64,000 nucleotides of DNA from Lutibacter sp. A80 (lineage in GTDB: Bacteria > Bacteroidota > Bacteroidia > Flavobacteriales > Flavobacteriaceae). The stretch lies in the NCBI RefSeq assembly GCF_022429645.1, contig NZ_CP092480.1:62001-126000 (forward strand), given 5' to 3'. Position 1 is the stretch's first letter. The number at the start of each line of letters is the position of its first letter. The notes beneath the pieces were generated by a model. The model was not told where the DNA came from. It saw only the letters and a list, made by a program, of their open reading frames with translations, and did not search any database. Positions 1 to 64,000 of the stretch are shown one piece after another. The position numbers and the translations under genes are program-made.

Positions 1-1389
1 TTCTACAACTACACCTTGACTCTCATTGTTTTCAAAAGATAAAAATAAGTTAGTGTCGTCTAATTTATAACCTAAACCAATATAGTTTGTTATATATTGA
101 CCATCATTAAACATTTCTTCTTGTAAATCATTATTTACTCTATAAGGTAAATCTTGGTAATGATCTTCTTTTTCTACTCTATTACCATTAATTCTAGGAT
201 CCCATCCAGCAACGTAATCACTTGGATAGTTAACAAATTGGTATTTTGTATATGTATCAGTGTCTAACCAAGTTGGATCTAGAAGGTAGTGATGCGATGT
301 AGATAAATCTAAAAGGTTTGCTACTTGTTGAAAACCAAATTCATTTCTAACTGTTATTGATGTTTTTCCATTACTAGCTTCTTTACCTCTTTTAGAAGTT
401 ACAACTATAACACCATTGGCAGCTTTTGAACCATATAATGAAGCTGCAGCAGCACCTTTTACTACTTCTATAGATTCTACATCATCAATATTTATATCAG
501 CTAAAGATCCGCCCATTATAACACCGTCAATTAAAATCATTGGGTTGTTACCACCTCTAATAGAAGTTGAACCTCTTAAAACAATATCAGAACTTGCTCC
601 TGGAGAACCACTAAACGAAGTAACTGTAACACCTGCAATTTTACCTTGTAATGAAGAAGAAACTGAAGATTGAGGCGCTTTTTCTAAAGCATCAGATTTA
701 ATTTTAGCAACGGAAACGGATAATTTTTTTCTTGAAGTTCCTGATGCTACACCTGCAATTATTACTTCATTAAGTAGGTTTGAGTCAGTTTTTAAATTAA
801 TAACTATAGAAGTTCTATTATTAATAGGTACAATCTCTTCTTGAAATCCTAAGTAAGAAAATATAAGTACATCATTAGGTAGTGCATTTATTATAAACTT
901 TCCATCAAAATCTGTAGATGTACCTAAATTTGTATTTTTTATAATAATGTTTACTCCAGGTAATGGGTTTCCATTATCATCATTTACAATACCATTAATT
1001 CTAATTTTCTCTTGGATGTTGGTTTTTGTGGTCTTTGATCTTATAATTATATCACTATCTTTAATAGCGTATTCTAAGTCTAAATTTTTAAAAGCTATAT
1101 CAAGTGTTTCTGTTACTGGTGCATTTTTAACATTTAAAAGAACTTTAGAATTTAAGCTAGCGATATTGCTGTTAAAAAAGAAATCGTAATCTGTTTTACT
1201 AGAAATTAGGTCAAAAAGTTCTTGAATAGTTAACTCTTTATTTATAGTTAATAAGGGAGCTTGCTCTTTATCTGTTTTTACTGTTGTACCAGCAAAGGCA
1301 AAAGAAGATGCAAAGAAAATGCTTATAAAAATAGTAAATATTTTTAAGTTGAGTTTTTTGAAAAATCTTATTGTAATATGTTTACTCAT
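1..1389 (-). CDS. SusC/RagA-type TonB-dependent outer-membrane receptor, N-terminal part
   Basis: 463 codons are present from the ATG at 1389; the frame is still open at base 1, so most of the barrel is outside the window. Visible order: signal peptide (about residues 1-33, ending FAFAG), an STN secretin/TonB N-terminal domain (about 45-115), a carboxypeptidase-like regulatory domain (about 130-200, with GNPLPGVNIIIK and DGKFII), then a TonB plug domain (from about 205, with LQGKIAGVTV and an IRGGNNPMILIDG stretch). The STN domain marks receptors that signal to a FecR anti-sigma factor, and a FecR gene lies 46 bases upstream, so this is likely a signalling importer. The substrate cannot be read from this part. 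Confidence 0.93.
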   Translation of the reverse strand, partial: MSKHITIRFFKKLNLKIFTIFISIFFASSFAFAGTTVKTDKEQAPLLTINKELTIQELFDLISSKTDYDFFFNSNIASLNSKVLLNVKNAPVTETLDIAFKNLDLEYAIKDSDIIIRSKTTKTNIQEKIRINGIVNDDNGNPLPGVNIIIKNTNLGTSTDFDGKFIINALPNDVLIFSYLGFQEEIVPINNRTSIVINLKTDSNLLNEVIIAGVASGTSRKKLSVSVAKIKSDALEKAPQSSVSSSLQGKIAGVTVTSFSGSPGASSDIVLRGSTSIRGGNNPMILIDGVIMGGSLADINIDDVESIEVVKGAAAASLYGSKAANGVIVVTSKRGKEASNGKTSITVRNEFGFQQVANLLDLSTSHHYLLDPTWLDTDTYTKYQFVNYPSDYVAGWDPRINGNRVEKEDHYQDLPYRVNNDLQEEMFNDGQYITNYIGLGYKLDDTNLFLSFENNESQGVVVE

Positions 1390-1435
1390 ATTTTTTTTGT
1401 TTTTAAATGATTAGTTGTGATAATTCTATTTATTT

Positions 1436-2656
1436 TTAATTGAAAAACAATTCTACCTTGTTTTCAATAATTTTATAACTAATGCCTTCAGTATATTTAA
1501 GCATTTGTAAAAAATGAATTAATTCATTTTCTTTTTTAAGAGTTCCAGTAAATCTAAATTGTTTTATTTTTTCATCTTTTAAAATAAAACTTACGTTATA
1601 CCAATTATCAAGTTTTGTTACAATGTTTTCTAACTTTTCATTTTCAAAAATCATTCTATTCATAGTCCAAGAAACCTCATTTTGAACATTTACATTTTGA
1701 ACAATAATTTTATTTTGATTGTGGTATAATTTAGCTTGAGTTCCAGGTTTAATTTTTTGATTTTCTCCGTGAGGATTAGAAACATTAATAGATCCATTAA
1801 TTAAAGTAGTACTTGTGTAACCATCATTTTCATAATTAGATACATTAAACTCTGTTCCTAATACTTCAATTTTTAAATCTGAAGATTGTACAATAAATGG
1901 ACGGTTTTTATTATGTGCTACATCAAAAAATGCTTCACCTAATAAGGCTACTTTTCGTTGTTTTGAAATTGTAGAATTATTAAAAGAAATAGTACTGTTT
2001 GAATTTAATTCAATATTAGTCCCATCAATTAGTGTTAGAGCATATTTTTTCCCTTTTGGAACAATAATTTTAAATGTATCATCATTTTTTTTAGAAATTA
2101 AATTTTCAGTTGAAATAAAATTTATTATTTCTGAATTTACATTTACCAATACACCATTTTTTAATAACCATTTACTATTGGTATCTTCAGTTATTTTAAA
2201 GTATTCATTAGTTGAGGTTTGTATTAAAATGTCGGTATTATTGTAGTTGGTTTTTGTTAAATGTTCAGCAAATGATGTTGTATTGTTGTTTGAAGTAAAA
2301 TAAATTGTAGCTATTGAAATTAATAAAACAACAGCAGCTGCATATTTTAAAAAGCTAGTTGGTTTTAATACTCTTAATTTAGAAGTTTTTAGTTTGTTAG
2401 AAGCTTCTAATAAATTAATATACTGTTGTTTAATAAATGCTTCGGGTTTTACAGATTTAGAATCGTCTATATTTAAGGTTTTTAATTTGGTGAGTATAAG
2501 AACTGCATTGTTAAACTTTTCTAAGTCTTGTGCATTTAATTCTTTTTTAAAATTCATCCAAAAATGATTATTTGTTTTAAAATTTGATGTTACCCAAATA
2601 ATAAATTTATCATCATTTAATAAATCATTAATATTGTGTTTTTCTATTTTGGACAT
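1436..2656 (-). CDS. FecR family anti-sigma factor
   Basis: 406 residues. There is a cytoplasmic N-terminal segment, one membrane helix (about 102-121, rich in A, V, I and L), a periplasmic FecR domain (about 190-290) and a C-terminal DUF4974-like region (about 330-400, with NEKLENIVTKLDNWYNVSF). This is the usual Bacteroidota anti-sigma architecture, in which the periplasmic half contacts the STN domain of the SusC receptor and the cytoplasmic half holds the ECF sigma factor. The SusC gene follows 46 bases downstream. The presumed sigma partner is not adjacent: a peptidase gene separates them, which is unusual. Confidence 0.93.
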   Translation of the reverse strand: MSKIEKHNINDLLNDDKFIIWVTSNFKTNNHFWMNFKKELNAQDLEKFNNAVLILTKLKTLNIDDSKSVKPEAFIKQQYINLLEASNKLKTSKLRVLKPTSFLKYAAAVVLLISIATIYFTSNNNTTSFAEHLTKTNYNNTDILIQTSTNEYFKITEDTNSKWLLKNGVLVNVNSEIINFISTENLISKKNDDTFKIIVPKGKKYALTLIDGTNIELNSNSTISFNNSTISKQRKVALLGEAFFDVAHNKNRPFIVQSSDLKIEVLGTEFNVSNYENDGYTSTTLINGSINVSNPHGENQKIKPGTQAKLYHNQNKIIVQNVNVQNEVSWTMNRMIFENEKLENIVTKLDNWYNVSFILKDEKIKQFRFTGTLKKENELIHFLQMLKYTEGISYKIIENKVELFFN

Positions 2657-2800
2657 AATTTCTGTAAGGTTGTTATTAATAAGAGTGTAATTTTTTGTTT
2701 TGTACTATATTATTATTGATAAAAATTGATTTTTTTTCAATAAAAAAATAATTTACTGGTAAATAACTACTTATGAGCGTATTTTTTTGAAAAAAATCTT

Positions 2801-5359
2801 CTAATATGGTGTTTTTATTAAAGAACCAAAAGATATAGCATTCATAAATAATTTATTGGTGCCATACCAAGCTCCCCTAAAATTAGGATTGTCAGCAAAT
2901 AGTATAGCTCTTCCGTTTCCAATTTTACTTACAATAATTGCTGCAGATTTTTTTATATAATTGTCTATGTTCTCTGGAGATACATAACCATCAATATGTG
3001 GGTTTTCTGTGTATTTAGCAACTGTTGAAAATCTACTTTTTGTAGGAGAAATAAAAACTTTATTATTTTTATACATTGGTATTTTTAGATCGTGATAGCC
3101 ATAAGCAATAGGGTGTGTAATATCTAAATCTACTTTAAAAATAGCTCCACCAATACTTTGTTTTCCAATAACAGCTCTAGAATCGGCATAATTAAATCTA
3201 GATTTTGTAGTGTCTTTTACCCAATCTAATAAGTTTTCATCAACTATTTTATTTTTTATTGCCCAAGAGCTTGCAGTTCTTGTAGTAATTAATGTGTTTC
3301 CTAAGCTTACCCAATCTTTTAGTTTTTCTTTATTTTTTTCAGATAGTAAATTATAACTTCCAGAGACCATTATTATAACATTATATCTATGTAAATCTGT
3401 TCTATAAAATAAACGTTCGGGTACTTTTACAATTGGCATTTGCATTCTTTGTTCAAATAAATGCCAAACTTCACCTGCTTCATATGCAGATACGCCACCT
3501 TCAACAAGCATCATAACTTTAGGTTGTTTAAGTGTAACAAAATTTGTACTTCCAATATCAATTCCTTTTAAACTATAACCGGTATTTACTGAATATGCTT
3601 GTATTTTGTATTGTTCACTAAGGGTGTTTATTATTGAATAAAGTGTGTCTTTATCGGTTTTTTGAATGCTTACAGGTATTAGTAAAGTTCCTCTGCTAAA
3701 AGAAACTTCAGCACCATTTGCAATTGTGGTAATTGGTTCTACGGCAGTTTTAACAATAATTTTTTTTTCTTGTAATTTGTGTAAAAGGGCAGGAGCATAA
3801 TAATCATCCCAAGGAATTAAATAAGCGTATTCACTTAAAGAGCACTTATCAGTTTTAATAGTGTTAGATTCAGCTGTAATTTCATTATTAGAAACTATAT
3901 CTTTTGTTAACGAGGTGTATTTCATATTATAAAAATTTGCAACCGACCAAGATGAAGCATCATAAAAAACACTATCTCGGTATTTGTTGTAAGTTTCAAA
4001 TATGGTACGTACCATTAAATATTCTTTTTGTTTTGTTGGTACAGTATAAGCATAGCCTTTTTTGTAAGTGTTGTTGTTTAATTTTAAGGTTTTATCAATT
4101 GGGTAGACCTTAATTTGATGCTTTAATAATAAATCTACAAAGGCTTTATTTCTGTTTTTATCGTAATTATCTCCAAAAATATAAGTCTTAATTTTATTGT
4201 TAGAAGCTTGTTTAACCGCATTTTTGAAGAAATTATTCTGATAAGAATATAATAGATTTTTATTTTTTATTGCAGCTTTTATGGTTGCAAAAGTAGAAAC
4301 GTACTGGTTTCTTATGGTAAATGGAAAAGATAAGTTAGTTGTAGTAGTTTCTTGTAAATGTCCTCTAGCAGCTGCTTGTTCAAATAATAAAGCTAAAGAT
4401 CCTTGTAAATCTCCGTAGGTTGATCCGTACCCAGGGTAAGTAGCATCGTATTTTTCTTTAGTGAAATACAGAGAGCCGATTTTATCTAAATCTTGACTAA
4501 ATTGTTTGGCAAAAGCAAATGTTAATGATGTATAATTTTCATCAGGAGTTACAGGGTTTAATGAAGCCGATAAAGGTTTTGGTTCAAAGAAAAAAGTACT
4601 AGTTGTACTCATTTCATGAAAATCTGTAACCACATTTGGATACCATTCATGAAACCATTTTAAACGAGCATTGCTTTCTGGTTGTACAGCTAGTAATAAA
4701 TCTCTATTTACATCAAATAAATAATGATTTGTCCTTCCTCTTGGCCAGCCTTCGTTATGTTCTATGTCGTTTTTATCTGCAATAAGTGGATTGCCTTTAA
4801 ATGAATTTACCCAATTAGTAAAACGATCTCTTCCGTCAGGATTAATAGTAGGTTCTAAAAATATAATAGTATTGTCTAAGTATTTTTTTACGTTTGGATT
4901 TTCTGAAGCCACTAAAGTGTAGGCCGCTAATAATGCGGCTTCAGTTCCAGAAGGTTCGTTTCCGTGGACATTGTATGCTAAATTTATAAAAACAGGTAAA
5001 TCTGTAAAATCAGTTATATCTATATTTTCATCTACAACTTGTAAATGTTTCTCTTTAATACTTGTTAAATTTTTATGATTTTCTAAAGATGTAATTGTTA
5101 AAATAACAAGTTTTCTATTTTCATTTGTTTTTCCAATAACTTTTAAAGAAGCTTTATCTGATAGTTCTGCTAATTTCTCCATATATGAAATAACTAAGTC
5201 ATGTCTTGTATGGAAATCGCCAATTGCATATCCTAAAAATTCTTCAGGACTTGGGATGTTTTTATTGAAAGGAGCATACTCTTTAAAATAATAATTTTGA
5301 GAAAAAACAATTGATTGTGTTAGAATAAATAAAATGAATGTAAAGAGTTTTTTTTTCAT
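2801..5359 (-). CDS. M14 family zinc metallocarboxypeptidase, secreted
   Basis: 852 residues with an N-terminal signal peptide (about 1-20). The M14 zinc site is visible as H132-x-x-E135 in VHGNEPSG, followed by NPDGRDRF and a TDFHEMS histidine. The likely catalytic glutamate lies in LLFEQAAARG. The C-terminal ~450 residues exceed a simple carboxypeptidase and resemble the extension found in large Bacteroidota M14 proteins. It probably trims peptides in the periplasm or outside the cell. It sits between the ECF sigma and FecR genes on the same strand, so the receptor system may serve peptide uptake. The exact substrate is unknown. Confidence 0.9.
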   Translation of the reverse strand: MKKKLFTFILFILTQSIVFSQNYYFKEYAPFNKNIPSPEEFLGYAIGDFHTRHDLVISYMEKLAELSDKASLKVIGKTNENRKLVILTITSLENHKNLTSIKEKHLQVVDENIDITDFTDLPVFINLAYNVHGNEPSGTEAALLAAYTLVASENPNVKKYLDNTIIFLEPTINPDGRDRFTNWVNSFKGNPLIADKNDIEHNEGWPRGRTNHYLFDVNRDLLLAVQPESNARLKWFHEWYPNVVTDFHEMSTTSTFFFEPKPLSASLNPVTPDENYTSLTFAFAKQFSQDLDKIGSLYFTKEKYDATYPGYGSTYGDLQGSLALLFEQAAARGHLQETTTTNLSFPFTIRNQYVSTFATIKAAIKNKNLLYSYQNNFFKNAVKQASNNKIKTYIFGDNYDKNRNKAFVDLLLKHQIKVYPIDKTLKLNNNTYKKGYAYTVPTKQKEYLMVRTIFETYNKYRDSVFYDASSWSVANFYNMKYTSLTKDIVSNNEITAESNTIKTDKCSLSEYAYLIPWDDYYAPALLHKLQEKKIIVKTAVEPITTIANGAEVSFSRGTLLIPVSIQKTDKDTLYSIINTLSEQYKIQAYSVNTGYSLKGIDIGSTNFVTLKQPKVMMLVEGGVSAYEAGEVWHLFEQRMQMPIVKVPERLFYRTDLHRYNVIIMVSGSYNLLSEKNKEKLKDWVSLGNTLITTRTASSWAIKNKIVDENLLDWVKDTTKSRFNYADSRAVIGKQSIGGAIFKVDLDITHPIAYGYHDLKIPMYKNNKVFISPTKSRFSTVAKYTENPHIDGYVSPENIDNYIKKSAAIIVSKIGNGRAILFADNPNFRGAWYGTNKLFMNAISFGSLIKTPY

Positions 5360-5466
5360 AAAAAGAAGTGCTTAGATAAGTTTTTGAATTGATTTTACTT
5401 GTTGTAGTTATAAAATAGAGGCCTAATTTTATATTTGTACTATGTGAAATTTGTTAAAATCTGATT

Positions 5467-6045
5467 TTAATTTAAAATTAGAAAAAGTAAATGAATATAA
5501 TCTTTTCCTAAAGTGCGTAATTTTTTTATTGCTCCAGCAAGTATGTTTCTAACAGTTTGATATTTAATGTCAAGCGTTTCTGAGATTTCAAAATTATTAA
5601 AGTTTTGAAAATATTTGAGATAGATAATTTCACGCTCTCTAGGACTTAATTTTTCAATAAGATTTTTTAAATCTTTTAGTATTATCTCTTTGCTATGGTC
5701 ATCTTCTTCATATGGAATTGTACCATCAATTAAATTAAATTCTAATTTAGCCTTTTTTTTAACCTTAAAAATTTGATTTCTAAAGCTTTTAAATAAGTAA
5801 GCTTTTACATTTTTTACTTTGGTAGTGTGATTTTTATAATTTAAGATATTTAGAAATGTATCGTGAATACAATCTTCTACTTCAGAAGGGTTTAAATACC
5901 TTCTACCAAAATTAAATAACATTTGATAATTGGAATTGTAGATTGCTTGAAAAGATGTCATATCTCCAGCAATAAAAGAAGTCCATAGTTTTTCTTGAGA
6001 ATTATTGGTTGAATTATTTTGTGAAAAATTCAAAGGATCTTTCAT
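5467..6045 (-). CDS. ECF-type RNA polymerase sigma factor (sigma-70 family)
   Basis: 192 residues. Sigma region 2 lies at about 33-95 (FGRRYLNPSEVEDCIHDTF motif) and region 4 at about 125-178 (LSPREREIIYLKYFQ, then a helix-turn-helix with ISETLDIKYQTVRN). Regions 1 and 3 are absent, as expected for an extracytoplasmic-function sigma factor of the FecI-like group. It heads the minus-strand series sigma, M14 peptidase, FecR, SusC, and probably activates the receptor genes when FecR releases it. The terminal IHLLFLILN is unusually hydrophobic. Confidence 0.93.
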   Translation of the reverse strand: MKDPLNFSQNNSTNNSQEKLWTSFIAGDMTSFQAIYNSNYQMLFNFGRRYLNPSEVEDCIHDTFLNILNYKNHTTKVKNVKAYLFKSFRNQIFKVKKKAKLEFNLIDGTIPYEEDDHSKEIILKDLKNLIEKLSPREREIIYLKYFQNFNNFEISETLDIKYQTVRNILAGAIKKLRTLGKDYIHLLFLILN

Positions 6046-6371
6046 TTACATGAAAATTATTCTTAATTTTATTAATAAAGTGTTGGTATTCGGAATCACA
6101 AACATACAATTTATTAAAATAATATTTTAATAAGTAAAGTTTTAATGAGTATAAGTTAGACAATTTTTATTAAAAAAAACATATTGATATTGATTATTAA
6201 AATATAAATAAAATTTTAGTGCAATTTTTATTTATTTCAAATAGATTAATCAAAGAATTTAAAATTATAATTCTAATCTAGTATAGTTATCTGTTAATAT
6301 TATATAACTTGTTAAAAACAGCAAAAGGGAATGTATAATTTTATGTGGTGCTATATGTTTTTTCAGTGAAG
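6046..6371. other. 326-base intergenic gap
   Basis: Very AT-rich, with no open frame of note and no clear hairpin. It must hold the promoter of the ECF sigma gene on the minus strand, but I could not pick out a convincing -33/-7 pair. Confidence 0.5.
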
Positions 6372-6848
6372 TTAATTTTCCTTTTTTGGAAATTTCATGT
6401 TTTCTTCCATTTCTTTTTTTAGATCAATTGCTTGTATGTAGATAGACATTTTTCCTCTTAAGAAGTATAAAATAGTCATAATTATTACAGCAATAGGAAC
6501 TGTGTAAATAAACTCAACTTCATCAACAAATTCTTCACTATCGTTTACAACTGCTATAAGTTGAAATAAATAAACTGAAATTGGTATAATAAGTGAATGC
6601 ACCCACCAATGTTTATTTGTGATAAACCAAATAATTAATAACAAGAAAGGAACAAATTTTCCTAAAAAAGTATATACAAAAGATTGCACTTTTATGTAGT
6701 AGCCTCCTTTTAATGTACCAAAAATTGTATCATATGTTTCTAATTCATCAGGGATTGCTCTATAAATATACAAAAGATATGGAGTGGAAATAATAATTAG
6801 AATAATAATACTTCCAAGGAGTAATGATCTTCTTTTTTTGTTTTTCAT
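6372..6848 (-). CDS. Hypothetical multi-pass membrane protein
   Basis: 158 residues, not assigned to a family. Four hydrophobic segments are visible (about 9-28, 57-77, 83-102 and 114-130), with a basic N-terminus (KNKKRR) and a charged, lysine-rich C-terminal tail. A short acidic loop (NDSEEFVDEVE) separates the last two segments. It appears monocistronic, bounded upstream by the long palindrome at 6919-6958 and downstream by an empty gap. The role is unknown. Confidence 0.7.
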   Translation of the reverse strand: MKNKKRRSLLLGSIIILIIISTPYLLYIYRAIPDELETYDTIFGTLKGGYYIKVQSFVYTFLGKFVPFLLLIIWFITNKHWWVHSLIIPISVYLFQLIAVVNDSEEFVDEVEFIYTVPIAVIIMTILYFLRGKMSIYIQAIDLKKEMEENMKFPKKEN

Positions 6849-6918
6849 TAAGGGGTAGTATATCTGTATTGAGTTTCAACCAAATTTATATAAAAAAAAC
6901 GAAGAATAAAAATAAAGA

Positions 6919-6958
6919 AACCAACAAAGCACAATGTTAACATTGTGCTTTGTTGGTT
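6919..6958. terminator. Perfect 40-base palindrome, probable bidirectional terminator
   Basis: Arms 6919-6938 and 6939-6958 are exact reverse complements, with the centre at GTTAAC. The minus-strand side is followed by T-rich sequence. It lies just downstream of the 43-residue peptide gene (stop at 6986) and upstream of the 6372-6848 gene. Twenty paired bases with no designed loop is long for a flavobacterial terminator. Confidence 0.75.
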
Positions 6959-6985
6959 ATATTGTAATAATATATTATTTAATAA

Positions 6986-7117
6986 TTATCCTTGTCTAGG
7001 AATTATTATTTTATCTTTTCTTATGGCTTGATTATCAGTTGATGTATTACTTAAAGCAATTGCTGCAAAGAAACCTGCTACAAGTAGCAATCCGAAAACT
7101 AGTTTTATTTTTTTCAT
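6986..7117 (-). CDS. Small secreted or membrane-anchored peptide, 43 residues
   Basis: Translation from the ATG at 7117 gives a 43-residue product: basic start MKKIK, a hydrophobic stretch (about 6-23), then a short polar tail ending KDKIIIPRQG. A longer reading frame opens at 7183, but that start would lie on top of the promoter (-7 element TATCTTTG at 7161-7154, minus strand), so 7117 is preferred. It is transcribed alone, with a consensus promoter and a strong hairpin after it. The product is either a lipid-bilayer-anchored micropeptide or, if cleaved after the hydrophobic part, a secreted peptide of roughly 18-20 residues. No function is recognised. Confidence 0.65.
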   Translation of the reverse strand: MKKIKLVFGLLLVAGFFAAIALSNTSTDNQAIRKDKIIIPRQG

Positions 7118-7153
7118 TTTAATATAGGGTTTTAATGAATTAGTAAGATACTT

Positions 7154-7184
7154 CAAAGATAGTATAATTTTACATATAGGCAAA
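7154..7184 (-). promoter_or_regulatory. Flavobacterial promoter of the 43-residue peptide gene
   Basis: On the minus strand, TTTG (7184-7181), a 19-base spacer, then TATCTTTG (7161-7154). This matches the Bacteroidota TTTG-N19-TAnnTTTG consensus exactly and lies about 36 bases before the ATG at 7117. Confidence 0.75.
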
Positions 7185-7519
7185 AAAAAACCGACTTTAT
7201 TTTTAAAATTTTTTAAAAATAATGCTATGAAAACATATTTTCCTTTAATTTAAAGGGATTACCTTTAAATTTTAAAGTGTAAATAGTTTTAAGTTTTGTT
7301 AATTAAAACTTTTATTTTGGAGATTTTTAAGTAAAAATAGTTGTTAATATACCCTCTCCGTAAAAATATATAACCTAGATACTATATTTATATTGCAAAA
7401 GTAGAGATATTATTAAGATGTTCAAAATATTATAAATAATATATTTATTTCTATCTAATATGTTCTTTTTATTAATTTTTTAAACTTTTTTTAAAATTTC
7501 CTTAATTTTAAATAATGCT
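7185..7519. other. Intergenic gap with two small palindromes
   Basis: No gene is seen. Two neighbouring palindromes of the same type, CCTTTAATTTAAAGG at 7242-7256 and CTTTAAATTTTAAAG at 7263-7277, could be an operator pair for the small peptide gene, whose promoter starts about 60 bases away. Chance is possible at this base composition. Confidence 0.3.
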
Positions 7520-8695
7520 TTATGTTTTATTACAAATCAAAATTATTTTTTTGTTATTTAAATCGGTTGTAAAAAACAAATATTGATTTCCTCCGTCTTT
7601 TAAACCTGTTTTTTTTCTAATTTGAGCTACTGTTTCAGGAAAATTTCGAGTTGTGATATTCGCTTTTTTTGAAGGAATTAATTTTTTTAATTGTTTTTTA
7701 TCATATGAAATACAATGTTTAACTTCAAAACTTCTACCCGGAAATTCTATGAGCTTATCTGAAGTGTATAAATGTGAGTGTTGCTGTAATTTATCGATTT
7801 TTAAATGTGAAGAGATTTGGTGAAAACCTCCAGCTTTTAAGATAGCAGCATTGGGTTCATATATAAATTTTTTAGGTTCAGAATATGTAGTAGGTACATC
7901 TTCATTTAAATTAAAGCTAAAAAGTTGATTGCTTTTTTTACTGTAATTAATCGTTTTAATATTAATTGTTTGTGTGTAGTTGTAGCTTAGAATAAATAGC
8001 AATTCTTTTACTTCATTTTCTATGGCAATTATATGAATTTCTTTTACAAATTTTAATTCGTTTATAGCGCTTGTAATATCTAGTATGGGAGAAACTTTAA
8101 GTAGAATATTTGAGGTTTTTTTAAATAAAAGCTCTAAATTTTCTGGAATATTTGGCAAACAATCGTTTAACAAAAATACTTTTTCTTTAGCGTCATTTCT
8201 TCTGGATGGATCTGCATAAATCCAATCGAAAGTGTTGGTTGTATTATTTAAAAAATCTATTCCATCACCAGCAAAAGTTGTTATATTAGTTGTTTTTAAT
8301 TGTTTGTAATTGTGTGTTACTATTTGCGATAGTTTAGTGTTTAGTTCGCAATGCGTAATTGAATTAATATTTTGTGCAAAAGAATAACAATCTACTCCAA
8401 AACCACCTGTAATATCAATTAAACTGGAACCTTCAATTAAACTGGATTTATAATTTGCGGTAATTTCAGATGATGTTTGTTCAATATTTAATTTATTAGG
8501 GTAATAAATATTAGAAGTTGAAAACCAACTAGGTAGTTTTTTTTGACTACGCTTTTTTGCTTCAATTTGTTCAGCTAATTCTTGTATAGAAATGTTTTTA
8601 AACGGACTTCCTTTTAAAATTAATTTAGTTAAATCAGAATTTAAATTATTTGTAATAAATTCTTGTATTTCTGTATTTAAAAGTTCGTTATTCAA
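7520..8695 (-). CDS. Class I SAM-dependent methyltransferase with THUMP-like C-terminal region
   Basis: 391 residues. A Rossmann-type SAM site is visible in the middle: SLIDITGGFGVDCYSFA (motif I), then a NPPY-like motif replaced by DWIYADPSRRND. The C-terminal ~100 residues (PGRSFEVKHCISYDKKQLKKLIPSKKANITTRN, shown only in part by its pattern of basic residues) correspond to the THUMP-like domain found in Bacteroidota members, suggesting an RNA substrate. The stop lies next to a DUF1697 gene 2 bases upstream (8698), so the two are likely co-transcribed. The methylated target is unknown. Confidence 0.85.
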   Translation of the reverse strand: MNNELLNTEIQEFITNNLNSDLTKLILKGSPFKNISIQELAEQIEAKKRSQKKLPSWFSTSNIYYPNKLNIEQTSSEITANYKSSLIEGSSLIDITGGFGVDCYSFAQNINSITHCELNTKLSQIVTHNYKQLKTTNITTFAGDGIDFLNNTTNTFDWIYADPSRRNDAKEKVFLLNDCLPNIPENLELLFKKTSNILLKVSPILDITSAINELKFVKEIHIIAIENEVKELLFILSYNYTQTINIKTINYSKKSNQLFSFNLNEDVPTTYSEPKKFIYEPNAAILKAGGFHQISSHLKIDKLQQHSHLYTSDKLIEFPGRSFEVKHCISYDKKQLKKLIPSKKANITTRNFPETVAQIRKKTGLKDGGNQYLFFTTDLNNKKIILICNKT

Positions 8696-8697
8696 AA

Positions 8698-9240
8698 TTA
8701 TTTATTGCTTAATTCAACCAGTCTTGTAACCGTATTCCAGTTTCTAGATGTTGCTGATATTTTTAATTTAGTTTCTATGTTCTTGTTTGTTAATTTAGTA
8801 CTTCCAAGTCCATTTGGACAGTATAAATAAGCTATTTTATTTTTAAAGAGTACTATTTCATTTTTTGCTGCAAGCTCTTTTACTTTTAAAATACCTTCAT
8901 TTGTTGGAATTTTATCTAAAAATGTTGCACAGGTTTTTTTTAAATCAAATGTTGTTTTGTTTAAAAAAGGACTTGTATTAAATGCAGTTTCTAATTCATC
9001 TTTTTTTAAAATTAAAACTTTTACAGCATACTTAAATTGTTCTTTAATTTTAGTAGTTATAAGTTGTTCAATTTTTAAAGTATTTGTTTGGTTGGTAGAA
9101 AAAATTACATTGCCACTTTGGATGTATGTATTTACTTCAGAAAAACCTATATCTAAAAATAACTGTTTTAGCTCAATCATTTTAATTTTGTTTTTTCCGG
9201 AGACATTAATTCCTCTTAAAAGAGCAATATAAATATGCAT
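8698..9240 (-). CDS. DUF1697 family protein
   Basis: 180 residues, the family's normal length. The signature N-terminus ALLRGINVSGKNKIKM and IQSGNVIFST are present. The family adopts a small alpha/beta fold with no proven biochemical role. It is packed 3 bases after the AI-2E permease gene and 2 bases before the methyltransferase gene, within a minus-strand run from 11552 to 7520. Confidence 0.88.
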   Translation of the reverse strand: MHIYIALLRGINVSGKNKIKMIELKQLFLDIGFSEVNTYIQSGNVIFSTNQTNTLKIEQLITTKIKEQFKYAVKVLILKKDELETAFNTSPFLNKTTFDLKKTCATFLDKIPTNEGILKVKELAAKNEIVLFKNKIAYLYCPNGLGSTKLTNKNIETKLKISATSRNWNTVTRLVELSNK

Positions 9241-9243
9241 AAA

Positions 9244-10326
9244 TTACAGATTTTTGGTTAATGATTTCACAATTTTATTATCTGATAAAAATGCTTTTAA
9301 AATCACCTTAATTGCTGTGTAAGTAGGTATGGCTACAATCATACCTGTAACACCAAATAATATTCCTGCAATCATAATTATTAAAAATATTTCTAAAGGA
9401 TGTGATTTTACACTGTTAGAAAATATTAAGGGCTGACTTAAAAAATTATCTATTAATTGTGCAATTACATAGCCAATCATTACATAAATTGTAGTTGGTA
9501 AAATTACAGTTTGAAAATCTTCTCCTAAATTACTACTCATAGATAAAAATAACATTAAAACACCTCCAACAAGAGGGCCTATGTACGGAATTAAATTTAA
9601 AAGAGCACATAAAAAAGCAATTACAATAGCATTTTCAATACCAAATATAAGCAAGGCAATAGTATAAATTACAAATAGTATACTTATTTGAAAAACCAAT
9701 CCGATAAAATATCTGGATAGTAAATGATTTATGGTTGACAATGATTTTTTAAGTTTACTTTCACTTTTATCACTTACCAAAACATAAATAGAACTTTCCA
9801 TAATCTGCGTATCTTTCATTAAAAAGAAAGTAATAAATACAACAGAAAATAAACCGATACTTAAACTACCAAGTGTGCCAATTACAGAATTTAGTAAATT
9901 AGGAATTGCTGTAATATTTTTAAATAAATCAGCGTGTTTTAATTCATCTAAAACATTTATACCCTTCGCTAAAAAGTAATCGTTTATTTCAGTTATTAAA
10001 TTTTGAATATTTGTTTGAAGTTGTTCTATGTTTAGTAATGATAAATTTTGACCTTGTTCAATAATTAAAGGAATAAACATGGAAATTAATCCCGTAAAAA
10101 TTCCAATAAAAAATATCATTGTAAAAATTACAGCTAAGGTGTTTGGGAATTTTAATTTTTGTTTTAAAAAGGAAATTATAGGACTTGCAATTAAAGCAAT
10201 AACAGCTGAAATTGCGATATAAACTAAAATTGATTGTACTTTATATAAAAAATAAAGTAAAAGCGTAATACCAACTAATATGGCAATTGCTTTTAGTATT
10301 CCGTTTGTAATTGTGTTTGATGTCAA
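9244..10326 (-). CDS. AI-2E transporter family permease
   Basis: 360 residues with about eight hydrophobic segments. The pattern is typical of the family: two N-terminal helices, a central soluble stretch (about 120-180, rich in N, L and K), then a cluster of C-terminal helices with LIPYIGPLVGG and the VKSHPLEIFLIIM and GILFGVTGMIVAIP motifs. Family members move varied solutes, including autoinducer-2 and Na+/H+, so the name does not prove quorum signalling. The gene is 5 bases from the phosphatase upstream. Confidence 0.88.
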   Translation of the reverse strand: MTSNTITNGILKAIAILVGITLLLYFLYKVQSILVYIAISAVIALIASPIISFLKQKLKFPNTLAVIFTMIFFIGIFTGLISMFIPLIIEQGQNLSLLNIEQLQTNIQNLITEINDYFLAKGINVLDELKHADLFKNITAIPNLLNSVIGTLGSLSIGLFSVVFITFFLMKDTQIMESSIYVLVSDKSESKLKKSLSTINHLLSRYFIGLVFQISILFVIYTIALLIFGIENAIVIAFLCALLNLIPYIGPLVGGVLMLFLSMSSNLGEDFQTVILPTTIYVMIGYVIAQLIDNFLSQPLIFSNSVKSHPLEIFLIIMIAGILFGVTGMIVAIPTYTAIKVILKAFLSDNKIVKSLTKNL

Positions 10327-10331
10327 TTTTT

Positions 10332-11552
10332 TTATTTTTTAATTTCTATTACAGCTCCATTTGAAGGAGTCCAAATATCTAAATTTTCAGGAATATTAAA
10401 TTGATTTTCATTTGTTAATTCTTCAACGTCATCTGCATTGTCGGTTTTAATAGTTCTAGCAGTAATTGCATCTTTTGATACAAAAATCCATTTAAATTGA
10501 TTGAATGAACCAGAATTTCTTGTCCATTCTTTATTGTCATCATTTTTTCTTAATGGTGCGCCCCAGCATCCTTCGCCAACATAAATAGTTCCGTTAGGAT
10601 CTCTTATAAAACCTTCTTCACTTCCTGCTTCTGTAGAAGGTTTAATAGGCCATGTAGATTTAACAGTATGCGAATCGCATTCAACTACTAATTGTACATT
10701 GTTTTGGTAAAATAAATCAGCCCAATGTTGGTATTGAAAATGTCTTTCTTTTTTTCTAGACACATGCGGACGCATTGGTTTGTGGTATTGTGCAATTTTC
10801 CAAAGATCGTTTTCATTTGCTTTTAATTCGTTTTTAAGCCAATTTGTTTGGCTTCCAGGAATCGCTATTTCAGAGTTTAAAGTGTAGATTCTAACAAAAT
10901 TTTTTCCAAATGGGATACTGTAATATATTTTTTCTGAAGGAGTGTCAAATAAATTGTAGATACTTCTATCATCTCGTTCATGATTTCCTCTAGCTGCAAT
11001 AATGGGAAACATTCTATTATCTGAAGCTATAGTCAACTGCCAATCATCAAACCAAGTCTGCCACTCGCTATCAGTATCTCCAGAAGTCATATCTCCTCCA
11101 AATAATACCGCAGTTGGTTTTAATTTAGCAACTAATTTATTAGCATTTTGTCTTGGAATTTGATTGTTTCTAGAATCTCCACCAGCAATAAATGAAATTT
11201 TTTCGTTGTTTTTGGGTGCTGTTTTAAACCAAAAGCGTTCACTTAAGCCTTCACTGTCTTTAATTATAAAATAATAGGCAGTATTAGGTTTTAGATTTTT
11301 TAAACGTACAAAATTATTATGCATTCCTTTAAAATATACAGCTCTATCAACAGTTTGTTTATTTTTATAATTAGTGTAATTTGAACCAAAATCGATTTCA
11401 CCATAATAAACAATTGGGTTGTTTCCTGAAACTTGGTTCCAGCCTATAGTTGCAGTTGTTGAAGGATTATTTCTAATAATTAAGCGATATTTGTTATTTG
11501 TAGCATTTAGTATAAATGTGCTTAAAAATAAGAGTAAAACTAATTTTTTCAT
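10332..11552 (-). CDS. Secreted metallophosphoesterase, purple-acid-phosphatase-like
   Basis: 406 residues. The signal peptide is about 1-17. A fibronectin-like N-terminal domain (about 20-110, with ATIGWNQVSGNNPIVYYG) precedes a calcineurin-like catalytic domain. Metal-binding motifs run in order: AGGDSRNNQ, LFGGDMTSGD, ARGNHERDD, a lone H in QYHKPMRPH, and ECDSHTVKS in place of the usual GHxH. It probably hydrolyses phosphate esters in the periplasm. It heads the minus-strand series with the AI-2E permease, DUF1697 and methyltransferase genes. Confidence 0.87.
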   Translation of the reverse strand: MKKLVLLLFLSTFILNATNNKYRLIIRNNPSTTATIGWNQVSGNNPIVYYGEIDFGSNYTNYKNKQTVDRAVYFKGMHNNFVRLKNLKPNTAYYFIIKDSEGLSERFWFKTAPKNNEKISFIAGGDSRNNQIPRQNANKLVAKLKPTAVLFGGDMTSGDTDSEWQTWFDDWQLTIASDNRMFPIIAARGNHERDDRSIYNLFDTPSEKIYYSIPFGKNFVRIYTLNSEIAIPGSQTNWLKNELKANENDLWKIAQYHKPMRPHVSRKKERHFQYQHWADLFYQNNVQLVVECDSHTVKSTWPIKPSTEAGSEEGFIRDPNGTIYVGEGCWGAPLRKNDDNKEWTRNSGSFNQFKWIFVSKDAITARTIKTDNADDVEELTNENQFNIPENLDIWTPSNGAVIEIKK

Positions 11553-11799
11553 AAAATTTAATTTAGATTAAAGTAATAGCTTCCTTAGAGTTTTTTTTCA
11601 GTATTAGATTGTATTTAAGACTAAAATAAGTTTTAAAACATAAAGGCTGAAATGTATAAATAATTTTAAGATAACTTATTATTAAATATAGATTTTTAAT
11701 AGCGTACTATTCAAAAGTATTATTATTTATTAATAGTATAAAATATTTTTATCATTTATAAAGAATATAATTGGTATTTTGATAATTTTGTAAGTATAG

Positions 11800-12642
11800 A
11801 TGGAAAAAGATTTAAAATTAAATATCAGTTTTAAGCTATTGAAAATTTCAGTAGTTCTTGTTTTCTTAGGTAGGGCTTGGCAATTTATTTTTTGGGATGC
11901 ACCTTTTAGAACTTTTTTTTGGAATGAAAGCTTGTTGAAACCTTTTATAGAATCTGTAATTGGTATTGATTGGAAAAGTTATGCTAATTCGCCTAAATTA
12001 GATGTTTTTATAGATACAAGTGTTTTTGTTTTTGGAATTATATATTTACTATCAGTTTTTGCAGTTATTTTTTATTCTAAAATTAAAAAAATCGCAAAAT
12101 ATATTATTATTTCGGGAACTATTGGCTTAATTCTTTTAGCTTATTTGCTAATGAGCGATAGGTTTTATCAATTGGCACAGTTTTTTGAATATAGTATTCA
12201 GTTTAGCATTCCACTTATTTTTGTTTTTTATCAAAAACAATTTATTCAAAGAAATTTAATTCTTATTTTAAAAGTGTTAATCGCTACTGTTTTTATAGCA
12301 CATGGTTTATATGCAGTTGGTTATTATCCAGTTCCAGGACTTTTTTTAGGAATGGTGATAGATATTCTAGGTTTTTCAGAACAAGGAGCTCGTAATTTTT
12401 TGTTGCTAGTTGGAATTTTAGATTTTGTTGGTTCAATCTTAATTTTTGTACCTAAAATTGCAAAATATGTATTAATTTATTTAGCTATTTGGGGATTTTT
12501 AACCTCGTTTGCACGTTTGGTAGCAGGGTTTTCATTTGATTTTTTTTGGGAATTATTACACCTAAATTTATATCAAACAGTTTATAGATTGCCACATGGA
12601 ATTTTACCACTTATGTTGTTGTTAAAATTGAAGGATACATAA
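11800..12642 (+). CDS. Hypothetical integral membrane protein
   Basis: 280 residues with about seven hydrophobic segments. Aromatic-rich loops (RAWQFIFWDAPFRTFFWNE, then AHGLYAVGYYPVPGLF) recall DoxX-like quinone-associated membrane proteins, but I would not assign the family firmly. The stop codon abuts the stop of ggt on the other strand, and both stops sit in the loop of one short hairpin (12632-12652). No neighbour on its strand suggests a role. Confidence 0.75.
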   Translation: MEKDLKLNISFKLLKISVVLVFLGRAWQFIFWDAPFRTFFWNESLLKPFIESVIGIDWKSYANSPKLDVFIDTSVFVFGIIYLLSVFAVIFYSKIKKIAKYIIISGTIGLILLAYLLMSDRFYQLAQFFEYSIQFSIPLIFVFYQKQFIQRNLILILKVLIATVFIAHGLYAVGYYPVPGLFLGMVIDILGFSEQGARNFLLLVGILDFVGSILIFVPKIAKYVLIYLAIWGFLTSFARLVAGFSFDFFWELLHLNLYQTVYRLPHGILPLMLLLKLKDT

Positions 12643-12652
12643 TTAGTATCCT
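12632..12652. terminator. Hairpin containing both stop codons of a convergent gene pair
   Basis: Arms AGGATAC (12632-12638) and GTATCCT (12646-12652) enclose a seven-base loop. The loop contains the plus-strand TAA (12640-12642) and the minus-strand TAA (12643-12645). It could act as a weak shared terminator; there is no long T run. Confidence 0.45.
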
Positions 12653-14340
12653 ATCGCTTTGTCATCTCCTCTAGGATCTTCACCGCCTTCTAATTTTCCA
12701 TTTGGAAGTACTAATATAGCATCTACTTTGCCAATAATTAGAGATTCTTTTTCTAAGAGTTTATAACCTAAATTTTGTAGTTCTGTTTTAGTATTGCTAT
12801 CAAAGCCTTTTGGTTCCATTCTAATAGTGTCTGGTAACCATTGGTGGTGGAATCTAGAAGCATTAACAGCTTCTTGCATTCCCATATTAAATTCTGTAAC
12901 ATTTAAAATGTTTTGCAATACCGAAGTTATTATTGTAGAACCTCCAGGACTACCTAATACCATTTTTAATTTACCATTTTCTGAAACAATAGTAGGAGTC
13001 ATTGAACTTAACATACGTTTTTCGGGCGCAATTGAATTTGCTTCAGAACCAATTAAACCATAAGTGTTTGGTGTACCTGGTTTTGCGCTAAAATCATCCA
13101 TTTCATTGTTTAAAAAGAATCCGCCATTTTTCACATATACTTTTGATCCATAAGCTGTATTTAAAGTTGTGGTTACTGCAACAGCATTTCCAAATTTATC
13201 AACAATAGAGTAGTGGGTGGTTTCTTCACTTTCATACCCATTTAATTTTCCGTGAGAAATTTCAGAAGATTTTGTAGCTTTTTCCCAAGAAAAACTTTCC
13301 ATTCTATGGTTAATATAGTCGGGATCTAACAAGCTATCAATAGCAACAGAAACAAAGTCTGGATCACCCAAATAGTGTGCTCTATCTGCATAAGCACGTC
13401 GTTCAGCTTCGGTTAATAATTGAATGTATTTTGTAGAATTATGTTTAATTTCATTTAAATTAAAGGGTTCTATAGATTTTAGTATTTGTGCTAAGCAAAT
13501 TCCTCCACTAGAAGGAAGTGTCATAGAAGTAATTTGAAAATTTTTATAGTTAAAAGTTATTGGAGTACGCCATTTGGCTTCGTAATTTTCAAAATCTTTT
13601 ATAGAAATAATTCCGCCTAATTCTTGAATGTAATTTACGATGTTTTCTGCTGTTTTTCCTTTGTAAAATTCATCTTTACCATTTATTTTAATACGTTCTA
13701 AGGTGTTTGCTAATTCAGTAAATTTTAAAGTGTCTCCAGTTTTCCAGATTGTATCTAAGTGAATGGTGTAATTATTAGCGGTTTTAAATTTTGTGCGGTT
13801 ATTATTTAAACCACGAGCTTGATTTTTGGTGATAATAATTCCCTTTTTAGCCAAATTAATAGCGGGTTGAATTAGTGTTTCAATAGGAAGTGTACCAAAT
13901 TTTTTATGAGCTTCAAAAATACCAGCAATAGTTCCAGGAATACCAATTGCCATTGCACCTAAAGTACTTTTGTTTTTAATAAAATCGCCATTCTTATCTA
14001 AATACATATCTTTTGAAGCTAATAAGGGAGCTTTTTCACGATAATCTAGAGCACCAGTTTTACCGTTATTTAACCTGTAAACCAGAAATCCGCCGCCGCC
14101 AATATTTCCTGCAACAGGGTATGAAACAGCTAAGGCTAATTCTGTTGCTACCATAGCGTCAAAAGCATTTCCTCCTTTTTTTAAGATTGCAACCCCAATT
14201 TTTGAAGCTTCTTCACGTGCGGAAACAACCATTGCACTATCTGCAATTAAACCAGTGTTTTTTGAAGTATTTTCTAGTGGTTTTGGTTTGCATTGAATTA
14301 GTAAAATACTTAAAATTATTATTGAAATATAGGCTCTCAT
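12643..14340 (-). CDS. ggt: Gamma-glutamyltranspeptidase, lipoprotein form
   Basis: 565 residues. A lipoprotein signal ends at a LIQC lipobox (cysteine about residue 17). The large-subunit region contains NIGGGGFLVYR and DYREKAPLLAS. The autocleavage site precedes TTHYSIVDKFGNAVAVTTT, whose first threonine is the expected nucleophile of the mature enzyme. SGSPGG-type substrate residues appear as LGSPGGSTIITSVLQ. It cleaves glutathione and other gamma-glutamyl peptides in the periplasm. It overlaps the acpH end by 4 bases, implying coupled translation. Confidence 0.95.
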   Translation of the reverse strand: MRAYISIIILSILLIQCKPKPLENTSKNTGLIADSAMVVSAREEASKIGVAILKKGGNAFDAMVATELALAVSYPVAGNIGGGGFLVYRLNNGKTGALDYREKAPLLASKDMYLDKNGDFIKNKSTLGAMAIGIPGTIAGIFEAHKKFGTLPIETLIQPAINLAKKGIIITKNQARGLNNNRTKFKTANNYTIHLDTIWKTGDTLKFTELANTLERIKINGKDEFYKGKTAENIVNYIQELGGIISIKDFENYEAKWRTPITFNYKNFQITSMTLPSSGGICLAQILKSIEPFNLNEIKHNSTKYIQLLTEAERRAYADRAHYLGDPDFVSVAIDSLLDPDYINHRMESFSWEKATKSSEISHGKLNGYESEETTHYSIVDKFGNAVAVTTTLNTAYGSKVYVKNGGFFLNNEMDDFSAKPGTPNTYGLIGSEANSIAPEKRMLSSMTPTIVSENGKLKMVLGSPGGSTIITSVLQNILNVTEFNMGMQEAVNASRFHHQWLPDTIRMEPKGFDSNTKTELQNLGYKLLEKESLIIGKVDAILVLPNGKLEGGEDPRGDDKAIGY

Positions 14341-14930
14341 TGTGTTAAAAGATAGGTTGTTTTTTTAGTTGTAAAATTTATTAATTCTTTAAAATAAGCT
14401 GTAAAATCAGTTTCAAATTCTAAGTAGTTAAGCTTTAAGTCTTCTATGGCCAAATCCATTTGTGAAATGCCTTTGGTACGTTTGTTCATTCCTTTTAAAA
14501 CTCGCTCAATACCTTCTACAGTTGCATAATTTACTAACCAGTTATATTGTATCATATTTGGTAGTAAATGTTGAAGTTCTTCTGGAAAAGTAGCTATATT
14601 TTCATTTAAAAAGGAATAGACGTTTTCAGCGTAGAGTTCTAGAGGAATTTCTGAATAATTAGACCAGTTTTTTGCTAAATAATGATCGTATAAAATATCA
14701 ATTATTACACCATTATAATGTCTGTATCGTTTGTTTAAACGGCGCATACTTTTTTTAACTATTGGATGCGTATCTGTAAAAGTATCTATTTCTCTATGTA
14801 ATAGTATTCCAGCTCGAATTTCTTTTGGATATTTTTGGTAATCTTTGCCTTTTATAGCGTCAGAAATAAAATTTCCAATTAAAATATTTTTATTGTCTTT
14901 GGAAAGGTATAAATGTGCTAAAAAGTTCAT
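14337..14930 (-). CDS. acpH: Acyl-carrier-protein phosphodiesterase (AcpH, DUF479)
   Basis: 197 residues, the family length. The signature start MNFLAHLYLS and the NFISDAIKG, HREIDTFTDTHP and IDILYDHYLAKNW motifs supply the histidines and aspartates of an HD-like metal site. The enzyme removes 4'-phosphopantetheine from holo-acyl carrier protein in the cytoplasm. Its end overlaps the start of ggt by 4 bases (ATGA-type overlap), so the two are co-transcribed despite unrelated functions. Confidence 0.92.
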   Translation of the reverse strand: MNFLAHLYLSKDNKNILIGNFISDAIKGKDYQKYPKEIRAGILLHREIDTFTDTHPIVKKSMRRLNKRYRHYNGVIIDILYDHYLAKNWSNYSEIPLELYAENVYSFLNENIATFPEELQHLLPNMIQYNWLVNYATVEGIERVLKGMNKRTKGISQMDLAIEDLKLNYLEFETDFTAYFKELINFTTKKTTYLLTQ

Positions 14931-14956
14931 AAATTAAATTTAAAACAATGATACAA

Positions 14957-14981
14957 AAAAATCTGCTGAAAGCAGATTTTT
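14957..14981. terminator. Rho-independent terminator
   Basis: Arms AAAAATCTGCT (14957-14967) and AGCAGATTTTT (14971-14981), a three-base loop, and T runs on both sides. It lies after the 15019-15432 lipoprotein gene on the minus strand and before acpH. Confidence 0.8.
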
Positions 14982-15018
14982 AAGTTTTATATTCTATTTT
15001 ATAATTTAGGTTTGGTAT

Positions 15019-15432
15019 TTAATAGGAAGTGCATTTCCAAAAAAATAAATCTTTTTTTATAATAACTCCATTTTCAATATTAATTGTGTTTTCATCTGAA
15101 TATTGATAAATATCTTCAGGCATAATTAAATAAGTGCCATTTGGTAGTTCAAAATTTAATTTTCCATTTTTAATTATTGTATTTAAACTATTTAATTTTA
15201 GTTGTTCAAAATCGCCATCACCTAAGTTTTCTAAATCAGATTTTAGGATAAAATACAGTGTTCCATTAAAGTTTGTATAGGTTCTGCTTGCTTCATCAAT
15301 AATTGGCATACAATCTCCTTTACCATATTTTATGGTTCCAACAATACCTTTTGAAATTGAGGTTGTTTCATTGTTGTTTTTTGTGCAACTTAACGTGTTA
15401 ATTAAGCAGATTACAATTAATAGTTTTTTCAT
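15019..15432 (-). CDS. Small lipoprotein of unknown function
   Basis: 137 residues. The signal peptide ends at a lipobox (NTLSC, cysteine about 16). The mature part has no domain I can name; it contains a possible cystine pair (GDCMPII near 42 and FWKCTSY at the end). It lies 10 bases after the VWA lipoprotein gene on the same strand and is followed by a terminator, so the two form a short operon. It may be an envelope accessory of the VWA protein. Confidence 0.75.
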   Translation of the reverse strand: MKKLLIVICLINTLSCTKNNNETTSISKGIVGTIKYGKGDCMPIIDEASRTYTNFNGTLYFILKSDLENLGDGDFEQLKLNSLNTIIKNGKLNFELPNGTYLIMPEDIYQYSDENTINIENGVIIKKDLFFWKCTSY

Positions 15433-15442
15433 TATTTAAATA

Positions 15443-16954
15443 TTAATTTAAATTTTTAGCAGTTTTAACCAATTCTTTAAATTCAGCTTTAAAACCGTAT
15501 TCATCGTTTAAATTTGTAGCATTCAACCATTCTAAAATAGTATCATAATTACTAGTTCCTTTGTATTCCGAATTTGAAAGTAACATAGAAAAAGAAGCCA
15601 CACTAGATGTGAATTTCATAAAGTCGGATGCTTGGTTAAATGTTTTTCCTTGGTCAAATATTTCTAATTCTATTGGAATACTAACATCAGAATCTGGGTT
15701 TTTATACCTAAAATCTATTGTAAATGTTGGAGTAGCTTGTGTGTTCTCATTATTTTTTGGAACAATTTCATAAAGTGCTGTTACATTTTGGTTTGCACCA
15801 ATCTCACCTGCATCTTTTTCATCATTTTCAAAATCTTCATTTGCTAAAACTCTGTTTTCATAACCTATTAAACGATAAGATTCTACATTGGATGGACTAA
15901 ATTCTACTTGAATTTTAACATCTTTGGCAACGGTATAAAACTTATTATAATCGTAAATAAAAACTTTTTTTAATTGTTCTATAGTATCAATATACTCATA
16001 AGTTCCATTTCCATTATTGGCAATTTGTTCTAAAGCAGCATCGTTTAAATTTCCGCGCCCAACACCTAAAACAGTAATAAAAATACCTAGTTCTCGTTTT
16101 TCTTCAATTAATGTAACAAGTTCTTCCTGACTAGATGCACCTACATTAAAATCGCCATCTGTACCAATAACTATTCTATTATTTCCGTTATCTATAAATT
16201 GTTGTTGTGCAATTTCGTAAGCTGTAATTATGCCTTCTGCACCAGCTGTACTTCCGCCAGCGCCTAATTTATTAATTGCATCTTTAATTTTTTGTTTTTC
16301 GTTTCCAGAAGTAGCCTCTAAAACTATGCCTGCAGAACCGGCATAAGTTACAATTGCTACTTTATCATTCTCGTTTAATTCATCAACAAAATAATTGAAT
16401 CCATTTTTTAATAAATCTAATTTGTCTTCACTTGCCATTGAACCCGATACATCAATTAAAAAAACAAAATTAGAAGCGGGTTTGTTTTCTGAAGTAATAG
16501 GTTTTCCTTTTAATCCAATTCTAACTAGTTTATTATCTGTATTCCAAGGGCATTCGCTTACTTCTCCGTTTAAAGTAATAGGATGGGAAGTGCTGTTTGA
16601 AGGATAATCTAATTGAAAATAATTAATTAATTCTTCAGTTCTAATTGCTCCATTTGGAGGTAATGCTAAATCTTGTTGTAAATACCTACGCATATTTGCA
16701 TAAGCAGCACCATCTGCGTCTGTTGAAAATGTTGAAATTGGGTTTTCAGAAACATTTATAAATGGGTTTTCAATATACTCATTGTATTGATCTCCGGTGG
16801 TAATAAACGCTTCACCATAATCTACATAATAATTTTCACTAGTACTATCTAATGTGTTATCTGTAATTTCACAAGAAATAAATAAATTACTTATTAAAAG
16901 TATAAATAAATATAATAGATTAGGTTTAGAGGTAAGTTTTAAGAAGCGTTTCAT
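15443..16954 (-). CDS. VWA-domain lipoprotein (YfbK-like)
   Basis: 503 residues. A long N-terminal signal ends at FISC (lipobox). A YfbK-type N-terminal domain (about 60-130, AYANMRRYLQQ and IRTEELINYF) is followed by a von Willebrand A domain with an intact MIDAS motif, DVSGSM, and later TDGDFNVGA. A C-terminal DUF3520-like domain follows (about 330-500). Metal-dependent protein binding at the envelope is the expected role; the partner is unknown. It precedes a small lipoprotein gene by 10 bases. Confidence 0.9.
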   Translation of the reverse strand: MKRFLKLTSKPNLLYLFILLISNLFISCEITDNTLDSTSENYYVDYGEAFITTGDQYNEYIENPFINVSENPISTFSTDADGAAYANMRRYLQQDLALPPNGAIRTEELINYFQLDYPSNSTSHPITLNGEVSECPWNTDNKLVRIGLKGKPITSENKPASNFVFLIDVSGSMASEDKLDLLKNGFNYFVDELNENDKVAIVTYAGSAGIVLEATSGNEKQKIKDAINKLGAGGSTAGAEGIITAYEIAQQQFIDNGNNRIVIGTDGDFNVGASSQEELVTLIEEKRELGIFITVLGVGRGNLNDAALEQIANNGNGTYEYIDTIEQLKKVFIYDYNKFYTVAKDVKIQVEFSPSNVESYRLIGYENRVLANEDFENDEKDAGEIGANQNVTALYEIVPKNNENTQATPTFTIDFRYKNPDSDVSIPIELEIFDQGKTFNQASDFMKFTSSVASFSMLLSNSEYKGTSNYDTILEWLNATNLNDEYGFKAEFKELVKTAKNLN

Positions 16955-17038
16955 AATAAATAAAGTAAAGTTAGTTTTGATTATTTACTATTAATACGAT
17001 ATAATGGTATAAAACGCTACATTAGTTGTAGATAAAAG

Positions 17039-17230
17039 TTATTTATTTGTTTTTTTAGCATTATATAAAGCTAATATTCCTATAAAAAAACCAAAAAATA
17101 TAAAGTTGATTGTGAACTTTAAGAGTCTAAAATCTTGCCCAATTGAATAATCATATCCAGCCATAAGTAGCGCATATATAAACCCTGCTAATAAGCCAGA
17201 TTTAATAATTTGTTTAGTTTGAATTTTCAT
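17039..17230 (-). CDS. Small membrane protein, two predicted helices
   Basis: 63 residues with two hydrophobic segments (about 9-27 and 38-55) and basic ends (MKIQTKQIIK and NAKKTNK). It is 2 bases downstream of the 17233-17664 gene on the same strand, so the two are probably made together. It has no family that I recognise. Confidence 0.6.
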   Translation of the reverse strand: MKIQTKQIIKSGLLAGFIYALLMAGYDYSIGQDFRLLKFTINFIFFGFFIGILALYNAKKTNK

Positions 17231-17232
17231 AA

Positions 17233-17664
17233 TTAACTACTAGAATTATTAGGAATTTTTTCGTGTATTGTTAAGTACTTATTTCTACCAATAGTTATAT
17301 AATAAAGTGGAAATAGAAACCCGATTCCTGCTAAAAGTATAAACGAATTAGCTTCAATTTTAAATATGTATTTTATTAAGAAAAAAAACGACATAATGCC
17401 TAAAGCTACAGGCATAATTATACTTCCATATTTAAACCCAGCTATTTCTATTACAGTAGATTTATTTTCAAGAAAATTAATAGTTTTTATAGGGCTTTTA
17501 CACCAATCTATTTTTCCATTAATTTTATGAGTTCCGGCTGTAATTTCAAATTCTTTAGTTTCTCCATTGGCAATTGTTCCTATTTTTTTACCATCTATAT
17601 AAATGCCATAATCTCTAGCCATATTATTCCATTCATATTTTCTTGTAATACTCAACTTTGTCAT
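17233..17664 (-). CDS. Hypothetical membrane protein with PEGA-like N-terminal domain
   Basis: 143 residues. The first ~75 residues look like a small beta-sandwich (YGIYIDGKKIGTIANGETKEF, cut here), resembling PEGA-type surface domains. Two membrane helices follow (about 83-102 and 107-124). It sits between the sugar-isomerase-like gene and the 63-residue membrane protein, on the same strand. Function unknown. Confidence 0.65.
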   Translation of the reverse strand: MTKLSITRKYEWNNMARDYGIYIDGKKIGTIANGETKEFEITAGTHKINGKIDWCKSPIKTINFLENKSTVIEIAGFKYGSIIMPVALGIMSFFFLIKYIFKIEANSFILLAGIGFLFPLYYITIGRNKYLTIHEKIPNNSSS

Positions 17665-17685
17665 AGTTTTAAGTGTTTAGCAATT

Positions 17686-18660
17686 TTATTGTGCATTTAC
17701 TTCATTCCAAATTTTTCTAATATAAGTAACATCTTTTTTTAGTCTTTTAAACACTTCTAGTTTATTAATAGTTGGGATTTTGCCTTTTTCTGCACCTCCT
17801 AAATCATATTCTGCATGTAAGGAAATGGGAACATTAATAGAGTGCTTCTTTAATAAGGAAAAATAATGATGAAAATCAATCATTCCTTCACCTAAAGGGC
17901 AGAATACAGGTTTCCATTTTCCATTTATGTTTTTCCATTTATAATCTTTAATTGCTAAAGTATTTATATGCGACTTAATTAAATCGAATCCAATTTCCCA
18001 ATTTTTACCGCCTTCAATTGATGCATGTGCAATATCGTATTGAACGCCTAAATTTGTTGGTGAAATACCGGATAACACTTGTTGTAATCCCCAAATTGAA
18101 GATCCTATAAAATGTCCAGAATGATTTTGATATGCTCCACTCATTCCGGTTTTATGGTTGAGTTCGGCTAAATTATGAAGCTTTGTTTTTGCCTTGTCTA
18201 AATTTTCTGTGATTGGAAAACTACGATTATATCTTAACCAGTCTGACCGATAAAATTGATAACCTTGTTCTTTAGCGGTTTCCAGTACCAAAATTTGAGT
18301 AGTATCTTTTGGTGAAATTACTTTTGTAGTTATCATTTTAGGTAGTAAACCATATAATTTCATTTGCTCGGTTGCCTTTGGAAGGTCTTCTAGAACATTT
18401 TCTGGAAGTACATGTCCATTTGGTCTTACGGTGAGGTCAATACCATCAAAACCAATTCCTTTAACGGCTTTACATAAATCTTTATAATCTAAAAACTGTA
18501 AACATTTAGAAAAAACATGTAGTTCAAGGTTGTTGTTTGATATTTCTTTCGGTGAAAATAAATTACTCGAAGTTAAATTTAGAGGGACTAACAAAGCTCC
18601 ACTAGCCAAGGCAGTTTTAGTCATAAAATTTCTTCTGTTTAGTAATGAGAGTTTTGTCAT
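17686..18660 (-). CDS. Exported sugar phosphate isomerase/epimerase-like TIM-barrel protein
   Basis: 324 residues. An N-terminal twin-arginine-like motif (NRRNFMTKT) and a hydrophobic segment suggest Tat export. The rest fits the xylose-isomerase-like AP endonuclease 2 fold, with FDGIDLTVRPNGHV near the start, QNHSGHFIGSSIW in the middle, YDIAHASIEGG, and LHAEYDLGGA at the C-terminal end, which supply candidate metal ligands (E, D, H, E). Family members isomerise or epimerise sugars; the substrate is not identifiable. Confidence 0.85.
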   Translation of the reverse strand: MTKLSLLNRRNFMTKTALASGALLVPLNLTSSNLFSPKEISNNNLELHVFSKCLQFLDYKDLCKAVKGIGFDGIDLTVRPNGHVLPENVLEDLPKATEQMKLYGLLPKMITTKVISPKDTTQILVLETAKEQGYQFYRSDWLRYNRSFPITENLDKAKTKLHNLAELNHKTGMSGAYQNHSGHFIGSSIWGLQQVLSGISPTNLGVQYDIAHASIEGGKNWEIGFDLIKSHINTLAIKDYKWKNINGKWKPVFCPLGEGMIDFHHYFSLLKKHSINVPISLHAEYDLGGAEKGKIPTINKLEVFKRLKKDVTYIRKIWNEVNAQ

Positions 18661-18760
18661 TGTAGAAATTAATATTGATAATTAAATCACTAATTTAATG
18701 AATTACTTGTGTTTATTTAAATTGAAACAAAAAAAAATAGAATTTTAAAAATGTAACTAA

Positions 18761-18816
18761 AAGTTCTCGATATAGTTTTTCTCCATTTCATTTTGAAAAA
18801 CTACTAGAAGAGACAT
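18761..18816 (+). repeat. Dispersed intergenic repeat, copy A (half element)
   Basis: This stretch matches the reverse complement of 20729-20785 with about six mismatches over 50 bases; shared core CTCCATTTCATTTTGAAAAA. Only one half of the element seen at 20727-20860 is preserved. It faces copy B in opposite orientation across 2 kb. Confidence 0.75.
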
Positions 18817-18856
18817 GTTTTATATTTTTTTAAATAAGGTATGTTTAAACAATCAA

Positions 18857-19183
18857 TTAATGAGAAACTACTTTTAGTCCAACTATTGAAATTATTAAAG
18901 TTGTAATAAAAAACAATCTCCAAAAAGTAGCAGGTTCTTTAAATAGAAAAATTCCGACTAATACTGTTCCAACAGCACCAATACCTGTCCATACAGCGTA
19001 AGCAGTTCCAATAGGTAGTTGTTGGGTTACTTTAACAAGTAATAACATACTTATAGATAAGCAGATTAAAAAACCAATATACCAATATGTGGCTATAATT
19101 CCTGTAGATTCTTTAGCTTTTCCGAGGCAAGCAGCAAATGCAACTTCAAAAAGGCCTGCTATAATTAATAAAATCCAATTCAT
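18857..19183 (-). CDS. sugE: SMR family exporter, Gdx/SugE (guanidinium-type) subgroup
   Basis: 108 residues, four membrane helices. The conserved glutamate is in helix 1 (AGLFEVAFA), and the SugE-type GTAYAVWTGIGAVGTVLVGI motif is present. SugE/Gdx proteins export guanidinium ions in exchange for protons, whereas EmrE relatives export quaternary ammonium compounds. The motif favours the first, without proof. It lies in a small island between inverted repeats, and SMR genes are frequent cargo of mobile cassettes. Confidence 0.88.
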   Translation of the reverse strand: MNWILLIIAGLFEVAFAACLGKAKESTGIIATYWYIGFLICLSISMLLLVKVTQQLPIGTAYAVWTGIGAVGTVLVGIFLFKEPATFWRLFFITTLIISIVGLKVVSH

Positions 19184-19265
19184 TTATATTAAATTGTTTG
19201 TGGCTATGTTTTTAATTTTAAAACGTAAAAATAGTTTTACCAAAATTATGAATTTATTTCATAAG

Positions 19266-19293
19266 AAAGCCACAAGTTTTTAGTTGTGGCTTT
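19266..19293. terminator. Hairpin, probable terminator
   Basis: Arms AAAGCCACAA (19266-19275) and TTGTGGCTTT (19284-19293), with an eight-base loop. It lies between the DUF2200 stop and the sugE start on the minus strand, with only a short T run. Confidence 0.6.
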
Positions 19294-19350
19294 AAATATT
19301 GTGAATGTGTTTTTTAGCTGTTTAATGTTACAGATATTAATGTGTTTGTA

Positions 19351-19430
19351 TATGGTTTGTTTCGTATAGAAGTACCTAATTTTATAAGTTGGAAAAACAA
19401 TGTATTTATTATACACGGCTTTGTTAGCGC
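19351..19430. repeat. Cassette-end-like element 1, after the DUF2200 gene
   Basis: On the plus strand this starts ATGGTTTGTTT (19352-19362) and ends with GTTAG (19423-19427), then AGCGCTAG next to the DUF2200 stop. A similar arrangement lies after the next gene (19870-19930). Both have CTAAC just past the stop codon in the minus direction. This resembles, but does not prove, integron attC-type ends. Confidence 0.35.
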
Positions 19431-19436
19431 TAGTTT

Positions 19437-19814
19437 TTATTTCTTTTTTACTCTCAAAATTTTTTCCATTTTACGTCCTTTTGCCAATTCATCATACAAT
19501 TTATCTAAATACCTACATTTTCTATACAATTCAAATTCATCTGGTATTTCTTCAATTCTATAACCGCAAATTACGCCTTTAATGAGGTGAGCATTAGGAT
19601 TCAATTTTGCTTTTTGAAAAAATGTCTCAAAAGTGACCTTTTTATCAATTAGTTCTTGTATTTTTTCTTCATCAAATCCAGTTAGCCATTTTATTACTTG
19701 ATGAAATTCTTTTTTTGTTCTGCCATTCTTCTCTAACCTATTTATGTAATGAGGGTAAACAGATGCAAATGTCATTTTGGAAATTTTATCGTTTTTTTTA
19801 GCTGTAACTATCAT
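19437..19814 (-). CDS. DUF2200 family protein
   Basis: 125 residues. The family pattern is clear: KMTFASVYPHYINRLEKNGR, then VIKWLTGFDEEKIQELI and a central KGVICGYRIEEI. No activity is established for the family. It appears alone between two cassette-end-like elements (19351-19430 and 19870-19930), in the island bounded by repeat copies A and B, which is consistent with gain by transfer. Confidence 0.85.
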   Translation of the reverse strand: MIVTAKKNDKISKMTFASVYPHYINRLEKNGRTKKEFHQVIKWLTGFDEEKIQELIDKKVTFETFFQKAKLNPNAHLIKGVICGYRIEEIPDEFELYRKCRYLDKLYDELAKGRKMEKILRVKKK

Positions 19815-19869
19815 TATTAGGTTTGTGGTTAATTTATGCGCCTAAAATCAGGTTTTTTCGATGGTAACA

Positions 19870-19930
19870 AATGGTTTGTTTAATGTTTCTAATATGCCAA
19901 ATGTAGGTATAAATTATATGAGGTGTTAGG
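19870..19930. repeat. Cassette-end-like element 2, after the orphan gene
   Basis: It begins ATGGTTTGTTT (19871-19881), identical in 11 bases to element 1, and ends GGTGTTAGG (19922-19930), 11 bases from the orphan gene stop. The interior differs from element 1 and is about 17 bases shorter. Confidence 0.35.
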
Positions 19931-19940
19931 AAGTTATTTT

Positions 19941-20564
19941 TTAAATTATTTTTTCATTAAATATTTTTCCAAAAGAGTTAAGAGCATAAATTGCTCCTCC
20001 AATTGTTTCAAGACGGTTTCCACCATCAAATCCGTGACTCTCAAGAAGCCCAATAGAGAAAAGGTGGTCTAAAACATATGTCTCAATTAGTTCATTATGA
20101 GAAGATATTTCAGTTTTTAAATTGAATACTGAAATTTTTCTTACATCCTCTACATAAGCTGAATTTATAATTGATGAAACTCGTTGAAAGTCATCTCTAG
20201 TCAATTCTTTATTTACAAAAAGCCTTAAGCTCTTTGCAAGCCATTGAATTTTTATTAAATTATCTGAACGTTCAATAATAAGTAAAATTTTCGAGCCAAT
20301 TTTCGTGTAATCTTCGTCTTTGAAGTATTTGTTCTTAAAATCATTAATCTCATCTTGATTTTTCAAATTTAATTCATTTATGAAGTGAATTATTTTTGTC
20401 AATAAAATTCGATCAGATACAGATTTTAATAATTTCATAACTGATAAACCAGTTCCAAAGAATGGAATATCTTTAAATAATCCGTCTTTGAGAAGACTGT
20501 CTAATCCGATCTCCCCTAAATCTTTACTAATTGAAAGAATTTCAGTTTTTTCTATCTCATTCAT
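19941..20564 (-). CDS. Orphan protein of unknown function
   Basis: 207 residues and no family that I recognise. It starts with a polar helix, then a glycine-containing hydrophobic patch (about 26-50, KDIPFFGTGLSVMKLLKS). The middle is lysine- and aspartate-rich helical sequence. The end (LLESHGFDGGNRLETIGGA, then a hydrophobic YALNSFGKIF) is glycine-rich. No signal peptide is seen. It lies alone in the 2 kb island with sugE and DUF2200, so an accessory or stress-related role is possible, but this is only context. Confidence 0.7.
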   Translation of the reverse strand: MNEIEKTEILSISKDLGEIGLDSLLKDGLFKDIPFFGTGLSVMKLLKSVSDRILLTKIIHFINELNLKNQDEINDFKNKYFKDEDYTKIGSKILLIIERSDNLIKIQWLAKSLRLFVNKELTRDDFQRVSSIINSAYVEDVRKISVFNLKTEISSHNELIETYVLDHLFSIGLLESHGFDGGNRLETIGGAIYALNSFGKIFNEKII

Positions 20565-20726
20565 AGTTTATTATTATCATCTATCAGCCAAACCAACTCA
20601 ACTGTTTTCAAGTTTATATTTTTGGGTAGCCAATTTTTATAATAAGATTCTAATTTACAAAATTTCTCCATTAGAATTGTAATAAATTACTATTCATTAT
20701 TTACTGTTAAATTTAAAAGTATGTCA

Positions 20727-20860
20727 TACGTCCGTTCGAGTGGTTTTTCAAAATGAAATGGAGAAAAATTGTATCGAGAACTTTTATTTACAACTAAAGT
20801 TATGATTCTCGATACTAATTTTAAGCAAAAAAGCGCTTAAAACTCACTTGAATTGACGTA
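20727..20860. repeat. Structured intergenic repeat, copy B (complete element)
   Basis: A 134-base element. Terminal inverted repeats TACGTCCGTTCGAGTG (20727-20742) and its partner at 20845-20860 match at 13 of 16 bases. A central stem pairs GTATCGAGAA (20771-20780) with TTCTCGATAC (20806-20815). Each half carries its own side hairpin, for example TTTTAAGC and GCTTAAAA with an eight-base loop near 20819-20842. The whole can fold like a cloverleaf. Copies A (half) and C (degraded) occur in this window. It resembles a MITE- or REP-type element. Confidence 0.75.
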
Positions 20861-20916
20861 AATCCTTCTAAATATACAAGAGGTGTTTTTTAAATTAGCA
20901 GTTTTAAGAAACAAAA

Positions 20917-20940
20917 AAAGCTCACCAATTGGTGAGCTTT
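20917..20940 (-). terminator. Rho-independent terminator of dnaN
   Basis: Perfect palindrome with arms AAAGCTCACCAA (20917-20928) and TTGGTGAGCTTT (20929-20940), followed on the minus strand by a run of T. It lies 30 bases after the dnaN stop. Confidence 0.88.
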
Positions 20941-20969
20941 CTACTTTATATATTTTATAAGTGCTTTTC

Positions 20970-22088
20970 TTAACTATTTAGCATTACAGGCATTACTAGC
21001 ATTGTAATAAATTCGCCTTCATCAACACCATCAATAGGAGTTAAAATACCGGCTCTGTTAGGTAAACTCATTTCTATTAAAACTTCATTAGAGTTTAAAT
21101 TACTTAACATTTCAGTTAAAAAGCGAGAGTTAAAACCAATTTGCATATCGTCTCCTTGGTATTCACAAGCTAAACGCTCTTCAGCTTTATTAGAGTAGTC
21201 AATGTCTTCAGCAGAAATGTTTAATTCTGTTCCAGCCATTTTAAGTCTAATTTGGTGTGTAGTTTTACTAGAAAAAATAGATACACGTTTAACTGAATTT
21301 AAAAAAGTACCTCTGTCAACTGTAAGTTTATTTGGGTTTTCTTTTGGAATTACGGCATCGTAATTTGGATATTTTCCATCGATTAGTCTACACACTAAAA
21401 TTACATTATCGAATGTGAATTTTGCGTTAGAATCGTTATACTCAATAGTTACGTCATTATCAACAGCACTTAAAATTCCTTTTAATAAATTTAAAGGTTT
21501 TTTTGGCATTATAAATTCGGCAGTATCATTTGCAGTAATGTCGGTTCTAGAATATTTAACTAATTTATGTGCATCTGTTGCAACAAAAGTTAAGTTTTCA
21601 GCACTAAATTGAAAAAATACACCACTCATTACGGGTCTTAAATCATCGTTACCAGCTGCAAAAATAGTTTTAGAAATAGCTGTTGCTAATATATTACCAG
21701 GTATTACGGTACTACTTGGTGATTGTATTGAAACTGCTTTAGGAAATTCGTTTCCATCAAAATATGCCATATCGTATTTACCGTGGCTAGAGCTAATTTC
21801 AATAGTGTTATTTTCTTCAGTTTTAAATGTTAATGGTTGATTTGGAAATGTTTTTAAAGTATCCAACAATAAACGCGCAGAAATAGCTACTGAACCTTCA
21901 GAATCCGATTCAACATCAATAGTTGTGCTCATTGTTGTTTCTAAATCTGAAGCAGAAATTGTTAATTCGTTTTGATTCAATTCGAATAAGAAGTTATCTA
22001 AAATAGGTAACGTATTACTACTATTAATTACACCACCTAAAACCGAAAGTTGTTTTAATAATTGGCTACTTGATACTATAAATTTCAT
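20970..22088 (-). CDS. dnaN: DNA polymerase III beta subunit (sliding clamp)
   Basis: 372 residues, the normal clamp length. The start MKFIVSSSQLLKQL, the interior DGKYPNYDAVIP and the ending EGEFITMLVMPVML are characteristic. Three repeated clamp domains of about 120 residues can be followed. The protein dimerises into a ring on DNA and tethers the polymerase. It is a single-gene unit here, away from dnaA, with its own strong terminator at 20917-20940. Confidence 0.97.
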   Translation of the reverse strand: MKFIVSSSQLLKQLSVLGGVINSSNTLPILDNFLFELNQNELTISASDLETTMSTTIDVESDSEGSVAISARLLLDTLKTFPNQPLTFKTEENNTIEISSSHGKYDMAYFDGNEFPKAVSIQSPSSTVIPGNILATAISKTIFAAGNDDLRPVMSGVFFQFSAENLTFVATDAHKLVKYSRTDITANDTAEFIMPKKPLNLLKGILSAVDNDVTIEYNDSNAKFTFDNVILVCRLIDGKYPNYDAVIPKENPNKLTVDRGTFLNSVKRVSIFSSKTTHQIRLKMAGTELNISAEDIDYSNKAEERLACEYQGDDMQIGFNSRFLTEMLSNLNSNEVLIEMSLPNRAGILTPIDGVDEGEFITMLVMPVMLNS

Positions 22089-22319
22089 TTAAGATTATTT
22101 TAATGAATAAGTTACAAATATATTCTAAATATATTGTTATAAAAATATTATTTATTAACAGTTAAAAACTTTAAAGAAGTTTTAAAACTTAGATTAAGAG
22201 TGAGTTATAAAATCAGTTTTTAAAAAAGTTATAATTATGTTAATATAGTAGCTTATAAACCTGATGCTATTATTTAAATTTTATATTTGTTTCGACTACT
22301 AAATTAATGAAATTTTTTT

Positions 22320-24836
22320 ATGAACAAATTTACAATATTCCTTTTATTTTCTATTTTTTCTTCCGCATTATTATTTTCACAAGCACCTAAAAAACCTACT
22401 TCTGGAGAGATTTACGAATCTATTCAAAAATTAAACTTTTTAGGAACAGTTTTATATGTTGCTGCGCATCCAGATGATGAAAATACACGGTTGATTTCTT
22501 ATTTTGCAAATGATGTAAAAGCTAGAACTGCTTATTTAAGTTTAACAAGAGGTGATGGTGGTCAAAATTTAATTGGGCCACAAATTAGAGAGCTTTTGGG
22601 GGTAATTAGAACTCAAGAATTGTTGGCCGCTAGAAAAATTGATGGTGGTGAACAGTTTTTTACAAGAGCCAACGATTTTGGTTATTCTAAACATCCAGAT
22701 GAAACTTTAGAAATTTGGAATAAAGATGAGGTGTTAAAAGATGTTGTTGCAGTTATTAGAAAATTTAAACCAGATGTAATTGTAAATAGGTTTAATCATA
22801 AAACGCCAGGTACTACGCACGGACATCATACTGCATCGGCTATGTTAAGTGTTAATGCATTTGATTTAGCTGCTGATAAAAACTATAAAACTCATTTACA
22901 AAATGATGAAGTTTGGCAAGCTAAAAGAATATTTTACAATACTTCATGGTGGTTTTATGGAAGTCAAGAGAATTTTGAAAAAGCTGATAAAACTAATTTA
23001 ATAGATTTAGAAATTGGTACTTATTATCCGCACAAGGGATTGTCTAATAGTGAAATAGCTTCTTTAAGTAGAAGTCAACATCAATCTCAAGGTTTTGGAA
23101 GCATAGGTTTAAGAGGTGACTTAACAGAATATTTAGAATTTATTAAAGGAGATTTTCCAAACAATAAAAATGTTTTTGATGGTATTGATACCACTTGGAA
23201 TCGAGTAAAAGGAGGAGGAGAAATTGCTGAAATTTTGACAAATGTTGAAAATAATTACGATTTTAAAAATCCTGAAGCAAGTATACCGCAATTAGTAGCT
23301 GCTTATAAATTAATTCAAAATATAGAAGATACTTATTGGAAAACTTTAAAAACAGATGAGATAAAAAATATTATTGCAGCTTGTTCTGGTTTGTATTTAG
23401 AGGCTGTAGCTGATAATTCTTTAACAACTAAAAATTCTAAAAACACAATTAATATTGAAGCTATTAACAGAAGTGATTTTAATATTAATTTACAGTCTGT
23501 AACAATAAATCCCTTAAATATTACGAACAATAAAGCAGTTGCTTTAACAAATAATGTATCGCACCAGTTTTCTTTAGATGTTGAGGTTTCTTCAGATATC
23601 AATAATACATATCCGTATTGGCTTCATACAAAAGGAACAATGGGAATGTATGCAGTGCCAAATAAGGATTTAATTGGTTTACCTGAAACGCCACGTGAAA
23701 TTAAGGCAGAGTTTTTGTTAGATTTTAACGGAGTTATTATACCTTTTACTAAGGAAGTAGTTTATAAATATAACGATCCGGTTAAAGGTGAAGTTTATCA
23801 GCCATTTGAAGTGTTGCCAAAAATTTCAGCTGCTTTTACTGAAAAGGTACATATTTTTGCAGAAGAAGAATCTCAAAAAATAATAATAAAAGTAAAAGCA
23901 TTAAAAGCGAATTTAAAAGGAAATTTATCATTAAAAATTCCTGAAAATTGGGTTGTTATGCCTACAAATTTCGATTTTAGTTTAGTTCAAAAAGGAGCAG
24001 AGCAAAGCTTTCAGTTTAATGTGAGTCCGCCAAAAAATCAATCAGAAGCTTTTATTTCTCCAATTATTAAAATTGATAGAGAAACTTATACAGATGAATT
24101 GGTTGAAGTAGCTTATAATCATATTCCATTTCAATCTATTGTAATGCCTTCGGAAGCTAAAGTAGTACGTTTAAATATAGAGAAAAAAGGTCAGGTTATT
24201 GGCTATATTCAAGGAGCTGGAGATGTTATTCCAACAAGTTTACGTCAAATTGGGTATACGGTTGTTGAGTTAGATGAAGATGCTGTTACACCAGAAAAAT
24301 TACAAAATTTTGATGCTGTTGTTTTAGGAATTAGAGCTTATAATACAAGTGAAAGAGCTAAATTTTATCAAGATAATTTACATAATTATGTAAAAAATGG
24401 TGGGACTTTAATTGTACAATACAATACCAATAGAGGATTAAAAGTAGCTAAGGTTGCGCCATACCCATTAACCCTTTCAAGAGATAGAGTTACAGATGAA
24501 AACTCTGAAGTTCGTATTTTAAACACAAATCACGAATTGCTAAATTATCCAAATAAAATTTCAAATAAAGATTTTAATGGTTGGGTACAAGAACGCGGTT
24601 TGTATTTTCCAAATGAATGGGATTCTAACTTTGAAGCAATTTTAAGTATGAATGATAAAAATGAAACTTCAAAAAATGGAAGTTTATTAGTAGCAAAATA
24701 CGGTGAAGGTAATTTTATTTATACAGGGTTGAGCTTTTTTAGAGAATTGCCGGCAGGTGTTCCAGGAGCTTATAAATTGTTTGCAAATATGCTTTCAATT
24801 GGTAAAAACAATACTGAAAAACAATTAAAAAATTAA
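22320..24836 (+). CDS. PIG-L/LmbE family deacetylase, large secreted form
   Basis: 838 residues with a signal peptide (about 1-20). The zinc-dependent deacetylase domain begins at about 40 with AAHPDDENTRL (H50-P-D-D-E) and continues with HKTPGTTHGHHTAS, which supplies another histidine. The C-terminal half resembles the class-I-glutamine-amidotransferase-like domain in other Bacteroidota PIG-L fusions (DAVVLGIRAYNTSER, and VKNGGTLIVQYNTNRG). The deacetylation of an N-acetylsugar is the likely reaction. It precedes, on the same strand, a 34-residue membrane protein and a sodium symporter, so a transport-linked function is suggested. Confidence 0.88.
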   Translation: MNKFTIFLLFSIFSSALLFSQAPKKPTSGEIYESIQKLNFLGTVLYVAAHPDDENTRLISYFANDVKARTAYLSLTRGDGGQNLIGPQIRELLGVIRTQELLAARKIDGGEQFFTRANDFGYSKHPDETLEIWNKDEVLKDVVAVIRKFKPDVIVNRFNHKTPGTTHGHHTASAMLSVNAFDLAADKNYKTHLQNDEVWQAKRIFYNTSWWFYGSQENFEKADKTNLIDLEIGTYYPHKGLSNSEIASLSRSQHQSQGFGSIGLRGDLTEYLEFIKGDFPNNKNVFDGIDTTWNRVKGGGEIAEILTNVENNYDFKNPEASIPQLVAAYKLIQNIEDTYWKTLKTDEIKNIIAACSGLYLEAVADNSLTTKNSKNTINIEAINRSDFNINLQSVTINPLNITNNKAVALTNNVSHQFSLDVEVSSDINNTYPYWLHTKGTMGMYAVPNKDLIGLPETPREIKAEFLLDFNGVIIPFTKEVVYKYNDPVKGEVYQPFEVLPKISAAFTEKVHIFAEEESQKIIIKVKALKANLKGNLSLKIPENWVVMPTNFDFSLVQKGAEQSFQFNVSPPKNQSEAFISPIIKIDRETYTDELVEVAYNHIPFQSIVMPSEAKVVRLNIEKKGQVIGYIQGAGDVIPTSLRQIGYTVVELDEDAVTPEKLQNFDAVVLGIRAYNTSERAKFYQDNLHNYVKNGGTLIVQYNTNRGLKVAKVAPYPLTLSRDRVTDENSEVRILNTNHELLNYPNKISNKDFNGWVQERGLYFPNEWDSNFEAILSMNDKNETSKNGSLLVAKYGEGNFIYTGLSFFRELPAGVPGAYKLFANMLSIGKNNTEKQLKN

Positions 24837-24840
24837 GTAT

Positions 24841-24945
24841 ATGGAGCAGCCTAAATATATTTGGAAAAAAGAATATACAGCTGTGTTGGTTGCAAACGCA
24901 GTGTATATTGTATTATTTTATATTATAATGAATTCCTTTTCGTAA
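24841..24945 (+). CDS. Small single-pass membrane protein, 34 residues
   Basis: The frame begins ATGGAGCAGCCT and ends at TAA (24943-24945). The N-terminal part is polar (MEQPKYIWKKEY), followed by a hydrophobic helix of about 20 residues (TAVLVANAVYIVLFYIIMNS). It lies 4 bases after the deacetylase stop and 3 bases before the symporter start. The next gene also begins with ATGGAGCA, so translation is likely coupled. It is too short for most gene finders. Small accessory subunits of this size occur beside SSS symporters. Confidence 0.7.
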   Translation: MEQPKYIWKKEYTAVLVANAVYIVLFYIIMNSFS

Positions 24946-24948
24946 ACT

Positions 24949-26631
24949 ATGGAGCAATTAGACTGGATTATACTTATTGGAACGTTGCTATTTATAGTAT
25001 CTTATGGAGCTTATAAAACTAAAGGGAGTAAAAATGTTACGGACTATATAAAAGGGGGAAGTGAAGCTAAATGGTGGACTATTGGCTTGTCTGTGATGGC
25101 AACTCAAGCTAGTGCCATTACTTTTTTATCTACTCCAGGTCAAGCATTTCATAGTGGAATGGGGTTTGTGCAATTTTATTTTGGTTTGCCAATAGCAATG
25201 GTGGTTATTTGTTTGGTATTTATTCCTATTTACCATCGTTTAAAAGTTTTTACAGCCTATGAATTTTTAGAAAAAAGATTCGATTTAAAAACTAGGAGTT
25301 TAGCAGCAATTCTATTTTTAGTTCAGAGAGGTTTGGCGGCAGGGATTACTATTTTTGCACCAGCAATTATTTTATCAGCGGTGTTAGGCTGGGATTTAAC
25401 CACGTTAAATATTATAATTGGTATATTGGTTATAATTTATACGGTAACTGGTGGAACAAAGGCAGTAAGTGTTACTCAAAAGCAGCAAATGGCTGTAATT
25501 TTTGGAGGAATGTTTATCGCTTTTTATTTAATAGTAAGTTATTTACCTGCTGATATTTCATTCTCTAAAGCTTTAAAAATAGCGGGTGCTAGTGGCAAAA
25601 TGGAAGTGCTAGATTTCTCTTTTAATTTAGATAATCGTTATACTTTTTGGAGTGGAATTATTGGAGGTACATTTTTAGCATTGTCTTATTTTGGTACAGA
25701 TCAAAGTCAAGTACAACGATATTTGTCTGGTAAATCTATGAAAGAAATGCAATTAGGACTTATTTTTAACGGTTTGTTAAAAGTGCCAATGCAATTTTTT
25801 ATATTGTTGGTTGGTGTTATGGTATTTGTATTTTACCAATTTAATGCTTCACCTTTAAATTTTAATCCGGCAGCTACTGAAATTGTAAAAAATTCTGAAT
25901 ATGCACAAGAATATTTAGACTTAGAAAATAAGCACAAAGAAATTGAAGTTTTAAAATCTGAAGCAAATTTAAATTACGGGAAAGATTTAAATAATAAGGC
26001 GTTACTTTCTGAAATTCAAAAGTTAAATACTTTAGAAATTGAAAATAGAACTCAAGCAAAAGAGTTGATTAAAAAAGCAGATAGTAATGCAGAAACCAAC
26101 GATAAAGATTATGTTTTTATTCATTTTATTTTAAATAATTTGCCACGAGGTTTAATAGGTTTGTTGTTAGCTGTTATTTTATCTGCAGCAATGTCTAGTA
26201 CAGCTTCAGAATTAAATGCATTGGCAAGTACAACAGCAATGGATTTATTTAAACGCAATGTAAAAGGTGAAAAATCTGAGCGTTACTTTGTAAACGCATC
26301 TAAGTGGTTTACATTAGCTTGGGGAATTATGGCAATATTAGTTGCCTGTTTTGCGAGTTTATTCGATAATTTAATTCAATTGGTAAATATTATAGGCTCA
26401 ATTTTTTATGGCAATGTTTTAGGTATATTTTTATTAGCATTTTTTATAAAGTTTGTAAAAGGAAATGCTGTATTTGTAGCTGCTATTATTACGCAAGCTA
26501 TTGTAATTGTTGGTTGGTGGCTAGATTGGATGCCGTATTTATGGCTTAATTTATTTGGGTGTGTATTGGTAATGGGAATTGCTATTTTATTGCAAGCCTT
26601 TACTAAAAATACGGATTTAGAAACTGTTTAA
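24949..26631 (+). CDS. Sodium:solute symporter (SSS family)
   Basis: 560 residues with about 13 hydrophobic helices. Features of the family include SEAKWWTIGLSVMATQASAI, the TFLSTPGQAF stretch and TGGTKAVSVTQKQQ. A non-membrane insertion rich in K and E (about 305-375) separates helices in the second half. It imports an unknown solute with Na+. It is the last gene of the unit with the PIG-L deacetylase and the 34-residue protein. SSS genes are often paired with sugar- or amino-acid-processing enzymes. Confidence 0.93.
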   Translation: MEQLDWIILIGTLLFIVSYGAYKTKGSKNVTDYIKGGSEAKWWTIGLSVMATQASAITFLSTPGQAFHSGMGFVQFYFGLPIAMVVICLVFIPIYHRLKVFTAYEFLEKRFDLKTRSLAAILFLVQRGLAAGITIFAPAIILSAVLGWDLTTLNIIIGILVIIYTVTGGTKAVSVTQKQQMAVIFGGMFIAFYLIVSYLPADISFSKALKIAGASGKMEVLDFSFNLDNRYTFWSGIIGGTFLALSYFGTDQSQVQRYLSGKSMKEMQLGLIFNGLLKVPMQFFILLVGVMVFVFYQFNASPLNFNPAATEIVKNSEYAQEYLDLENKHKEIEVLKSEANLNYGKDLNNKALLSEIQKLNTLEIENRTQAKELIKKADSNAETNDKDYVFIHFILNNLPRGLIGLLLAVILSAAMSSTASELNALASTTAMDLFKRNVKGEKSERYFVNASKWFTLAWGIMAILVACFASLFDNLIQLVNIIGSIFYGNVLGIFLLAFFIKFVKGNAVFVAAIITQAIVIVGWWLDWMPYLWLNLFGCVLVMGIAILLQAFTKNTDLETV

Positions 26632-26707
26632 CTAAAGTGTTTTAAGTTTAGTCTTAAAGTGTATAAAAATTAATTAACACGTTGTGTATTTTAAAGAAAA
26701 AACTACA

Positions 26708-26813
26708 TTATTTCGAGTGAGTTTTAAGCCTTTTCTTGCTTAATTTAACGGTAATTAATAGTTTTCGATACAATTTTTTTTCATTTTATTTTGAAAAATT
26801 AATTGAACTGATG
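26708..26813. repeat. Dispersed intergenic repeat, copy C (degraded)
   Basis: The left part (CGAGTGAGTTTTAAGC at about 26714-26729) matches the reverse complement of the right half of copy B, and 26761-26813 matches its left half with TTCATTTTATTTTGAAAAAT in place of the core. The central stem partner is lost. It lies in the 402-base gap after the symporter gene, where nothing else is seen. Confidence 0.65.
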
Positions 26814-27033
26814 TTTTTTAATATTGATGCGTAAAAGGCTTTTGTAATTTGTTATGAGTTTAAATAATGAATAAATATTTATTGAAATACCTGTTTGAAT
26901 TCTACCCGCTACTTAGTTAAAAGTTCAGTTATTAATGGTATAGAATTTCAGCTTAAATCTTATCAAAATAAATTTGTTGCATTCATAATATAGAATTATT
27001 ATTACATTTTTAAATTTAAATATATTTTTATAA

Positions 27034-27876
27034 ATGAACCACTTAAAAAAGTATCTCTCCCTTGGTTTAATAACTGCATTAATCTTTTTATCTGCTTGTA
27101 CTTCTAATAACACTGGTGATGAATTTACGGAAGAGGTTACAGTAGAAAAATTAGCTATTACTAGTTTTGATATGCTATCAAAAGAGAATACGTTTTCTGT
27201 AATTGAAGCAAACATTCAAGCCGTAGATTCGTTGGTTATTTGTTTGTTTTCATCGGTTGTGGAATTTTCTAAAATAAATCCAATAATAACATTTGAAGGA
27301 ACAAGTATTGAGTACAGAATTAATAATGGAATTTTTAATACATATACTACAGATATTGGTGCTTTTATTGATTTTAGCTATCCAAATATAGTTGATTTTA
27401 AAATTACGAATTCAGACGATTCAGAGTTTAAAATTTATAGAATAATTGTAGATACAGAACAACCAATTTTATTTAATAACTCAGAAATTAGTATACCAGA
27501 TTCACCAATTAATACAGCTTATAATGGTTTAGAAATTGATACATGGAAAAATGTTGGTAATTATCCTATTAGACTTACATTAAGGACTACTGAATATAAA
27601 GATGTTGTTATACCAGAAACGGCAGCAAGTAATATTTTTAGTACTACCTTAACAAAAGAATCAGATATAATTTATCCGAATGAAGAAGGAGAAATTAATG
27701 TGTTTACGTCTAATACTTCTGTAACAGGATTGTATTCTACTACAGCGTTATTTAATCTCTATTTTAATGAAAATTTAGGGTATGTTGTTTATAATGATGT
27801 TAGTACAAGTGAATATGTTAAAAATATAGGTTACAGACAAGCAGAATTAAGCTTGAAAGGAAATTTAATTGATTAG
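27034..27876 (+). CDS. Hypothetical lipoprotein
   Basis: 280 residues. The signal peptide ends at a lipobox (FLSACTSNN, cysteine about 22). The remaining ~255 residues look like all-beta sequence with repeated D/N-rich strands, including ITNSDDSEFKIYRIIVDTE, but no named domain. Other surface lipoproteins with this look carry Ig-like folds. It is monocistronic and the function is unknown. Confidence 0.7.
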   Translation: MNHLKKYLSLGLITALIFLSACTSNNTGDEFTEEVTVEKLAITSFDMLSKENTFSVIEANIQAVDSLVICLFSSVVEFSKINPIITFEGTSIEYRINNGIFNTYTTDIGAFIDFSYPNIVDFKITNSDDSEFKIYRIIVDTEQPILFNNSEISIPDSPINTAYNGLEIDTWKNVGNYPIRLTLRTTEYKDVVIPETAASNIFSTTLTKESDIIYPNEEGEINVFTSNTSVTGLYSTTALFNLYFNENLGYVVYNDVSTSEYVKNIGYRQAELSLKGNLID

Positions 27877-27915
27877 TTAAATTTTTTTCAACTTTAGATG
27901 CTGTAATTTTCAGTT

Positions 27916-28764
27916 TTAATGCTTGATTTTATTGTGTTTTACTTTATCTATTATTAATAAAGCATTTGCTACAGGTCTTTCACCTGTTATATCACTTGGA
28001 AAATTAACAATACCTTTATCTTGAAGCCACATAGTTGTAGACCCACCACCATCAAGGTTTATAGCGTCTATACAATTTAAAGTTTTCAAATAATCTTGAG
28101 TTTCCATTAAATTCATTCCGTGTGCTTCTTTTTGACGTCCATCAATAGTGATTAAGATTACAGATTCTTCTGTTTTACATAAACAAGTTCTTGGGTGTCG
28201 ATTGTTTACAAATTTCATATCTGGTAACTTTAAGGCTTTAGAATTCTGTAAAAGCAATGGACCAGTTATCAATACCGCAGCTTCTTGTTTTGAGGCTTCA
28301 TAATAATGATCTGAATTAGCAAGTTCTAATGTAATATCAAAATCATTTTTAATAATAATAGCTCCATCCATTAACTTGTTATTAGGGTTGCTGGTTTTAT
28401 TAATTACAGTATCATTTACTTCAAAATAAGTAACACTTCCGCCATCTTTCATATTAAAAAAACCACCATTTATAGCTGCAATTGCATTATTTTTTTTGGC
28501 AATTGTGCTTGTTTGTACTAATTCGGTATTGTTATAACCAAATGCTAAGTTGTATTTGTTAGCTGCATTTTTTTGTAATATTAAAAGACTTATTATTTGA
28601 TTGCTATTAAAAAGAGTATCTGTTTTTATTTGAATAAATTCTATGGCTTCACCTATAGATTTTTGTTGACTGTTTAATCCTTTTTTTTGCTGACTAAAAG
28701 TGATAAAAACATTGAAAATAATCAGTAAAACAGTAAGGTGGTTTCTATGTTGCATTTTTTTCAT
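27916..28764 (-). CDS. Phosphodiester glycosidase family protein (NAGPA-like)
   Basis: 282 residues with a signal peptide (about 1-24). The family signatures are INGGFFNMKDGGSVTYF, MDGAIIIKND, and near the end CIDAINLDGGGSTTMWLQ. Relatives uncover phosphodiester-linked sugars (for example mannose-6-phosphate uncovering enzyme) or act on cell-wall polymers. The histidine- and aspartate-bearing TFGRHPRTCL-type region is present as NRHPRTCLCKTEE. It appears monocistronic. Confidence 0.9.
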   Translation of the reverse strand: MKKMQHRNHLTVLLIIFNVFITFSQQKKGLNSQQKSIGEAIEFIQIKTDTLFNSNQIISLLILQKNAANKYNLAFGYNNTELVQTSTIAKKNNAIAAINGGFFNMKDGGSVTYFEVNDTVINKTSNPNNKLMDGAIIIKNDFDITLELANSDHYYEASKQEAAVLITGPLLLQNSKALKLPDMKFVNNRHPRTCLCKTEESVILITIDGRQKEAHGMNLMETQDYLKTLNCIDAINLDGGGSTTMWLQDKGIVNFPSDITGERPVANALLIIDKVKHNKIKH

Positions 28765-28945
28765 TTGATTTTAGGGTGCAAATATTTAGTTTGCATAAGC
28801 AAAGTTCTATTTCAGATTCATAATTTATATTTATAAATTATAAAATTAGTATTAAATAGTTTATTTATCTTCTAAAATTTATATGAAAAGTTAAAATTCT
28901 ATACTTTAAATTTTTATTGCTACAAAAAAGTATTGTCAGCTATAG

Positions 28946-31018
28946 TTACTCCAATAATTGTGGGTTGTTAAGAATTAATTCTATTTTTTTAATTATGATA
29001 GTAATCTGACTCATTTGAGCTTCTATATTTCTAAAATAGAGACTGATATCTCTATTAACCCAGCTTTCTGAAATAACTCTGGCACCCAAACTAATTCTTA
29101 AAATAGCACTTTCAATATCACTACCATGTTTTACATTTACTGCTTGACCGATATGACATTTTTGAGCAGCTAGTCTAATAGTTTCTAAAGAAGAACCTTT
29201 AAATTGATTTGATAAATCAGAATTTAATAAGGTATAGACTTTTTTTACGTTTTTAATAGATAAAACCTCGTTGTTTTTAAGAATAAAGAAAGGGAAAATA
29301 GTACGAATATTTTTTAACCCAAACTCTTTACTATCGTAACTATTTGATTTTGTTTCTAATTTATAAGTTGGCTCTAAAAAAGTTGCTTCTTTAATTGATT
29401 CTTCAACAAAATTGCAAAACATTTCAATTCCCATATTTCTGTACAGAATTGGTGTTTTAAAGTATCTATCCATTTCTACAATGGCAGCATTCCAACGCAT
29501 ATAAGAGCCATAATTATAACCATCAGATAAAACTTTAGCACAATCCCATGAAGTAGGCCAATTAGAATGATTGTAATATTTGGTTAAACCCTTTGGTAAT
29601 CTGTTTTTTGAAGATTGAATTAATTTGCTAACATTTTCAGGTAAAATTAAAGCTCCTGAATATGGAGGACCCGTAAAGTATTTACTTCCGGTTATAGTTA
29701 TAATATATCCTTTATTTAAATAATTTTGAATATCTGTAGGGTCTAGTCTAAGTTGTGCCGCATCTACAATAATTTGCATAGATAAATCTTGAAGCGCATT
29801 TAAACGCTCAATTAATTCTTTGCTAGGTGATTGATAACCTAGTTTAGATTGATCCATTGTGTGCAATACAACTTGTCTGCCTTGTTTGTTGGTTTCAGAA
29901 ACTGCATTAAAAATTTCCTCGTCTAATTGATCTGCAGATTTTAATGCGCCATTTTCATCTTTAAAAGGTATTTTTATTAAATCAATAGCTCTAAAGCCTT
30001 CAATAGTATCACCTTTTTTAACTGGATAATTTAGAGCGGTATTATTTTCGAAATGACAACCTTTTAAGGCTGCAGGAACTCCGCTTCCAGTTTCGTCTGA
30101 AGCCACTAAAACATGCGTAATGTCTTTATCTGTAATAATTTGAGTTAAAGCAGCAATTTGAAGCGCAGAATCTGTTCCTGATGGTGAAAAAATTATTTGA
30201 CACTCATCATTTAATTTAAATATTTTTTTGAGGTTGTTTTTTAGTAATTCAGAAAAATCAATTGTAGCATTTTTAAAACCATTTTTTATGCTATTTCTAA
30301 TTAAAATACTTCTAACTTTATCTGTTTTGTCAAAGGCAAAATTAGAAACACTTGTTGCAGTAGATGATGCAAATGTAAATGCTTCGGGTCTTGGAAAAGG
30401 TCTACAACCGTATTTATTTAATAAATTAATCTCGTCAATATTCAATCTAAAATCTCCACCATCCATTAATAAATATTCGGTAGGTTTAGCCAAATTTTCA
30501 ATAATAGGTTTCCAAGAATTTTTAAAAACCTTGTTGGTGTTTGTTAAACCATGAAATGTTTGTAAAGTCTTATATTTTAATAATGATTCGGTATCTAAAG
30601 GTTCATTTTTTTTAATTAAATCAATTAAAGAAGAATTTACATTTTCTAATTTCTCTTTATCATCTTTAGGTAATAATTCATAAAAAATTTGGGTAACTTT
30701 AAGAGCTGCTATATCACATAAAATAGTATCTTCTTTGTCATTATTTAAAGCTTTATACCAAAGTTGCCATTCTATACCATATCTTAAATGCACTAATGCT
30801 AATGTAGGGTTCTTTAAAAATAGAGCGCCAATTATTATAGATTTGTTGGGTATAATTTTAAATATTCTAAGATCTTTAGTAGAAGTAATAATATTTATAT
30901 TGTTAAGCTTAGGTACAGTATTAAACCTTTTTAATACACGGACTAGATAATTTACATTTTCTTTTTCGAATAAACTCGTTCTTTTATATTGATCTTCAAT
31001 AAGTGTATTATTTGTCAT
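28946..31018 (-). CDS. Large PLP-dependent fold-type I enzyme, unassigned (class-V-like core)
   Basis: 690 residues. The PLP core is readable: a phosphate-binding loop FSPSGTDSA (about 277-285), an aspartate in IIVDAAQLR (D419) that would contact the pyridine nitrogen, and a lysine in TGSKYFTGPP (K446) that would form the Schiff base. About 200 N-terminal residues precede the core and about 150 follow it, so the protein is larger than common aminotransferases (about 400). I cannot name the reaction; sequence signatures favour class V-like chemistry. A large noncoding stretch lies before it, including a candidate operator 20 bases upstream. Confidence 0.75.
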   Translation of the reverse strand: MTNNTLIEDQYKRTSLFEKENVNYLVRVLKRFNTVPKLNNINIITSTKDLRIFKIIPNKSIIIGALFLKNPTLALVHLRYGIEWQLWYKALNNDKEDTILCDIAALKVTQIFYELLPKDDKEKLENVNSSLIDLIKKNEPLDTESLLKYKTLQTFHGLTNTNKVFKNSWKPIIENLAKPTEYLLMDGGDFRLNIDEINLLNKYGCRPFPRPEAFTFASSTATSVSNFAFDKTDKVRSILIRNSIKNGFKNATIDFSELLKNNLKKIFKLNDECQIIFSPSGTDSALQIAALTQIITDKDITHVLVASDETGSGVPAALKGCHFENNTALNYPVKKGDTIEGFRAIDLIKIPFKDENGALKSADQLDEEIFNAVSETNKQGRQVVLHTMDQSKLGYQSPSKELIERLNALQDLSMQIIVDAAQLRLDPTDIQNYLNKGYIITITGSKYFTGPPYSGALILPENVSKLIQSSKNRLPKGLTKYYNHSNWPTSWDCAKVLSDGYNYGSYMRWNAAIVEMDRYFKTPILYRNMGIEMFCNFVEESIKEATFLEPTYKLETKSNSYDSKEFGLKNIRTIFPFFILKNNEVLSIKNVKKVYTLLNSDLSNQFKGSSLETIRLAAQKCHIGQAVNVKHGSDIESAILRISLGARVISESWVNRDISLYFRNIEAQMSQITIIIKKIELILNNPQLLE

Positions 31019-31786
31019 AAGTGTTTAATTTAAAAACGTTCATTTGAACGATATTTATTAATAGGAAAAATATCCTTGATCATCTAACCATCTAATTTTT
31101 GAGGGTTTTCTAAAGTTAAACTTTAAAAATAATTGTTTTCAATTTATTTATTGACTTCTATCTAAAAGAGCAGTCGTTTTTATATAGATTTTTTAATTTC
31201 TAAAAGTTTAGCTGTAGAAAGCTTTATTACATTTTGTTTTTTTAGGTGATTTGCTGGCAAATATCTCATGTTTTTTTGTATTCATAAAAGGTTTTGCTAA
31301 TAAATCGTAGTTACTTATTTTATGTAAGTGCTAGAATAATGTAATGTTTGATAGCTGTTTTGAAGCTATTAAAAATTTTAAATATTTGGAGCACAAGTTG
31401 ATAAATTCTTTAATAGCTACTTTTACTTTCGCTAAAATTGGTTTGATTTTAATTATACTTAAAGGAACATTACTTGTACCAATAAGGTGTTTGTTTTCTT
31501 GTTTAGATAGCATTTTATAAATTTAACAGCTTCATTTAAAGTTGTTTTTGCAAATATAATAAAGTGGTATGTTCAATTGTGTAATCTATCTTACATTGAA
31601 GTTTTATTATTTAGAAATTAGCATTATGGAAATCGATGTAGGTTATGTAGTAGATTTTTATTTGTAAATATTACTAAGCCTTTTATTTAAACAAATAAGT
31701 AGTTAACTTACTTTAAAAGCTTATTTCCATTGACTGAAATATCCGTTTTATAGTAGTATGTTTTCAATAAAGTATTATTTAAAAAA
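31019..31786. other. 768-base region without a convincing gene
   Basis: This region lies between the PLP-enzyme start and the terminator of the DUF2911 genes. CGTTCATTTGAACG (31037-31050, six-base arms around TT) could be an operator for the PLP enzyme. Minus-strand frames of 29 codons (31180-31269) and 60 codons (31331-31513) exist; neither has a recognisable domain, though the first reads naturally (MRYLPANHLKKQNVIK). They may be remnants or chance. Confidence 0.35.
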
Positions 31787-31826
31787 AAAGACTGCTTAGA
31801 AAATTATTACTTTCTAAACAGCCTTT
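31787..31826 (-). terminator. Rho-independent terminator of the DUF2911 pair
   Basis: Imperfect arms, GACTGCTTAGAAA (31790-31802) and TTTCTAAACAGCC (31811-31823), with a run of T on the minus strand. It lies about 25 bases after the stop at 31852. Confidence 0.78.
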
Positions 31827-31851
31827 TTTTGAGCTATAAAAATAAGATGTG

Positions 31852-32343
31852 TTATTTAATAGGGATTGTAATTTTTACTTTTTCCCAGGCAAATTCTACA
31901 CCTGTTTTTGTAACCATAAAAGTTAATAATTCTGTGTTATTAGCTACCATTTTTGGAGTTATTTTTAGGCGTAATTGGTCATTTCCTTTAGAGTAACCAT
32001 TAGAACCCCAAGCATCGTTCTTTTTGCTTAAAATTACTTCCCAAGCACCGCTTTCAGAAGGAATCATAAAAAAACCATATTTTCCAGCAGGTACAGAAGT
32101 ATCAGCTATTGTAACATTTTTATCAAAAGCTATAGTTGTGTTTTCGTTGGCACCACTTCTCCAAACTTTAGCATAAGGTACAAGTTCACCCCAAATAGTT
32201 CTTCCTTTTACGCTAGGTGCTCCATAATCTACTGTTACGGAAGTTCCGTTAATGTTTCCTGTAGCTTGTTTTCTTGGACTTTTTTGTGCAAATGTTACAG
32301 TTGCAATTAAAAGTAATACGAGTGTTAATTTAAATTTATTCAT
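31852..32343 (-). CDS. DUF2911 family protein, secreted, short form
   Basis: The start at 32343 gives 163 residues with a clear signal peptide (MNKFKLTLVLLLIATVTFAQ). A start 15 bases earlier is possible but would put extra residues before the signal and overlap the upstream stop codon. DUF2911 markers are YGAPSVKGRTIWGELVPYA and KVWRSGANENTTIAF. The family has no known activity; it is envelope-located. It lies 2 bases after a longer paralog, to which it is similar over its full length. Confidence 0.85.
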   Translation of the reverse strand: MNKFKLTLVLLLIATVTFAQKSPRKQATGNINGTSVTVDYGAPSVKGRTIWGELVPYAKVWRSGANENTTIAFDKNVTIADTSVPAGKYGFFMIPSESGAWEVILSKKNDAWGSNGYSKGNDQLRLKITPKMVANNTELLTFMVTKTGVEFAWEKVKITIPIK

Positions 32344-32345
32344 AA

Positions 32346-33188
32346 TTATTTTTGCCATTTTTTAATTGATTCTTCATTCATTTTAATATAATCTGCATTG
32401 TTTGCTTTTTTTGCAGCTTCTAAAGATTTTTTAGCTGTTGCAATAGCTCCTGCTTTATCTCCTAAATCAGCTTGTATTAAGCTCATTCTTCTTAAGTACC
32501 AAAAAGGAGCATTACCATCTTCTGTAGCTTTTTGCATCCAAGTTAGGGCTTGTTTTAGGTCTTTACCTTCTGTGTGGTAGTACGAAGCTGCTTGGTAATA
32601 ATCGTTATTAGATGGTCCAGCCATTACAGATTCAATATTTTTAGTTGCAATTTTTTCAGTAGGTACTTCAAACGGTACGCCTACGTAAACATTTTCCCAA
32701 AGTATACCAATTATAGCAGAGTTTACTTTTAAATCGTCAAATAAAAATGTAAAAGACTCTATATTTACGGGCATTTCTTGAACTTCAACAGTGGTTTTTA
32801 CAGCAACTTTATTTTCGTCCCATTCTTTAGGAGTTCCAGAGTTATTAGCATCGCTATAAAAAATTACTTCCCAAGATGTTTTATTAGGAATTGTATAAAT
32901 TGCATAAGTTCCTTTTTTTAATTCTTTTCCATCAATAATAACATCGTCTCCAAAAGTTATTTTAGTATTTGCATTAGCGCCAGTTCTCCATACCTTACCG
33001 TAAGGTACTAGGTTTCCAAAAATGGATCTTCCTCGCATTGCAGGTCTAGAATATTCTATAGTTACGTCTGTTAAACCTACAACTTGCTCTAATTTTGCAG
33101 CCGGACTGGGTTGTGGTGTTTTAATTTGTGCATTAGATGTTGCCGTAAAGCCAACAAATAATAGTACTAGTGATAATTTTTTTAGCAT
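32346..33188 (-). CDS. DUF2911 family protein with C-terminal TPR-like region
   Basis: 280 residues with a signal peptide (about 1-20). The DUF2911 domain spans about 25-180 (VTIEYSRPAMRGRSIFGNLVPYG, shown in part; KVWRTGANANTKITF). The C-terminal ~80 residues form helices like tetratricopeptide repeats (GDKAGAIATAKKSLEAAKKA). It shares the core with the downstream paralog, which lacks the helices. The pair looks like a tandem duplication. Confidence 0.87.
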   Translation of the reverse strand: MLKKLSLVLLFVGFTATSNAQIKTPQPSPAAKLEQVVGLTDVTIEYSRPAMRGRSIFGNLVPYGKVWRTGANANTKITFGDDVIIDGKELKKGTYAIYTIPNKTSWEVIFYSDANNSGTPKEWDENKVAVKTTVEVQEMPVNIESFTFLFDDLKVNSAIIGILWENVYVGVPFEVPTEKIATKNIESVMAGPSNNDYYQAASYYHTEGKDLKQALTWMQKATEDGNAPFWYLRRMSLIQADLGDKAGAIATAKKSLEAAKKANNADYIKMNEESIKKWQK

Positions 33189-33290
33189 AATAGTTTATTT
33201 AAGTTATGTAACAAATATAACTTATCTAAACAGCCTCAGACAATAGAGGTTTAAATTTAACAAATTTTTAAGAGCTGTAGTATAATAAAA

Positions 33291-34931
33291 TTAGTGGTAT
33301 TTTTTCTTTCTGAAATAGTTGAAAATCAATCCGAAAGCACCCAATAGTAGCAATGGGAAAATTATATTAATCAGTTGCCATTTTGTTGCTTCTTCATATG
33401 CCTTTTGTTTGTTTAAAAAAGCAATTTTTACGGTTTTAGAACGGAGGTTTATTAAGCCAGTATCGTCTAATAAATAGTTAACGGCATTTAATAAAAAGTC
33501 TTTATTTCCGTAGCGGATATTTGTAAACTTATTTACACCTAATTCAAGCGGTTGCCCTTTTAAAATATCATTTGCAATAACATCTCCATCTGAAATTACA
33601 ATCATTTTAGTGTTTAAACCAGTTTCTTTAGAGTTATTTAATTTAAAAGGTTTGACACGGTTTATGTATGCCGATTTAAAATTTCCTTCAAGTAATACAG
33701 CTAAAGGTTTGTTTCCGTTTGAATAATCAGCAGGATTTTGTTTTTGATTAATACTTTTTAATGAAACTATATTAGGTGTGCCAATTACTTTTGAAAGTGG
33801 GGAACTTTGCAGTAAAATAGTTTTTGAAATACCATTTTTTAAGGTGTCTATACTATTTGCAAATTTAAAATTTACAGGAGCAATATTGTTGTTTATAGCG
33901 TGGTTATTTAACGAGTTAGCTACAGGGAAATAATTCCATTGAAAATTATTAAACTGTGTTTTATTTCCCACATTACCAGTTGCTAAAGCAATTTGAGAAC
34001 TGTATAAGTCATTTACTAAATTTAGGTTAATTCTAACGCCATAATTAAAGAAGAAATCTGTTAAACCTAAATCTCTCGGATATGCTAAAGCTTCACCGGT
34101 TTGCATTAAACTGTCTAATTCTGCCTGTACATTATCTACTAGCCATAATGTTTTACCTCCTTGCATTATAAATTGGTCTAGCGTATATTTTTGTTCTTCA
34201 GTAAACTTTTTGGTTGGTTTTGCAATTATGGCAAGGTCGTATTCAGAAAGTTGTTTTGTGGTTTTTTGAGGTTGTTTTACTACAGAATCTAACGTAAAAG
34301 GTGCTAAGAAATAGTATTCCTTAATTTTTTTTAAAAAGTCAAATATGTAAATGTCATCTAACGTTCCATTACTGCGTAGCACAGCAATTTTTTTAGATTT
34401 TTTAGAAGTTACTTTGTGCAAGGTATTTGCAAATGCATATTCTAAATTTTGAATAGAACTTTCTAATTGTTGGTCTTGAGAATTAGTGAATATATCTTTT
34501 AATAATGAAACATATTCTGTTTTATTTTTATAATTAATTTCAGCAAAAGGGAATAATACAATTTCAGAGAGTACACCATTTTCTTCAACTTGTAATCTGC
34601 TTGGCTCTAAACCTTTTTCAATTAATTCTTGAGTTTTATCTATTGGATTGATAAATCTAAACTGAATATTTTTATTTAAGTTTTTTAACTCTTCTAAATG
34701 CAGTTTTGTTTCAATTTGGAGTCGTTTAAATTCCGCAGGAAAATCACCTTCTAAATAAACTTTAATAGCTACAATTTCATCTATATTGGCTACAATAGAA
34801 GTTGTAGTTTCAGATAAGGTATAGCGTTTATCTTCTGTAAGGTCAAATCTTTTATAGATTTTAGACCCTATATAATTTATAAGAATAATTCCTATAAGAA
34901 AAATTACTATTTTAGAATACTTATTCTTCAT
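33291..34931 (-). CDS. gldG: Gliding-motility ABC transporter substrate-binding protein GldG
   Basis: 546 residues. A membrane anchor near residues 7-25 is followed by the ABC-2-associated GldG region (YKRFDLTEDKRYTLSETT). The C-terminal helix is at about 518-538, ahead of a lysine-rich tail (YFRKKKYH). With GldF it is part of an ABC-type transporter needed for gliding and linked to type IX secretion in Flavobacterium. The start overlaps the gldF end by 11 bases. The ATPase gene gldA is not nearby, as is usual. Confidence 0.93.
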   Translation of the reverse strand: MKNKYSKIVIFLIGIILINYIGSKIYKRFDLTEDKRYTLSETTTSIVANIDEIVAIKVYLEGDFPAEFKRLQIETKLHLEELKNLNKNIQFRFINPIDKTQELIEKGLEPSRLQVEENGVLSEIVLFPFAEINYKNKTEYVSLLKDIFTNSQDQQLESSIQNLEYAFANTLHKVTSKKSKKIAVLRSNGTLDDIYIFDFLKKIKEYYFLAPFTLDSVVKQPQKTTKQLSEYDLAIIAKPTKKFTEEQKYTLDQFIMQGGKTLWLVDNVQAELDSLMQTGEALAYPRDLGLTDFFFNYGVRINLNLVNDLYSSQIALATGNVGNKTQFNNFQWNYFPVANSLNNHAINNNIAPVNFKFANSIDTLKNGISKTILLQSSPLSKVIGTPNIVSLKSINQKQNPADYSNGNKPLAVLLEGNFKSAYINRVKPFKLNNSKETGLNTKMIVISDGDVIANDILKGQPLELGVNKFTNIRYGNKDFLLNAVNYLLDDTGLINLRSKTVKIAFLNKQKAYEEATKWQLINIIFPLLLLGAFGLIFNYFRKKKYH

Positions 34932-35649
34932 TGTGTATTCTAAGTTTAGTTAAATATAAAAAAAAGGCAGTAACCGAAATAAAATACAGTAAATCTTGTG
35001 TGTCTAAAACACCTTTTCCAATGCTTGTATAATGACTATTCATTCCAATTTTTTCAATTAAATAATCTGAGTTTCCAAAAAGTTGGTAGCTTGCTAGGGC
35101 TTCAAAACCATAAAATAAAAAAAACGAACTAAAAACGGCAATTATAAAAGATACAATTTGATTGTTAGAAAGGGTAGAAGCAAAAATACCGATAGAAGTA
35201 TAGGCGCTAGCTAAAAATAATAAGCCTAAAAAAGAACCGATAGTGGTTCCAAAATTTATATTTCCAACGGGATTTCCTAATTTATATAAGCTAAATACAT
35301 AAATTAAAGTAGGTGTTATTGCTAAAACTACTAAAATTAATGCTCCAAAATATTTACCTAAAGTTAATTGCCAATCGGTTATTGGTTTTGTTCTTAAAAT
35401 TTCAATAGTACCAGTATTAAATTCATCGGAAAAACTACGCATTGTTATTGCGGGAATTAAAAAAATAAAAATCCAAGGTGCTAAAAAAAAGTAACTGCTT
35501 AAATCTGAAAATCCTGCATGTAAAATGTTGTAATCACCTTCAAAAACCCATAAAAACAGTCCATTTGTAACTAAATATACAGCTATTACCAAATAAGCAA
35601 TTGGAGATGAAAAAAAGGAAGTAAGTTCTTTTTTTAAGATTGGAAACAT
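34921..35649 (-). CDS. gldF: Gliding-motility ABC transporter permease GldF
   Basis: 242 residues with about six hydrophobic segments. The MFPILKKELTSFFSSPIAYL start, AITMRSFSDEFNTGTIE and LRTKPITDWQL motif are typical of ABC-2 type permeases in this family. It is the membrane part of the GldFG transporter and overlaps gldG by 11 bases (coupled translation). Upstream lies an antibiotic-monooxygenase-like gene at 31 bases on the same strand. Confidence 0.93.
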   Translation of the reverse strand: MFPILKKELTSFFSSPIAYLVIAVYLVTNGLFLWVFEGDYNILHAGFSDLSSYFFLAPWIFIFLIPAITMRSFSDEFNTGTIEILRTKPITDWQLTLGKYFGALILVVLAITPTLIYVFSLYKLGNPVGNINFGTTIGSFLGLLFLASAYTSIGIFASTLSNNQIVSFIIAVFSSFFLFYGFEALASYQLFGNSDYLIEKIGMNSHYTSIGKGVLDTQDLLYFISVTAFFLYLTKLRIHNEE

Positions 35650-35679
35650 TTATTTAATTATGTTTTGTTATTTTTAATT

Positions 35680-35982
35680 TTACAATTTTTTAACTGAATC
35701 AAGTTTATCTACACTCCAAGCTTCTGGCTTTTTATTAAATAATATTTTGGTATTTGCCCAAACGTTTTTAAATAATTCAGTGTTTTTATAATTTTCTAAA
35801 TCTTGTTCAGTTTCCCAGTAACTGTAAGTGAAAAATAAAGTTGGTTCATTTTTATCTCTATACAATTCTAATAAACGGCAACCTTTAGAATTTCGTATTT
35901 TTTCTTTGTTATTATTAAAGTTTTGAAGAAATAATTCAACTTTAGAAGCTTCAAAACCCATTTTTACAATGCGTACAAACAT
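35680..35982 (-). CDS. Antibiotic biosynthesis monooxygenase (ABM)-like protein
   Basis: 100 residues, the normal size of this dimeric ferredoxin-like fold. NSKGCRLLELYRDKNEPTLF, TYSYWETEQDLENYKNTEL and the terminal tryptophan AWSVDKLD match family positions. The family includes heme-degrading and quinone-acting enzymes, as well as inactive members; the substrate is not evident. It ends 30 bases from gldF and starts 3 bases from the SAM hydrolase gene. Confidence 0.8.
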   Translation of the reverse strand: MFVRIVKMGFEASKVELFLQNFNNNKEKIRNSKGCRLLELYRDKNEPTLFFTYSYWETEQDLENYKNTELFKNVWANTKILFNKKPEAWSVDKLDSVKKL

Positions 35983-35985
35983 AAT

Positions 35986-36816
35986 TTAAATAAAATTAAT
36001 AGTTAATTTATCTCTGTAATTTAAGCCTAATAAAGAAACTGCACCGCCAACAGTATTTAAATTACTTCGGTAAATGGCAATTTCTAAATAATTTGCAGAA
36101 TTAAATAAGGCCAATCTACTACCCACTTTTTGATGTATTTCTTTAGGTACAGAAAAATCAACAAATTCACTATATTTTGAATGAATTTTATTAAAAACAT
36201 ATTTATTTGCAATTATTTCAAAATTACGTCCTTTACCAACTTCTTGAAATAGTTTTTTAGAAATATTACTTATAGAATTTCCATAGTTATCTATATAAAT
36301 AATGTTTCCTGAAATAGAAGTTTTATCATCAGAAATTAAAGGTTGTAATTCAGTCAGTTTTTTCACTTCTGAAATTTCTTTACCTATAACATCTAGTGTT
36401 CCACCTCTAGCAATGTGGCAGGCAACTTTCACAAAAATATCCAATACAGGAAAACTTGTTTCTATACGGTTATGAATATTGATTTCAACTATTTTTTCGG
36501 GTTTAATTTCAGAAGTTAAAAGAGAAATTAAGCCATTATCTGCACAAATAAAATAATGGTTGTCTAATTTAAGAGCAATATGTTTATTTTCTTCATTTAA
36601 TTCAGAATCTACACCAATTATATGTATGCTGCCCTCAGGAAAAGCTTTATATGCATTTTTTAAAATATAAGCCGTTTCAGTAATGTTAAAAGGAGCAATA
36701 TGATGAGATATATCAACAATTTGCGCATTAGGTAATTCGCTATAGATTGTACCTTTTACAGCACCAACAAAATGGTCTTTAGTCCCAAAATCAGTAGTTA
36801 GTGTAATTATAGACAT
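35986..36816 (-). CDS. SAM hydrolase / hydroxide adenosyltransferase (DUF62)
   Basis: 276 residues, matching the family. The N-terminus ITLTTDFGTKDHFVGAVKG, then IVDISHHIAPFNI, and the GTLDVIGKEI and NYGNSISNI motifs are characteristic. Members convert S-adenosylmethionine to adenosine and methionine; halogenases share the fold. The PhoH gene is divergent upstream, and the ABM-like gene follows by 3 bases. It is likely part of the unit 36816-33291 with gldFG. Confidence 0.9.
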   Translation of the reverse strand: MSIITLTTDFGTKDHFVGAVKGTIYSELPNAQIVDISHHIAPFNITETAYILKNAYKAFPEGSIHIIGVDSELNEENKHIALKLDNHYFICADNGLISLLTSEIKPEKIVEINIHNRIETSFPVLDIFVKVACHIARGGTLDVIGKEISEVKKLTELQPLISDDKTSISGNIIYIDNYGNSISNISKKLFQEVGKGRNFEIIANKYVFNKIHSKYSEFVDFSVPKEIHQKVGSRLALFNSANYLEIAIYRSNLNTVGGAVSLLGLNYRDKLTINFI

Positions 36817-36998
36817 AAAATATATGCGTGATTTTTTTTAATGAATAGCAATTAAATATCCTTAATAAAATGTTTAAAACTTATTTTAAAAGCTTAACTA
36901 TTGTTATTTGATATAATTAAATTTGTTATGCAAATCTAATCATTTATTCGGTTATTTTATGTACATTTTAATTGAATTAAACTTAACACTTTATACAT

Positions 36999-37952
36999 TT
37001 GAACGAACGTATTATTGAATTAATAGAAATAAATCCGAGCGATTTATTTGGTACTCAAAACTCTAACGTAGATATTTTACGAAAGTATTTCCCAAAACTT
37101 AAAATAGTAGCTCGCGGTACTAGTTTAAAAGCTTACGGAGAAGCAATTATTTTAGATGAGTTTGAAAAACGAGTTGAAATGCTAATAAAATATTTTAATC
37201 GCTATAATAAACTAGATGAAAATAGTATAGAACGTATTTTAACTTCAAATGGAAAAGAGCATAAAAGGTCTAAATTTTCTGAAGGTGTTTTGGTACACGG
37301 AGTTGGCGGAAAACTAATAAAAGCACAAACAGACAACCAACGTAAAATGGTTGAGTTTATGGATATAAATGATATGCTTTTTGCTATTGGACCAGCAGGA
37401 ACAGGTAAAACATATACAGCTGTTGCTTTGGCCGTAAAAGCGCTGAAAGAAAAGGAAGTGAAACGTATTATTTTAACGCGTCCAGCAGTTGAGTCTGGTG
37501 AAAATTTAGGGTTTTTACCAGGAGATTTAAAAGAAAAATTAGATCCGTATATGCAACCTTTATATGATGCTCTAAGAGATATGATTCCTTTTGAAAGATT
37601 AGATTCTTACATAGAAAAAGGTGTCATTCAAATAGCTCCGTTAGCATTTATGCGTGGAAGAACATTAGATAATGCATTTGTAATTTTAGATGAAGCACAA
37701 AATACTACGCATAATCAAATGAAAATGTTTTTAACTAGAATGGGGAAAAATGCTAAATTTGTGATTAATGGAGATCCTGGTCAAATTGATTTACCGAGAA
37801 GGCAAGTGTCTGGGTTAAAAGAGGCAATGTTAACACTTAAAAATGTAAAAGGAATTGCATTTGTGCATTTAGATGAAAAAGATGTAATACGACATAGATT
37901 AGTGAAAGAAATTATTTCGGCTTATAAAAGTTTGGAAGTAGGAAGGGAGTAG
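36999..37952 (+). CDS. phoH: PhoH family ATPase
   Basis: 317 residues if it starts at TTG (36999). This start fits the [12 protein letters not shown] beginning conserved in related proteins, and there is no ATG between it and the upstream in-frame stop. Walker A is [10 protein letters not shown] (about 131-140), and Walker B is within [22 protein letters not shown] is the family motif before it. PhoH proteins are ATPases linked to RNA or phosphate stress functions. A TTG-N19-TACATTTG sequence overlaps the start, which conflicts with transcription from there; another promoter must be used if the start is right. Confidence 0.9.
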
Positions 37953-38034
37953 GTTTTGGTTTGAAAATTCAAAAACTATAAGCGTTTATAAATACATAAC
38001 ACAATTAAATTATCAAAAGTTAAATAATAATACA

Positions 38035-38985
38035 ATGAGCAATACAATTAATACTACAGCATATAATTTTCCTAAGCAAAAATCTTATTATAAAGGAAAA
38101 GTTAGAGAAGTTTATAATATTAATGATGAAATTTTAGTTATGATTGCTTCAGATAGACTTTCTGCATTTGATGTTGTAATGCCAAAACAAATTCCATATA
38201 AAGGGCAAATATTGAATCAGATTGCTTCAAAAATGATGGATTTAACTAAAGACATTGTTCCTAATTGGATTGTTGATATTCCAGATCCTAATGTTGCTAT
38301 TGGTCATTTATGTGAGCCTTTTAAAGTAGAAATGGTAATTAGAGGCTATATGTCTGGTCATGCTGCTAGAGAATACAAAGCTGGTAAAAGAGTACTTTGT
38401 GGTGTGCCAATGCCAGAAGGATTGAAAGAAAATGATAAATTTCCTGAACCAATAATTACACCAGCAACTAAAGCAGAAGATGGTGATCACGATGAAGATA
38501 TTTCTAAAGAAGATATAATTTCTAAAGGAATAGTTTCTAAAGAAGATTATGAAGTTTTAGAAAAATATACGCGTGCATTGTTTAAAAGAGGAACTGAAAT
38601 TGCAGCTGAAAGAGGTTTGATTTTAGTAGATACAAAATACGAATTTGGTAAAACAAAGGATGGGAAAATTTTATTAATTGATGAAATTCATACACCAGAT
38701 TCTTCACGTTACTTTTATGCTGAAGGTTATAAAGAAAGACAAAGTAGAGGAGAGGCTCAAAAACAATTGTCTAAAGAGTTTGTACGTCAATGGTTAATTA
38801 CAAATGGTTTTCAAGGTTTAGAAGGTCAAAAAGTTCCTGAAATGAGTGATGAAAAAATTCAAGAAATTTCAGAAAGATATATTGAATTGTACGAAAATAT
38901 TACTGGTGAAACTTTTGTAAAATCGGATGTGAGTAATATTTCTGAAAGAATTGAGCAAAATGTTTTAGCTTTTTTAAATAAATAA
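38035..38985 (+). CDS. purC: SAICAR synthase (long form)
   Basis: 316 residues, closer to the yeast-type long form than to the 237-residue bacterial form. Motifs include [30 protein letters not shown] and VRGYMSGHA-like [12 protein letters not shown], plus [14 protein letters not shown] near the nucleotide site. It joins aspartate to CAIR in purine synthesis. It starts 82 bases after the PhoH stop and the two may be co-transcribed. Confidence 0.95.
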
Positions 38986-39005
38986 TAATTAACGGAGGTT
39001 AAAAT

Positions 39006-40439
39006 TTATTCATATTTAAAGTAACTATTTACTTGTGTATAATTTATTGGAGTTGTAGTGCTTTCTAAAAAATTTATTAAAGTTTCGGCCGTTGTATTTG
39101 GAAGGTATATAGGCTGTTTTGTAAAGTAAGTGTCGTAAACGGCAGGGATATAGTCGTTTAATCCAATGGTTACTAGTTCGTTATCACTTAAAGTCTGATA
39201 CTCTTTATTTTTAATAATAATGGTATTGTCTTCTTGCGTTATATAAACACCTGAATAATAAATTGCGGCTTTACTATTTTTTAAAAAGTTTTTTATTTCA
39301 GAAATACTCATTGTGTATGTTACACTTCCATTGTTAAAAGGATCTATACTATAAATTTCATTTTTTAAAATATCACCTTCGTTTAAACTATTTCTAATAC
39401 CACCTGTGTTTTGAAAAGTAATATCAACACCCATTTGTATTCTTAAAGCATCTGTATAAAAACTACCAACACTTGAATTGTTGTGGTAAGCTTCTGAAAA
39501 GCCAATTACTTCGTCTAAATTTGCGTTTACATTATAAGTATCTATTATTTCTTTAATAGAACTATCGTAGTCTTGGTAAGTATCTAATTCAATTAGTGTA
39601 TAGGTGGTGTTTTTTATTGCTTTATTTTCAATTTCTAATTCAATTTTCCCAAGATAACTTAAGTTAGCACCTGCTTGGTATATTGGAATATTATTGATTT
39701 CTGTTTCTAGTTTAGAGTGTGAATGACCTCCAATAATTAAATCAAAATAAGGATAATTATTAGCAATATTATAATCTGACGATTTACCTAAATGTGTTAA
39801 TGCAACATATAAATCGGAGTCTTCAGTTTCTTTTAGCTGAGCATAGTTAGAAATTACGTTTTGATATTTTTCAAACGTTAAATTTTGAACTCTCCAAGGA
39901 TGTGTTGACGGTATAATGTCGTCTTCTTTACCGTTGGTTTCTACCAAGCCTAAAAAAGTAACTTTTAAATCATTAATTAAAATAGTTTTATAAGCATTTG
40001 GTTGAGGAATTTCACTATTATCCATAGTAACATTAGCGCAAATCCATTCAAATTGAGATTGGTTAAAACGATCTTTTAAAATTGATTCTCCATAATCAAA
40101 CTCATGATTTCCGATTACAGAAATATCAAAACCAGTTTTATTCATTAAGTCTATCATTGGAAATCCTTTTTCAGGATGATTATCTACAACAGGATTTCCG
40201 GAAAAAATGTCGCCACTACATACTAATAAAACATTAGTTTCTTTTTTAGCTTTGGTTACAATATCTTTTATTTTAGCAAAATTAGTTAATTGTCCGTGTT
40301 GGTCGTTTATATGAAATATAGTTAGTTTTTTTAAGCTACTTTCTGAAGTTGTTATTTTAGTATTATGTTTTTTAGAACAAGAAGAAATAATAAAAATAGT
40401 AGTTATTGTAATTAAAGCGTATTTAAAGATGTATTTCAT
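39006..40439 (-). CDS. 5'-nucleotidase / metallophosphatase lipoprotein (UshA-like)
   Basis: 477 residues. The signal peptide ends at a lipobox (ISSCSKK). The calcineurin-like domain has FHINDQHGQLTNF, CSGDIFSGNPV, IGNHEFDYG and IGGHSHSKLE. A C-terminal 5'-nucleotidase domain starts at about 310 (VGSFYTDALRIQMGVDI and FQNTGGIRNSL). It probably dephosphorylates extracellular nucleotides in the periplasm. It is a single-gene unit, converging on purC from the other side with a 20-base gap. Confidence 0.92.
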   Translation of the reverse strand: MKYIFKYALITITTIFIISSCSKKHNTKITTSESSLKKLTIFHINDQHGQLTNFAKIKDIVTKAKKETNVLLVCSGDIFSGNPVVDNHPEKGFPMIDLMNKTGFDISVIGNHEFDYGESILKDRFNQSQFEWICANVTMDNSEIPQPNAYKTILINDLKVTFLGLVETNGKEDDIIPSTHPWRVQNLTFEKYQNVISNYAQLKETEDSDLYVALTHLGKSSDYNIANNYPYFDLIIGGHSHSKLETEINNIPIYQAGANLSYLGKIELEIENKAIKNTTYTLIELDTYQDYDSSIKEIIDTYNVNANLDEVIGFSEAYHNNSSVGSFYTDALRIQMGVDITFQNTGGIRNSLNEGDILKNEIYSIDPFNNGSVTYTMSISEIKNFLKNSKAAIYYSGVYITQEDNTIIIKNKEYQTLSDNELVTIGLNDYIPAVYDTYFTKQPIYLPNTTAETLINFLESTTTPINYTQVNSYFKYE

Positions 40440-40502
40440 AAAATTAGGGGAGTTGTGTAAAAATATGATGAAGCTCTTGGCTTATTTTAAACTTTGAGTT
40501 GT

Positions 40503-40946
40503 TTAAGCTTTAACTTCTTTTTTCATATCTTTAAGTACTTCAATTAAATTATTGATGTCTAAAGGTGACTGTATTAACCAGTTTAGAGCACTATTGTTAG
40601 TAGAAAATACGGAAATTTGTTGGCTGTTATCAGCAAGTAATGTATCGTAAATTGTTGTTGTTACTACATGGTTTGGTGTACTAGTAATAAAGGCTATTTT
40701 TCTTTTTCCTAATACTGAAGTATTACTTTTAATAAAATCTACAAATAGTTTTAAATTTTTATCTGGATAAATAAAAGTTATATTTTTAAAATGTATAAGG
40801 TGGTTAAGTCCAGGTTTAAAATTTTTATCACTAAATACTTTTTGTTTAAATTTAATATAGGAATCAACATCTAAATTACCGCTATGGTATTCTAAAATTA
40901 TGTTGAGATTATTAATAATTTTATATGTGCTTTTTAAAGGAGCCAT
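40503..40946 (-). CDS. Conserved protein of unknown function, STAS-like, paralog 1
   Basis: 147 residues. It is a paralog of 41272-41718: both open with PLKS-YKI, place an alternating LEYH segment near residue 17, have an IHFKNITF / INFKNVDF strand, and an AFITSTPNHVVT / AFITRTPNQIVP motif. Strand-helix alternation and length suggest a SpoIIAA/STAS-like fold (reader of a signal, or protein partner). No enzymatic site is evident. Function unknown. Confidence 0.7.
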   Translation of the reverse strand: MAPLKSTYKIINNLNIILEYHSGNLDVDSYIKFKQKVFSDKNFKPGLNHLIHFKNITFIYPDKNLKLFVDFIKSNTSVLGKRKIAFITSTPNHVVTTTIYDTLLADNSQQISVFSTNNSALNWLIQSPLDINNLIEVLKDMKKEVKA

Positions 40947-41271
40947 ATTATATTTTTGGGATTACAATCGATAAAAGTAGAAAAAAAGTAGATTTGAAAA
41001 AACAAAAGGACTTATAACTTAACAAATGGTAAGTTTTATTGTTTCATTTGCTATTTAGCTTATTGTTTTTATTTCTTTATTATTAAATATTGTTTAATAT
41101 TATGTAGCCTTTATTCAGGAAGATTCAGTGTAAGGTGTATTTGAAAAATTGAAACCTAATCTGGATAAATTTAAGAAGATTGAAGCTTTTAGAACTGTAT
41201 TATTTATAAATAAAGTCTTAATTAATTGTAAATTATAAATGCATTTTAATTTACTAAAATTTTAAAATGTG
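40947..41271. other. 325-base gap between two STAS-like paralogs
   Basis: AT-rich, with one short hairpin (AACTTA 41016-41021 and TAAGTT 41030-41035). No coding potential is seen. Each paralog seems to have its own promoter, since the gap is large. Confidence 0.4.
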
Positions 41272-41718
41272 TTAATACGATTTTTGTGCATTTATTTTTT
41301 TTAATTCTTTATATACAATATCAAGATTTTCTGGAGTTAAATCAATGTTTAGCCAATCTAATGCGCTTTCATAAGTTGAAAAAATTTCTACTTTTTGGTT
41401 TAACTCATTTTGTTTCATTTTGTATAAAGTGGCAGGTACAATTTGGTTAGGAGTTCTTGTTATAAAAGCAAGTTTTTTTTCACTTAAAATTTTAGGTATT
41501 TGTTTTAAATGTTCTACATATGAATCAATATCATTAGAAGATATATTAAAATCAACATTTTTAAAATTTATTATATAATTTAAGTGTTTTGAATATAAAG
41601 GGTCTTCAATTAACTTTGTTTTAAAGTCTCTATAAGAATTGATGTCTAGAGCGTCTTCGTGATATTCAACAATAAGATTATAGTTAAGTAATATTTTATA
41701 ATTGCTTTTTAATGGCAT
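41272..41718 (-). CDS. Conserved protein of unknown function, STAS-like, paralog 2
   Basis: 148 residues. It lines up with 40503-40946 along the whole length, at roughly one identical residue in three by eye, including a final ALDWL (ALNWL) block near 112. The pair likely arose by tandem duplication. It lies upstream of the yidC terminator at 41758-41785, so it is transcribed separately from yidC. Function unknown. Confidence 0.7.
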   Translation of the reverse strand: MPLKSNYKILLNYNLIVEYHEDALDINSYRDFKTKLIEDPLYSKHLNYIINFKNVDFNISSNDIDSYVEHLKQIPKILSEKKLAFITRTPNQIVPATLYKMKQNELNQKVEIFSTYESALDWLNIDLTPENLDIVYKELKKINAQKSY

Positions 41719-41757
41719 TATTATGGGGTTGGGGTTTGTAGATGTAAATATAAAAAA

Positions 41758-41785
41758 AAGTCCCTTTGAAACAACAAAGGGACTT
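41758..41785 (-). terminator. Rho-independent terminator of yidC
   Basis: Arms AAGTCCCTTTG (41758-41768) and CAAAGGGACTT (41775-41785), a six-base loop, and a run of T on the minus strand. It lies 23 bases after the yidC stop. Confidence 0.88.
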
Positions 41786-41807
41786 ATAATTTAATAGATA
41801 TTTTTGT

Positions 41808-43700
41808 TTATTTTTTCTTTTGTTTAGCTTGTTGCTCTTGAGCTTGTTTCATAGCTTCATTTAAGCGTTTTCTAAACTTTCCTTCTTTTTTAGGTTTCTT
41901 TTTATTTTCTTCAATTTTAGCATGAATTTTTTCTTCATCTATAATATAATTCTTAATAACTAACATAATTGTTATGGTTAATAAGTTAGAAACAAAATAG
42001 TATAAACTTAAACTACTAGCATACATATTAAAGAAGATTAGCATCATTACAGGAGAAAGATACATCATCATTTTCATCATTTTTTGCATATCAGGCATTC
42101 CTTCTTGTGTAGGCTGTTGCATATTCATTTGTTGGCTTTGACTCATTCTCATATAAAAGAAAATGGCTACAGATGCTAATATTGGAAATAAACTAATGTG
42201 AGATCCGTACATTGGTATATGAAATGGAAGTTCAAATACAGAATCGTACGATGATAAATCATCTGCCCATAAAAAACCTTTTTGACGTAAGTCTATGTTT
42301 GAAGGGAAGAACCTAAACAAGGCAAAGAATACTGGCATTTGTAATAATGCAGGAATACAACCCGACAATGGACTAACACCGGCTTTACTTTGTACCGCCA
42401 TTGTTTCTTGTTGACGTTTCATTGCGTTTTCTTTTCCAGGTAAACGCTTGTTAATTTCTTCCATTTCAGGCTTTAAAACCTTCATTTTAGCACTCGACAG
42501 GTAAGATTTATATACTAGTGGAGACATTATAATTCTAACAACTATAGTTAGTAAAATAATTATAATACCATAATTACCTATAAAACCTTGTAGGAAATTA
42601 AATACTGGCACAAAAACTAAGCGGTTTATATAACCAAAAATTCCCCAACCAAGATTTACAACTTCTTTTATATTTCTGTCGTATTTTTTTAAGATTTGAT
42701 AATCGTTTGGTCCAATATACCAGTCCATATTGTAATTAAACTCCCCAGCATCTAGTACTAAAGGTGTTTTTAAAGCAAAAGCTTTGGTAAAAACAGTGTC
42801 AATTTCTTCGTCTTTAGTTAAAGTAACTGATGTTAATTTTGCATTGTCAAATGCTTTATCAGTAATTAAAATAGCTGAAAAGAAATGCTGTTTAAAGGCT
42901 ACCCAATTTACGTCAGATTCTTCTGCATCATCTTCACCGCCTATAGATAGGTAATCAATATCTTCATCTTCTTTTTCGTAGTATAATTCTGTTTGTTGAT
43001 TTTCGTAACGAATACTTTTTTCGTGACTAAAACCATCTAAATTCCAATCTAGTGTAATTTGTTGTGCTGAATTTATTGAATTACTTAAACCTTGAGATTT
43101 AATGTTGAAATCAACCATATATTCATCTGGTTTAATTTCATATCTATATTCTAAATACTCAGAATCCGAAACTTTTAATTTCATTGAAAGCACCTGATTA
43201 GAACCGTTTTTTGTTAATGTTGGTTCAAACATTAAATCTTTTGTGTTTAATGTTCTGTTATCTGAAGTTCCAAAATTAATATTAAAAGAAGCATTCTGAT
43301 CTTTTACAATATATAAAGGTAGCGAATCATAAGTAACATAATCTTTAATTAATGCTTCTTTAATTTGTCCTCCTTTGTTAGATATTGTTAATTTAAGTAC
43401 ATTGTTTTCTAGAATTGTGCTACCTTCTGAAACAGTAGTAGAATACCCAAAACTCCCTAATTGGCTTTTTGCTTTAGCTAATGTTAAGGAATCTGTACTT
43501 TGCAGTGCATTTTCGGTTGAATTATTATAAGTTGTTGTATTAGTATCAGCTTTAGCTGCTTCAACTTTTTCTGTTGCAGCTTTTTCTTGAGCTGCAATTT
43601 CTTCAGGAGTTGGTTGATTGCTCCACATCCACCATAACATAATAGCTCCAAGAAGCACAAAACCTATTAGTGAATTAAAATCGAATTTTTTTTCTTCCAT
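41808..43700 (-). CDS. yidC: Membrane protein insertase YidC
   Basis: 630 residues. An N-terminal helix (about 10-25, LIGFVLLGAIMLWWMWS) precedes a large periplasmic domain (to about 340). The conserved membrane core starts at about 370 and includes YGIIIILLTIVVRIIMSPL, LQMPVFFALFRFFPSNIDLR and QPTQEGMPDMQKMMKMMMYL. The tail is lysine- and glutamine-rich, as is common. It inserts membrane proteins with or without Sec. It is 110 bases from pyrG, with a clear terminator downstream. Confidence 0.96.
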   Translation of the reverse strand: MEEKKFDFNSLIGFVLLGAIMLWWMWSNQPTPEEIAAQEKAATEKVEAAKADTNTTTYNNSTENALQSTDSLTLAKAKSQLGSFGYSTTVSEGSTILENNVLKLTISNKGGQIKEALIKDYVTYDSLPLYIVKDQNASFNINFGTSDNRTLNTKDLMFEPTLTKNGSNQVLSMKLKVSDSEYLEYRYEIKPDEYMVDFNIKSQGLSNSINSAQQITLDWNLDGFSHEKSIRYENQQTELYYEKEDEDIDYLSIGGEDDAEESDVNWVAFKQHFFSAILITDKAFDNAKLTSVTLTKDEEIDTVFTKAFALKTPLVLDAGEFNYNMDWYIGPNDYQILKKYDRNIKEVVNLGWGIFGYINRLVFVPVFNFLQGFIGNYGIIIILLTIVVRIIMSPLVYKSYLSSAKMKVLKPEMEEINKRLPGKENAMKRQQETMAVQSKAGVSPLSGCIPALLQMPVFFALFRFFPSNIDLRQKGFLWADDLSSYDSVFELPFHIPMYGSHISLFPILASVAIFFYMRMSQSQQMNMQQPTQEGMPDMQKMMKMMMYLSPVMMLIFFNMYASSLSLYYFVSNLLTITIMLVIKNYIIDEEKIHAKIEENKKKPKKEGKFRKRLNEAMKQAQEQQAKQKKK

Positions 43701-43809
43701 GTGTATAATTAAATGTCAATTTGTCATTTGCTTTTTTGAAAAAGTTTAAAAAGCCCGACAAAAGTACTAAAAGTAACGTTAATAACTAGTTTTTATTAAT
43801 GGTTATATA

Positions 43810-45447
<1,638 letters not shown>

Positions 45448-45586
45448 CTAACTCTATTTTAGTTTACAAAAGGTAAATGATAAAAAAGTTAGAAACTTAT
45501 ATCAGGTATTAAGTGTTAGGTATCTACTATTTAATATTGGGTATTTTAGGTTTTAAAATATGAAGTATTTTAGTTAAAACACAAAA

Positions 45587-45625
45587 AAGAGACTGTCTAA
45601 AAAAATAATTTTCAGACAGTCTCTT
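45587..45625 (-). terminator. Rho-independent terminator of the glucan phosphorylase gene
   Basis: Arms AAGAGACTGTCT (45587-45598) and AGACAGTCTCTT (45614-45625) pair perfectly around a 15-base loop, followed on the minus strand by T. It lies 27 bases after the stop at 45652. Confidence 0.88.
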
Positions 45626-45651
45626 AAAAAGTTTTATAAGATTAACTACAA

Positions 45652-47295
45652 TTAACTATAAAGTTCTTCGTAGTATTCTTTAGCCATTCTGTTGCTAGTA
45701 AATTCAGGAATTACATCTCCAATACTATTGAACACAATTTCTTGCCATTTTTTAGGCTTGTCATAATATGTTGGTAGTACTTTCTTTTCAAGTATGTCAA
45801 AAAGATTTGCACAATCTTCATCGTCTTGTTCCCAAACAGGTTTTTTATAATCTAATTCAGGTAATACAAAACAATTCTCTCCATTTTTTTCAAATTCTGG
45901 AATCCAACCATCGTTAATCGAAACATTTATTGAACCGTTAAATGCAGCTGTCATACCACTTGTTCCAGAAGCTTCACGCGTAATTCTTGGAGTATTTAAC
46001 CAAATATCTGAACCACATTTAAGTTGTTTAGATAAATCAATTTCATAACCAGTTAAAACGGCTAGGTTTTTTCTGTTTTTTGAGAAGTTTACCAAATGAT
46101 TAAAAATATCAATAGCATAATAATCTTTTGGATAAGGTTTTCCAGCCCAAATTATTTGTACAGGATATTTTTCGTTTGAAAGTAGTTTTTCAAAACGCTC
46201 AAGATCGTATAGAAATATATCAGCTCTTTTGTATCCTGCAAAACGTCTTGCCCAAACAATTGTTAATACATCTGGATCAAATCTTTTTTGCGTTTGATTT
46301 AAAACAACATCAAACAATTCATTTTTAAGTGTTGTTTTACGCGTTTTAAATTTTTTAGCGCTTTTCTTTTGAAATGCACTTTTTATTTCTTCGTCTTGCC
46401 AAAATTTTTGATTTTGAGCATTAGTAATTGGAATAATTTTGTTGATTCCTTCAAAACCTTTCCACATATCGTTAGAAACTACTGCGTGTAGTTTAGATAC
46501 TGCATTAGATTTATTAGCCATTCTTAATGCCGAAACAGTATAATTAATCATACCGTCATTTACCATTTCAACTCTTAATTCTTCTTCAGAAAGTGTTCTA
46601 CCAAAAAATCCACATCTATTTAAATGTCTAGCATCACGTTCTTCGTTTCCTGCTTTTTCTGGAGTATGTGTTGTAAATGCAAATTGTTTTTTCGTAGCAC
46701 CTTTATCTCTTAAATAATAGAACGCAGGTAATGCGTGTCCTTCGTTTAAATGATACATGTCAGCTCCGCCTAAAGCTTCAACTACTTTAGCACCTCCAAT
46801 ACCTAAAATAATACTTTGAGATACTCTGGTAAGTTCATTTGAATCGTATAGGTGATTTGTTATTGTTCTTGATAAATGGTCATTACCTTCAACATCTGTA
46901 CTTAAAAGATACATAGGTACACAACCAAAAATTTCAGGTTTTAAAATATAAGCTCTAACTTTTACACTTGGATTATCGTGTAGAGGTACTTCAACTTCAA
47001 TTCCTGTATCTTCTAAAAAATTATATGTTTTTTCAATAAAATCAGTTCTTAATGTTCTGTCTTCGTTTCTTCCTTGGTCGTAATATCCATATTTCCATAG
47101 CATTCCAATACCAATCATATTTTGTTTTAACTCGTAAGCTGAACGCATATGAGAACCAGCTAAAAATCCCAATCCACCTGAGTATATTTTTAAAGCTTGG
47201 TGAATCCCGAATTCCATACTAAAATATGCTACTTTTTTATCATATTTTTTTGCTGGCTTGTATGGATGATGCCATTTGCTATATTCATTAATCAT
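45652..47295 (-). CDS. Alpha-glucan phosphorylase family protein lacking the PLP lysine
   Basis: 547 residues, the short bacterial form of glycosyltransferase family 35. Recognisable blocks include YFSMEFGIHQALKIYSGGL, FTTHTPEKAGNE, VWARRFAGYKRADIF and IIWAGKPYP. The PLP-lysine motif, normally EASGTxxMK, reads REASGTSGMTAAFNG, so the residue that should be lysine is threonine (T449). It may be an inactive or divergent enzyme, or one with a displaced cofactor. A typical family member would release glucose-1-phosphate from glycogen or starch. It is a single-gene unit with its own terminator. Confidence 0.87.
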   Translation of the reverse strand: MINEYSKWHHPYKPAKKYDKKVAYFSMEFGIHQALKIYSGGLGFLAGSHMRSAYELKQNMIGIGMLWKYGYYDQGRNEDRTLRTDFIEKTYNFLEDTGIEVEVPLHDNPSVKVRAYILKPEIFGCVPMYLLSTDVEGNDHLSRTITNHLYDSNELTRVSQSIILGIGGAKVVEALGGADMYHLNEGHALPAFYYLRDKGATKKQFAFTTHTPEKAGNEERDARHLNRCGFFGRTLSEEELRVEMVNDGMINYTVSALRMANKSNAVSKLHAVVSNDMWKGFEGINKIIPITNAQNQKFWQDEEIKSAFQKKSAKKFKTRKTTLKNELFDVVLNQTQKRFDPDVLTIVWARRFAGYKRADIFLYDLERFEKLLSNEKYPVQIIWAGKPYPKDYYAIDIFNHLVNFSKNRKNLAVLTGYEIDLSKQLKCGSDIWLNTPRITREASGTSGMTAAFNGSINVSINDGWIPEFEKNGENCFVLPELDYKKPVWEQDDEDCANLFDILEKKVLPTYYDKPKKWQEIVFNSIGDVIPEFTSNRMAKEYYEELYS

Positions 47296-47526
47296 AAATT
47301 AATTTTTTTAGAAATTTTATTGCAAAAATAGGTATTTGAATCATTTAAAATATATGCTATATTATCTTATTTATGTATGTTTTAGAGGGTTTGAGGCTTT
47401 TTTTTTGAAAAAATAAGACGTGAGGTTAATTTAGAATATGTTTTGAATTTATATTGCTTTAAATAAGTGATTTAAGTTTAATTATTTAGGGTAGATTGGT
47501 TAGAATCTAAGGTGTTAAAATTTAAA

Positions 47527-47566
47527 AAAGCTATCTTAACTATTGATTGATAGTAGAGATAGCTTT
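47527..47566 (-). terminator. Rho-independent terminator of aqpZ
   Basis: Arms AAAGCTATCT (47527-47536) and AGATAGCTTT (47557-47566) with a 20-base loop, followed by a short T run on the minus strand. It lies 25 bases after the aqpZ stop. Confidence 0.78.
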
Positions 47567-47590
47567 AAACTATTGTAAGTTATTAATTTT

Positions 47591-48280
47591 TTATTCCTTT
47601 GTTTCTGGTGAAATGAATTTGTAAATTAATCCTGCTAGAATTGCTCCTACAATTGGTGCTAACCAGAATAACCATAACTGACTTAATGCCCAGTCGCCAA
47701 CAAAAATTGCTTGACTAGTACTTCTTGCTGGGTTTACAGAAGTATTTGTAATTGGTATGCTTATTAAATGGATCAGTGTTAATCCTAAACCAATTGCTAA
47801 TCCAGCTAAATATTTTGGAGCTTTTGAGTGTGTTGCACCCAGTATAATTATTAAAAACATAAATGTCATAACTACTTCAGTAATAAGTGCTGCTTGTAAG
47901 CTATAACCACCAGGAGAATGTTCTCCATATCCATTTGCGGCAAACCCACCAATGTCAAAACCTGGTTTTCCAGATAAGATTAAATAAATAATACCAGCTC
48001 CAGCAATACCACCTAATACTTGCGCTGCAATGTAAGGGAGTAATTCTTTTTTATCAAAACGACCTCCAGCCCATAAGCCAATAGAAACTGCAGGGTTTAA
48101 ATGGCAACCAGAAATATGGCCAATAGCATAAGCCATAGTTACTACTGTTAAACCAAAAGCTAAAGCTACGCCTGCAAATCCAATTCCTAAATCTGGAAAT
48201 GCAGCAGCGAAAACTGCACTACCACATCCGCCCAGTACTAACCAAGCTGTTCCAATAAATTCTGCTACTAATTTTTTCAT
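47591..48280 (-). CDS. aqpZ: Aquaporin Z
   Basis: 229 residues with six membrane helices and two half-helices. Both NPA motifs are present, in [11 protein letters not shown] and [10 protein letters not shown]. The R after the second NPA and an H in the middle (IHLISIPI) fit the narrow water-selective channel. It carries water across the inner membrane. Single-gene unit with terminator 47527-47566. Confidence 0.96.
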
Positions 48281-48646
48281 AAATAATAAAGTTTTAAATT
48301 AATTAATAGGGTTAGTAGTTCAAATATAATTTATTTAAGTGTAATATATAGAGGGAAATTTAAAAATATAGTTAATTAGTTTTTATAGGGTTATGTACTA
48401 TTTATTAAATTTTTTAATTTAGTTGTATGTGTTTTTTTAAAATTAAGCTAAGTAAGTTTAAAAGTAGTGCTAAATTGTTAAAGGGAATGTTATAGATGTT
48501 TAAAATTTGAAGTATTATTAATAAATAATTGAATTTTTTGTTCTAAATCTGGAGACTTTAAAAGGTTGATTTTCTAGGAACTAATAGTGATAACTTTTAT
48601 AAATTATAATTTAAAATTATAATTTTTTATTTTTTTTCGAAATCTA
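48281..48646. other. Intergenic sequence upstream of rpmH
   Basis: AT-rich, without open frames or hairpins of note. It probably holds the minus-strand promoter of aqpZ near its left end and ends at the rpmH promoter (48647-48677). Confidence 0.45.
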
Positions 48647-48677
48647 TTTGTCAAACACAAAAGGATTTGTATATTTG
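48647..48677 (+). promoter_or_regulatory. Flavobacterial promoter of rpmH
   Basis: TTTG at 48647-48650, 19 bases, then TATATTTG at 48670-48677. This is a consensus match. The start codon lies 75 bases beyond the -7 element, so the leader is about 68 bases. Confidence 0.8.
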
Positions 48678-48751
48678 CCAACGCTTTCAAGAAGACATCT
48701 TCTTAAAGTGAATTAAGAAAATAAGAAACACGATTTTTAAAGATATTTGTA

Positions 48752-48913
48752 ATGAGTAAAAGAACATTTCAGCCTTCAAAGAGAAAGAGAAGAAACAAGC
48801 ACGGGTTTAGAGAGCGTATGGCTTCTGCAACTGGTAGAAAAGTTTTAGCAAGAAGAAGAGCTAAAGGGAGAAAAAGATTAAGTGTTTCTTCTGATTCAAG
48901 ACCTAAGAAATAA
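48752..48913 (+). CDS. rpmH: 50S ribosomal protein L34
   Basis: 53 residues, ATG at 48752 and TAA at 48911. The product is basic and matches L34: [20 protein letters not shown], then [20 protein letters not shown], with a short C-terminal extension (VSSDSRPKK) seen in Bacteroidota. It is a structural component of the large ribosomal subunit. It has its own promoter and terminator and is not beside dnaA or rnpA in this genome. Confidence 0.97.
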
Positions 48914-48934
48914 TGAAACAATAGTTTTATATAT

Positions 48935-48963
48935 AAGGTGTTACTTTTTTTTAGTAACACCTT
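48935..48963 (+). terminator. Rho-independent terminator of rpmH
   Basis: Arms AAGGTGTTACT (48935-48945) and AGTAACACCTT (48953-48963), followed by a run of T. It lies 21 bases after the stop. Confidence 0.9.
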
Positions 48964-49055
48964 TTTTTATGACCTTTTAATAAGTTTTAAAAACTATTTT
49001 TTTTTAGAAAACTAATTTTATAGATATTTACCAAATTATTAATTTATATTGACAA

Positions 49056-51908
49056 ATGCCAAAAAATAAAAACATTAAATCAATTTTGATTATTGGATCT
49101 GGGCCAATAATTATAGGCCAAGCATGTGAGTTTGATTATTCTGGTTCACAGGCGATTAGGTCGTTAAAAGAAGAAGGAATTGAAGTTACTCTAATAAACT
49201 CAAATCCGGCAACGATTATGACAGATCCATCTTTAGCCGATAATGTTTATTTAAAACCATTAACTACAAAATCTATTATAGAGATTTTAAAAATACATCC
49301 AAATATAGATGCGGTGTTGCCAACAATGGGAGGGCAAACTGCATTAAATTTATGTATTGAAGCTGATGAAAAAGGAATTTGGAAGGATTTTAATGTAGAA
49401 TTAATTGGTGTTGATATTGATGCTATTAATATAACTGAAGATAGAGAGCAGTTTAGAAAATTAATGATTGATATTGGAGTAGGGCAGGCACCTTCTACAA
49501 CAGCAACATCTTTTTTAAAAGGTAAAGAAATTGCTCAAGAATACGGATTTCCTTTGGTAATTCGTCCTTCATTTACCTTAGGAGGTTTTGGAGCTTCAAT
49601 AGTATATGATAAAGAAGATTTTGACGATTTATTAAGTAGAGGTTTAGAGGCTTCACCAATCCACGAAGTTATTATAGATAAAGCTTTACTAGGTTGGAAA
49701 GAATATGAGCTAGAGTTGTTGAGAGATAGTAACGATAATGTGGTTATTATTTGTACTATCGAAAATATGGATCCAATGGGTATTCATACTGGAGATTCAA
49801 TTACAGTAGCTCCTGCAATGACATTAAGTGATACTACTTTTCAAAAAATGCGTGATATGGCAATACATATGATGCGTTCAATTGGAGATTTTGCAGGTGG
49901 ATGTAATGTGCAGTTTGCTGTTAGTCCAGATGAAAAAGAAGATATTATTGCAATTGAAATAAATCCACGTGTTTCACGTTCATCAGCATTAGCGTCTAAA
50001 GCAACAGGTTATCCTATTGCAAAAATAGCGGCAAAATTAGCAATTGGTTATCATTTAGATGAATTAGATAATCAAATTACTAAAACTACTTCAGCGTTAT
50101 TTGAACCTACATTAGATTATGTAATTGTAAAAATACCACGTTGGAATTTTGATAAATTTGAAGGAAGTGATCGTACACTTGGTTTGCAAATGAAATCTGT
50201 AGGTGAGGTTATGGGTATCGGACGCTCGTTCCAAGAAGCATTGCATAAAGCAACGCAATCTCTAGAAATTAAACGTAATGGTTTAGGTGCAGATGGAAAG
50301 GGAGAAAAAAATTACGATACCATTATTCAAAAATTAACCTACGCAAGTTGGGATAGGGTTTTTGTAATTTATGATGCAATTCAAATGGGAATTCCTTTAA
50401 GCAGAATTCACGAAATTACAAAAATTGATATGTGGTACTTAAAGCAATATGAAGAATTATTGGCTTTAGAGAATGAAATATCAACAAATAAGTTAACAAC
50501 ATTATCTTATGAGTTATTGTTGGAAGCTAAACAAAAAGGATTTGCTGATAGACAAATAGCGCATATGTTAGGTTGTTTAGAAAGTGAAGTAAAGGCAAAA
50601 CGTACCGAATTAGATATTAATCGTGTTTATAAATTAGTTGATACTTGTGCTGCTGAATTTAGCGCTCAAACACCTTATTATTATTCTACTTTTGAGAATA
50701 AAATGATAGCTCCAGATGGAGTTAAAAAAGCAGATAATGAGAGTGTTGTAACAGATAAAAAGAAAATAATTGTATTGGGTTCTGGTCCGAATAGAATTGG
50801 ACAAGGAATTGAGTTTGATTACTGTTGTGTTCACGGAGTATTAGCAGCAAAAGAAGCTGGTTACGAAACAATTATGATTAATTGTAATCCGGAAACTGTT
50901 TCAACAGACTTTGATACTGCAGATAAATTATACTTCGAGCCAGTATTTTGGGAGCATATTTATGATATTATTGAGTTAGAAAAACCTGAAGGTGTTATAG
51001 TGCAGTTAGGTGGGCAAACAGCATTAAAATTAGCTGAGAAACTGGAAAAATGGGGAGTTAAAATTATAGGAACTAGTTTTGAAGCCTTAGATTTAGCAGA
51101 AGATAGAAAGCGTTTTTCTGAATTGTTGGTTGATTTAGATATTCCATTCCCTAAGTATGGTACTGCAAATACAGCTGATGAAGCTTCTGCAATTGCTGAT
51201 AATTTAGATTTTCCAATTTTAGTACGTCCTTCTTATGTTTTAGGAGGTCAAGGAATGAAAATTGTAATTAATAAAGAAGAACTAGAAAAACACGTTGTAT
51301 CTTTATTAAGAAGTATTCCTAATAATATGTTGTTATTAGATCATTATTTAGATGGTGCAGTTGAGGCTGAAGCTGACGCAATTTGTGATGGTGAAGATGT
51401 TTACATTATTGGTATAATGGAACATATTGAGCCTTGTGGAGTGCATTCAGGAGATTCAAATGCAACATTACCGCCTTTTAATCTAGGTGAATTTGTAATG
51501 CAACAAATTAAAGATCATACTAAAAAAATTGCTTTAGCTTTAAAAACCGTTGGTTTAATAAATATACAGTTTGCTGTTAAAGATGATATTGTTTATATAA
51601 TTGAAGCAAATCCTAGAGCTTCTAGAACAGTGCCATTTATAGCAAAAGCATACCAAGAACCTTATGTTAATTATGCTACAAAAGTTATGTTGGGCGATAA
51701 AAAAGTTAAAGACTTTAATTTTACTCCTAAACTAGAAGGTTTTGCTATAAAACAACCAGTATTCTCATTTAATAAATTTCCTAATGTAGATAAAAAATTA
51801 GGACCTGAAATGAAATCGACAGGTGAAAGTATTTTATTTATTGATGGTTTAAAAGATGATCAATTCTATGAATTATATTCTCGTAGAAAAATGTATTTAA
51901 ATAAATAG
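49056..51908 (+). CDS. carB: Carbamoyl-phosphate synthase large subunit, without MGS domain
   Basis: 950 residues. Two ATP-grasp halves are present: one opens IGSGPIIIGQACEFDYSGSQ and contains the GGFGAS loop near 175, the second opens GSGPNRIGQGIEFDYC at about 575 and has a GGQGMK loop. The protein stops just after MKSTGESILFIDG, where other CarB proteins have a further ~120-residue allosteric domain. It assembles carbamoyl phosphate for arginine and pyrimidine synthesis with CarA, which is not nearby. The shorter form is common in this family of bacteria and would lack UMP/ornithine control. Confidence 0.96.
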   Translation: MPKNKNIKSILIIGSGPIIIGQACEFDYSGSQAIRSLKEEGIEVTLINSNPATIMTDPSLADNVYLKPLTTKSIIEILKIHPNIDAVLPTMGGQTALNLCIEADEKGIWKDFNVELIGVDIDAINITEDREQFRKLMIDIGVGQAPSTTATSFLKGKEIAQEYGFPLVIRPSFTLGGFGASIVYDKEDFDDLLSRGLEASPIHEVIIDKALLGWKEYELELLRDSNDNVVIICTIENMDPMGIHTGDSITVAPAMTLSDTTFQKMRDMAIHMMRSIGDFAGGCNVQFAVSPDEKEDIIAIEINPRVSRSSALASKATGYPIAKIAAKLAIGYHLDELDNQITKTTSALFEPTLDYVIVKIPRWNFDKFEGSDRTLGLQMKSVGEVMGIGRSFQEALHKATQSLEIKRNGLGADGKGEKNYDTIIQKLTYASWDRVFVIYDAIQMGIPLSRIHEITKIDMWYLKQYEELLALENEISTNKLTTLSYELLLEAKQKGFADRQIAHMLGCLESEVKAKRTELDINRVYKLVDTCAAEFSAQTPYYYSTFENKMIAPDGVKKADNESVVTDKKKIIVLGSGPNRIGQGIEFDYCCVHGVLAAKEAGYETIMINCNPETVSTDFDTADKLYFEPVFWEHIYDIIELEKPEGVIVQLGGQTALKLAEKLEKWGVKIIGTSFEALDLAEDRKRFSELLVDLDIPFPKYGTANTADEASAIADNLDFPILVRPSYVLGGQGMKIVINKEELEKHVVSLLRSIPNNMLLLDHYLDGAVEAEADAICDGEDVYIIGIMEHIEPCGVHSGDSNATLPPFNLGEFVMQQIKDHTKKIALALKTVGLINIQFAVKDDIVYIIEANPRASRTVPFIAKAYQEPYVNYATKVMLGDKKVKDFNFTPKLEGFAIKQPVFSFNKFPNVDKKLGPEMKSTGESILFIDGLKDDQFYELYSRRKMYLNK

Positions 51909-51930
51909 ATTATCTAAAAATAATATTAAA

Positions 51931-51961
51931 AAAGCCTTTACTTATAAGAAGTAAAGGTTTT
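51931..51961 (+). terminator. Rho-independent terminator of carB
   Basis: Arms CCTTTAC (51935-51941) and GTAAAGG (51951-51957), extended by A-T pairs at both ends and followed by T. It also faces the end of the minus-strand 51979 gene. Confidence 0.85.
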
Positions 51962-51978
51962 TTTATACAATAGATTTA

Positions 51979-52416
51979 TTAATTTTTATGCTTTTGGTGT
52001 AAGTGTAATCTTTCAATTTTAGTGTTATTTTTTAATTTAATTGTATTAACATTTGCAATAAGTGGAATTATAATAATTAAAAAACAGATAATAATGAAGG
52101 GAAAAATGATAAGTCTAATAGCTGGTTTCTTTTGATATAATTTTTTATAAACATTTAGAGTAATTTTCCAGTGTAAAATAATGTGTAAAAGAAGTAACCC
52201 AATTAAAATATATCCAATTATAAGGTGAATTTCTCCCCAGTCATGTCTGTCCATTCCAAATAGTGAAAGTTGAACTTTATTTCCGTATTTAATAATTTGC
52301 TCTTGTCCAGATACTAGTCTGTATTTAATTAATAAGCCGGTGCTTGTTATTGCGCATAAACAAAAAAACATAAAAGCATTAATGATAAAATTTAGTGTTG
52401 GTTTTTTAATTTTCAT
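51979..52416 (-). CDS. DUF4405-like membrane protein (cytochrome-b-type helical bundle)
   Basis: 145 residues with three helices (about 10-28, 63-84 and 103-125). The RHDWGEIHLIIGYILIG sequence, followed by HIILHW, supplies four histidines in the pattern of DUF4405, a relative of membrane cytochrome b subunits that may bind heme. The tail is rich in histidine and lysine (HLHQKHKN). It is divergent from the light-type regulator gene at 52534 and shares the 118-base intergenic region with it. Confidence 0.75.
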   Translation of the reverse strand: MKIKKPTLNFIINAFMFFCLCAITSTGLLIKYRLVSGQEQIIKYGNKVQLSLFGMDRHDWGEIHLIIGYILIGLLLLHIILHWKITLNVYKKLYQKKPAIRLIIFPFIIICFLIIIIPLIANVNTIKLKNNTKIERLHLHQKHKN

Positions 52417-52481
52417 AATTATATTACTTAGAACATTAGTTTGACATTGTTCAAGTAAAATAGTTTAATTTAAAGTGGTAT

Positions 52482-52522
52482 TTTGTTTTAATAAATTTAA
52501 GACGTATATTTGTTTAAACAAA
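52482..52522 (+). promoter_or_regulatory. Promoter and palindromic operator of the CarH-like gene
   Basis: TTTG (52482-52485), 19 bases, then TATATTTG (52505-52512). The perfect palindrome TTTGTTTAAACAAA (52509-52522) overlaps the -7 element and the likely transcription start. A repressor bound there would block initiation, so autoregulation is likely. Confidence 0.72.
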
Positions 52523-52533
52523 ATAAAATTACA

Positions 52534-53433
52534 TTGAACAATATAAAGTCAGAATTTACGATTAAAGATCTTGAGAACTTCTCGGGAATTAAAGCGCATA
52601 CAATTAGAATTTGGGAAAAAAGATATAATATTTTAAAGCCAAATAGATCAGAATCTAATATTCGATATTATAATATTAATAACTTACAGAAGTTATTAAA
52701 TGTTGCGCTTTTAAATGCAAATGGTTTAAAAATATCAAAAATAGCGGCATTACCTGATTCAAAACTAAAAGCTTGTGTTAGAGAAATTGTTGCTAAAAAT
52801 GGTGTAGATACCCAAGCTTCAAATTCTTTAAAGCTTTCGATGCTTAATTTCGATGAAAATTTGTTTAATGTTACTTATAATAATTTAATAGCGCAATCAT
52901 CTCTTCGAACAGTTTTTAAAGATGTTTTCTTGCCATTTTTAAATGAAATAGGGCTTTTGTGGCAAGTAAATTCTATAACTCCTGCGCATGAGCATTTTAT
53001 ATCAAATTTGGTTAAGCAAAAAATTCATATCAATATAGAAAGGTTGCAGCTTTCGTCTCCAACAAATTATGATAAGGTGTTTGTTTTGTATCTTCCAATG
53101 AATGAAATTCATGAACTCGGTTTGTTGTATTTGCATTTTGAGTTGTTATTGCATGGGTATCAATCAATTTATCTAGGTCAAAGTGTTCCAGTTGATAATT
53201 TAAACGATATTCAAAAAGTGTATAATAATATTTGTTTTATTAGTTATTTAACCGTTGAACCTTCAAGGGTGACACTTGAAGAATATATAGAAGAAGTCAA
53301 TTCTAAAGTGTTGTTAGATACAAATAGTGAGCTTTGGTTATTGGGAAGAAAATTGAATGAAATTGAAAATGAAATTACATTTTTAAATGTAAAAACTTTT
53401 GAAAACATGGATTTTTTGTTAAAAGAATTGTAA
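52534..53433 (+). CDS. MerR-type regulator with cobalamin-binding domain (CarH/LitR-like)
   Basis: 299 residues from a TTG at 52534. An earlier TTG (52510) lies inside the -7 element and before the expected transcript start, so it is rejected. The N-terminal MerR helix-turn-helix (about 8-75, GIKAHTIRIWEKRYNILKP) is followed by helices (about 90-170) and a Rossmann-type cobalamin domain (about 180-299). The Wx9EH motif is exact (W143, E153, H154), and a DxHxxG-like motif reads E191-I-H193-E-L-G, placing a histidine for cobalt. These are the residues that bind adenosylcobalamin in light-sensing CarH. It heads the carotenoid/photolyase operon, so a light-released repressor is likely. Confidence 0.9.
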   Translation: MNNIKSEFTIKDLENFSGIKAHTIRIWEKRYNILKPNRSESNIRYYNINNLQKLLNVALLNANGLKISKIAALPDSKLKACVREIVAKNGVDTQASNSLKLSMLNFDENLFNVTYNNLIAQSSLRTVFKDVFLPFLNEIGLLWQVNSITPAHEHFISNLVKQKIHINIERLQLSSPTNYDKVFVLYLPMNEIHELGLLYLHFELLLHGYQSIYLGQSVPVDNLNDIQKVYNNICFISYLTVEPSRVTLEEYIEEVNSKVLLDTNSELWLLGRKLNEIENEITFLNVKTFENMDFLLKEL

Positions 53434-53441
53434 AAAACAGT

Positions 53442-53488
53442 AAACAAACTTGTTTTTGTTTAATAAATGATTATATTTGTTGAACAAA
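53442..53488 (+). promoter_or_regulatory. Promoter of the carotenoid/photolyase operon with two palindromes
   Basis: TTG (53450-53452), 19 bases, TATATTTG (53472-53479). Palindromes of the same family as at 52509 flank it: AAACAA-AC-TTGTTT (53442-53455) on the -33 side and TTTGTTGAACAAA (53476-53488) over the -7 and start. The transcript start would fall within a few bases of the crtI ATG at 53488. Confidence 0.65.
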
Positions 53489-54942
53489 TGAGAGATATTT
53501 TAATTATAGGTTCAGGGTTTTCGTCACTTTCTTCTGCTTGTTATCTAGCAAAAGCAGGGTATAATGTTACGATTTTAGAGAAAAACAAAACAATTGGAGG
53601 TAGAGCTAGAAAATTTGAAAAAGACGGATTTAAGTTTGATATGGGGCCAACTTGGTATTGGATGCCCGACGTTTTTGAAAAGTTTTTTAACGATTTTAAT
53701 AAAAAACCTTCAGATTATTATCAACTAGAAAGATTAACTCCAGCTTATCAAGTTTATTTTGGTAAAGAGGATTCAATTACTATTCCAGGTACATTAAACG
53801 AAATTTATAGTGTGTTTGAGAAAGAGGAAAAGGGGAGTTCTAAGCATTTAAAAACTTTTTTAAATTCAGCAAAATTTAATTATGAAGTTGCAATTAATGA
53901 TTTGGTTTACAAACCAGGAGAGTCGATTACGGAATTGATAAATTTTACTACCTTGTCTAAGGTAAATCAGTTTTTTACATCTATAACTTCAACGGTTCGA
54001 AAAAAAATTAAAAGTTCAAAACTTCAACAGATATTAGAATTTCCGGTATTATTTTTGGGTGCTAAGCCTTCAAATACACCAAGTTTTTATAACTTTATGA
54101 ATTATGCTGATTTTGGTTTAGGAACCTGGCATCCAAAAGGAGGTATGTATGAAGTAGTAAATGGTTTTGTTAAGTTAGCAGAAGATTTGGGTGTTAAAAT
54201 TAAAGTAAATCAGAATGTTGAAAAAATTATAGTTGAAGAAGGAAGTGTTAAAGGTGTTATTTCAAATAATAACTTTATTAAAGCAAATATTGTTATAAGT
54301 GGCGCGGATTATCAACATACTGAAACACTTTTAGATGTAAATAATAGAGTTTATTCACAACAATTTTGGAATAAAAAAACATTTGCACCATCAGCATTGC
54401 TTTTTTATGTAGGTTTTAATAAAAAAATTAAGAATGTTGCGCATCATACCCTGTTTTTTGATACTAGTTTTGATACGCATGCAATAGATATTTACGATAC
54501 GCCAAAATGGCCAAAAGAGCCGCTTTTTTATGCAAGTTTTTCTAGTATTACTGATGCAAGTTTTGCACCGGATTCTCAAGAAGCTGCTACTTTTTTAATT
54601 CCTTTAGCACCTGGTTTAGACGATATTCCAGAAATTAGAGAAGAGTACTTTAAAAAAATTATAGTACGTATGGAAAAGTTAACAGGACAAGATTTGTTTG
54701 AAAGTGTAATTTTTAAAGAATCGTATTGTGTAAACGATTTTAAAGAAGATTATAATTCATATAAAGGAAATGCATACGGATTGGCAAATACTTTGTTTCA
54801 AACTGCATTTTTAAGACCTAAAATTAAAAGTAAAAAAGTAAAAAATTTATACTTTACAGGACAACTGACCGTTCCAGGTCCAGGTGTACCGCCAGCTATA
54901 ATTTCTGGAAAAATTGTTTCAGATATGGTTATAAATAATTAA
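53488..54942 (+). CDS. crtI: Phytoene desaturase
   Basis: 484 residues from the ATG at 53488. An ATG seven codons earlier (53467) lies in the promoter, so it is not used. An FAD-binding N-terminus (DILIIGSGFSSLSSACYLA and, further, a GGRARKF turn) leads a typical CrtI, and it ends with LTVPGPGVPPAIISGKIVSD. It desaturates phytoene to lycopene. It starts the operon of crtB, an unknown gene, crtZ, crtYcd and photolyase, with a 34-base gap to crtB. Confidence 0.95.
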   Translation: MRDILIIGSGFSSLSSACYLAKAGYNVTILEKNKTIGGRARKFEKDGFKFDMGPTWYWMPDVFEKFFNDFNKKPSDYYQLERLTPAYQVYFGKEDSITIPGTLNEIYSVFEKEEKGSSKHLKTFLNSAKFNYEVAINDLVYKPGESITELINFTTLSKVNQFFTSITSTVRKKIKSSKLQQILEFPVLFLGAKPSNTPSFYNFMNYADFGLGTWHPKGGMYEVVNGFVKLAEDLGVKIKVNQNVEKIIVEEGSVKGVISNNNFIKANIVISGADYQHTETLLDVNNRVYSQQFWNKKTFAPSALLFYVGFNKKIKNVAHHTLFFDTSFDTHAIDIYDTPKWPKEPLFYASFSSITDASFAPDSQEAATFLIPLAPGLDDIPEIREEYFKKIIVRMEKLTGQDLFESVIFKESYCVNDFKEDYNSYKGNAYGLANTLFQTAFLRPKIKSKKVKNLYFTGQLTVPGPGVPPAIISGKIVSDMVINN

Positions 54943-54976
54943 ATATTAAACTAATACTAACTAAAATAACTATAAC

Positions 54977-55816
54977 ATGAAACAATTATATGATGAAACC
55001 TCATTTAGGTGTAGTAAAATAGTGACTAAAAATTACAGTACTTCATTTTCGCTTGCAGTGTATATGTTATCTCCAAAAATTAGAGAGGCAATACATAGTA
55101 TTTATGCATTTGTTCGTTTTGCTGATGAAATTGTAGATTCATTTCACTCTTATAAAAAAGGAGCGTTGTTAAATGAATTTGAAGCAAATTATTATAAAGC
55201 ATATAGTGATAATATTAGTTTAAATCCAATTTTAAATTGTTTTCAGCTTACAGTAAAAAAATACAATATTACAGACGATTTAATTCAATCGTTTTTGAAA
55301 AGTATGAAAGCAGATTTAAAAAAAGAAACCTATAATACTGTTGAAGAATATAATGAATATATTTATGGTTCAGCTGATGTTGTAGGGTTAATGTGTTTGA
55401 AAGTTTTTGTAAATGGAGATGTTGAAAAGTACGATGAATTAAAATTTTCTGCAATGAAATTAGGTTCCGCTTTTCAGAAAGTTAATTTTTTGCGTGATCT
55501 AAAAGATGATTATGAGTTGTTAAATCGTTCGTATTTTCCAGGTGTAAACTTAAAAGAACTAACTGCTGATGAAAAAGCTGAAATAATTGCAGATATTGAA
55601 GCTGACTTTAATGAAGCTTTAATCGGTATAAAAAAATTGCCTTTAGAAGCTAAATTTGGTGTGTATACAGCGTATGTTTATTATAAAAGGTTATTGTTTA
55701 AACTTAAAAATACACCTTCTAAAGAAATTTTAAATACTAGGATTCGAGTTTCTAACCCTATAAAAATTAGTTTATTAGCTAAATCTTTTGTAGTTTTTAA
55801 GTTAAATATGTTATAA
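54977..55816 (+). CDS. crtB: Phytoene synthase
   Basis: 279 residues. The first Asp-rich motif reads DEIVD (50-54) in FVRFADEIVDSFHSY, and the second is in FQKVNFLRDLKDDYELLN. It condenses two geranylgeranyl diphosphate molecules. The next gene starts on the last base of its stop codon (TAATG at 55814-55818), showing tight coupling. GGPP synthase is not in the window. Confidence 0.95.
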   Translation: MKQLYDETSFRCSKIVTKNYSTSFSLAVYMLSPKIREAIHSIYAFVRFADEIVDSFHSYKKGALLNEFEANYYKAYSDNISLNPILNCFQLTVKKYNITDDLIQSFLKSMKADLKKETYNTVEEYNEYIYGSADVVGLMCLKVFVNGDVEKYDELKFSAMKLGSAFQKVNFLRDLKDDYELLNRSYFPGVNLKELTADEKAEIIADIEADFNEALIGIKKLPLEAKFGVYTAYVYYKRLLFKLKNTPSKEILNTRIRVSNPIKISLLAKSFVVFKLNML

Positions 55817-56316
55817 TGAAATATTTAGGGGTAATTGTGTTTTTTTTAGTGTCATTTAATGCGGAATCACGGCTTAATGATGTCAGAAATCAATTCCCCA
55901 ATATTGTATCTTTAGAGCAAGCAGAAAAGTTTATGACTAATTTAGAAGGTGATAATTCTGCTGAAGCTCAAGGTTATTATGCCGCAATGGTTTTAATGAA
56001 ATCACGCTTTGCTAAAAATCCATTTTCAAAATTTAAATATTTTAAGCAAGGAAAAAAGCAATTGGATAAAACTATATTAGAAAACCCATCAATTGTTGAA
56101 GTTAGGTATATACGTTTTTTAATGCAAAAACAAATTCCTGATTTTTTAGGTTATAATAAACACCTTGAAGAAGATTTTAAAATTATTAGTAATAACTTAT
56201 TAGGTTTAAATTTAAGTGAAAGTTTTAAAACTAGAATGTTAAAAACCATGTTATTAGTAGATAATTTAAGTGAAATTGAAAAAAATAAAATCAATCAAAT
56301 GCTAAATGAATTATGA
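55816..56316 (+). CDS. Unknown protein in the carotenoid operon, likely exported
   Basis: 166 residues. An N-terminal signal-like segment (MKYLGVIVFFLVSFNAES) is followed by an all-helical protein. The motif FPNIVSLEQAEKF is followed by a basic stretch, KNPFSKFKYFKQGKKQLDK, that may bind a surface. No active site is seen. It overlaps crtB by one base and crtZ by four, so it is made with the carotenoid enzymes. It may aid carotenoid delivery or membrane placement; that is a guess from location. Confidence 0.75.
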   Translation: MKYLGVIVFFLVSFNAESRLNDVRNQFPNIVSLEQAEKFMTNLEGDNSAEAQGYYAAMVLMKSRFAKNPFSKFKYFKQGKKQLDKTILENPSIVEVRYIRFLMQKQIPDFLGYNKHLEEDFKIISNNLLGLNLSESFKTRMLKTMLLVDNLSEIEKNKINQMLNEL

Positions 56317-56753
56317 TATTTGCCCTAATTACAATAGCTACTTTTTTATTGATGGAGTGTGTGACTTGGTTGACGCATAAGTATGTTATGCACGGTTTTT
56401 TATGGTATTTTCACGAGGACCATCACCAGCCACGATATCAAAGTTGGTTTGAGCGAAACGATGTGTTTTTTGTTATTTTTGCCATGCCTAGTATTGCTTT
56501 GTTTTATTTTGGTGTAGAAGGTGGTCTAAATTATTTGTTTTTTATTGGATTAGGAATAATGTTCTACGGAATGGCTTATTTTTTAGTGCACGATGTTCTA
56601 ATTCACAGGCGTTTTAAATGGTTTAATAAAACAAGAAATAAGTACTTAATTGGCTTGCGTAAAGCTCATAAAGTTCATCATAAACATTTAGGAAAAGAAG
56701 AAGGAGAATGTTTTGGTATGTTATTCGTTCCTTTTAAATATTTTAAAGTATGA
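56313..56753 (+). CDS. crtZ: Beta-carotene hydroxylase (fatty-acid-hydroxylase superfamily)
   Basis: 146 residues with four membrane helices and the histidine boxes of the di-iron CrtZ group: H22-x4-H27 and HEDHH (34-38) in the first half, HDVLIH, and KAHKVHHKH near the end. It puts hydroxyl groups on beta-carotene to make zeaxanthin. It overlaps its upstream neighbour by four bases and crtYcd by four bases (ATGA). Confidence 0.94.
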   Translation: MIFALITIATFLLMECVTWLTHKYVMHGFLWYFHEDHHQPRYQSWFERNDVFFVIFAMPSIALFYFGVEGGLNYLFFIGLGIMFYGMAYFLVHDVLIHRRFKWFNKTRNKYLIGLRKAHKVHHKHLGKEEGECFGMLFVPFKYFKV

Positions 56754-57442
56754 CAGCCTTATATTTTATAATAAATATAGCTTCATTATCAATTCCATTT
56801 TTATATAGTTTTGAAAAAAAAATGCGATTTATCCAATATTGGAAATCTGTATTTTTAGCCATAACAATTGTTGCTGTTCCATTTTTAATTTGGGATGTTT
56901 GGTTTACAAATATTGGTGTTTGGGGGTTTAATTCAACTTATTTATTAGGTTCAACAATAGCTAATTTACCTTTTGAAGAAGTACTTTTCTTTTTTTGTAT
57001 TCCGTATGCAAGTATTTTTACACACTATGCTTTATTGTATTTTTTTCCGAAGCTAGCATTGCCGCAAAAGCTTACAAAATTAATAACTATTGGTTTGTTA
57101 ATTTCTGCACTTGTAATTGTGTATTTTAATTACGATAAATGGTACACATTAGTTAATTTTTCATTTTTCGCATTACTTTTAGTATATGCTTTAGTTAGTA
57201 ACGATACCATTTTAAAATCGTTTTACATTACTTTTTTAGTGGTTTTAATCCCATTTTTTATTGTAAACGGACTGCTAACAGGAAGTTTTATTGAAGATCA
57301 AGTTGTTTGGTATAACAATGCAGAAAATTTAAGAATTAGATTAGGAACTGTTCCTGTTGAAGATGCTTTTTATGCATTTAGTATGTTGTATGGGGCAACG
57401 GTGTTAATTGAAAAATTTAAACCTATTTTTAATAAAAAGTAA
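56750..57442 (+). CDS. crtYcd: Fused lycopene cyclase CrtYc-CrtYd type
   Basis: 230 residues with about seven membrane helices. Two cyclase-type repeats occur: PFEEVLFFFC (from P74) and PVEDAFYAF near 205. This is the fused form of the heterodimeric bacterial cyclase, also seen in fungi and many Bacteroidota. It closes both ends of lycopene to beta-rings. It is followed with no gap by the photolyase gene (TAA then ATG at 57443). Confidence 0.93.
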   Translation: MTALYFIINIASLSIPFLYSFEKKMRFIQYWKSVFLAITIVAVPFLIWDVWFTNIGVWGFNSTYLLGSTIANLPFEEVLFFFCIPYASIFTHYALLYFFPKLALPQKLTKLITIGLLISALVIVYFNYDKWYTLVNFSFFALLLVYALVSNDTILKSFYITFLVVLIPFFIVNGLLTGSFIEDQVVWYNNAENLRIRLGTVPVEDAFYAFSMLYGATVLIEKFKPIFNKK

Positions 57443-58729
57443 ATGATTAATAAACAAGAAATTGCTATTTTTTGGTTTCGAAGAGATTTAAGGTTACAGG
57501 ATAATATAGGTTTGTACCACGCTTTAAACTCGGAATACCCAGTACTTCCAATTTTTATTTTTGATGAAGCCATTTTAAATGAATTGCCAAAAAATGATGC
57601 TCGTGTAAATTTTATTCACCAAACGTTAAGTAGTATACATAAAGATTTAGTTGAGGAAAATTCTTCATTATACGTGAAAAAAGGAGAAGTTACAGCTGTT
57701 TGGAAAGCACTTCTAAATAATTTCAATATTAAAAAAGTGTTTTTTAATAAGGATTATGAGCCGTATGCAATTAAAAGAGATGCTGAAATAACTAATTTAT
57801 GTATTGAAAATAATATTGAAGTGCATTCTTATAAAGATCAGGTTATTTTTGAAGAAGATGAGGTTTTAAAAGCTGATGGAAAACCATATACAGTGTATAC
57901 ACCTTATAAAAATAAATGGTGGAATTTATACCATTCGCAAGAACTAAAATTATTTCCTTCAGAAAATTATAAAGAAAATTTTTTAAAAGCTAACTTCAAT
58001 TTTCCTACAATAAATGATATTGGTTTTACTGAAAGCAGTATAAAAGTAAGACCAATTAACAAAAATGCAATTTTAGATTATCAAAATTTTAGAGATTTAC
58101 CAACAGTTGCTACTTCTAATAATTCGGTGTATTTAAGGTTTGGGTTGATAAGTGCGCGTAAATTATTTAAATATGCACAAGCTAAAAACGAAACCTACTG
58201 TAACGAACTTATTTGGCGTGAATTTTTTATGCAAATTTTGTATCACTTTCCAAAAGTAGTGAGCGAAAATTTTAAATCGAAATACAATTTTATTCCTTGG
58301 CGAAATAACGAAGAAGAGTTTAAATTGTGGTGCGAAGGAAAAACGGGATATCCAATTGTAGATGCTGGAATGCGAGAATTAAACCAAACGGGTTATATGC
58401 ACAACAGAGTTAGAATGATTGTTGCCAGTTTTTTAAATAAACATTTGTTAATAGATTGGCGTTGGGGAGAAGCTTATTTTGCTGAAAAATTATTGGATTA
58501 CGATTTGGCGGCGAACAATGGAAATTGGCAATGGGTTGCAGGAACAGGTTGTGATTCTGCTCCATATTTTAGAGTTTTTAATCCAACAACACAACAACAA
58601 AAATTTGATCCAGATTTTAAATACATCAAAAAATGGAACCCGAATTATAAAAATATTCCTGAAATTGTTGAGCATAAATTTGCTCGCTTGCGTTATTTAG
58701 AGGTTGTAAAAAAGTCTTTAATACAATAA
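57443..58729 (+). CDS. phrB: Photolyase / cryptochrome family protein (class I CPD photolyase-like)
   Basis: 428 residues. The N-terminal antenna domain opens FWFRRDLRLQDN. The FAD domain contains ELIWREFFMQILYHFP, VRMIVASFLNKHLLIDWRWG and NNGNWQWVAGTGCDSAPYF, matching class I photolyases. It probably splits cyclobutane pyrimidine dimers with light; some such proteins sense light instead. It follows crtYcd with no spacer, so repair and pigment are transcribed together. The stop is 1 base from the convergent SDR stop. Confidence 0.93.
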   Translation: MINKQEIAIFWFRRDLRLQDNIGLYHALNSEYPVLPIFIFDEAILNELPKNDARVNFIHQTLSSIHKDLVEENSSLYVKKGEVTAVWKALLNNFNIKKVFFNKDYEPYAIKRDAEITNLCIENNIEVHSYKDQVIFEEDEVLKADGKPYTVYTPYKNKWWNLYHSQELKLFPSENYKENFLKANFNFPTINDIGFTESSIKVRPINKNAILDYQNFRDLPTVATSNNSVYLRFGLISARKLFKYAQAKNETYCNELIWREFFMQILYHFPKVVSENFKSKYNFIPWRNNEEEFKLWCEGKTGYPIVDAGMRELNQTGYMHNRVRMIVASFLNKHLLIDWRWGEAYFAEKLLDYDLAANNGNWQWVAGTGCDSAPYFRVFNPTTQQQKFDPDFKYIKKWNPNYKNIPEIVEHKFARLRYLEVVKKSLIQ

Positions 58730-58730
58730 G

Positions 58731-60155
58731 TTAACTAGATTTTGCTAGTTTTGAAATCATTCCATTAAAGACAAACCAATGAAATGGTGTAACCGCATAC
58801 CAATACAAGCGTCCGGCAATTCCTTGTGGTCTAAAAGTTGCAGTTTGGTAAAGTATATTATCTTCAATTTTAAACTCTAACCAAGCTTCTCCTGGTAGTT
58901 TCATTTCGGCATATAACAATAGTTTTTTTGCTTCTTTATTGACGTAAATTACACGCCAAAAATCTAACGAATCTCCATTGTTTAATTTGGTAGGATGTGT
59001 ACGTCCGCGTCTTAAACCGATACCACCAAAAATCAAATCGATATAACCACGTAGTTTCCATAAAAAAGTACCGTAATACCAGCCATTTTTTCCGCCAATA
59101 GCCCAAATTTTATCTAGTGTAAAGTTTTCATTTTTTAAAATACGTTGTTTTTTATCTGTAAAACAACCGTATGTTGGTACATTAATATGTTTATGTAAAT
59201 CACTTTCTAAAGCGCTGCTTATAAAAGAATCTTTCCAGCTAGATACAATGCTATTTTGTTCAATTTTAACAAAAGCATTTTCTACTGCTTCCTTGTACGA
59301 AATTGGTTGTACTTTTAACAATTGATAAATGTTGCTAGGCTTTCCAATAATTTCTATTCCCATACTGTTAACCAAGCTAGCAGCAAGTTTATAAGAAGTT
59401 GAAGTAACAAAATATAGCCAATACGATGATAATTTTGGAGTCATTAAAGGAACAGTAATAATACGTCTTTTTAAACCTCTAATCTCGGCAAATTGTAAAA
59501 GCATTTCTTTATAAGTCAATATTTCTGGACCAAAAATATCGAATGATTTATTATATAATTCTTTTTTGCCAATAGCTCTTTGTAAAAAAGCTAAAACATC
59601 TCTAATAGCAATGGGCTGCGTTTTGGTGTTGAGCCATTTTGGAGTGATCATAAATGGTAGTTTTTCAACTAAATCTCTAATTATTTCAAAAGAAGAACTA
59701 CCCGAACCTACAATAATTCCTGCTTTAAAAGTGGTTAATGCATAATTGTTTGAAGCTAACCTGTTTTCAACATTTTTACGAGATAATAAATGTTTAGATA
59801 ATTTGGTGTCGTTGGTAATTCCACTTAAATAAATTACCTGTTTTGTAGCAGTTGTTTCAATATAGTTTTTAAAATTTTGAGCACATCTTTCCTCAAGTGT
59901 ATGAAATTCTGTTGAAGAATTTGACATTGAGTGAATTAAATAATAAGCGGTGTCAATATCTTTAGGTATATTATTAAAAGTTTCGGATTTTAAAAAATCT
60001 ACTTCTACAATTTCTATTCTTTTTTCATTTAAAAAGTTAATTGGGGTTCTATTTTTATCACGTACAGTGCAAACAATAGTATGTCCATCGTTTAATAGTA
60101 GGGGAATTAATCGTTTTCCAATATAGCCGGTTGCTCCTGTAACTAGAATTTTCAT
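58731..60155 (-). CDS. SDR family oxidoreductase with DUF2867 domain
   Basis: 474 residues. The N-terminal NAD(P)-binding fold starts ILVTGATGYIGKRLIPLLL and runs to about 300. The C-terminal ~170 residues, with GGKNGWYYGTFLWKLRGYID and RRGRTHPTKLNNGDSLDFWRV shortened here, match DUF2867. Similar two-domain proteins occur in carotenoid or light-responsive clusters, but no substrate is established. It is the last gene of the minus-strand unit TetR, ABC1 kinase, SDR. Confidence 0.88.
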   Translation of the reverse strand: MKILVTGATGYIGKRLIPLLLNDGHTIVCTVRDKNRTPINFLNEKRIEIVEVDFLKSETFNNIPKDIDTAYYLIHSMSNSSTEFHTLEERCAQNFKNYIETTATKQVIYLSGITNDTKLSKHLLSRKNVENRLASNNYALTTFKAGIIVGSGSSSFEIIRDLVEKLPFMITPKWLNTKTQPIAIRDVLAFLQRAIGKKELYNKSFDIFGPEILTYKEMLLQFAEIRGLKRRIITVPLMTPKLSSYWLYFVTSTSYKLAASLVNSMGIEIIGKPSNIYQLLKVQPISYKEAVENAFVKIEQNSIVSSWKDSFISSALESDLHKHINVPTYGCFTDKKQRILKNENFTLDKIWAIGGKNGWYYGTFLWKLRGYIDLIFGGIGLRRGRTHPTKLNNGDSLDFWRVIYVNKEAKKLLLYAEMKLPGEAWLEFKIEDNILYQTATFRPQGIAGRLYWYAVTPFHWFVFNGMISKLAKSS

Positions 60156-60191
60156 TTATTTTTAAGGTTGTTAAATGTTTAAAACGTACTG

Positions 60192-61505
60192 TTATAATTT
60201 GTTGAAATTATTAATGTAAACTTTAGTTGCTTTTAAATCGAACATAAGATTGTATAATCCAAAAAACGTTCTATTTATATAAATAAAGTGTTTAGAACCT
60301 CTATTGCCGTTCATTTTTTTAAGTTCTGTGCTTTTAGAATAACGTTCGCCTAATTCAGCTATTTGTTTAAAGAAGTTTGGGTTTGAAAAATCAAAAACTT
60401 CTTGGTGAAAAGGTTGTGTAAATAAACTCAACATATCGTGAAACATTGCTGTGAAAAACGCTAATTCTTCAGGAGAATCATCTTCTTTTAAAATCTCTAA
60501 TTCAAATAGTTTTTGATTGAAAATTTCAGGATTGTTTATGTTTTCTTTTTTAGCCAATTCAAAATAAGGAACGTAAAAATCGTTTGGTATGGTTTTCATG
60601 CAGCCAAAATCTAAGGCAATTAAATCTGCATTTTCTGAAATTAAAAAATTTCCAGGATGCGGATCTGCGTGCACTTTTTTTAATTTATGAATTTGGTATA
60701 TATAAAAATCCCACAATGCTTGGCCTAATTTATTCGAATTTTCTACATTGGTATTGTGTGTAGTAAATTCAGATAAATGCTCACCTTGCATCCAGTCCAT
60801 TGTAATAATTCTTTCCGAAGAATATTCTGAATAATAATTTGGAAAGTACAAGTTAGGGATGTGTTTGCACGCTTCTGAAACCTCTTTACTTTGCTTAATT
60901 TCAATTAAATAGTTGGTTTCTTCAATTAGTTTATCTTCAACTTCTTTAAAATATTTATCAGAATCTTTACCTTTAATATTAAACATACTAATGGCAATAG
61001 GTTTTACCATGGTTAAATCGCTAGAAATACTATTTGCAATACCTGGGTATTGAATTTTAACAGCTAACTGTTTGCCGTCTTTTTCCGCTTTATGTACTTG
61101 TCCTATACTTGCAGCATTTACAGAATTTGCATTAAAGGTGTCAAAAATCTCGTTTGGAGCTTTTCCAAAGTATTTTTTAAAGGTTTTTACAACTAATGGT
61201 GCAGAAAGTGGCGGGACAGAAAATTGAGATAGCGAAAATTTTTCTACATACGCTTGTGGTAAAACGCTTTTTTCCATACTCAACATTTGAGCAACTTTTA
61301 AGGCGCTACCTTTTAATTTTTTTAATCCATCGTAAATATCTGCAGCATTATTTTTATTTAATTTTTCTTTAGCTTCATCTTCTGTGTTTACTAGCTTGTC
61401 GCCATAGTATTTTAGATAATTTACACCAACTTTTGCACCAGTTTGTACTAGTTTGGTGGCTCTTTGAATTTTAGAAACTGGAATTGTATCAATAGTTTTT
61501 AGCAT
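60192..61505 (-). CDS. ABC1/UbiB (AarF/ADCK) family atypical kinase
   Basis: 437 residues. The A-rich loop is NAASIGQVHKA, the lysine is in LAVKIQYPG, the catalytic loop reads KVHADPHPGNFLI, and the metal-binding stretch is LIALDFGCMK. The usual KxGQ signature is KVAQ (LKGSALKVAQMLS), with alanine for glycine. Members act in quinone or isoprenoid metabolism. It lies 5 bases after the TetR gene, a pairing that recurs in Bacteroidota by my recollection. Confidence 0.9.
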   Translation of the reverse strand: MLKTIDTIPVSKIQRATKLVQTGAKVGVNYLKYYGDKLVNTEDEAKEKLNKNNAADIYDGLKKLKGSALKVAQMLSMEKSVLPQAYVEKFSLSQFSVPPLSAPLVVKTFKKYFGKAPNEIFDTFNANSVNAASIGQVHKAEKDGKQLAVKIQYPGIANSISSDLTMVKPIAISMFNIKGKDSDKYFKEVEDKLIEETNYLIEIKQSKEVSEACKHIPNLYFPNYYSEYSSERIITMDWMQGEHLSEFTTHNTNVENSNKLGQALWDFYIYQIHKLKKVHADPHPGNFLISENADLIALDFGCMKTIPNDFYVPYFELAKKENINNPEIFNQKLFELEILKEDDSPEELAFFTAMFHDMLSLFTQPFHQEVFDFSNPNFFKQIAELGERYSKSTELKKMNGNRGSKHFIYINRTFFGLYNLMFDLKATKVYINNFNKL

Positions 61506-61510
61506 AGTGT

Positions 61511-62155
61511 TTAGTTTATGTTCATTTTTTCTTTGTATAAAAACTTCCCAAAATCTATAATACTTTTTAAAGGAGTTGAGTCGATCAAATCAAAGCTTGT
61601 ATTCACTGATTTTTCTATAAAAATGTCTGTTTTTTCAAAATTTGCTGAACTGTCGTCTAACCAAAATTTTAAGGTAATTAATAGCTGTAGCCAAGCAGTT
61701 TCTTTAATACTTTTCTGTTGAATTTGAACAATGTTTTTTTGTTTTAAATCAATAGGTGTATCTATATAATTTGTAAAACTTGTTTTTAAGCTAGATAGCG
61801 CGTTTATTTTTTTTAAATCTAACTTTTTAGAATGTAATGTTGCAACAACATAGCTTCTGTTTGCGGTTAAGTTTTCAAAAAATGTATAATAGAAGCTTAA
61901 TAGTTTGTTGCGAGCATTAAATGTTTGGTAATCGGTGCTTTTATCTAATGTAGTAATAGTGTTTTCAAAAAATGTATTGAAAATTGCATTTTCGATAGCT
62001 TCAAACGATCCGAAATACTGATAGAAGAGCGTTTCTTCAAAATTGTTTTCTTTGGTAAATACATAAACTGATGAAGGTTTTGAATTGTTTTTTAAAACAT
62101 AATCTATGTAGAAACTTATAATATCTGATGATTTTAATTGTTTTGTATGTTTCAT
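61511..62155 (-). CDS. TetR family transcriptional regulator
   Basis: 214 residues. The N-terminal helix-turn-helix spans about 8-55, with KENNFEETLFYQYFGSFEAIENAIF in the recognition region (shown in part as FEETLFYQYFGSFEAIENA). The C-terminal region is the ligand-binding half and includes the segment WLDDSSANFEKTDIFIEKS. It lies 5 bases before the ABC1-kinase gene and probably controls its own unit. Its upstream region carries three copies of a TTTGTTTAAT-type half-site that also occur at the CarH-like and pterin promoters. Confidence 0.85.
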   Translation of the reverse strand: MKHTKQLKSSDIISFYIDYVLKNNSKPSSVYVFTKENNFEETLFYQYFGSFEAIENAIFNTFFENTITTLDKSTDYQTFNARNKLLSFYYTFFENLTANRSYVVATLHSKKLDLKKINALSSLKTSFTNYIDTPIDLKQKNIVQIQQKSIKETAWLQLLITLKFWLDDSSANFEKTDIFIEKSVNTSFDLIDSTPLKSIIDFGKFLYKEKMNIN

Positions 62156-62163
62156 AATGTTAT

Positions 62164-62215
62164 TTTGTTTAATATATATTTATACAAATTAAACAAAAAT
62201 AATCAATTAAACAAA
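62164..62215 (-). promoter_or_regulatory. Three half-sites of a shared operator upstream of the TetR gene
   Basis: TTTGTTTAAT (62164-62173, plus) faces ATTAAACAAA (62188-62197) as a perfect 10-base inverted repeat, with a second ATTAAACAAA at 62206-62215. On the minus strand TATTTTTG (62201-62194) could be the -7 element. No clear -33 was seen. Confidence 0.6.
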
Positions 62216-62291
62216 CTTACTTCTATGTTAAAAGTTTATAGTTCTATAAATAAAACAAATAGCTAATAGTTAAATATTTAAATAAAATGTT

Positions 62292-62319
62292 TAGCTTTGT
62301 TTAAAATAAAATAAACAAA
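62292..62319 (+). promoter_or_regulatory. Promoter and inverted repeat of the pterin operon
   Basis: TAGCTTTG (62292-62299) matches the -7 consensus. TTTGTTTA (62296-62303) and TAAACAAA (62312-62319) form an 8-base inverted repeat spaced by 8 bases, lying directly before the ATG at 62320. The -33 element is weak (GTTA at 62269-62272). Confidence 0.6.
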
Positions 62320-62733
62320 ATGGGTTTTAAGGTTGCAATATCAAGAAGAGAACATTTTAATTCAGCTCACAGATTACACAATAAAAAGTGGTCTGATGAA
62401 AAGAATTTAAATGTGTTCGGTAAATGTAATAATCCAAATTATCATGGTCATAATTATGAATTAGAGGTTAAGGTGATTGGCACGGTTAATGAAGATACAG
62501 GTTATATAATAGATACAAAACAGTTATCAAGTTTAATTAAGGAACATGTTCTAGATAAATTTGATCACAAGAATCTTAATTTAGATGTAGCAGAATTTAA
62601 AAAATTAAACCCAACTGCTGAAAATATTGTAATTGTTACCTATAATATATTAAGACCTCATATTGAGGAAGACTACGAACTAAAAATCAAATTATATGAA
62701 ACACCAAGAAACTTTGTTGAATATCCCTACTAA
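62320..62733 (+). CDS. 6-pyruvoyltetrahydropterin synthase (eukaryote-like)
   Basis: 137 residues. Zinc ligands are H17, H42 and H44, within HFNSAHRLH and CNNPNYHGHNY (C36 is the catalytic cysteine). This pattern, GKCNNPNxHGHNY, and DHKNLNLDV near 85 are much closer to animal PTPS than to the QueD type. It would convert dihydroneopterin triphosphate to 6-pyruvoyltetrahydropterin. It overlaps folE by 38 bases and precedes it, matching the pathway. A QueD-type role in queuosine synthesis is a less likely alternative. Confidence 0.88.
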   Translation: MGFKVAISRREHFNSAHRLHNKKWSDEKNLNVFGKCNNPNYHGHNYELEVKVIGTVNEDTGYIIDTKQLSSLIKEHVLDKFDHKNLNLDVAEFKKLNPTAENIVIVTYNILRPHIEEDYELKIKLYETPRNFVEYPY

Positions 62734-63397
62734 CGGATTAAAATTGAACGGTTTTACTTTTGATGAAATAGGAGATGATCATTTATATACAGGAATTGAA
62801 ACGCCTTTAAAAGCTAATGCTTTCGATATTTCTGATGAAGATAAAAAAGAAAAAATAGCTGATTTATTTTCGCAAATAATGAATGTTATAGGCTTAGATT
62901 TAACCGATGATTCTTTAAAGGGAACCCCTAAAAGAGTTGCAAAAATGTATATTGATGAGATATTTTCAGGTTTAAATCCGAAAAATAAACCTAAAATAGC
63001 ATTGTTTGATAACAAGTATAAATACAATCAAATGTTGATTGAAAAGAATATCCAATTTTATTCTAATTGCGAGCATCATTTTGTGCCAATTTTTGGAAAA
63101 GTGCACGTAGCGTATGTTTCATCTGGAAAAGTAATTGGACTTTCTAAAATTAATAGAATTGTGCAATATTTTGCCAATAGACCACAAGTACAAGAACGTT
63201 TAACAAATCAAATTGCATTAGAGCTTTCAGAAATTTTAGAGACTAAAGATGTTGCAGTTATTATAGATGCTAAGCATTTATGTGTTGCATCAAGAGGTAT
63301 AAAAGATGATTCTTCAGCTACTATTACAAGTTATTACGGTGGTGTATTTAATCAGCCAGAAAAAATTGTAGAACTTCAAAATTATTTAAAATTATAA
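62696..63397 (+). CDS. folE: GTP cyclohydrolase I
   Basis: 233 residues from the ATG at 62696, which lies within the end of the PTPS gene. The zinc ligands appear in YSNCEHHFVPIFGKVHVAY (C, H) and HLCVASRGI (C). The GTP-binding FANRPQVQERLT motif is present. It produces 7,8-dihydroneopterin triphosphate. The first ~25 residues are extra compared with the core and may mean a TTG start just past the PTPS stop (62744); I keep the ATG because it couples the two genes. Confidence 0.92.
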   Translation: MKHQETLLNIPTNGLKLNGFTFDEIGDDHLYTGIETPLKANAFDISDEDKKEKIADLFSQIMNVIGLDLTDDSLKGTPKRVAKMYIDEIFSGLNPKNKPKIALFDNKYKYNQMLIEKNIQFYSNCEHHFVPIFGKVHVAYVSSGKVIGLSKINRIVQYFANRPQVQERLTNQIALELSEILETKDVAVIIDAKHLCVASRGIKDDSSATITSYYGGVFNQPEKIVELQNYLKL

Positions 63398-63400
63398 ACT

Positions 63401-63622
63401 ATGGAGCTAGTAAAAGAAGCATTGGAATTTGAACAACGTAAACTTTCATTAAAAACTACAAACGATAGAATTATAGCCTCAAAAGAAGTGAAAGGATTAA
63501 TTTTAGGAATCAATGAGATTTATAAAAAAACGAAGAATCCTGAGTTAATGGCTATTATGAAACGATTAACGGTTATTAAGAAAAAAATTGAAAAACGTTT
63601 AAAGTTGCGCATTACGGTTTAA
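63401..63622 (+). CDS. Hypothetical small helical protein in the pterin operon
   Basis: 73 residues, basic and helical, without a membrane segment (KEVKGLILGINEIYKKTKNP, then MAIMKRLTVIKKKIEKRLKLR). It starts 3 bases after folE and ends 9 bases before the SDR gene, so it is likely transcribed with them. No domain is recognised. Confidence 0.7.
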   Translation: MELVKEALEFEQRKLSLKTTNDRIIASKEVKGLILGINEIYKKTKNPELMAIMKRLTVIKKKIEKRLKLRITV

Positions 63623-63631
63623 AGCTAAAGT

Positions 63632-64000
63632 ATGAAAACTATTGTTATAATTGGTGGAAGTAAAGGAATAGGTAAGGCGATTATAAAATTGCTGTTAGAA
63701 ACTTATAAAATAATAAATTTGAGTAGATCTCAACCGGATTTTACACATCAAAATTTAATACACTATTCTTGTGATGTTTTAAATGACGAATTACCAGATA
63801 TTGAAGAAGTAGATTCCTTAATTTATTGTCCTGGAAGCATTAATTTAAAACCTTTTGAGCGTTTGAAACTTGAAGATTTTAAAAACGATTTTGACATTAA
63901 TTTTATTGGTGCGGTTAAAGCTATTCAAAAATATTTACCAAATTTAAAACAATCTAAAAATTCAAGTATTTTATTGTTTAGTACAGTTGCTGCTAAATTA
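63632..64000 (+). CDS. Short-chain dehydrogenase/reductase, C-terminus outside the window
   Basis: 123 codons are present. The Rossmann start MKTIVIIGGSKGIGKAIIK has the SDR dinucleotide loop (GGSKGIG), followed by DVLNDELPD, YCPGSIN and the FDINFIGAVKAIQKYLP segment. The catalytic S-Y-K lies partly beyond the edge (LLFSTVAAK is reached). In context it could be a sepiapterin-type or pteridine reductase finishing the pterin route, but SDRs are too varied to say from this fragment. Confidence 0.78.
   Translation, partial: MKTIVIIGGSKGIGKAIIKLLLETYKIINLSRSQPDFTHQNLIHYSCDVLNDELPDIEEVDSLIYCPGSINLKPFERLKLEDFKNDFDINFIGAVKAIQKYLPNLKQSKNSSILLFSTVAAKL

Follow-up and report, generated by a model that had tools for sequence, protein, structure and literature searches.

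A 34-bp inverted repeat as the predicted operator of a CarH-like candidate B12 photoreceptor at pigment, photolyase, and pterin promoters of Flavobacteriaceae

A 34-bp inverted repeat, TTTGTTTAA-N16-TTAAACAAA, is the conserved unit at the carH, crtI, tetR, and ptps promoters in the window (the whole stretch of 64,000 nucleotides from Lutibacter sp. A80 analyzed here), where it overlaps the -7 element as well as the start site, and it is kept in Lutibacter and other Flavobacteriaceae. Judged from the sequences compared below, there are strong grounds for regarding it as the operator of the CarH-like protein encoded at 52534-53433, which would repress its targets in the dark and release them in the light. 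The presence of one operator over the -7 elements of all four promoters points to a single pigment, photolyase, and pterin regulon. The common regulon proposed in a preliminary description of this DNA thus stands, with its presumed response to light carried over from the CarH family. Because the element travels with a B12-type light-sensor protein in relatives, one sensor probably switches this whole set of sunlight genes.

Definition of the shared element

The preliminary description had drawn the shared motif as a shorter palindrome. Most of its copies are present, namely, TTTGTTTAAACAAA at 52509-52522, TTTGTTGAACAAA at 53476-53488, the arms at 62164-62215, and TTTGTTTA-N8-TAAACAAA at the pterin promoter (62296-62319); in the additional copy, AAACAAACTTGTTT at 53442-53455, the arms stand in the opposite order, which makes it a different motif. 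That palindrome is not the conserved unit: TTTGTTTAAACAAA with at most one mismatch occurs 15 times in the genome and 15 times in the control, the genome-wide search that had been proposed, TTTGTTTA-N0-14-TAAACAAA, gives two matches versus two in the reversed control, and the left arm at ptps is lost in two relatives (L037 and L039) that keep the N16 arms. The pairing that exceeds chance joins the same arms differently, as 9-N16-9 (TTGTTTAA-N16-TTAAACAA). With at most one mismatch, this pattern is found three times in the window, versus none or one in each of 20 dinucleotide shuffles, and six times in the genome, versus two in the reversed control, one of the six (at 3596989) falling inside an open reading frame (ORF). 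At up to two mismatches, the genome count (44 versus 38) is hardly above the control, and such sites are mostly due to chance. All three intergenic regions of the locus hold one N16 site each; shuffles of the individual regions yielded one in 0, 2, and 1 per 1,000 cases, and none of 1,000 joint shuffles yielded one in all three. When spacers of 4 to 28 were allowed in 20 chosen genomes, 53 of 68 exact matches had a spacer of exactly 16. The proposed link to the -7 element is borne out, as the window contains 125 TAnnTTTG strings (71 on the plus strand and 54 on the minus strand), of which only 5 are followed by TT[TCG]AA, and all five are at the four promoters. An Rfam search of the 48- to 64-kb part of the window returned no match, and a sigma-70 and terminator scan revealed no excess.

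The CarH-like protein and its locus

The product of 52534-53433 (plus strand) is a CarH/LitR-family protein outside the NCBIfam CarH equivalog NF052513, scoring 77.1 bits against a curated cutoff of 400. It combines an N-terminal MerR-type winged helix (Pfam MerR_1, 45.6 bits; cutoff, 21.6), whose recognition helix spans residues 21 to 31 in the structure model, with a B12-binding domain (Pfam B12-binding_2, 39.9 bits; cutoff, 23). W143, E153, and H154 of the Wx9EH cap and the lower-ligand H193 are invariant in 18 sequences. The best PDB matches, 3whp and 5c8d (E value, 2e-13), allow an alignment with TtCarH, and the structure model (pLDDT, 87.7) adopts the TtCarH fold, its top Foldseek matches being 5c8d, 5c8e, and 5c8f (E value, about 1e-13) with TM scores of 0.5 to 0.6 over two hinged domains.

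The conservation of (A/T)TGAACAA at the start of carH in most relatives indicates that translation likely begins at the TTG at 52534 (giving 299 aa) rather than at 52510. The predicted carH operator, TTTGTTTAA-N16-TTGAACAAT (52509-52542), has one mismatch in its 8-mer arms and is conserved in relatives; its right arm contains the start codon, and the -7 element, TATATTTG, lies at 52505-52512. At crtI, the main predicted operator, TTTGTTTAA-N16-TTGAACAAA (53455-53488, one mismatch), covers a -7 TATATTTG at 53472-53479 and is accompanied, 40 bp away, by a weaker candidate with two mismatches (53415-53448), a doubling seen also in four relatives (L034, L035, L038, and L039) at a separation of 39 to 41 bp. 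The target operon on the plus strand (53488-58729) runs from crtI, which probably starts with the ATG at 53488, through genes for a phytoene synthase-like protein (54977-55816), a protein without an assigned function (55816-56316), a protein with no Pfam match that we take to be hydroxylase-like (56313-56753), a lycopene cyclase (56750-57442), and a photolyase (57443-58729). On the minus strand, tetR (61511-62155) and the genes for an ABC1/UbiB-type kinase (60192-61505) and an SDR-DUF2867 protein (58731-60155) probably form one operon (58731-62155) with an exact predicted operator, TTTGTTTAA-N16-TTAAACAAA (62164-62197), and a -7 TATTTTTG at 62201-62194; the SDR gene has an operator of its own, with zero or one mismatch, in L039, L079, L100, and L140. 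The predicted ptps-folE operator, AATGTTTAG-N16-ATAAACAAA (62286-62319), holds the -7 TAGCTTTG (62292-62299) in its spacer and precedes plus-strand genes for a 6-pyruvoyl-tetrahydropterin-synthase-type protein (62320-62733) and the GTP cyclohydrolase I FolE (62696-63397). With three mismatches in its 8-mer arms, this site rests on conservation, the ptps promoters of seven loci, the window's included, having 3, 2, 1, 1, 3, 0 (with N17), and 0 mismatches.

Co-occurrence of the element with CarH

Among 120 genomes of the family, 87 encode a CarH orthologue and together contain 454 sites versus 70 in the reversed control, with counts above the control in 82 of the 87, while the 24 without CarH hold 23 versus 21, 10 of the 23 coming from a single 81%-complete genome (G079). 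A CarH-less member of the same genus (G047) has a single site, and it lies inside an ORF. A new sample gave 246 sites versus 38 in 38 further CarH-bearing genomes of the family, 72 versus 10 in 45 genomes of family f7, and 28 versus 36 in 48 genomes of family f5, which lack a real CarH. This second count omits seven genomes common to the first sample, families f2, f3, f4, f9, f10, f12, and f13, and the small f16 genomes; family f14 (two genomes, 4 versus 0) and the Lys-type genome G366 (2 versus 1) were tallied apart. There was no enrichment in families f11 (15 versus 16), f8 (2 versus 3), f15 (6 versus 11), and f6 (8 versus 11), in which many genomes encode CarH homologues. As the genomes are related, these counts are not independent. 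Of 125 sites among those listed for 20 genomes, 114 are intergenic and 106 have a gene start within 300 bp, the surrounding genes having been called with a simple purpose-written script; one site classed as inside a gene, L335, belongs to G113 and is its carH operator, which overlaps a called ORF. The 125 comprise a first batch of 60 regions (80 sites), partly picked by eye, and 43 later regions (45 sites) that hold the remaining listed sites outside the Lutibacter sp. A80 genome; given that these were added after the partly by-eye choice, the proportion over all 125 sites (114 intergenic) is the fairer one to quote.

Identity of the binding protein

A further line of evidence comes from the recognition helix, in which Lys in place of Ile corresponds to a half-site TGTCTA in place of TGTTTA. 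With Lys at residue 26, the best match at the carH promoter is of the TGTCTA type in seven of eight loci, the eighth having none. The 69 loci with Ile, Ala, Met, or Val at this position include 46 with TGTTTA, 2 tied, 2 with TGTCTA, and 19 without a match, the TGTTTA type of L004 to L040 deriving partly from the motif discovery set; the exceptions are two Lentimicrobiaceae loci that combine Ile with TGTCTA sites. Genome wide, the TGTCTA pattern occurs 13 times in 7 Lys-type genomes (control, 1) and 8 times in 11 Ile-type genomes (control, 0), 3 of these 8 being TGTTTA/TAGACA hybrids matched by both patterns. The arms carry TAAACA or TAGACA, so that each half-site contains TnnACA, described as the CarH core in PMC9304148, with which both types are compatible. 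This covariation offers a clean test of specificity.

The preliminary description left open whether the CarH-like or the TetR protein binds the motif, a choice that can be addressed in silico and that falls in favor of CarH. Control of the regulon by the TetR-family protein (61511-62155) has some appeal, as self-control is common among TetR proteins, the only exact spacer-16 site in the genome is at the tetR promoter, and that promoter carries the site in 25 of 26 CarH-bearing genomes examined. However, 19 CarH-bearing genomes without TetR keep 65 sites versus 10 in the control, L039 keeps the site though tetR was not found on its 20-kb locus, and G059, with TetR and without CarH, has 0 sites versus 4 and lacks the operator at its tetR. 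As the sites persist where tetR is absent, and as the half-site letter tracks the CarH helix, we reject TetR as the binder and consider its control of the regulon very improbable. Somewhat less improbable, though still unlikely, is a third regulator usually coinherited with CarH, which would itself be a mere fellow traveler or target. Co-occurrence cannot separate CarH from a constant companion gene, and the homologues in f11, f8, f15, and f6 come without the element. Against this explanation, the letter of the site shifts as the recognition helix of CarH does, the core described for CarH is present in the arms, and carH itself carries the element.

The explanation to which we give the least credence of all dispenses with a regulator and sees the element as a by-product of AT-rich TAnnTTTG promoters or translation starts. 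The G+C content is low (28%), the arms overlap -7 elements, and sites with two or more mismatches are near the control level. This is countered by the rarity of the arm on TAnnTTTG strings, the fixed spacer, and the absence of the element both from family members that lack CarH and from the tetR promoter of the CarH-less G059; in light of the window shuffles and the placement of all five arm-bearing strings at the four promoters, a general promoter feature was rejected. Taken together, the co-occurrence, the dispensability of TetR, and the covariation of helix and half-site make CarH very probably the binder of the 34-bp element. By analogy with the CarH family, CarH loaded with AdoB12 would sit on both arms in the dark, covering the -7 element and transcription start and thereby repressing its targets, its own gene included. 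Light would break the AdoB12 bond, and the departure of CarH from the DNA would turn on the pigment, photolyase, and pterin genes together, alongside proteorhodopsin and retinal synthesis in some relatives.

Predicted targets in relatives

The predicted targets in relatives include FAS1 lipoproteins, a CrtW-like ketolase, Blh, and the light-driven pump proteorhodopsin; they were clustered by single linkage, and three of the 17 members of the FAS1 cluster were checked with Pfam. Seven of the 17 proteorhodopsin promoters in CarH-bearing genomes are without a site. The switching of proteorhodopsin and sun protection in marine flavobacteria is poorly explained. One Dokdonia strain is described as growing better with light and a close relative as not doing so, and the genome paper presents a search for the reason in sigma factor sites (PMC3587595). 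We lean, with some reserve, toward a sunlight regulon under CarH control that has an operator class of its own and is present in the Flavobacteriaceae and in one or more other families of the order. Its operator would be the 34-bp inverted repeat, frequently in two copies some 40 bp apart, with its letter set by Ile or Lys at residue 26. One B12 photoreceptor would then govern carotenoids, photolyase, pterins, and FAS1 lipoproteins, together with proteorhodopsin and retinal synthesis in certain genera, and it would be the regulator responsible for the induction of proteorhodopsin by light in marine flavobacteria. With an operator defined and a B12 photoreceptor as candidate, the idea becomes directly testable, and it would tie marine photoheterotrophy to vitamin B12.

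Comparison with known light-responsive systems

Like the AdoB12-dependent photoreceptor-repressors of the CarH/LitR family from Thermus, Bacillus megaterium, and Myxococcus, the present protein couples a MerR domain to a B12 domain with Wx9EH and the axial His, is encoded beside crt genes, and has a predicted operator on the core promoter with a TnnACA core in each arm. The differences are a wider target list and the operator geometry. Known CarH operators are described as tandem 11-bp direct repeats (PMC9304148 and PMC8156234), whereas the arms here are inverted across the prevailing 16-bp spacer, with one or two 9-N16-9 repeats per promoter and no tandem 11-bp direct repeats at these sites, which raises the question of how such DNA would be accommodated by a CarH assembly described so far on direct repeats. 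The class II LitR regulon of Pseudomonas putida and P. mendocina, in which photolyase, FolE, and short-chain dehydrogenase genes are given as light induced or neighboring (PMC9758184), resembles the present locus in having these same three genes. It differs in that a LOV protein is described as the light sensor, alongside a regulator stated to be independent of B12 (PMC9758184), whereas the B12-ligand residues are kept here. CarA of Myxococcus xanthus, described as B12 independent and in need of the antirepressor CarS, shares with the present system the presence of inverted repeats in a carotenoid promoter (PMC9304148 and PMC8156234).

A predicted CarH operator and its promoter context

Comparative analysis strongly supports a predicted regulon with a new form of operator for the CarH family. 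Comparison of the carH, crtI, and tetR-ptps promoters with those of eight relatives (L033 to L040; seven labeled Lutibacter and one Flavobacteriales MAG) and 29 further family genomes revealed a conserved pairing of TTTGTTTAA and TTAAACAAA across 16 bases, the spacer being variable in sequence and constant in length. When spacers of 4 to 28 were allowed in 20 chosen genomes, 53 of 68 exact matches had a spacer of 16. In the window, the operator lies before carH (52509-52542) and crtI (53455-53488), each with one mismatch in the two 8-mer arms, before tetR (62164-62197; no mismatches), and before ptps (62286-62319; three mismatches), with a weaker copy before crtI (53415-53448; two mismatches). 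Weak sites in general are indistinguishable from chance matches. Across 68 scanned loci, 12 of the 21 operator pairs spaced 20 to 200 bp lie 39 to 44 bp apart. The preliminary description had proposed TTTGTTTA/TAAACAAA palindromes at the same four promoters; the letters are indeed present, but the arms of the 53442-53455 copy face the opposite way, and in the host genome (3.93 Mb, a single contig containing the window) that exact pattern shows no excess over its reversed control (2 versus 2 and 15 versus 15).

The flavobacterial sigma-A promoter element is described as TAnnTTTG at -12 to -5 in passages of a published study (PMC9723704). By this rule, the operators would span about -8 to +26 at carH and tetR, -29 to +5 at crtI, and -18 to +16 at ptps, so that all are predicted to cover the -7 element or the transcription start, as expected of a repressor site. 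The carH start codon, TTG here and ATG in many relatives, falls inside the right arm of its operator, and the start should therefore be placed at 52534. The crtI start is probably 53488, which would make its mRNA nearly leaderless. A DUF4405/cytochrome-b561-like gene (51979-52416) separates carB from carH in the window; it has no match in the eight relatives (E values up to 1e-8), where carH closely follows carB.

The CarH protein is 64 to 80% identical to its counterparts in the nearest named relatives (Lutibacter), which probably places the host genome in or near that genus. It contains MerR and B12-binding domains in domain searches. Thermus CarH is its best solved relative both by sequence (E value of 2e-13) and by fold (model pLDDT of 87.7). 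The fold match has a TM score of 0.5 to 0.6 across the whole chain, a value that we ascribe to a different hinge; several B12-domain structures superpose at about 3 Å. The Wx9EH residues and the lower-ligand histidine are invariant in all 18 aligned sequences. The protein misses the NCBIfam CarH equivalog cutoff (77 versus 400).

Co-occurrence of the operator with CarH and the case of TetR

We scored 120 family genomes for CarH and for operators with at most one mismatch, using the pattern read backwards as the control; because the genomes are related, their counts are nonindependent. The 87 genomes with a CarH orthologue hold 454 sites versus 70 in the control, with an excess in 82; nine with a divergent CarH hold 15 versus 5, and the 24 with no CarH or just a stray helix-turn-helix match hold 23 versus 21. 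A single 81%-complete assembly (G079), from which CarH may simply be missing, supplies 10 (versus 0) of these 23 sites. Neither CarH nor TetR has a match in G047, a 99%-complete genome of the same genus. Counting only new genomes in an order-wide sample, 38 Flavobacteriaceae (f1) with CarH have 246 versus 38 sites and four without it 5 versus 6; in family f7, the respective values are 72 versus 10 (45 genomes) and 1 versus 0 (four genomes). Family f5, where CarH matches are absent or near an E value of 1e-4, has 28 versus 36 in 48 genomes. The operator is limited to part of the order, since families f11 (15 versus 16), f8 (2 versus 3), f15 (6 versus 11), and f6 (8 versus 11) show no enrichment despite CarH homologues in many of their genomes.

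The TetR protein had been named as the other candidate binder, and the element is indeed present at the tetR promoter in 25 of 26 CarH-bearing genomes. TetR is nonetheless dispensable: 19 genomes with CarH and without TetR hold 65 versus 10 sites, and a genome with TetR and without CarH (G059) holds 0 versus 4, its tetR promoter lacking the element. On the locus of one of the eight relatives (L039), tetR and abc1 were not found, and the SDR gene itself carries the site. SDR upstream regions have a site with zero or one mismatch in 4 of 21 cases (L039, L079, L100, and L140); the other 17, including those with the SDR gene after abc1, have three to seven mismatches.

Predicted targets

The host genome has sites with at most one mismatch at carH, crtI, tetR, a FAS1 (fasciclin) gene, and a TonB-dependent receptor gene, and one inside an ORF that is a probable chance match. 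The FAS1 protein has 618 aa, and its site (1038066) is accompanied by a second with two mismatches (1038198); the receptor operator (G000:C1:1448680-1448711; region L179) lies 33 bp before the ATG. Among 125 sites inspected in 20 other genomes, 114 are intergenic and 106 have a gene start within 300 bp. Clustering the neighbors of the first 80 sites (14 genomes) recovered FAS1 proteins (17 genes in 10 genomes), TetR (12 genes in 12 genomes), GLPGLI proteins (5), a 142-aa protein (5), SDR-DUF2867 (2), PTPS (2), proteorhodopsin (2), a Blh-type carotene dioxygenase (2), a mevalonate-kinase-like protein (2), and single cases including a CrtW-like ketolase; mnmA-type (6) and HSP90-type (5) genes look like divergent neighbors. 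The second batch of 45 sites is dominated by crtI (13 sites) and also includes carH twice, another tetR, an additional proteorhodopsin gene (G079), and a homologue of FolE. Pterin synthesis as a target gains support from another genus (G050), in which a GTP cyclohydrolase I gene (L332:1410-2009, minus strand) starts 8 bp after a site. The crt clusters of two Lutibacter loci (L035 and L036) each enclose a FAS1 gene preceded by two operators. The gene for the 142-aa protein (L107:10635-11063; also L114, L120, L129, and L141; 139 to 158 aa in the five) is preceded by an operator of its own, and in four of the five cases the distance to the called start is about 30 bp. It lies 4 to 9 kb from tetR, and the representative protein matched nothing in Pfam or NCBIfam.

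Proteorhodopsin was matched in 24 of the 120 genomes, with a readable promoter in 22. An operator (at most two mismatches, spacer of 16) is present in 10 of the 17 with CarH and absent from the other seven, and is present in one of the five without detected CarH, namely, G079; the chance expectation at the host-genome rate is about 0.003 sites per 270-base promoter. Titles, abstract openings, and passages of the open literature, with subscription journals mostly outside this coverage, yielded no CarH operator or regulon in Bacteroidota and no CarH control of proteorhodopsin. Passages of published reports mention a MerR-family gene within or ahead of the crt cluster for Sediminicola and Nonlabens (PMC4732338, PMC11855829) and describe carotenoids of Chryseobacterium lacus that are induced by light in the absence of car and lit genes (PMC7064467).

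Covariation of the CarH recognition helix with the operator

HTLRKWE replaces HTIRIWE in the CarH recognition helix at eight loci, a change at position 26, and in seven of these the best carH-promoter match is TGTCTA/TAGACA. Where this position is Ile, Ala, Met, or Val (69 loci), the carH promoter has TGTTTA in 46 cases, a tie in 2, TGTCTA in 2, and neither in 19; both TGTCTA exceptions come from Lentimicrobiaceae, in which a Lys precedes this position by three residues. These counts cover spacers of 16 and 17 with at most two mismatches. On two Lentimicrobiaceae contigs (L041 and L042, around 10001), TGTCTA and TAGACA flank the carH start one base wider than in Flavobacteriaceae, with equal layout and a different letter. 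The covariation is less clean genome-wide than at carH promoters: the TGTCTA pattern has 13 sites in seven Lys-type genomes (control 1) and 1 in four CarH-less genomes (control 1). The 11 Ile-type genomes have 8 such sites (control 0), of which three are hybrids of both types, and the two divergent Ile-type genomes have none. A TnnACA core is known from CarH operators, according to passages of an earlier report (PMC9304148), and the base that changes here occupies one of that core's two free positions.
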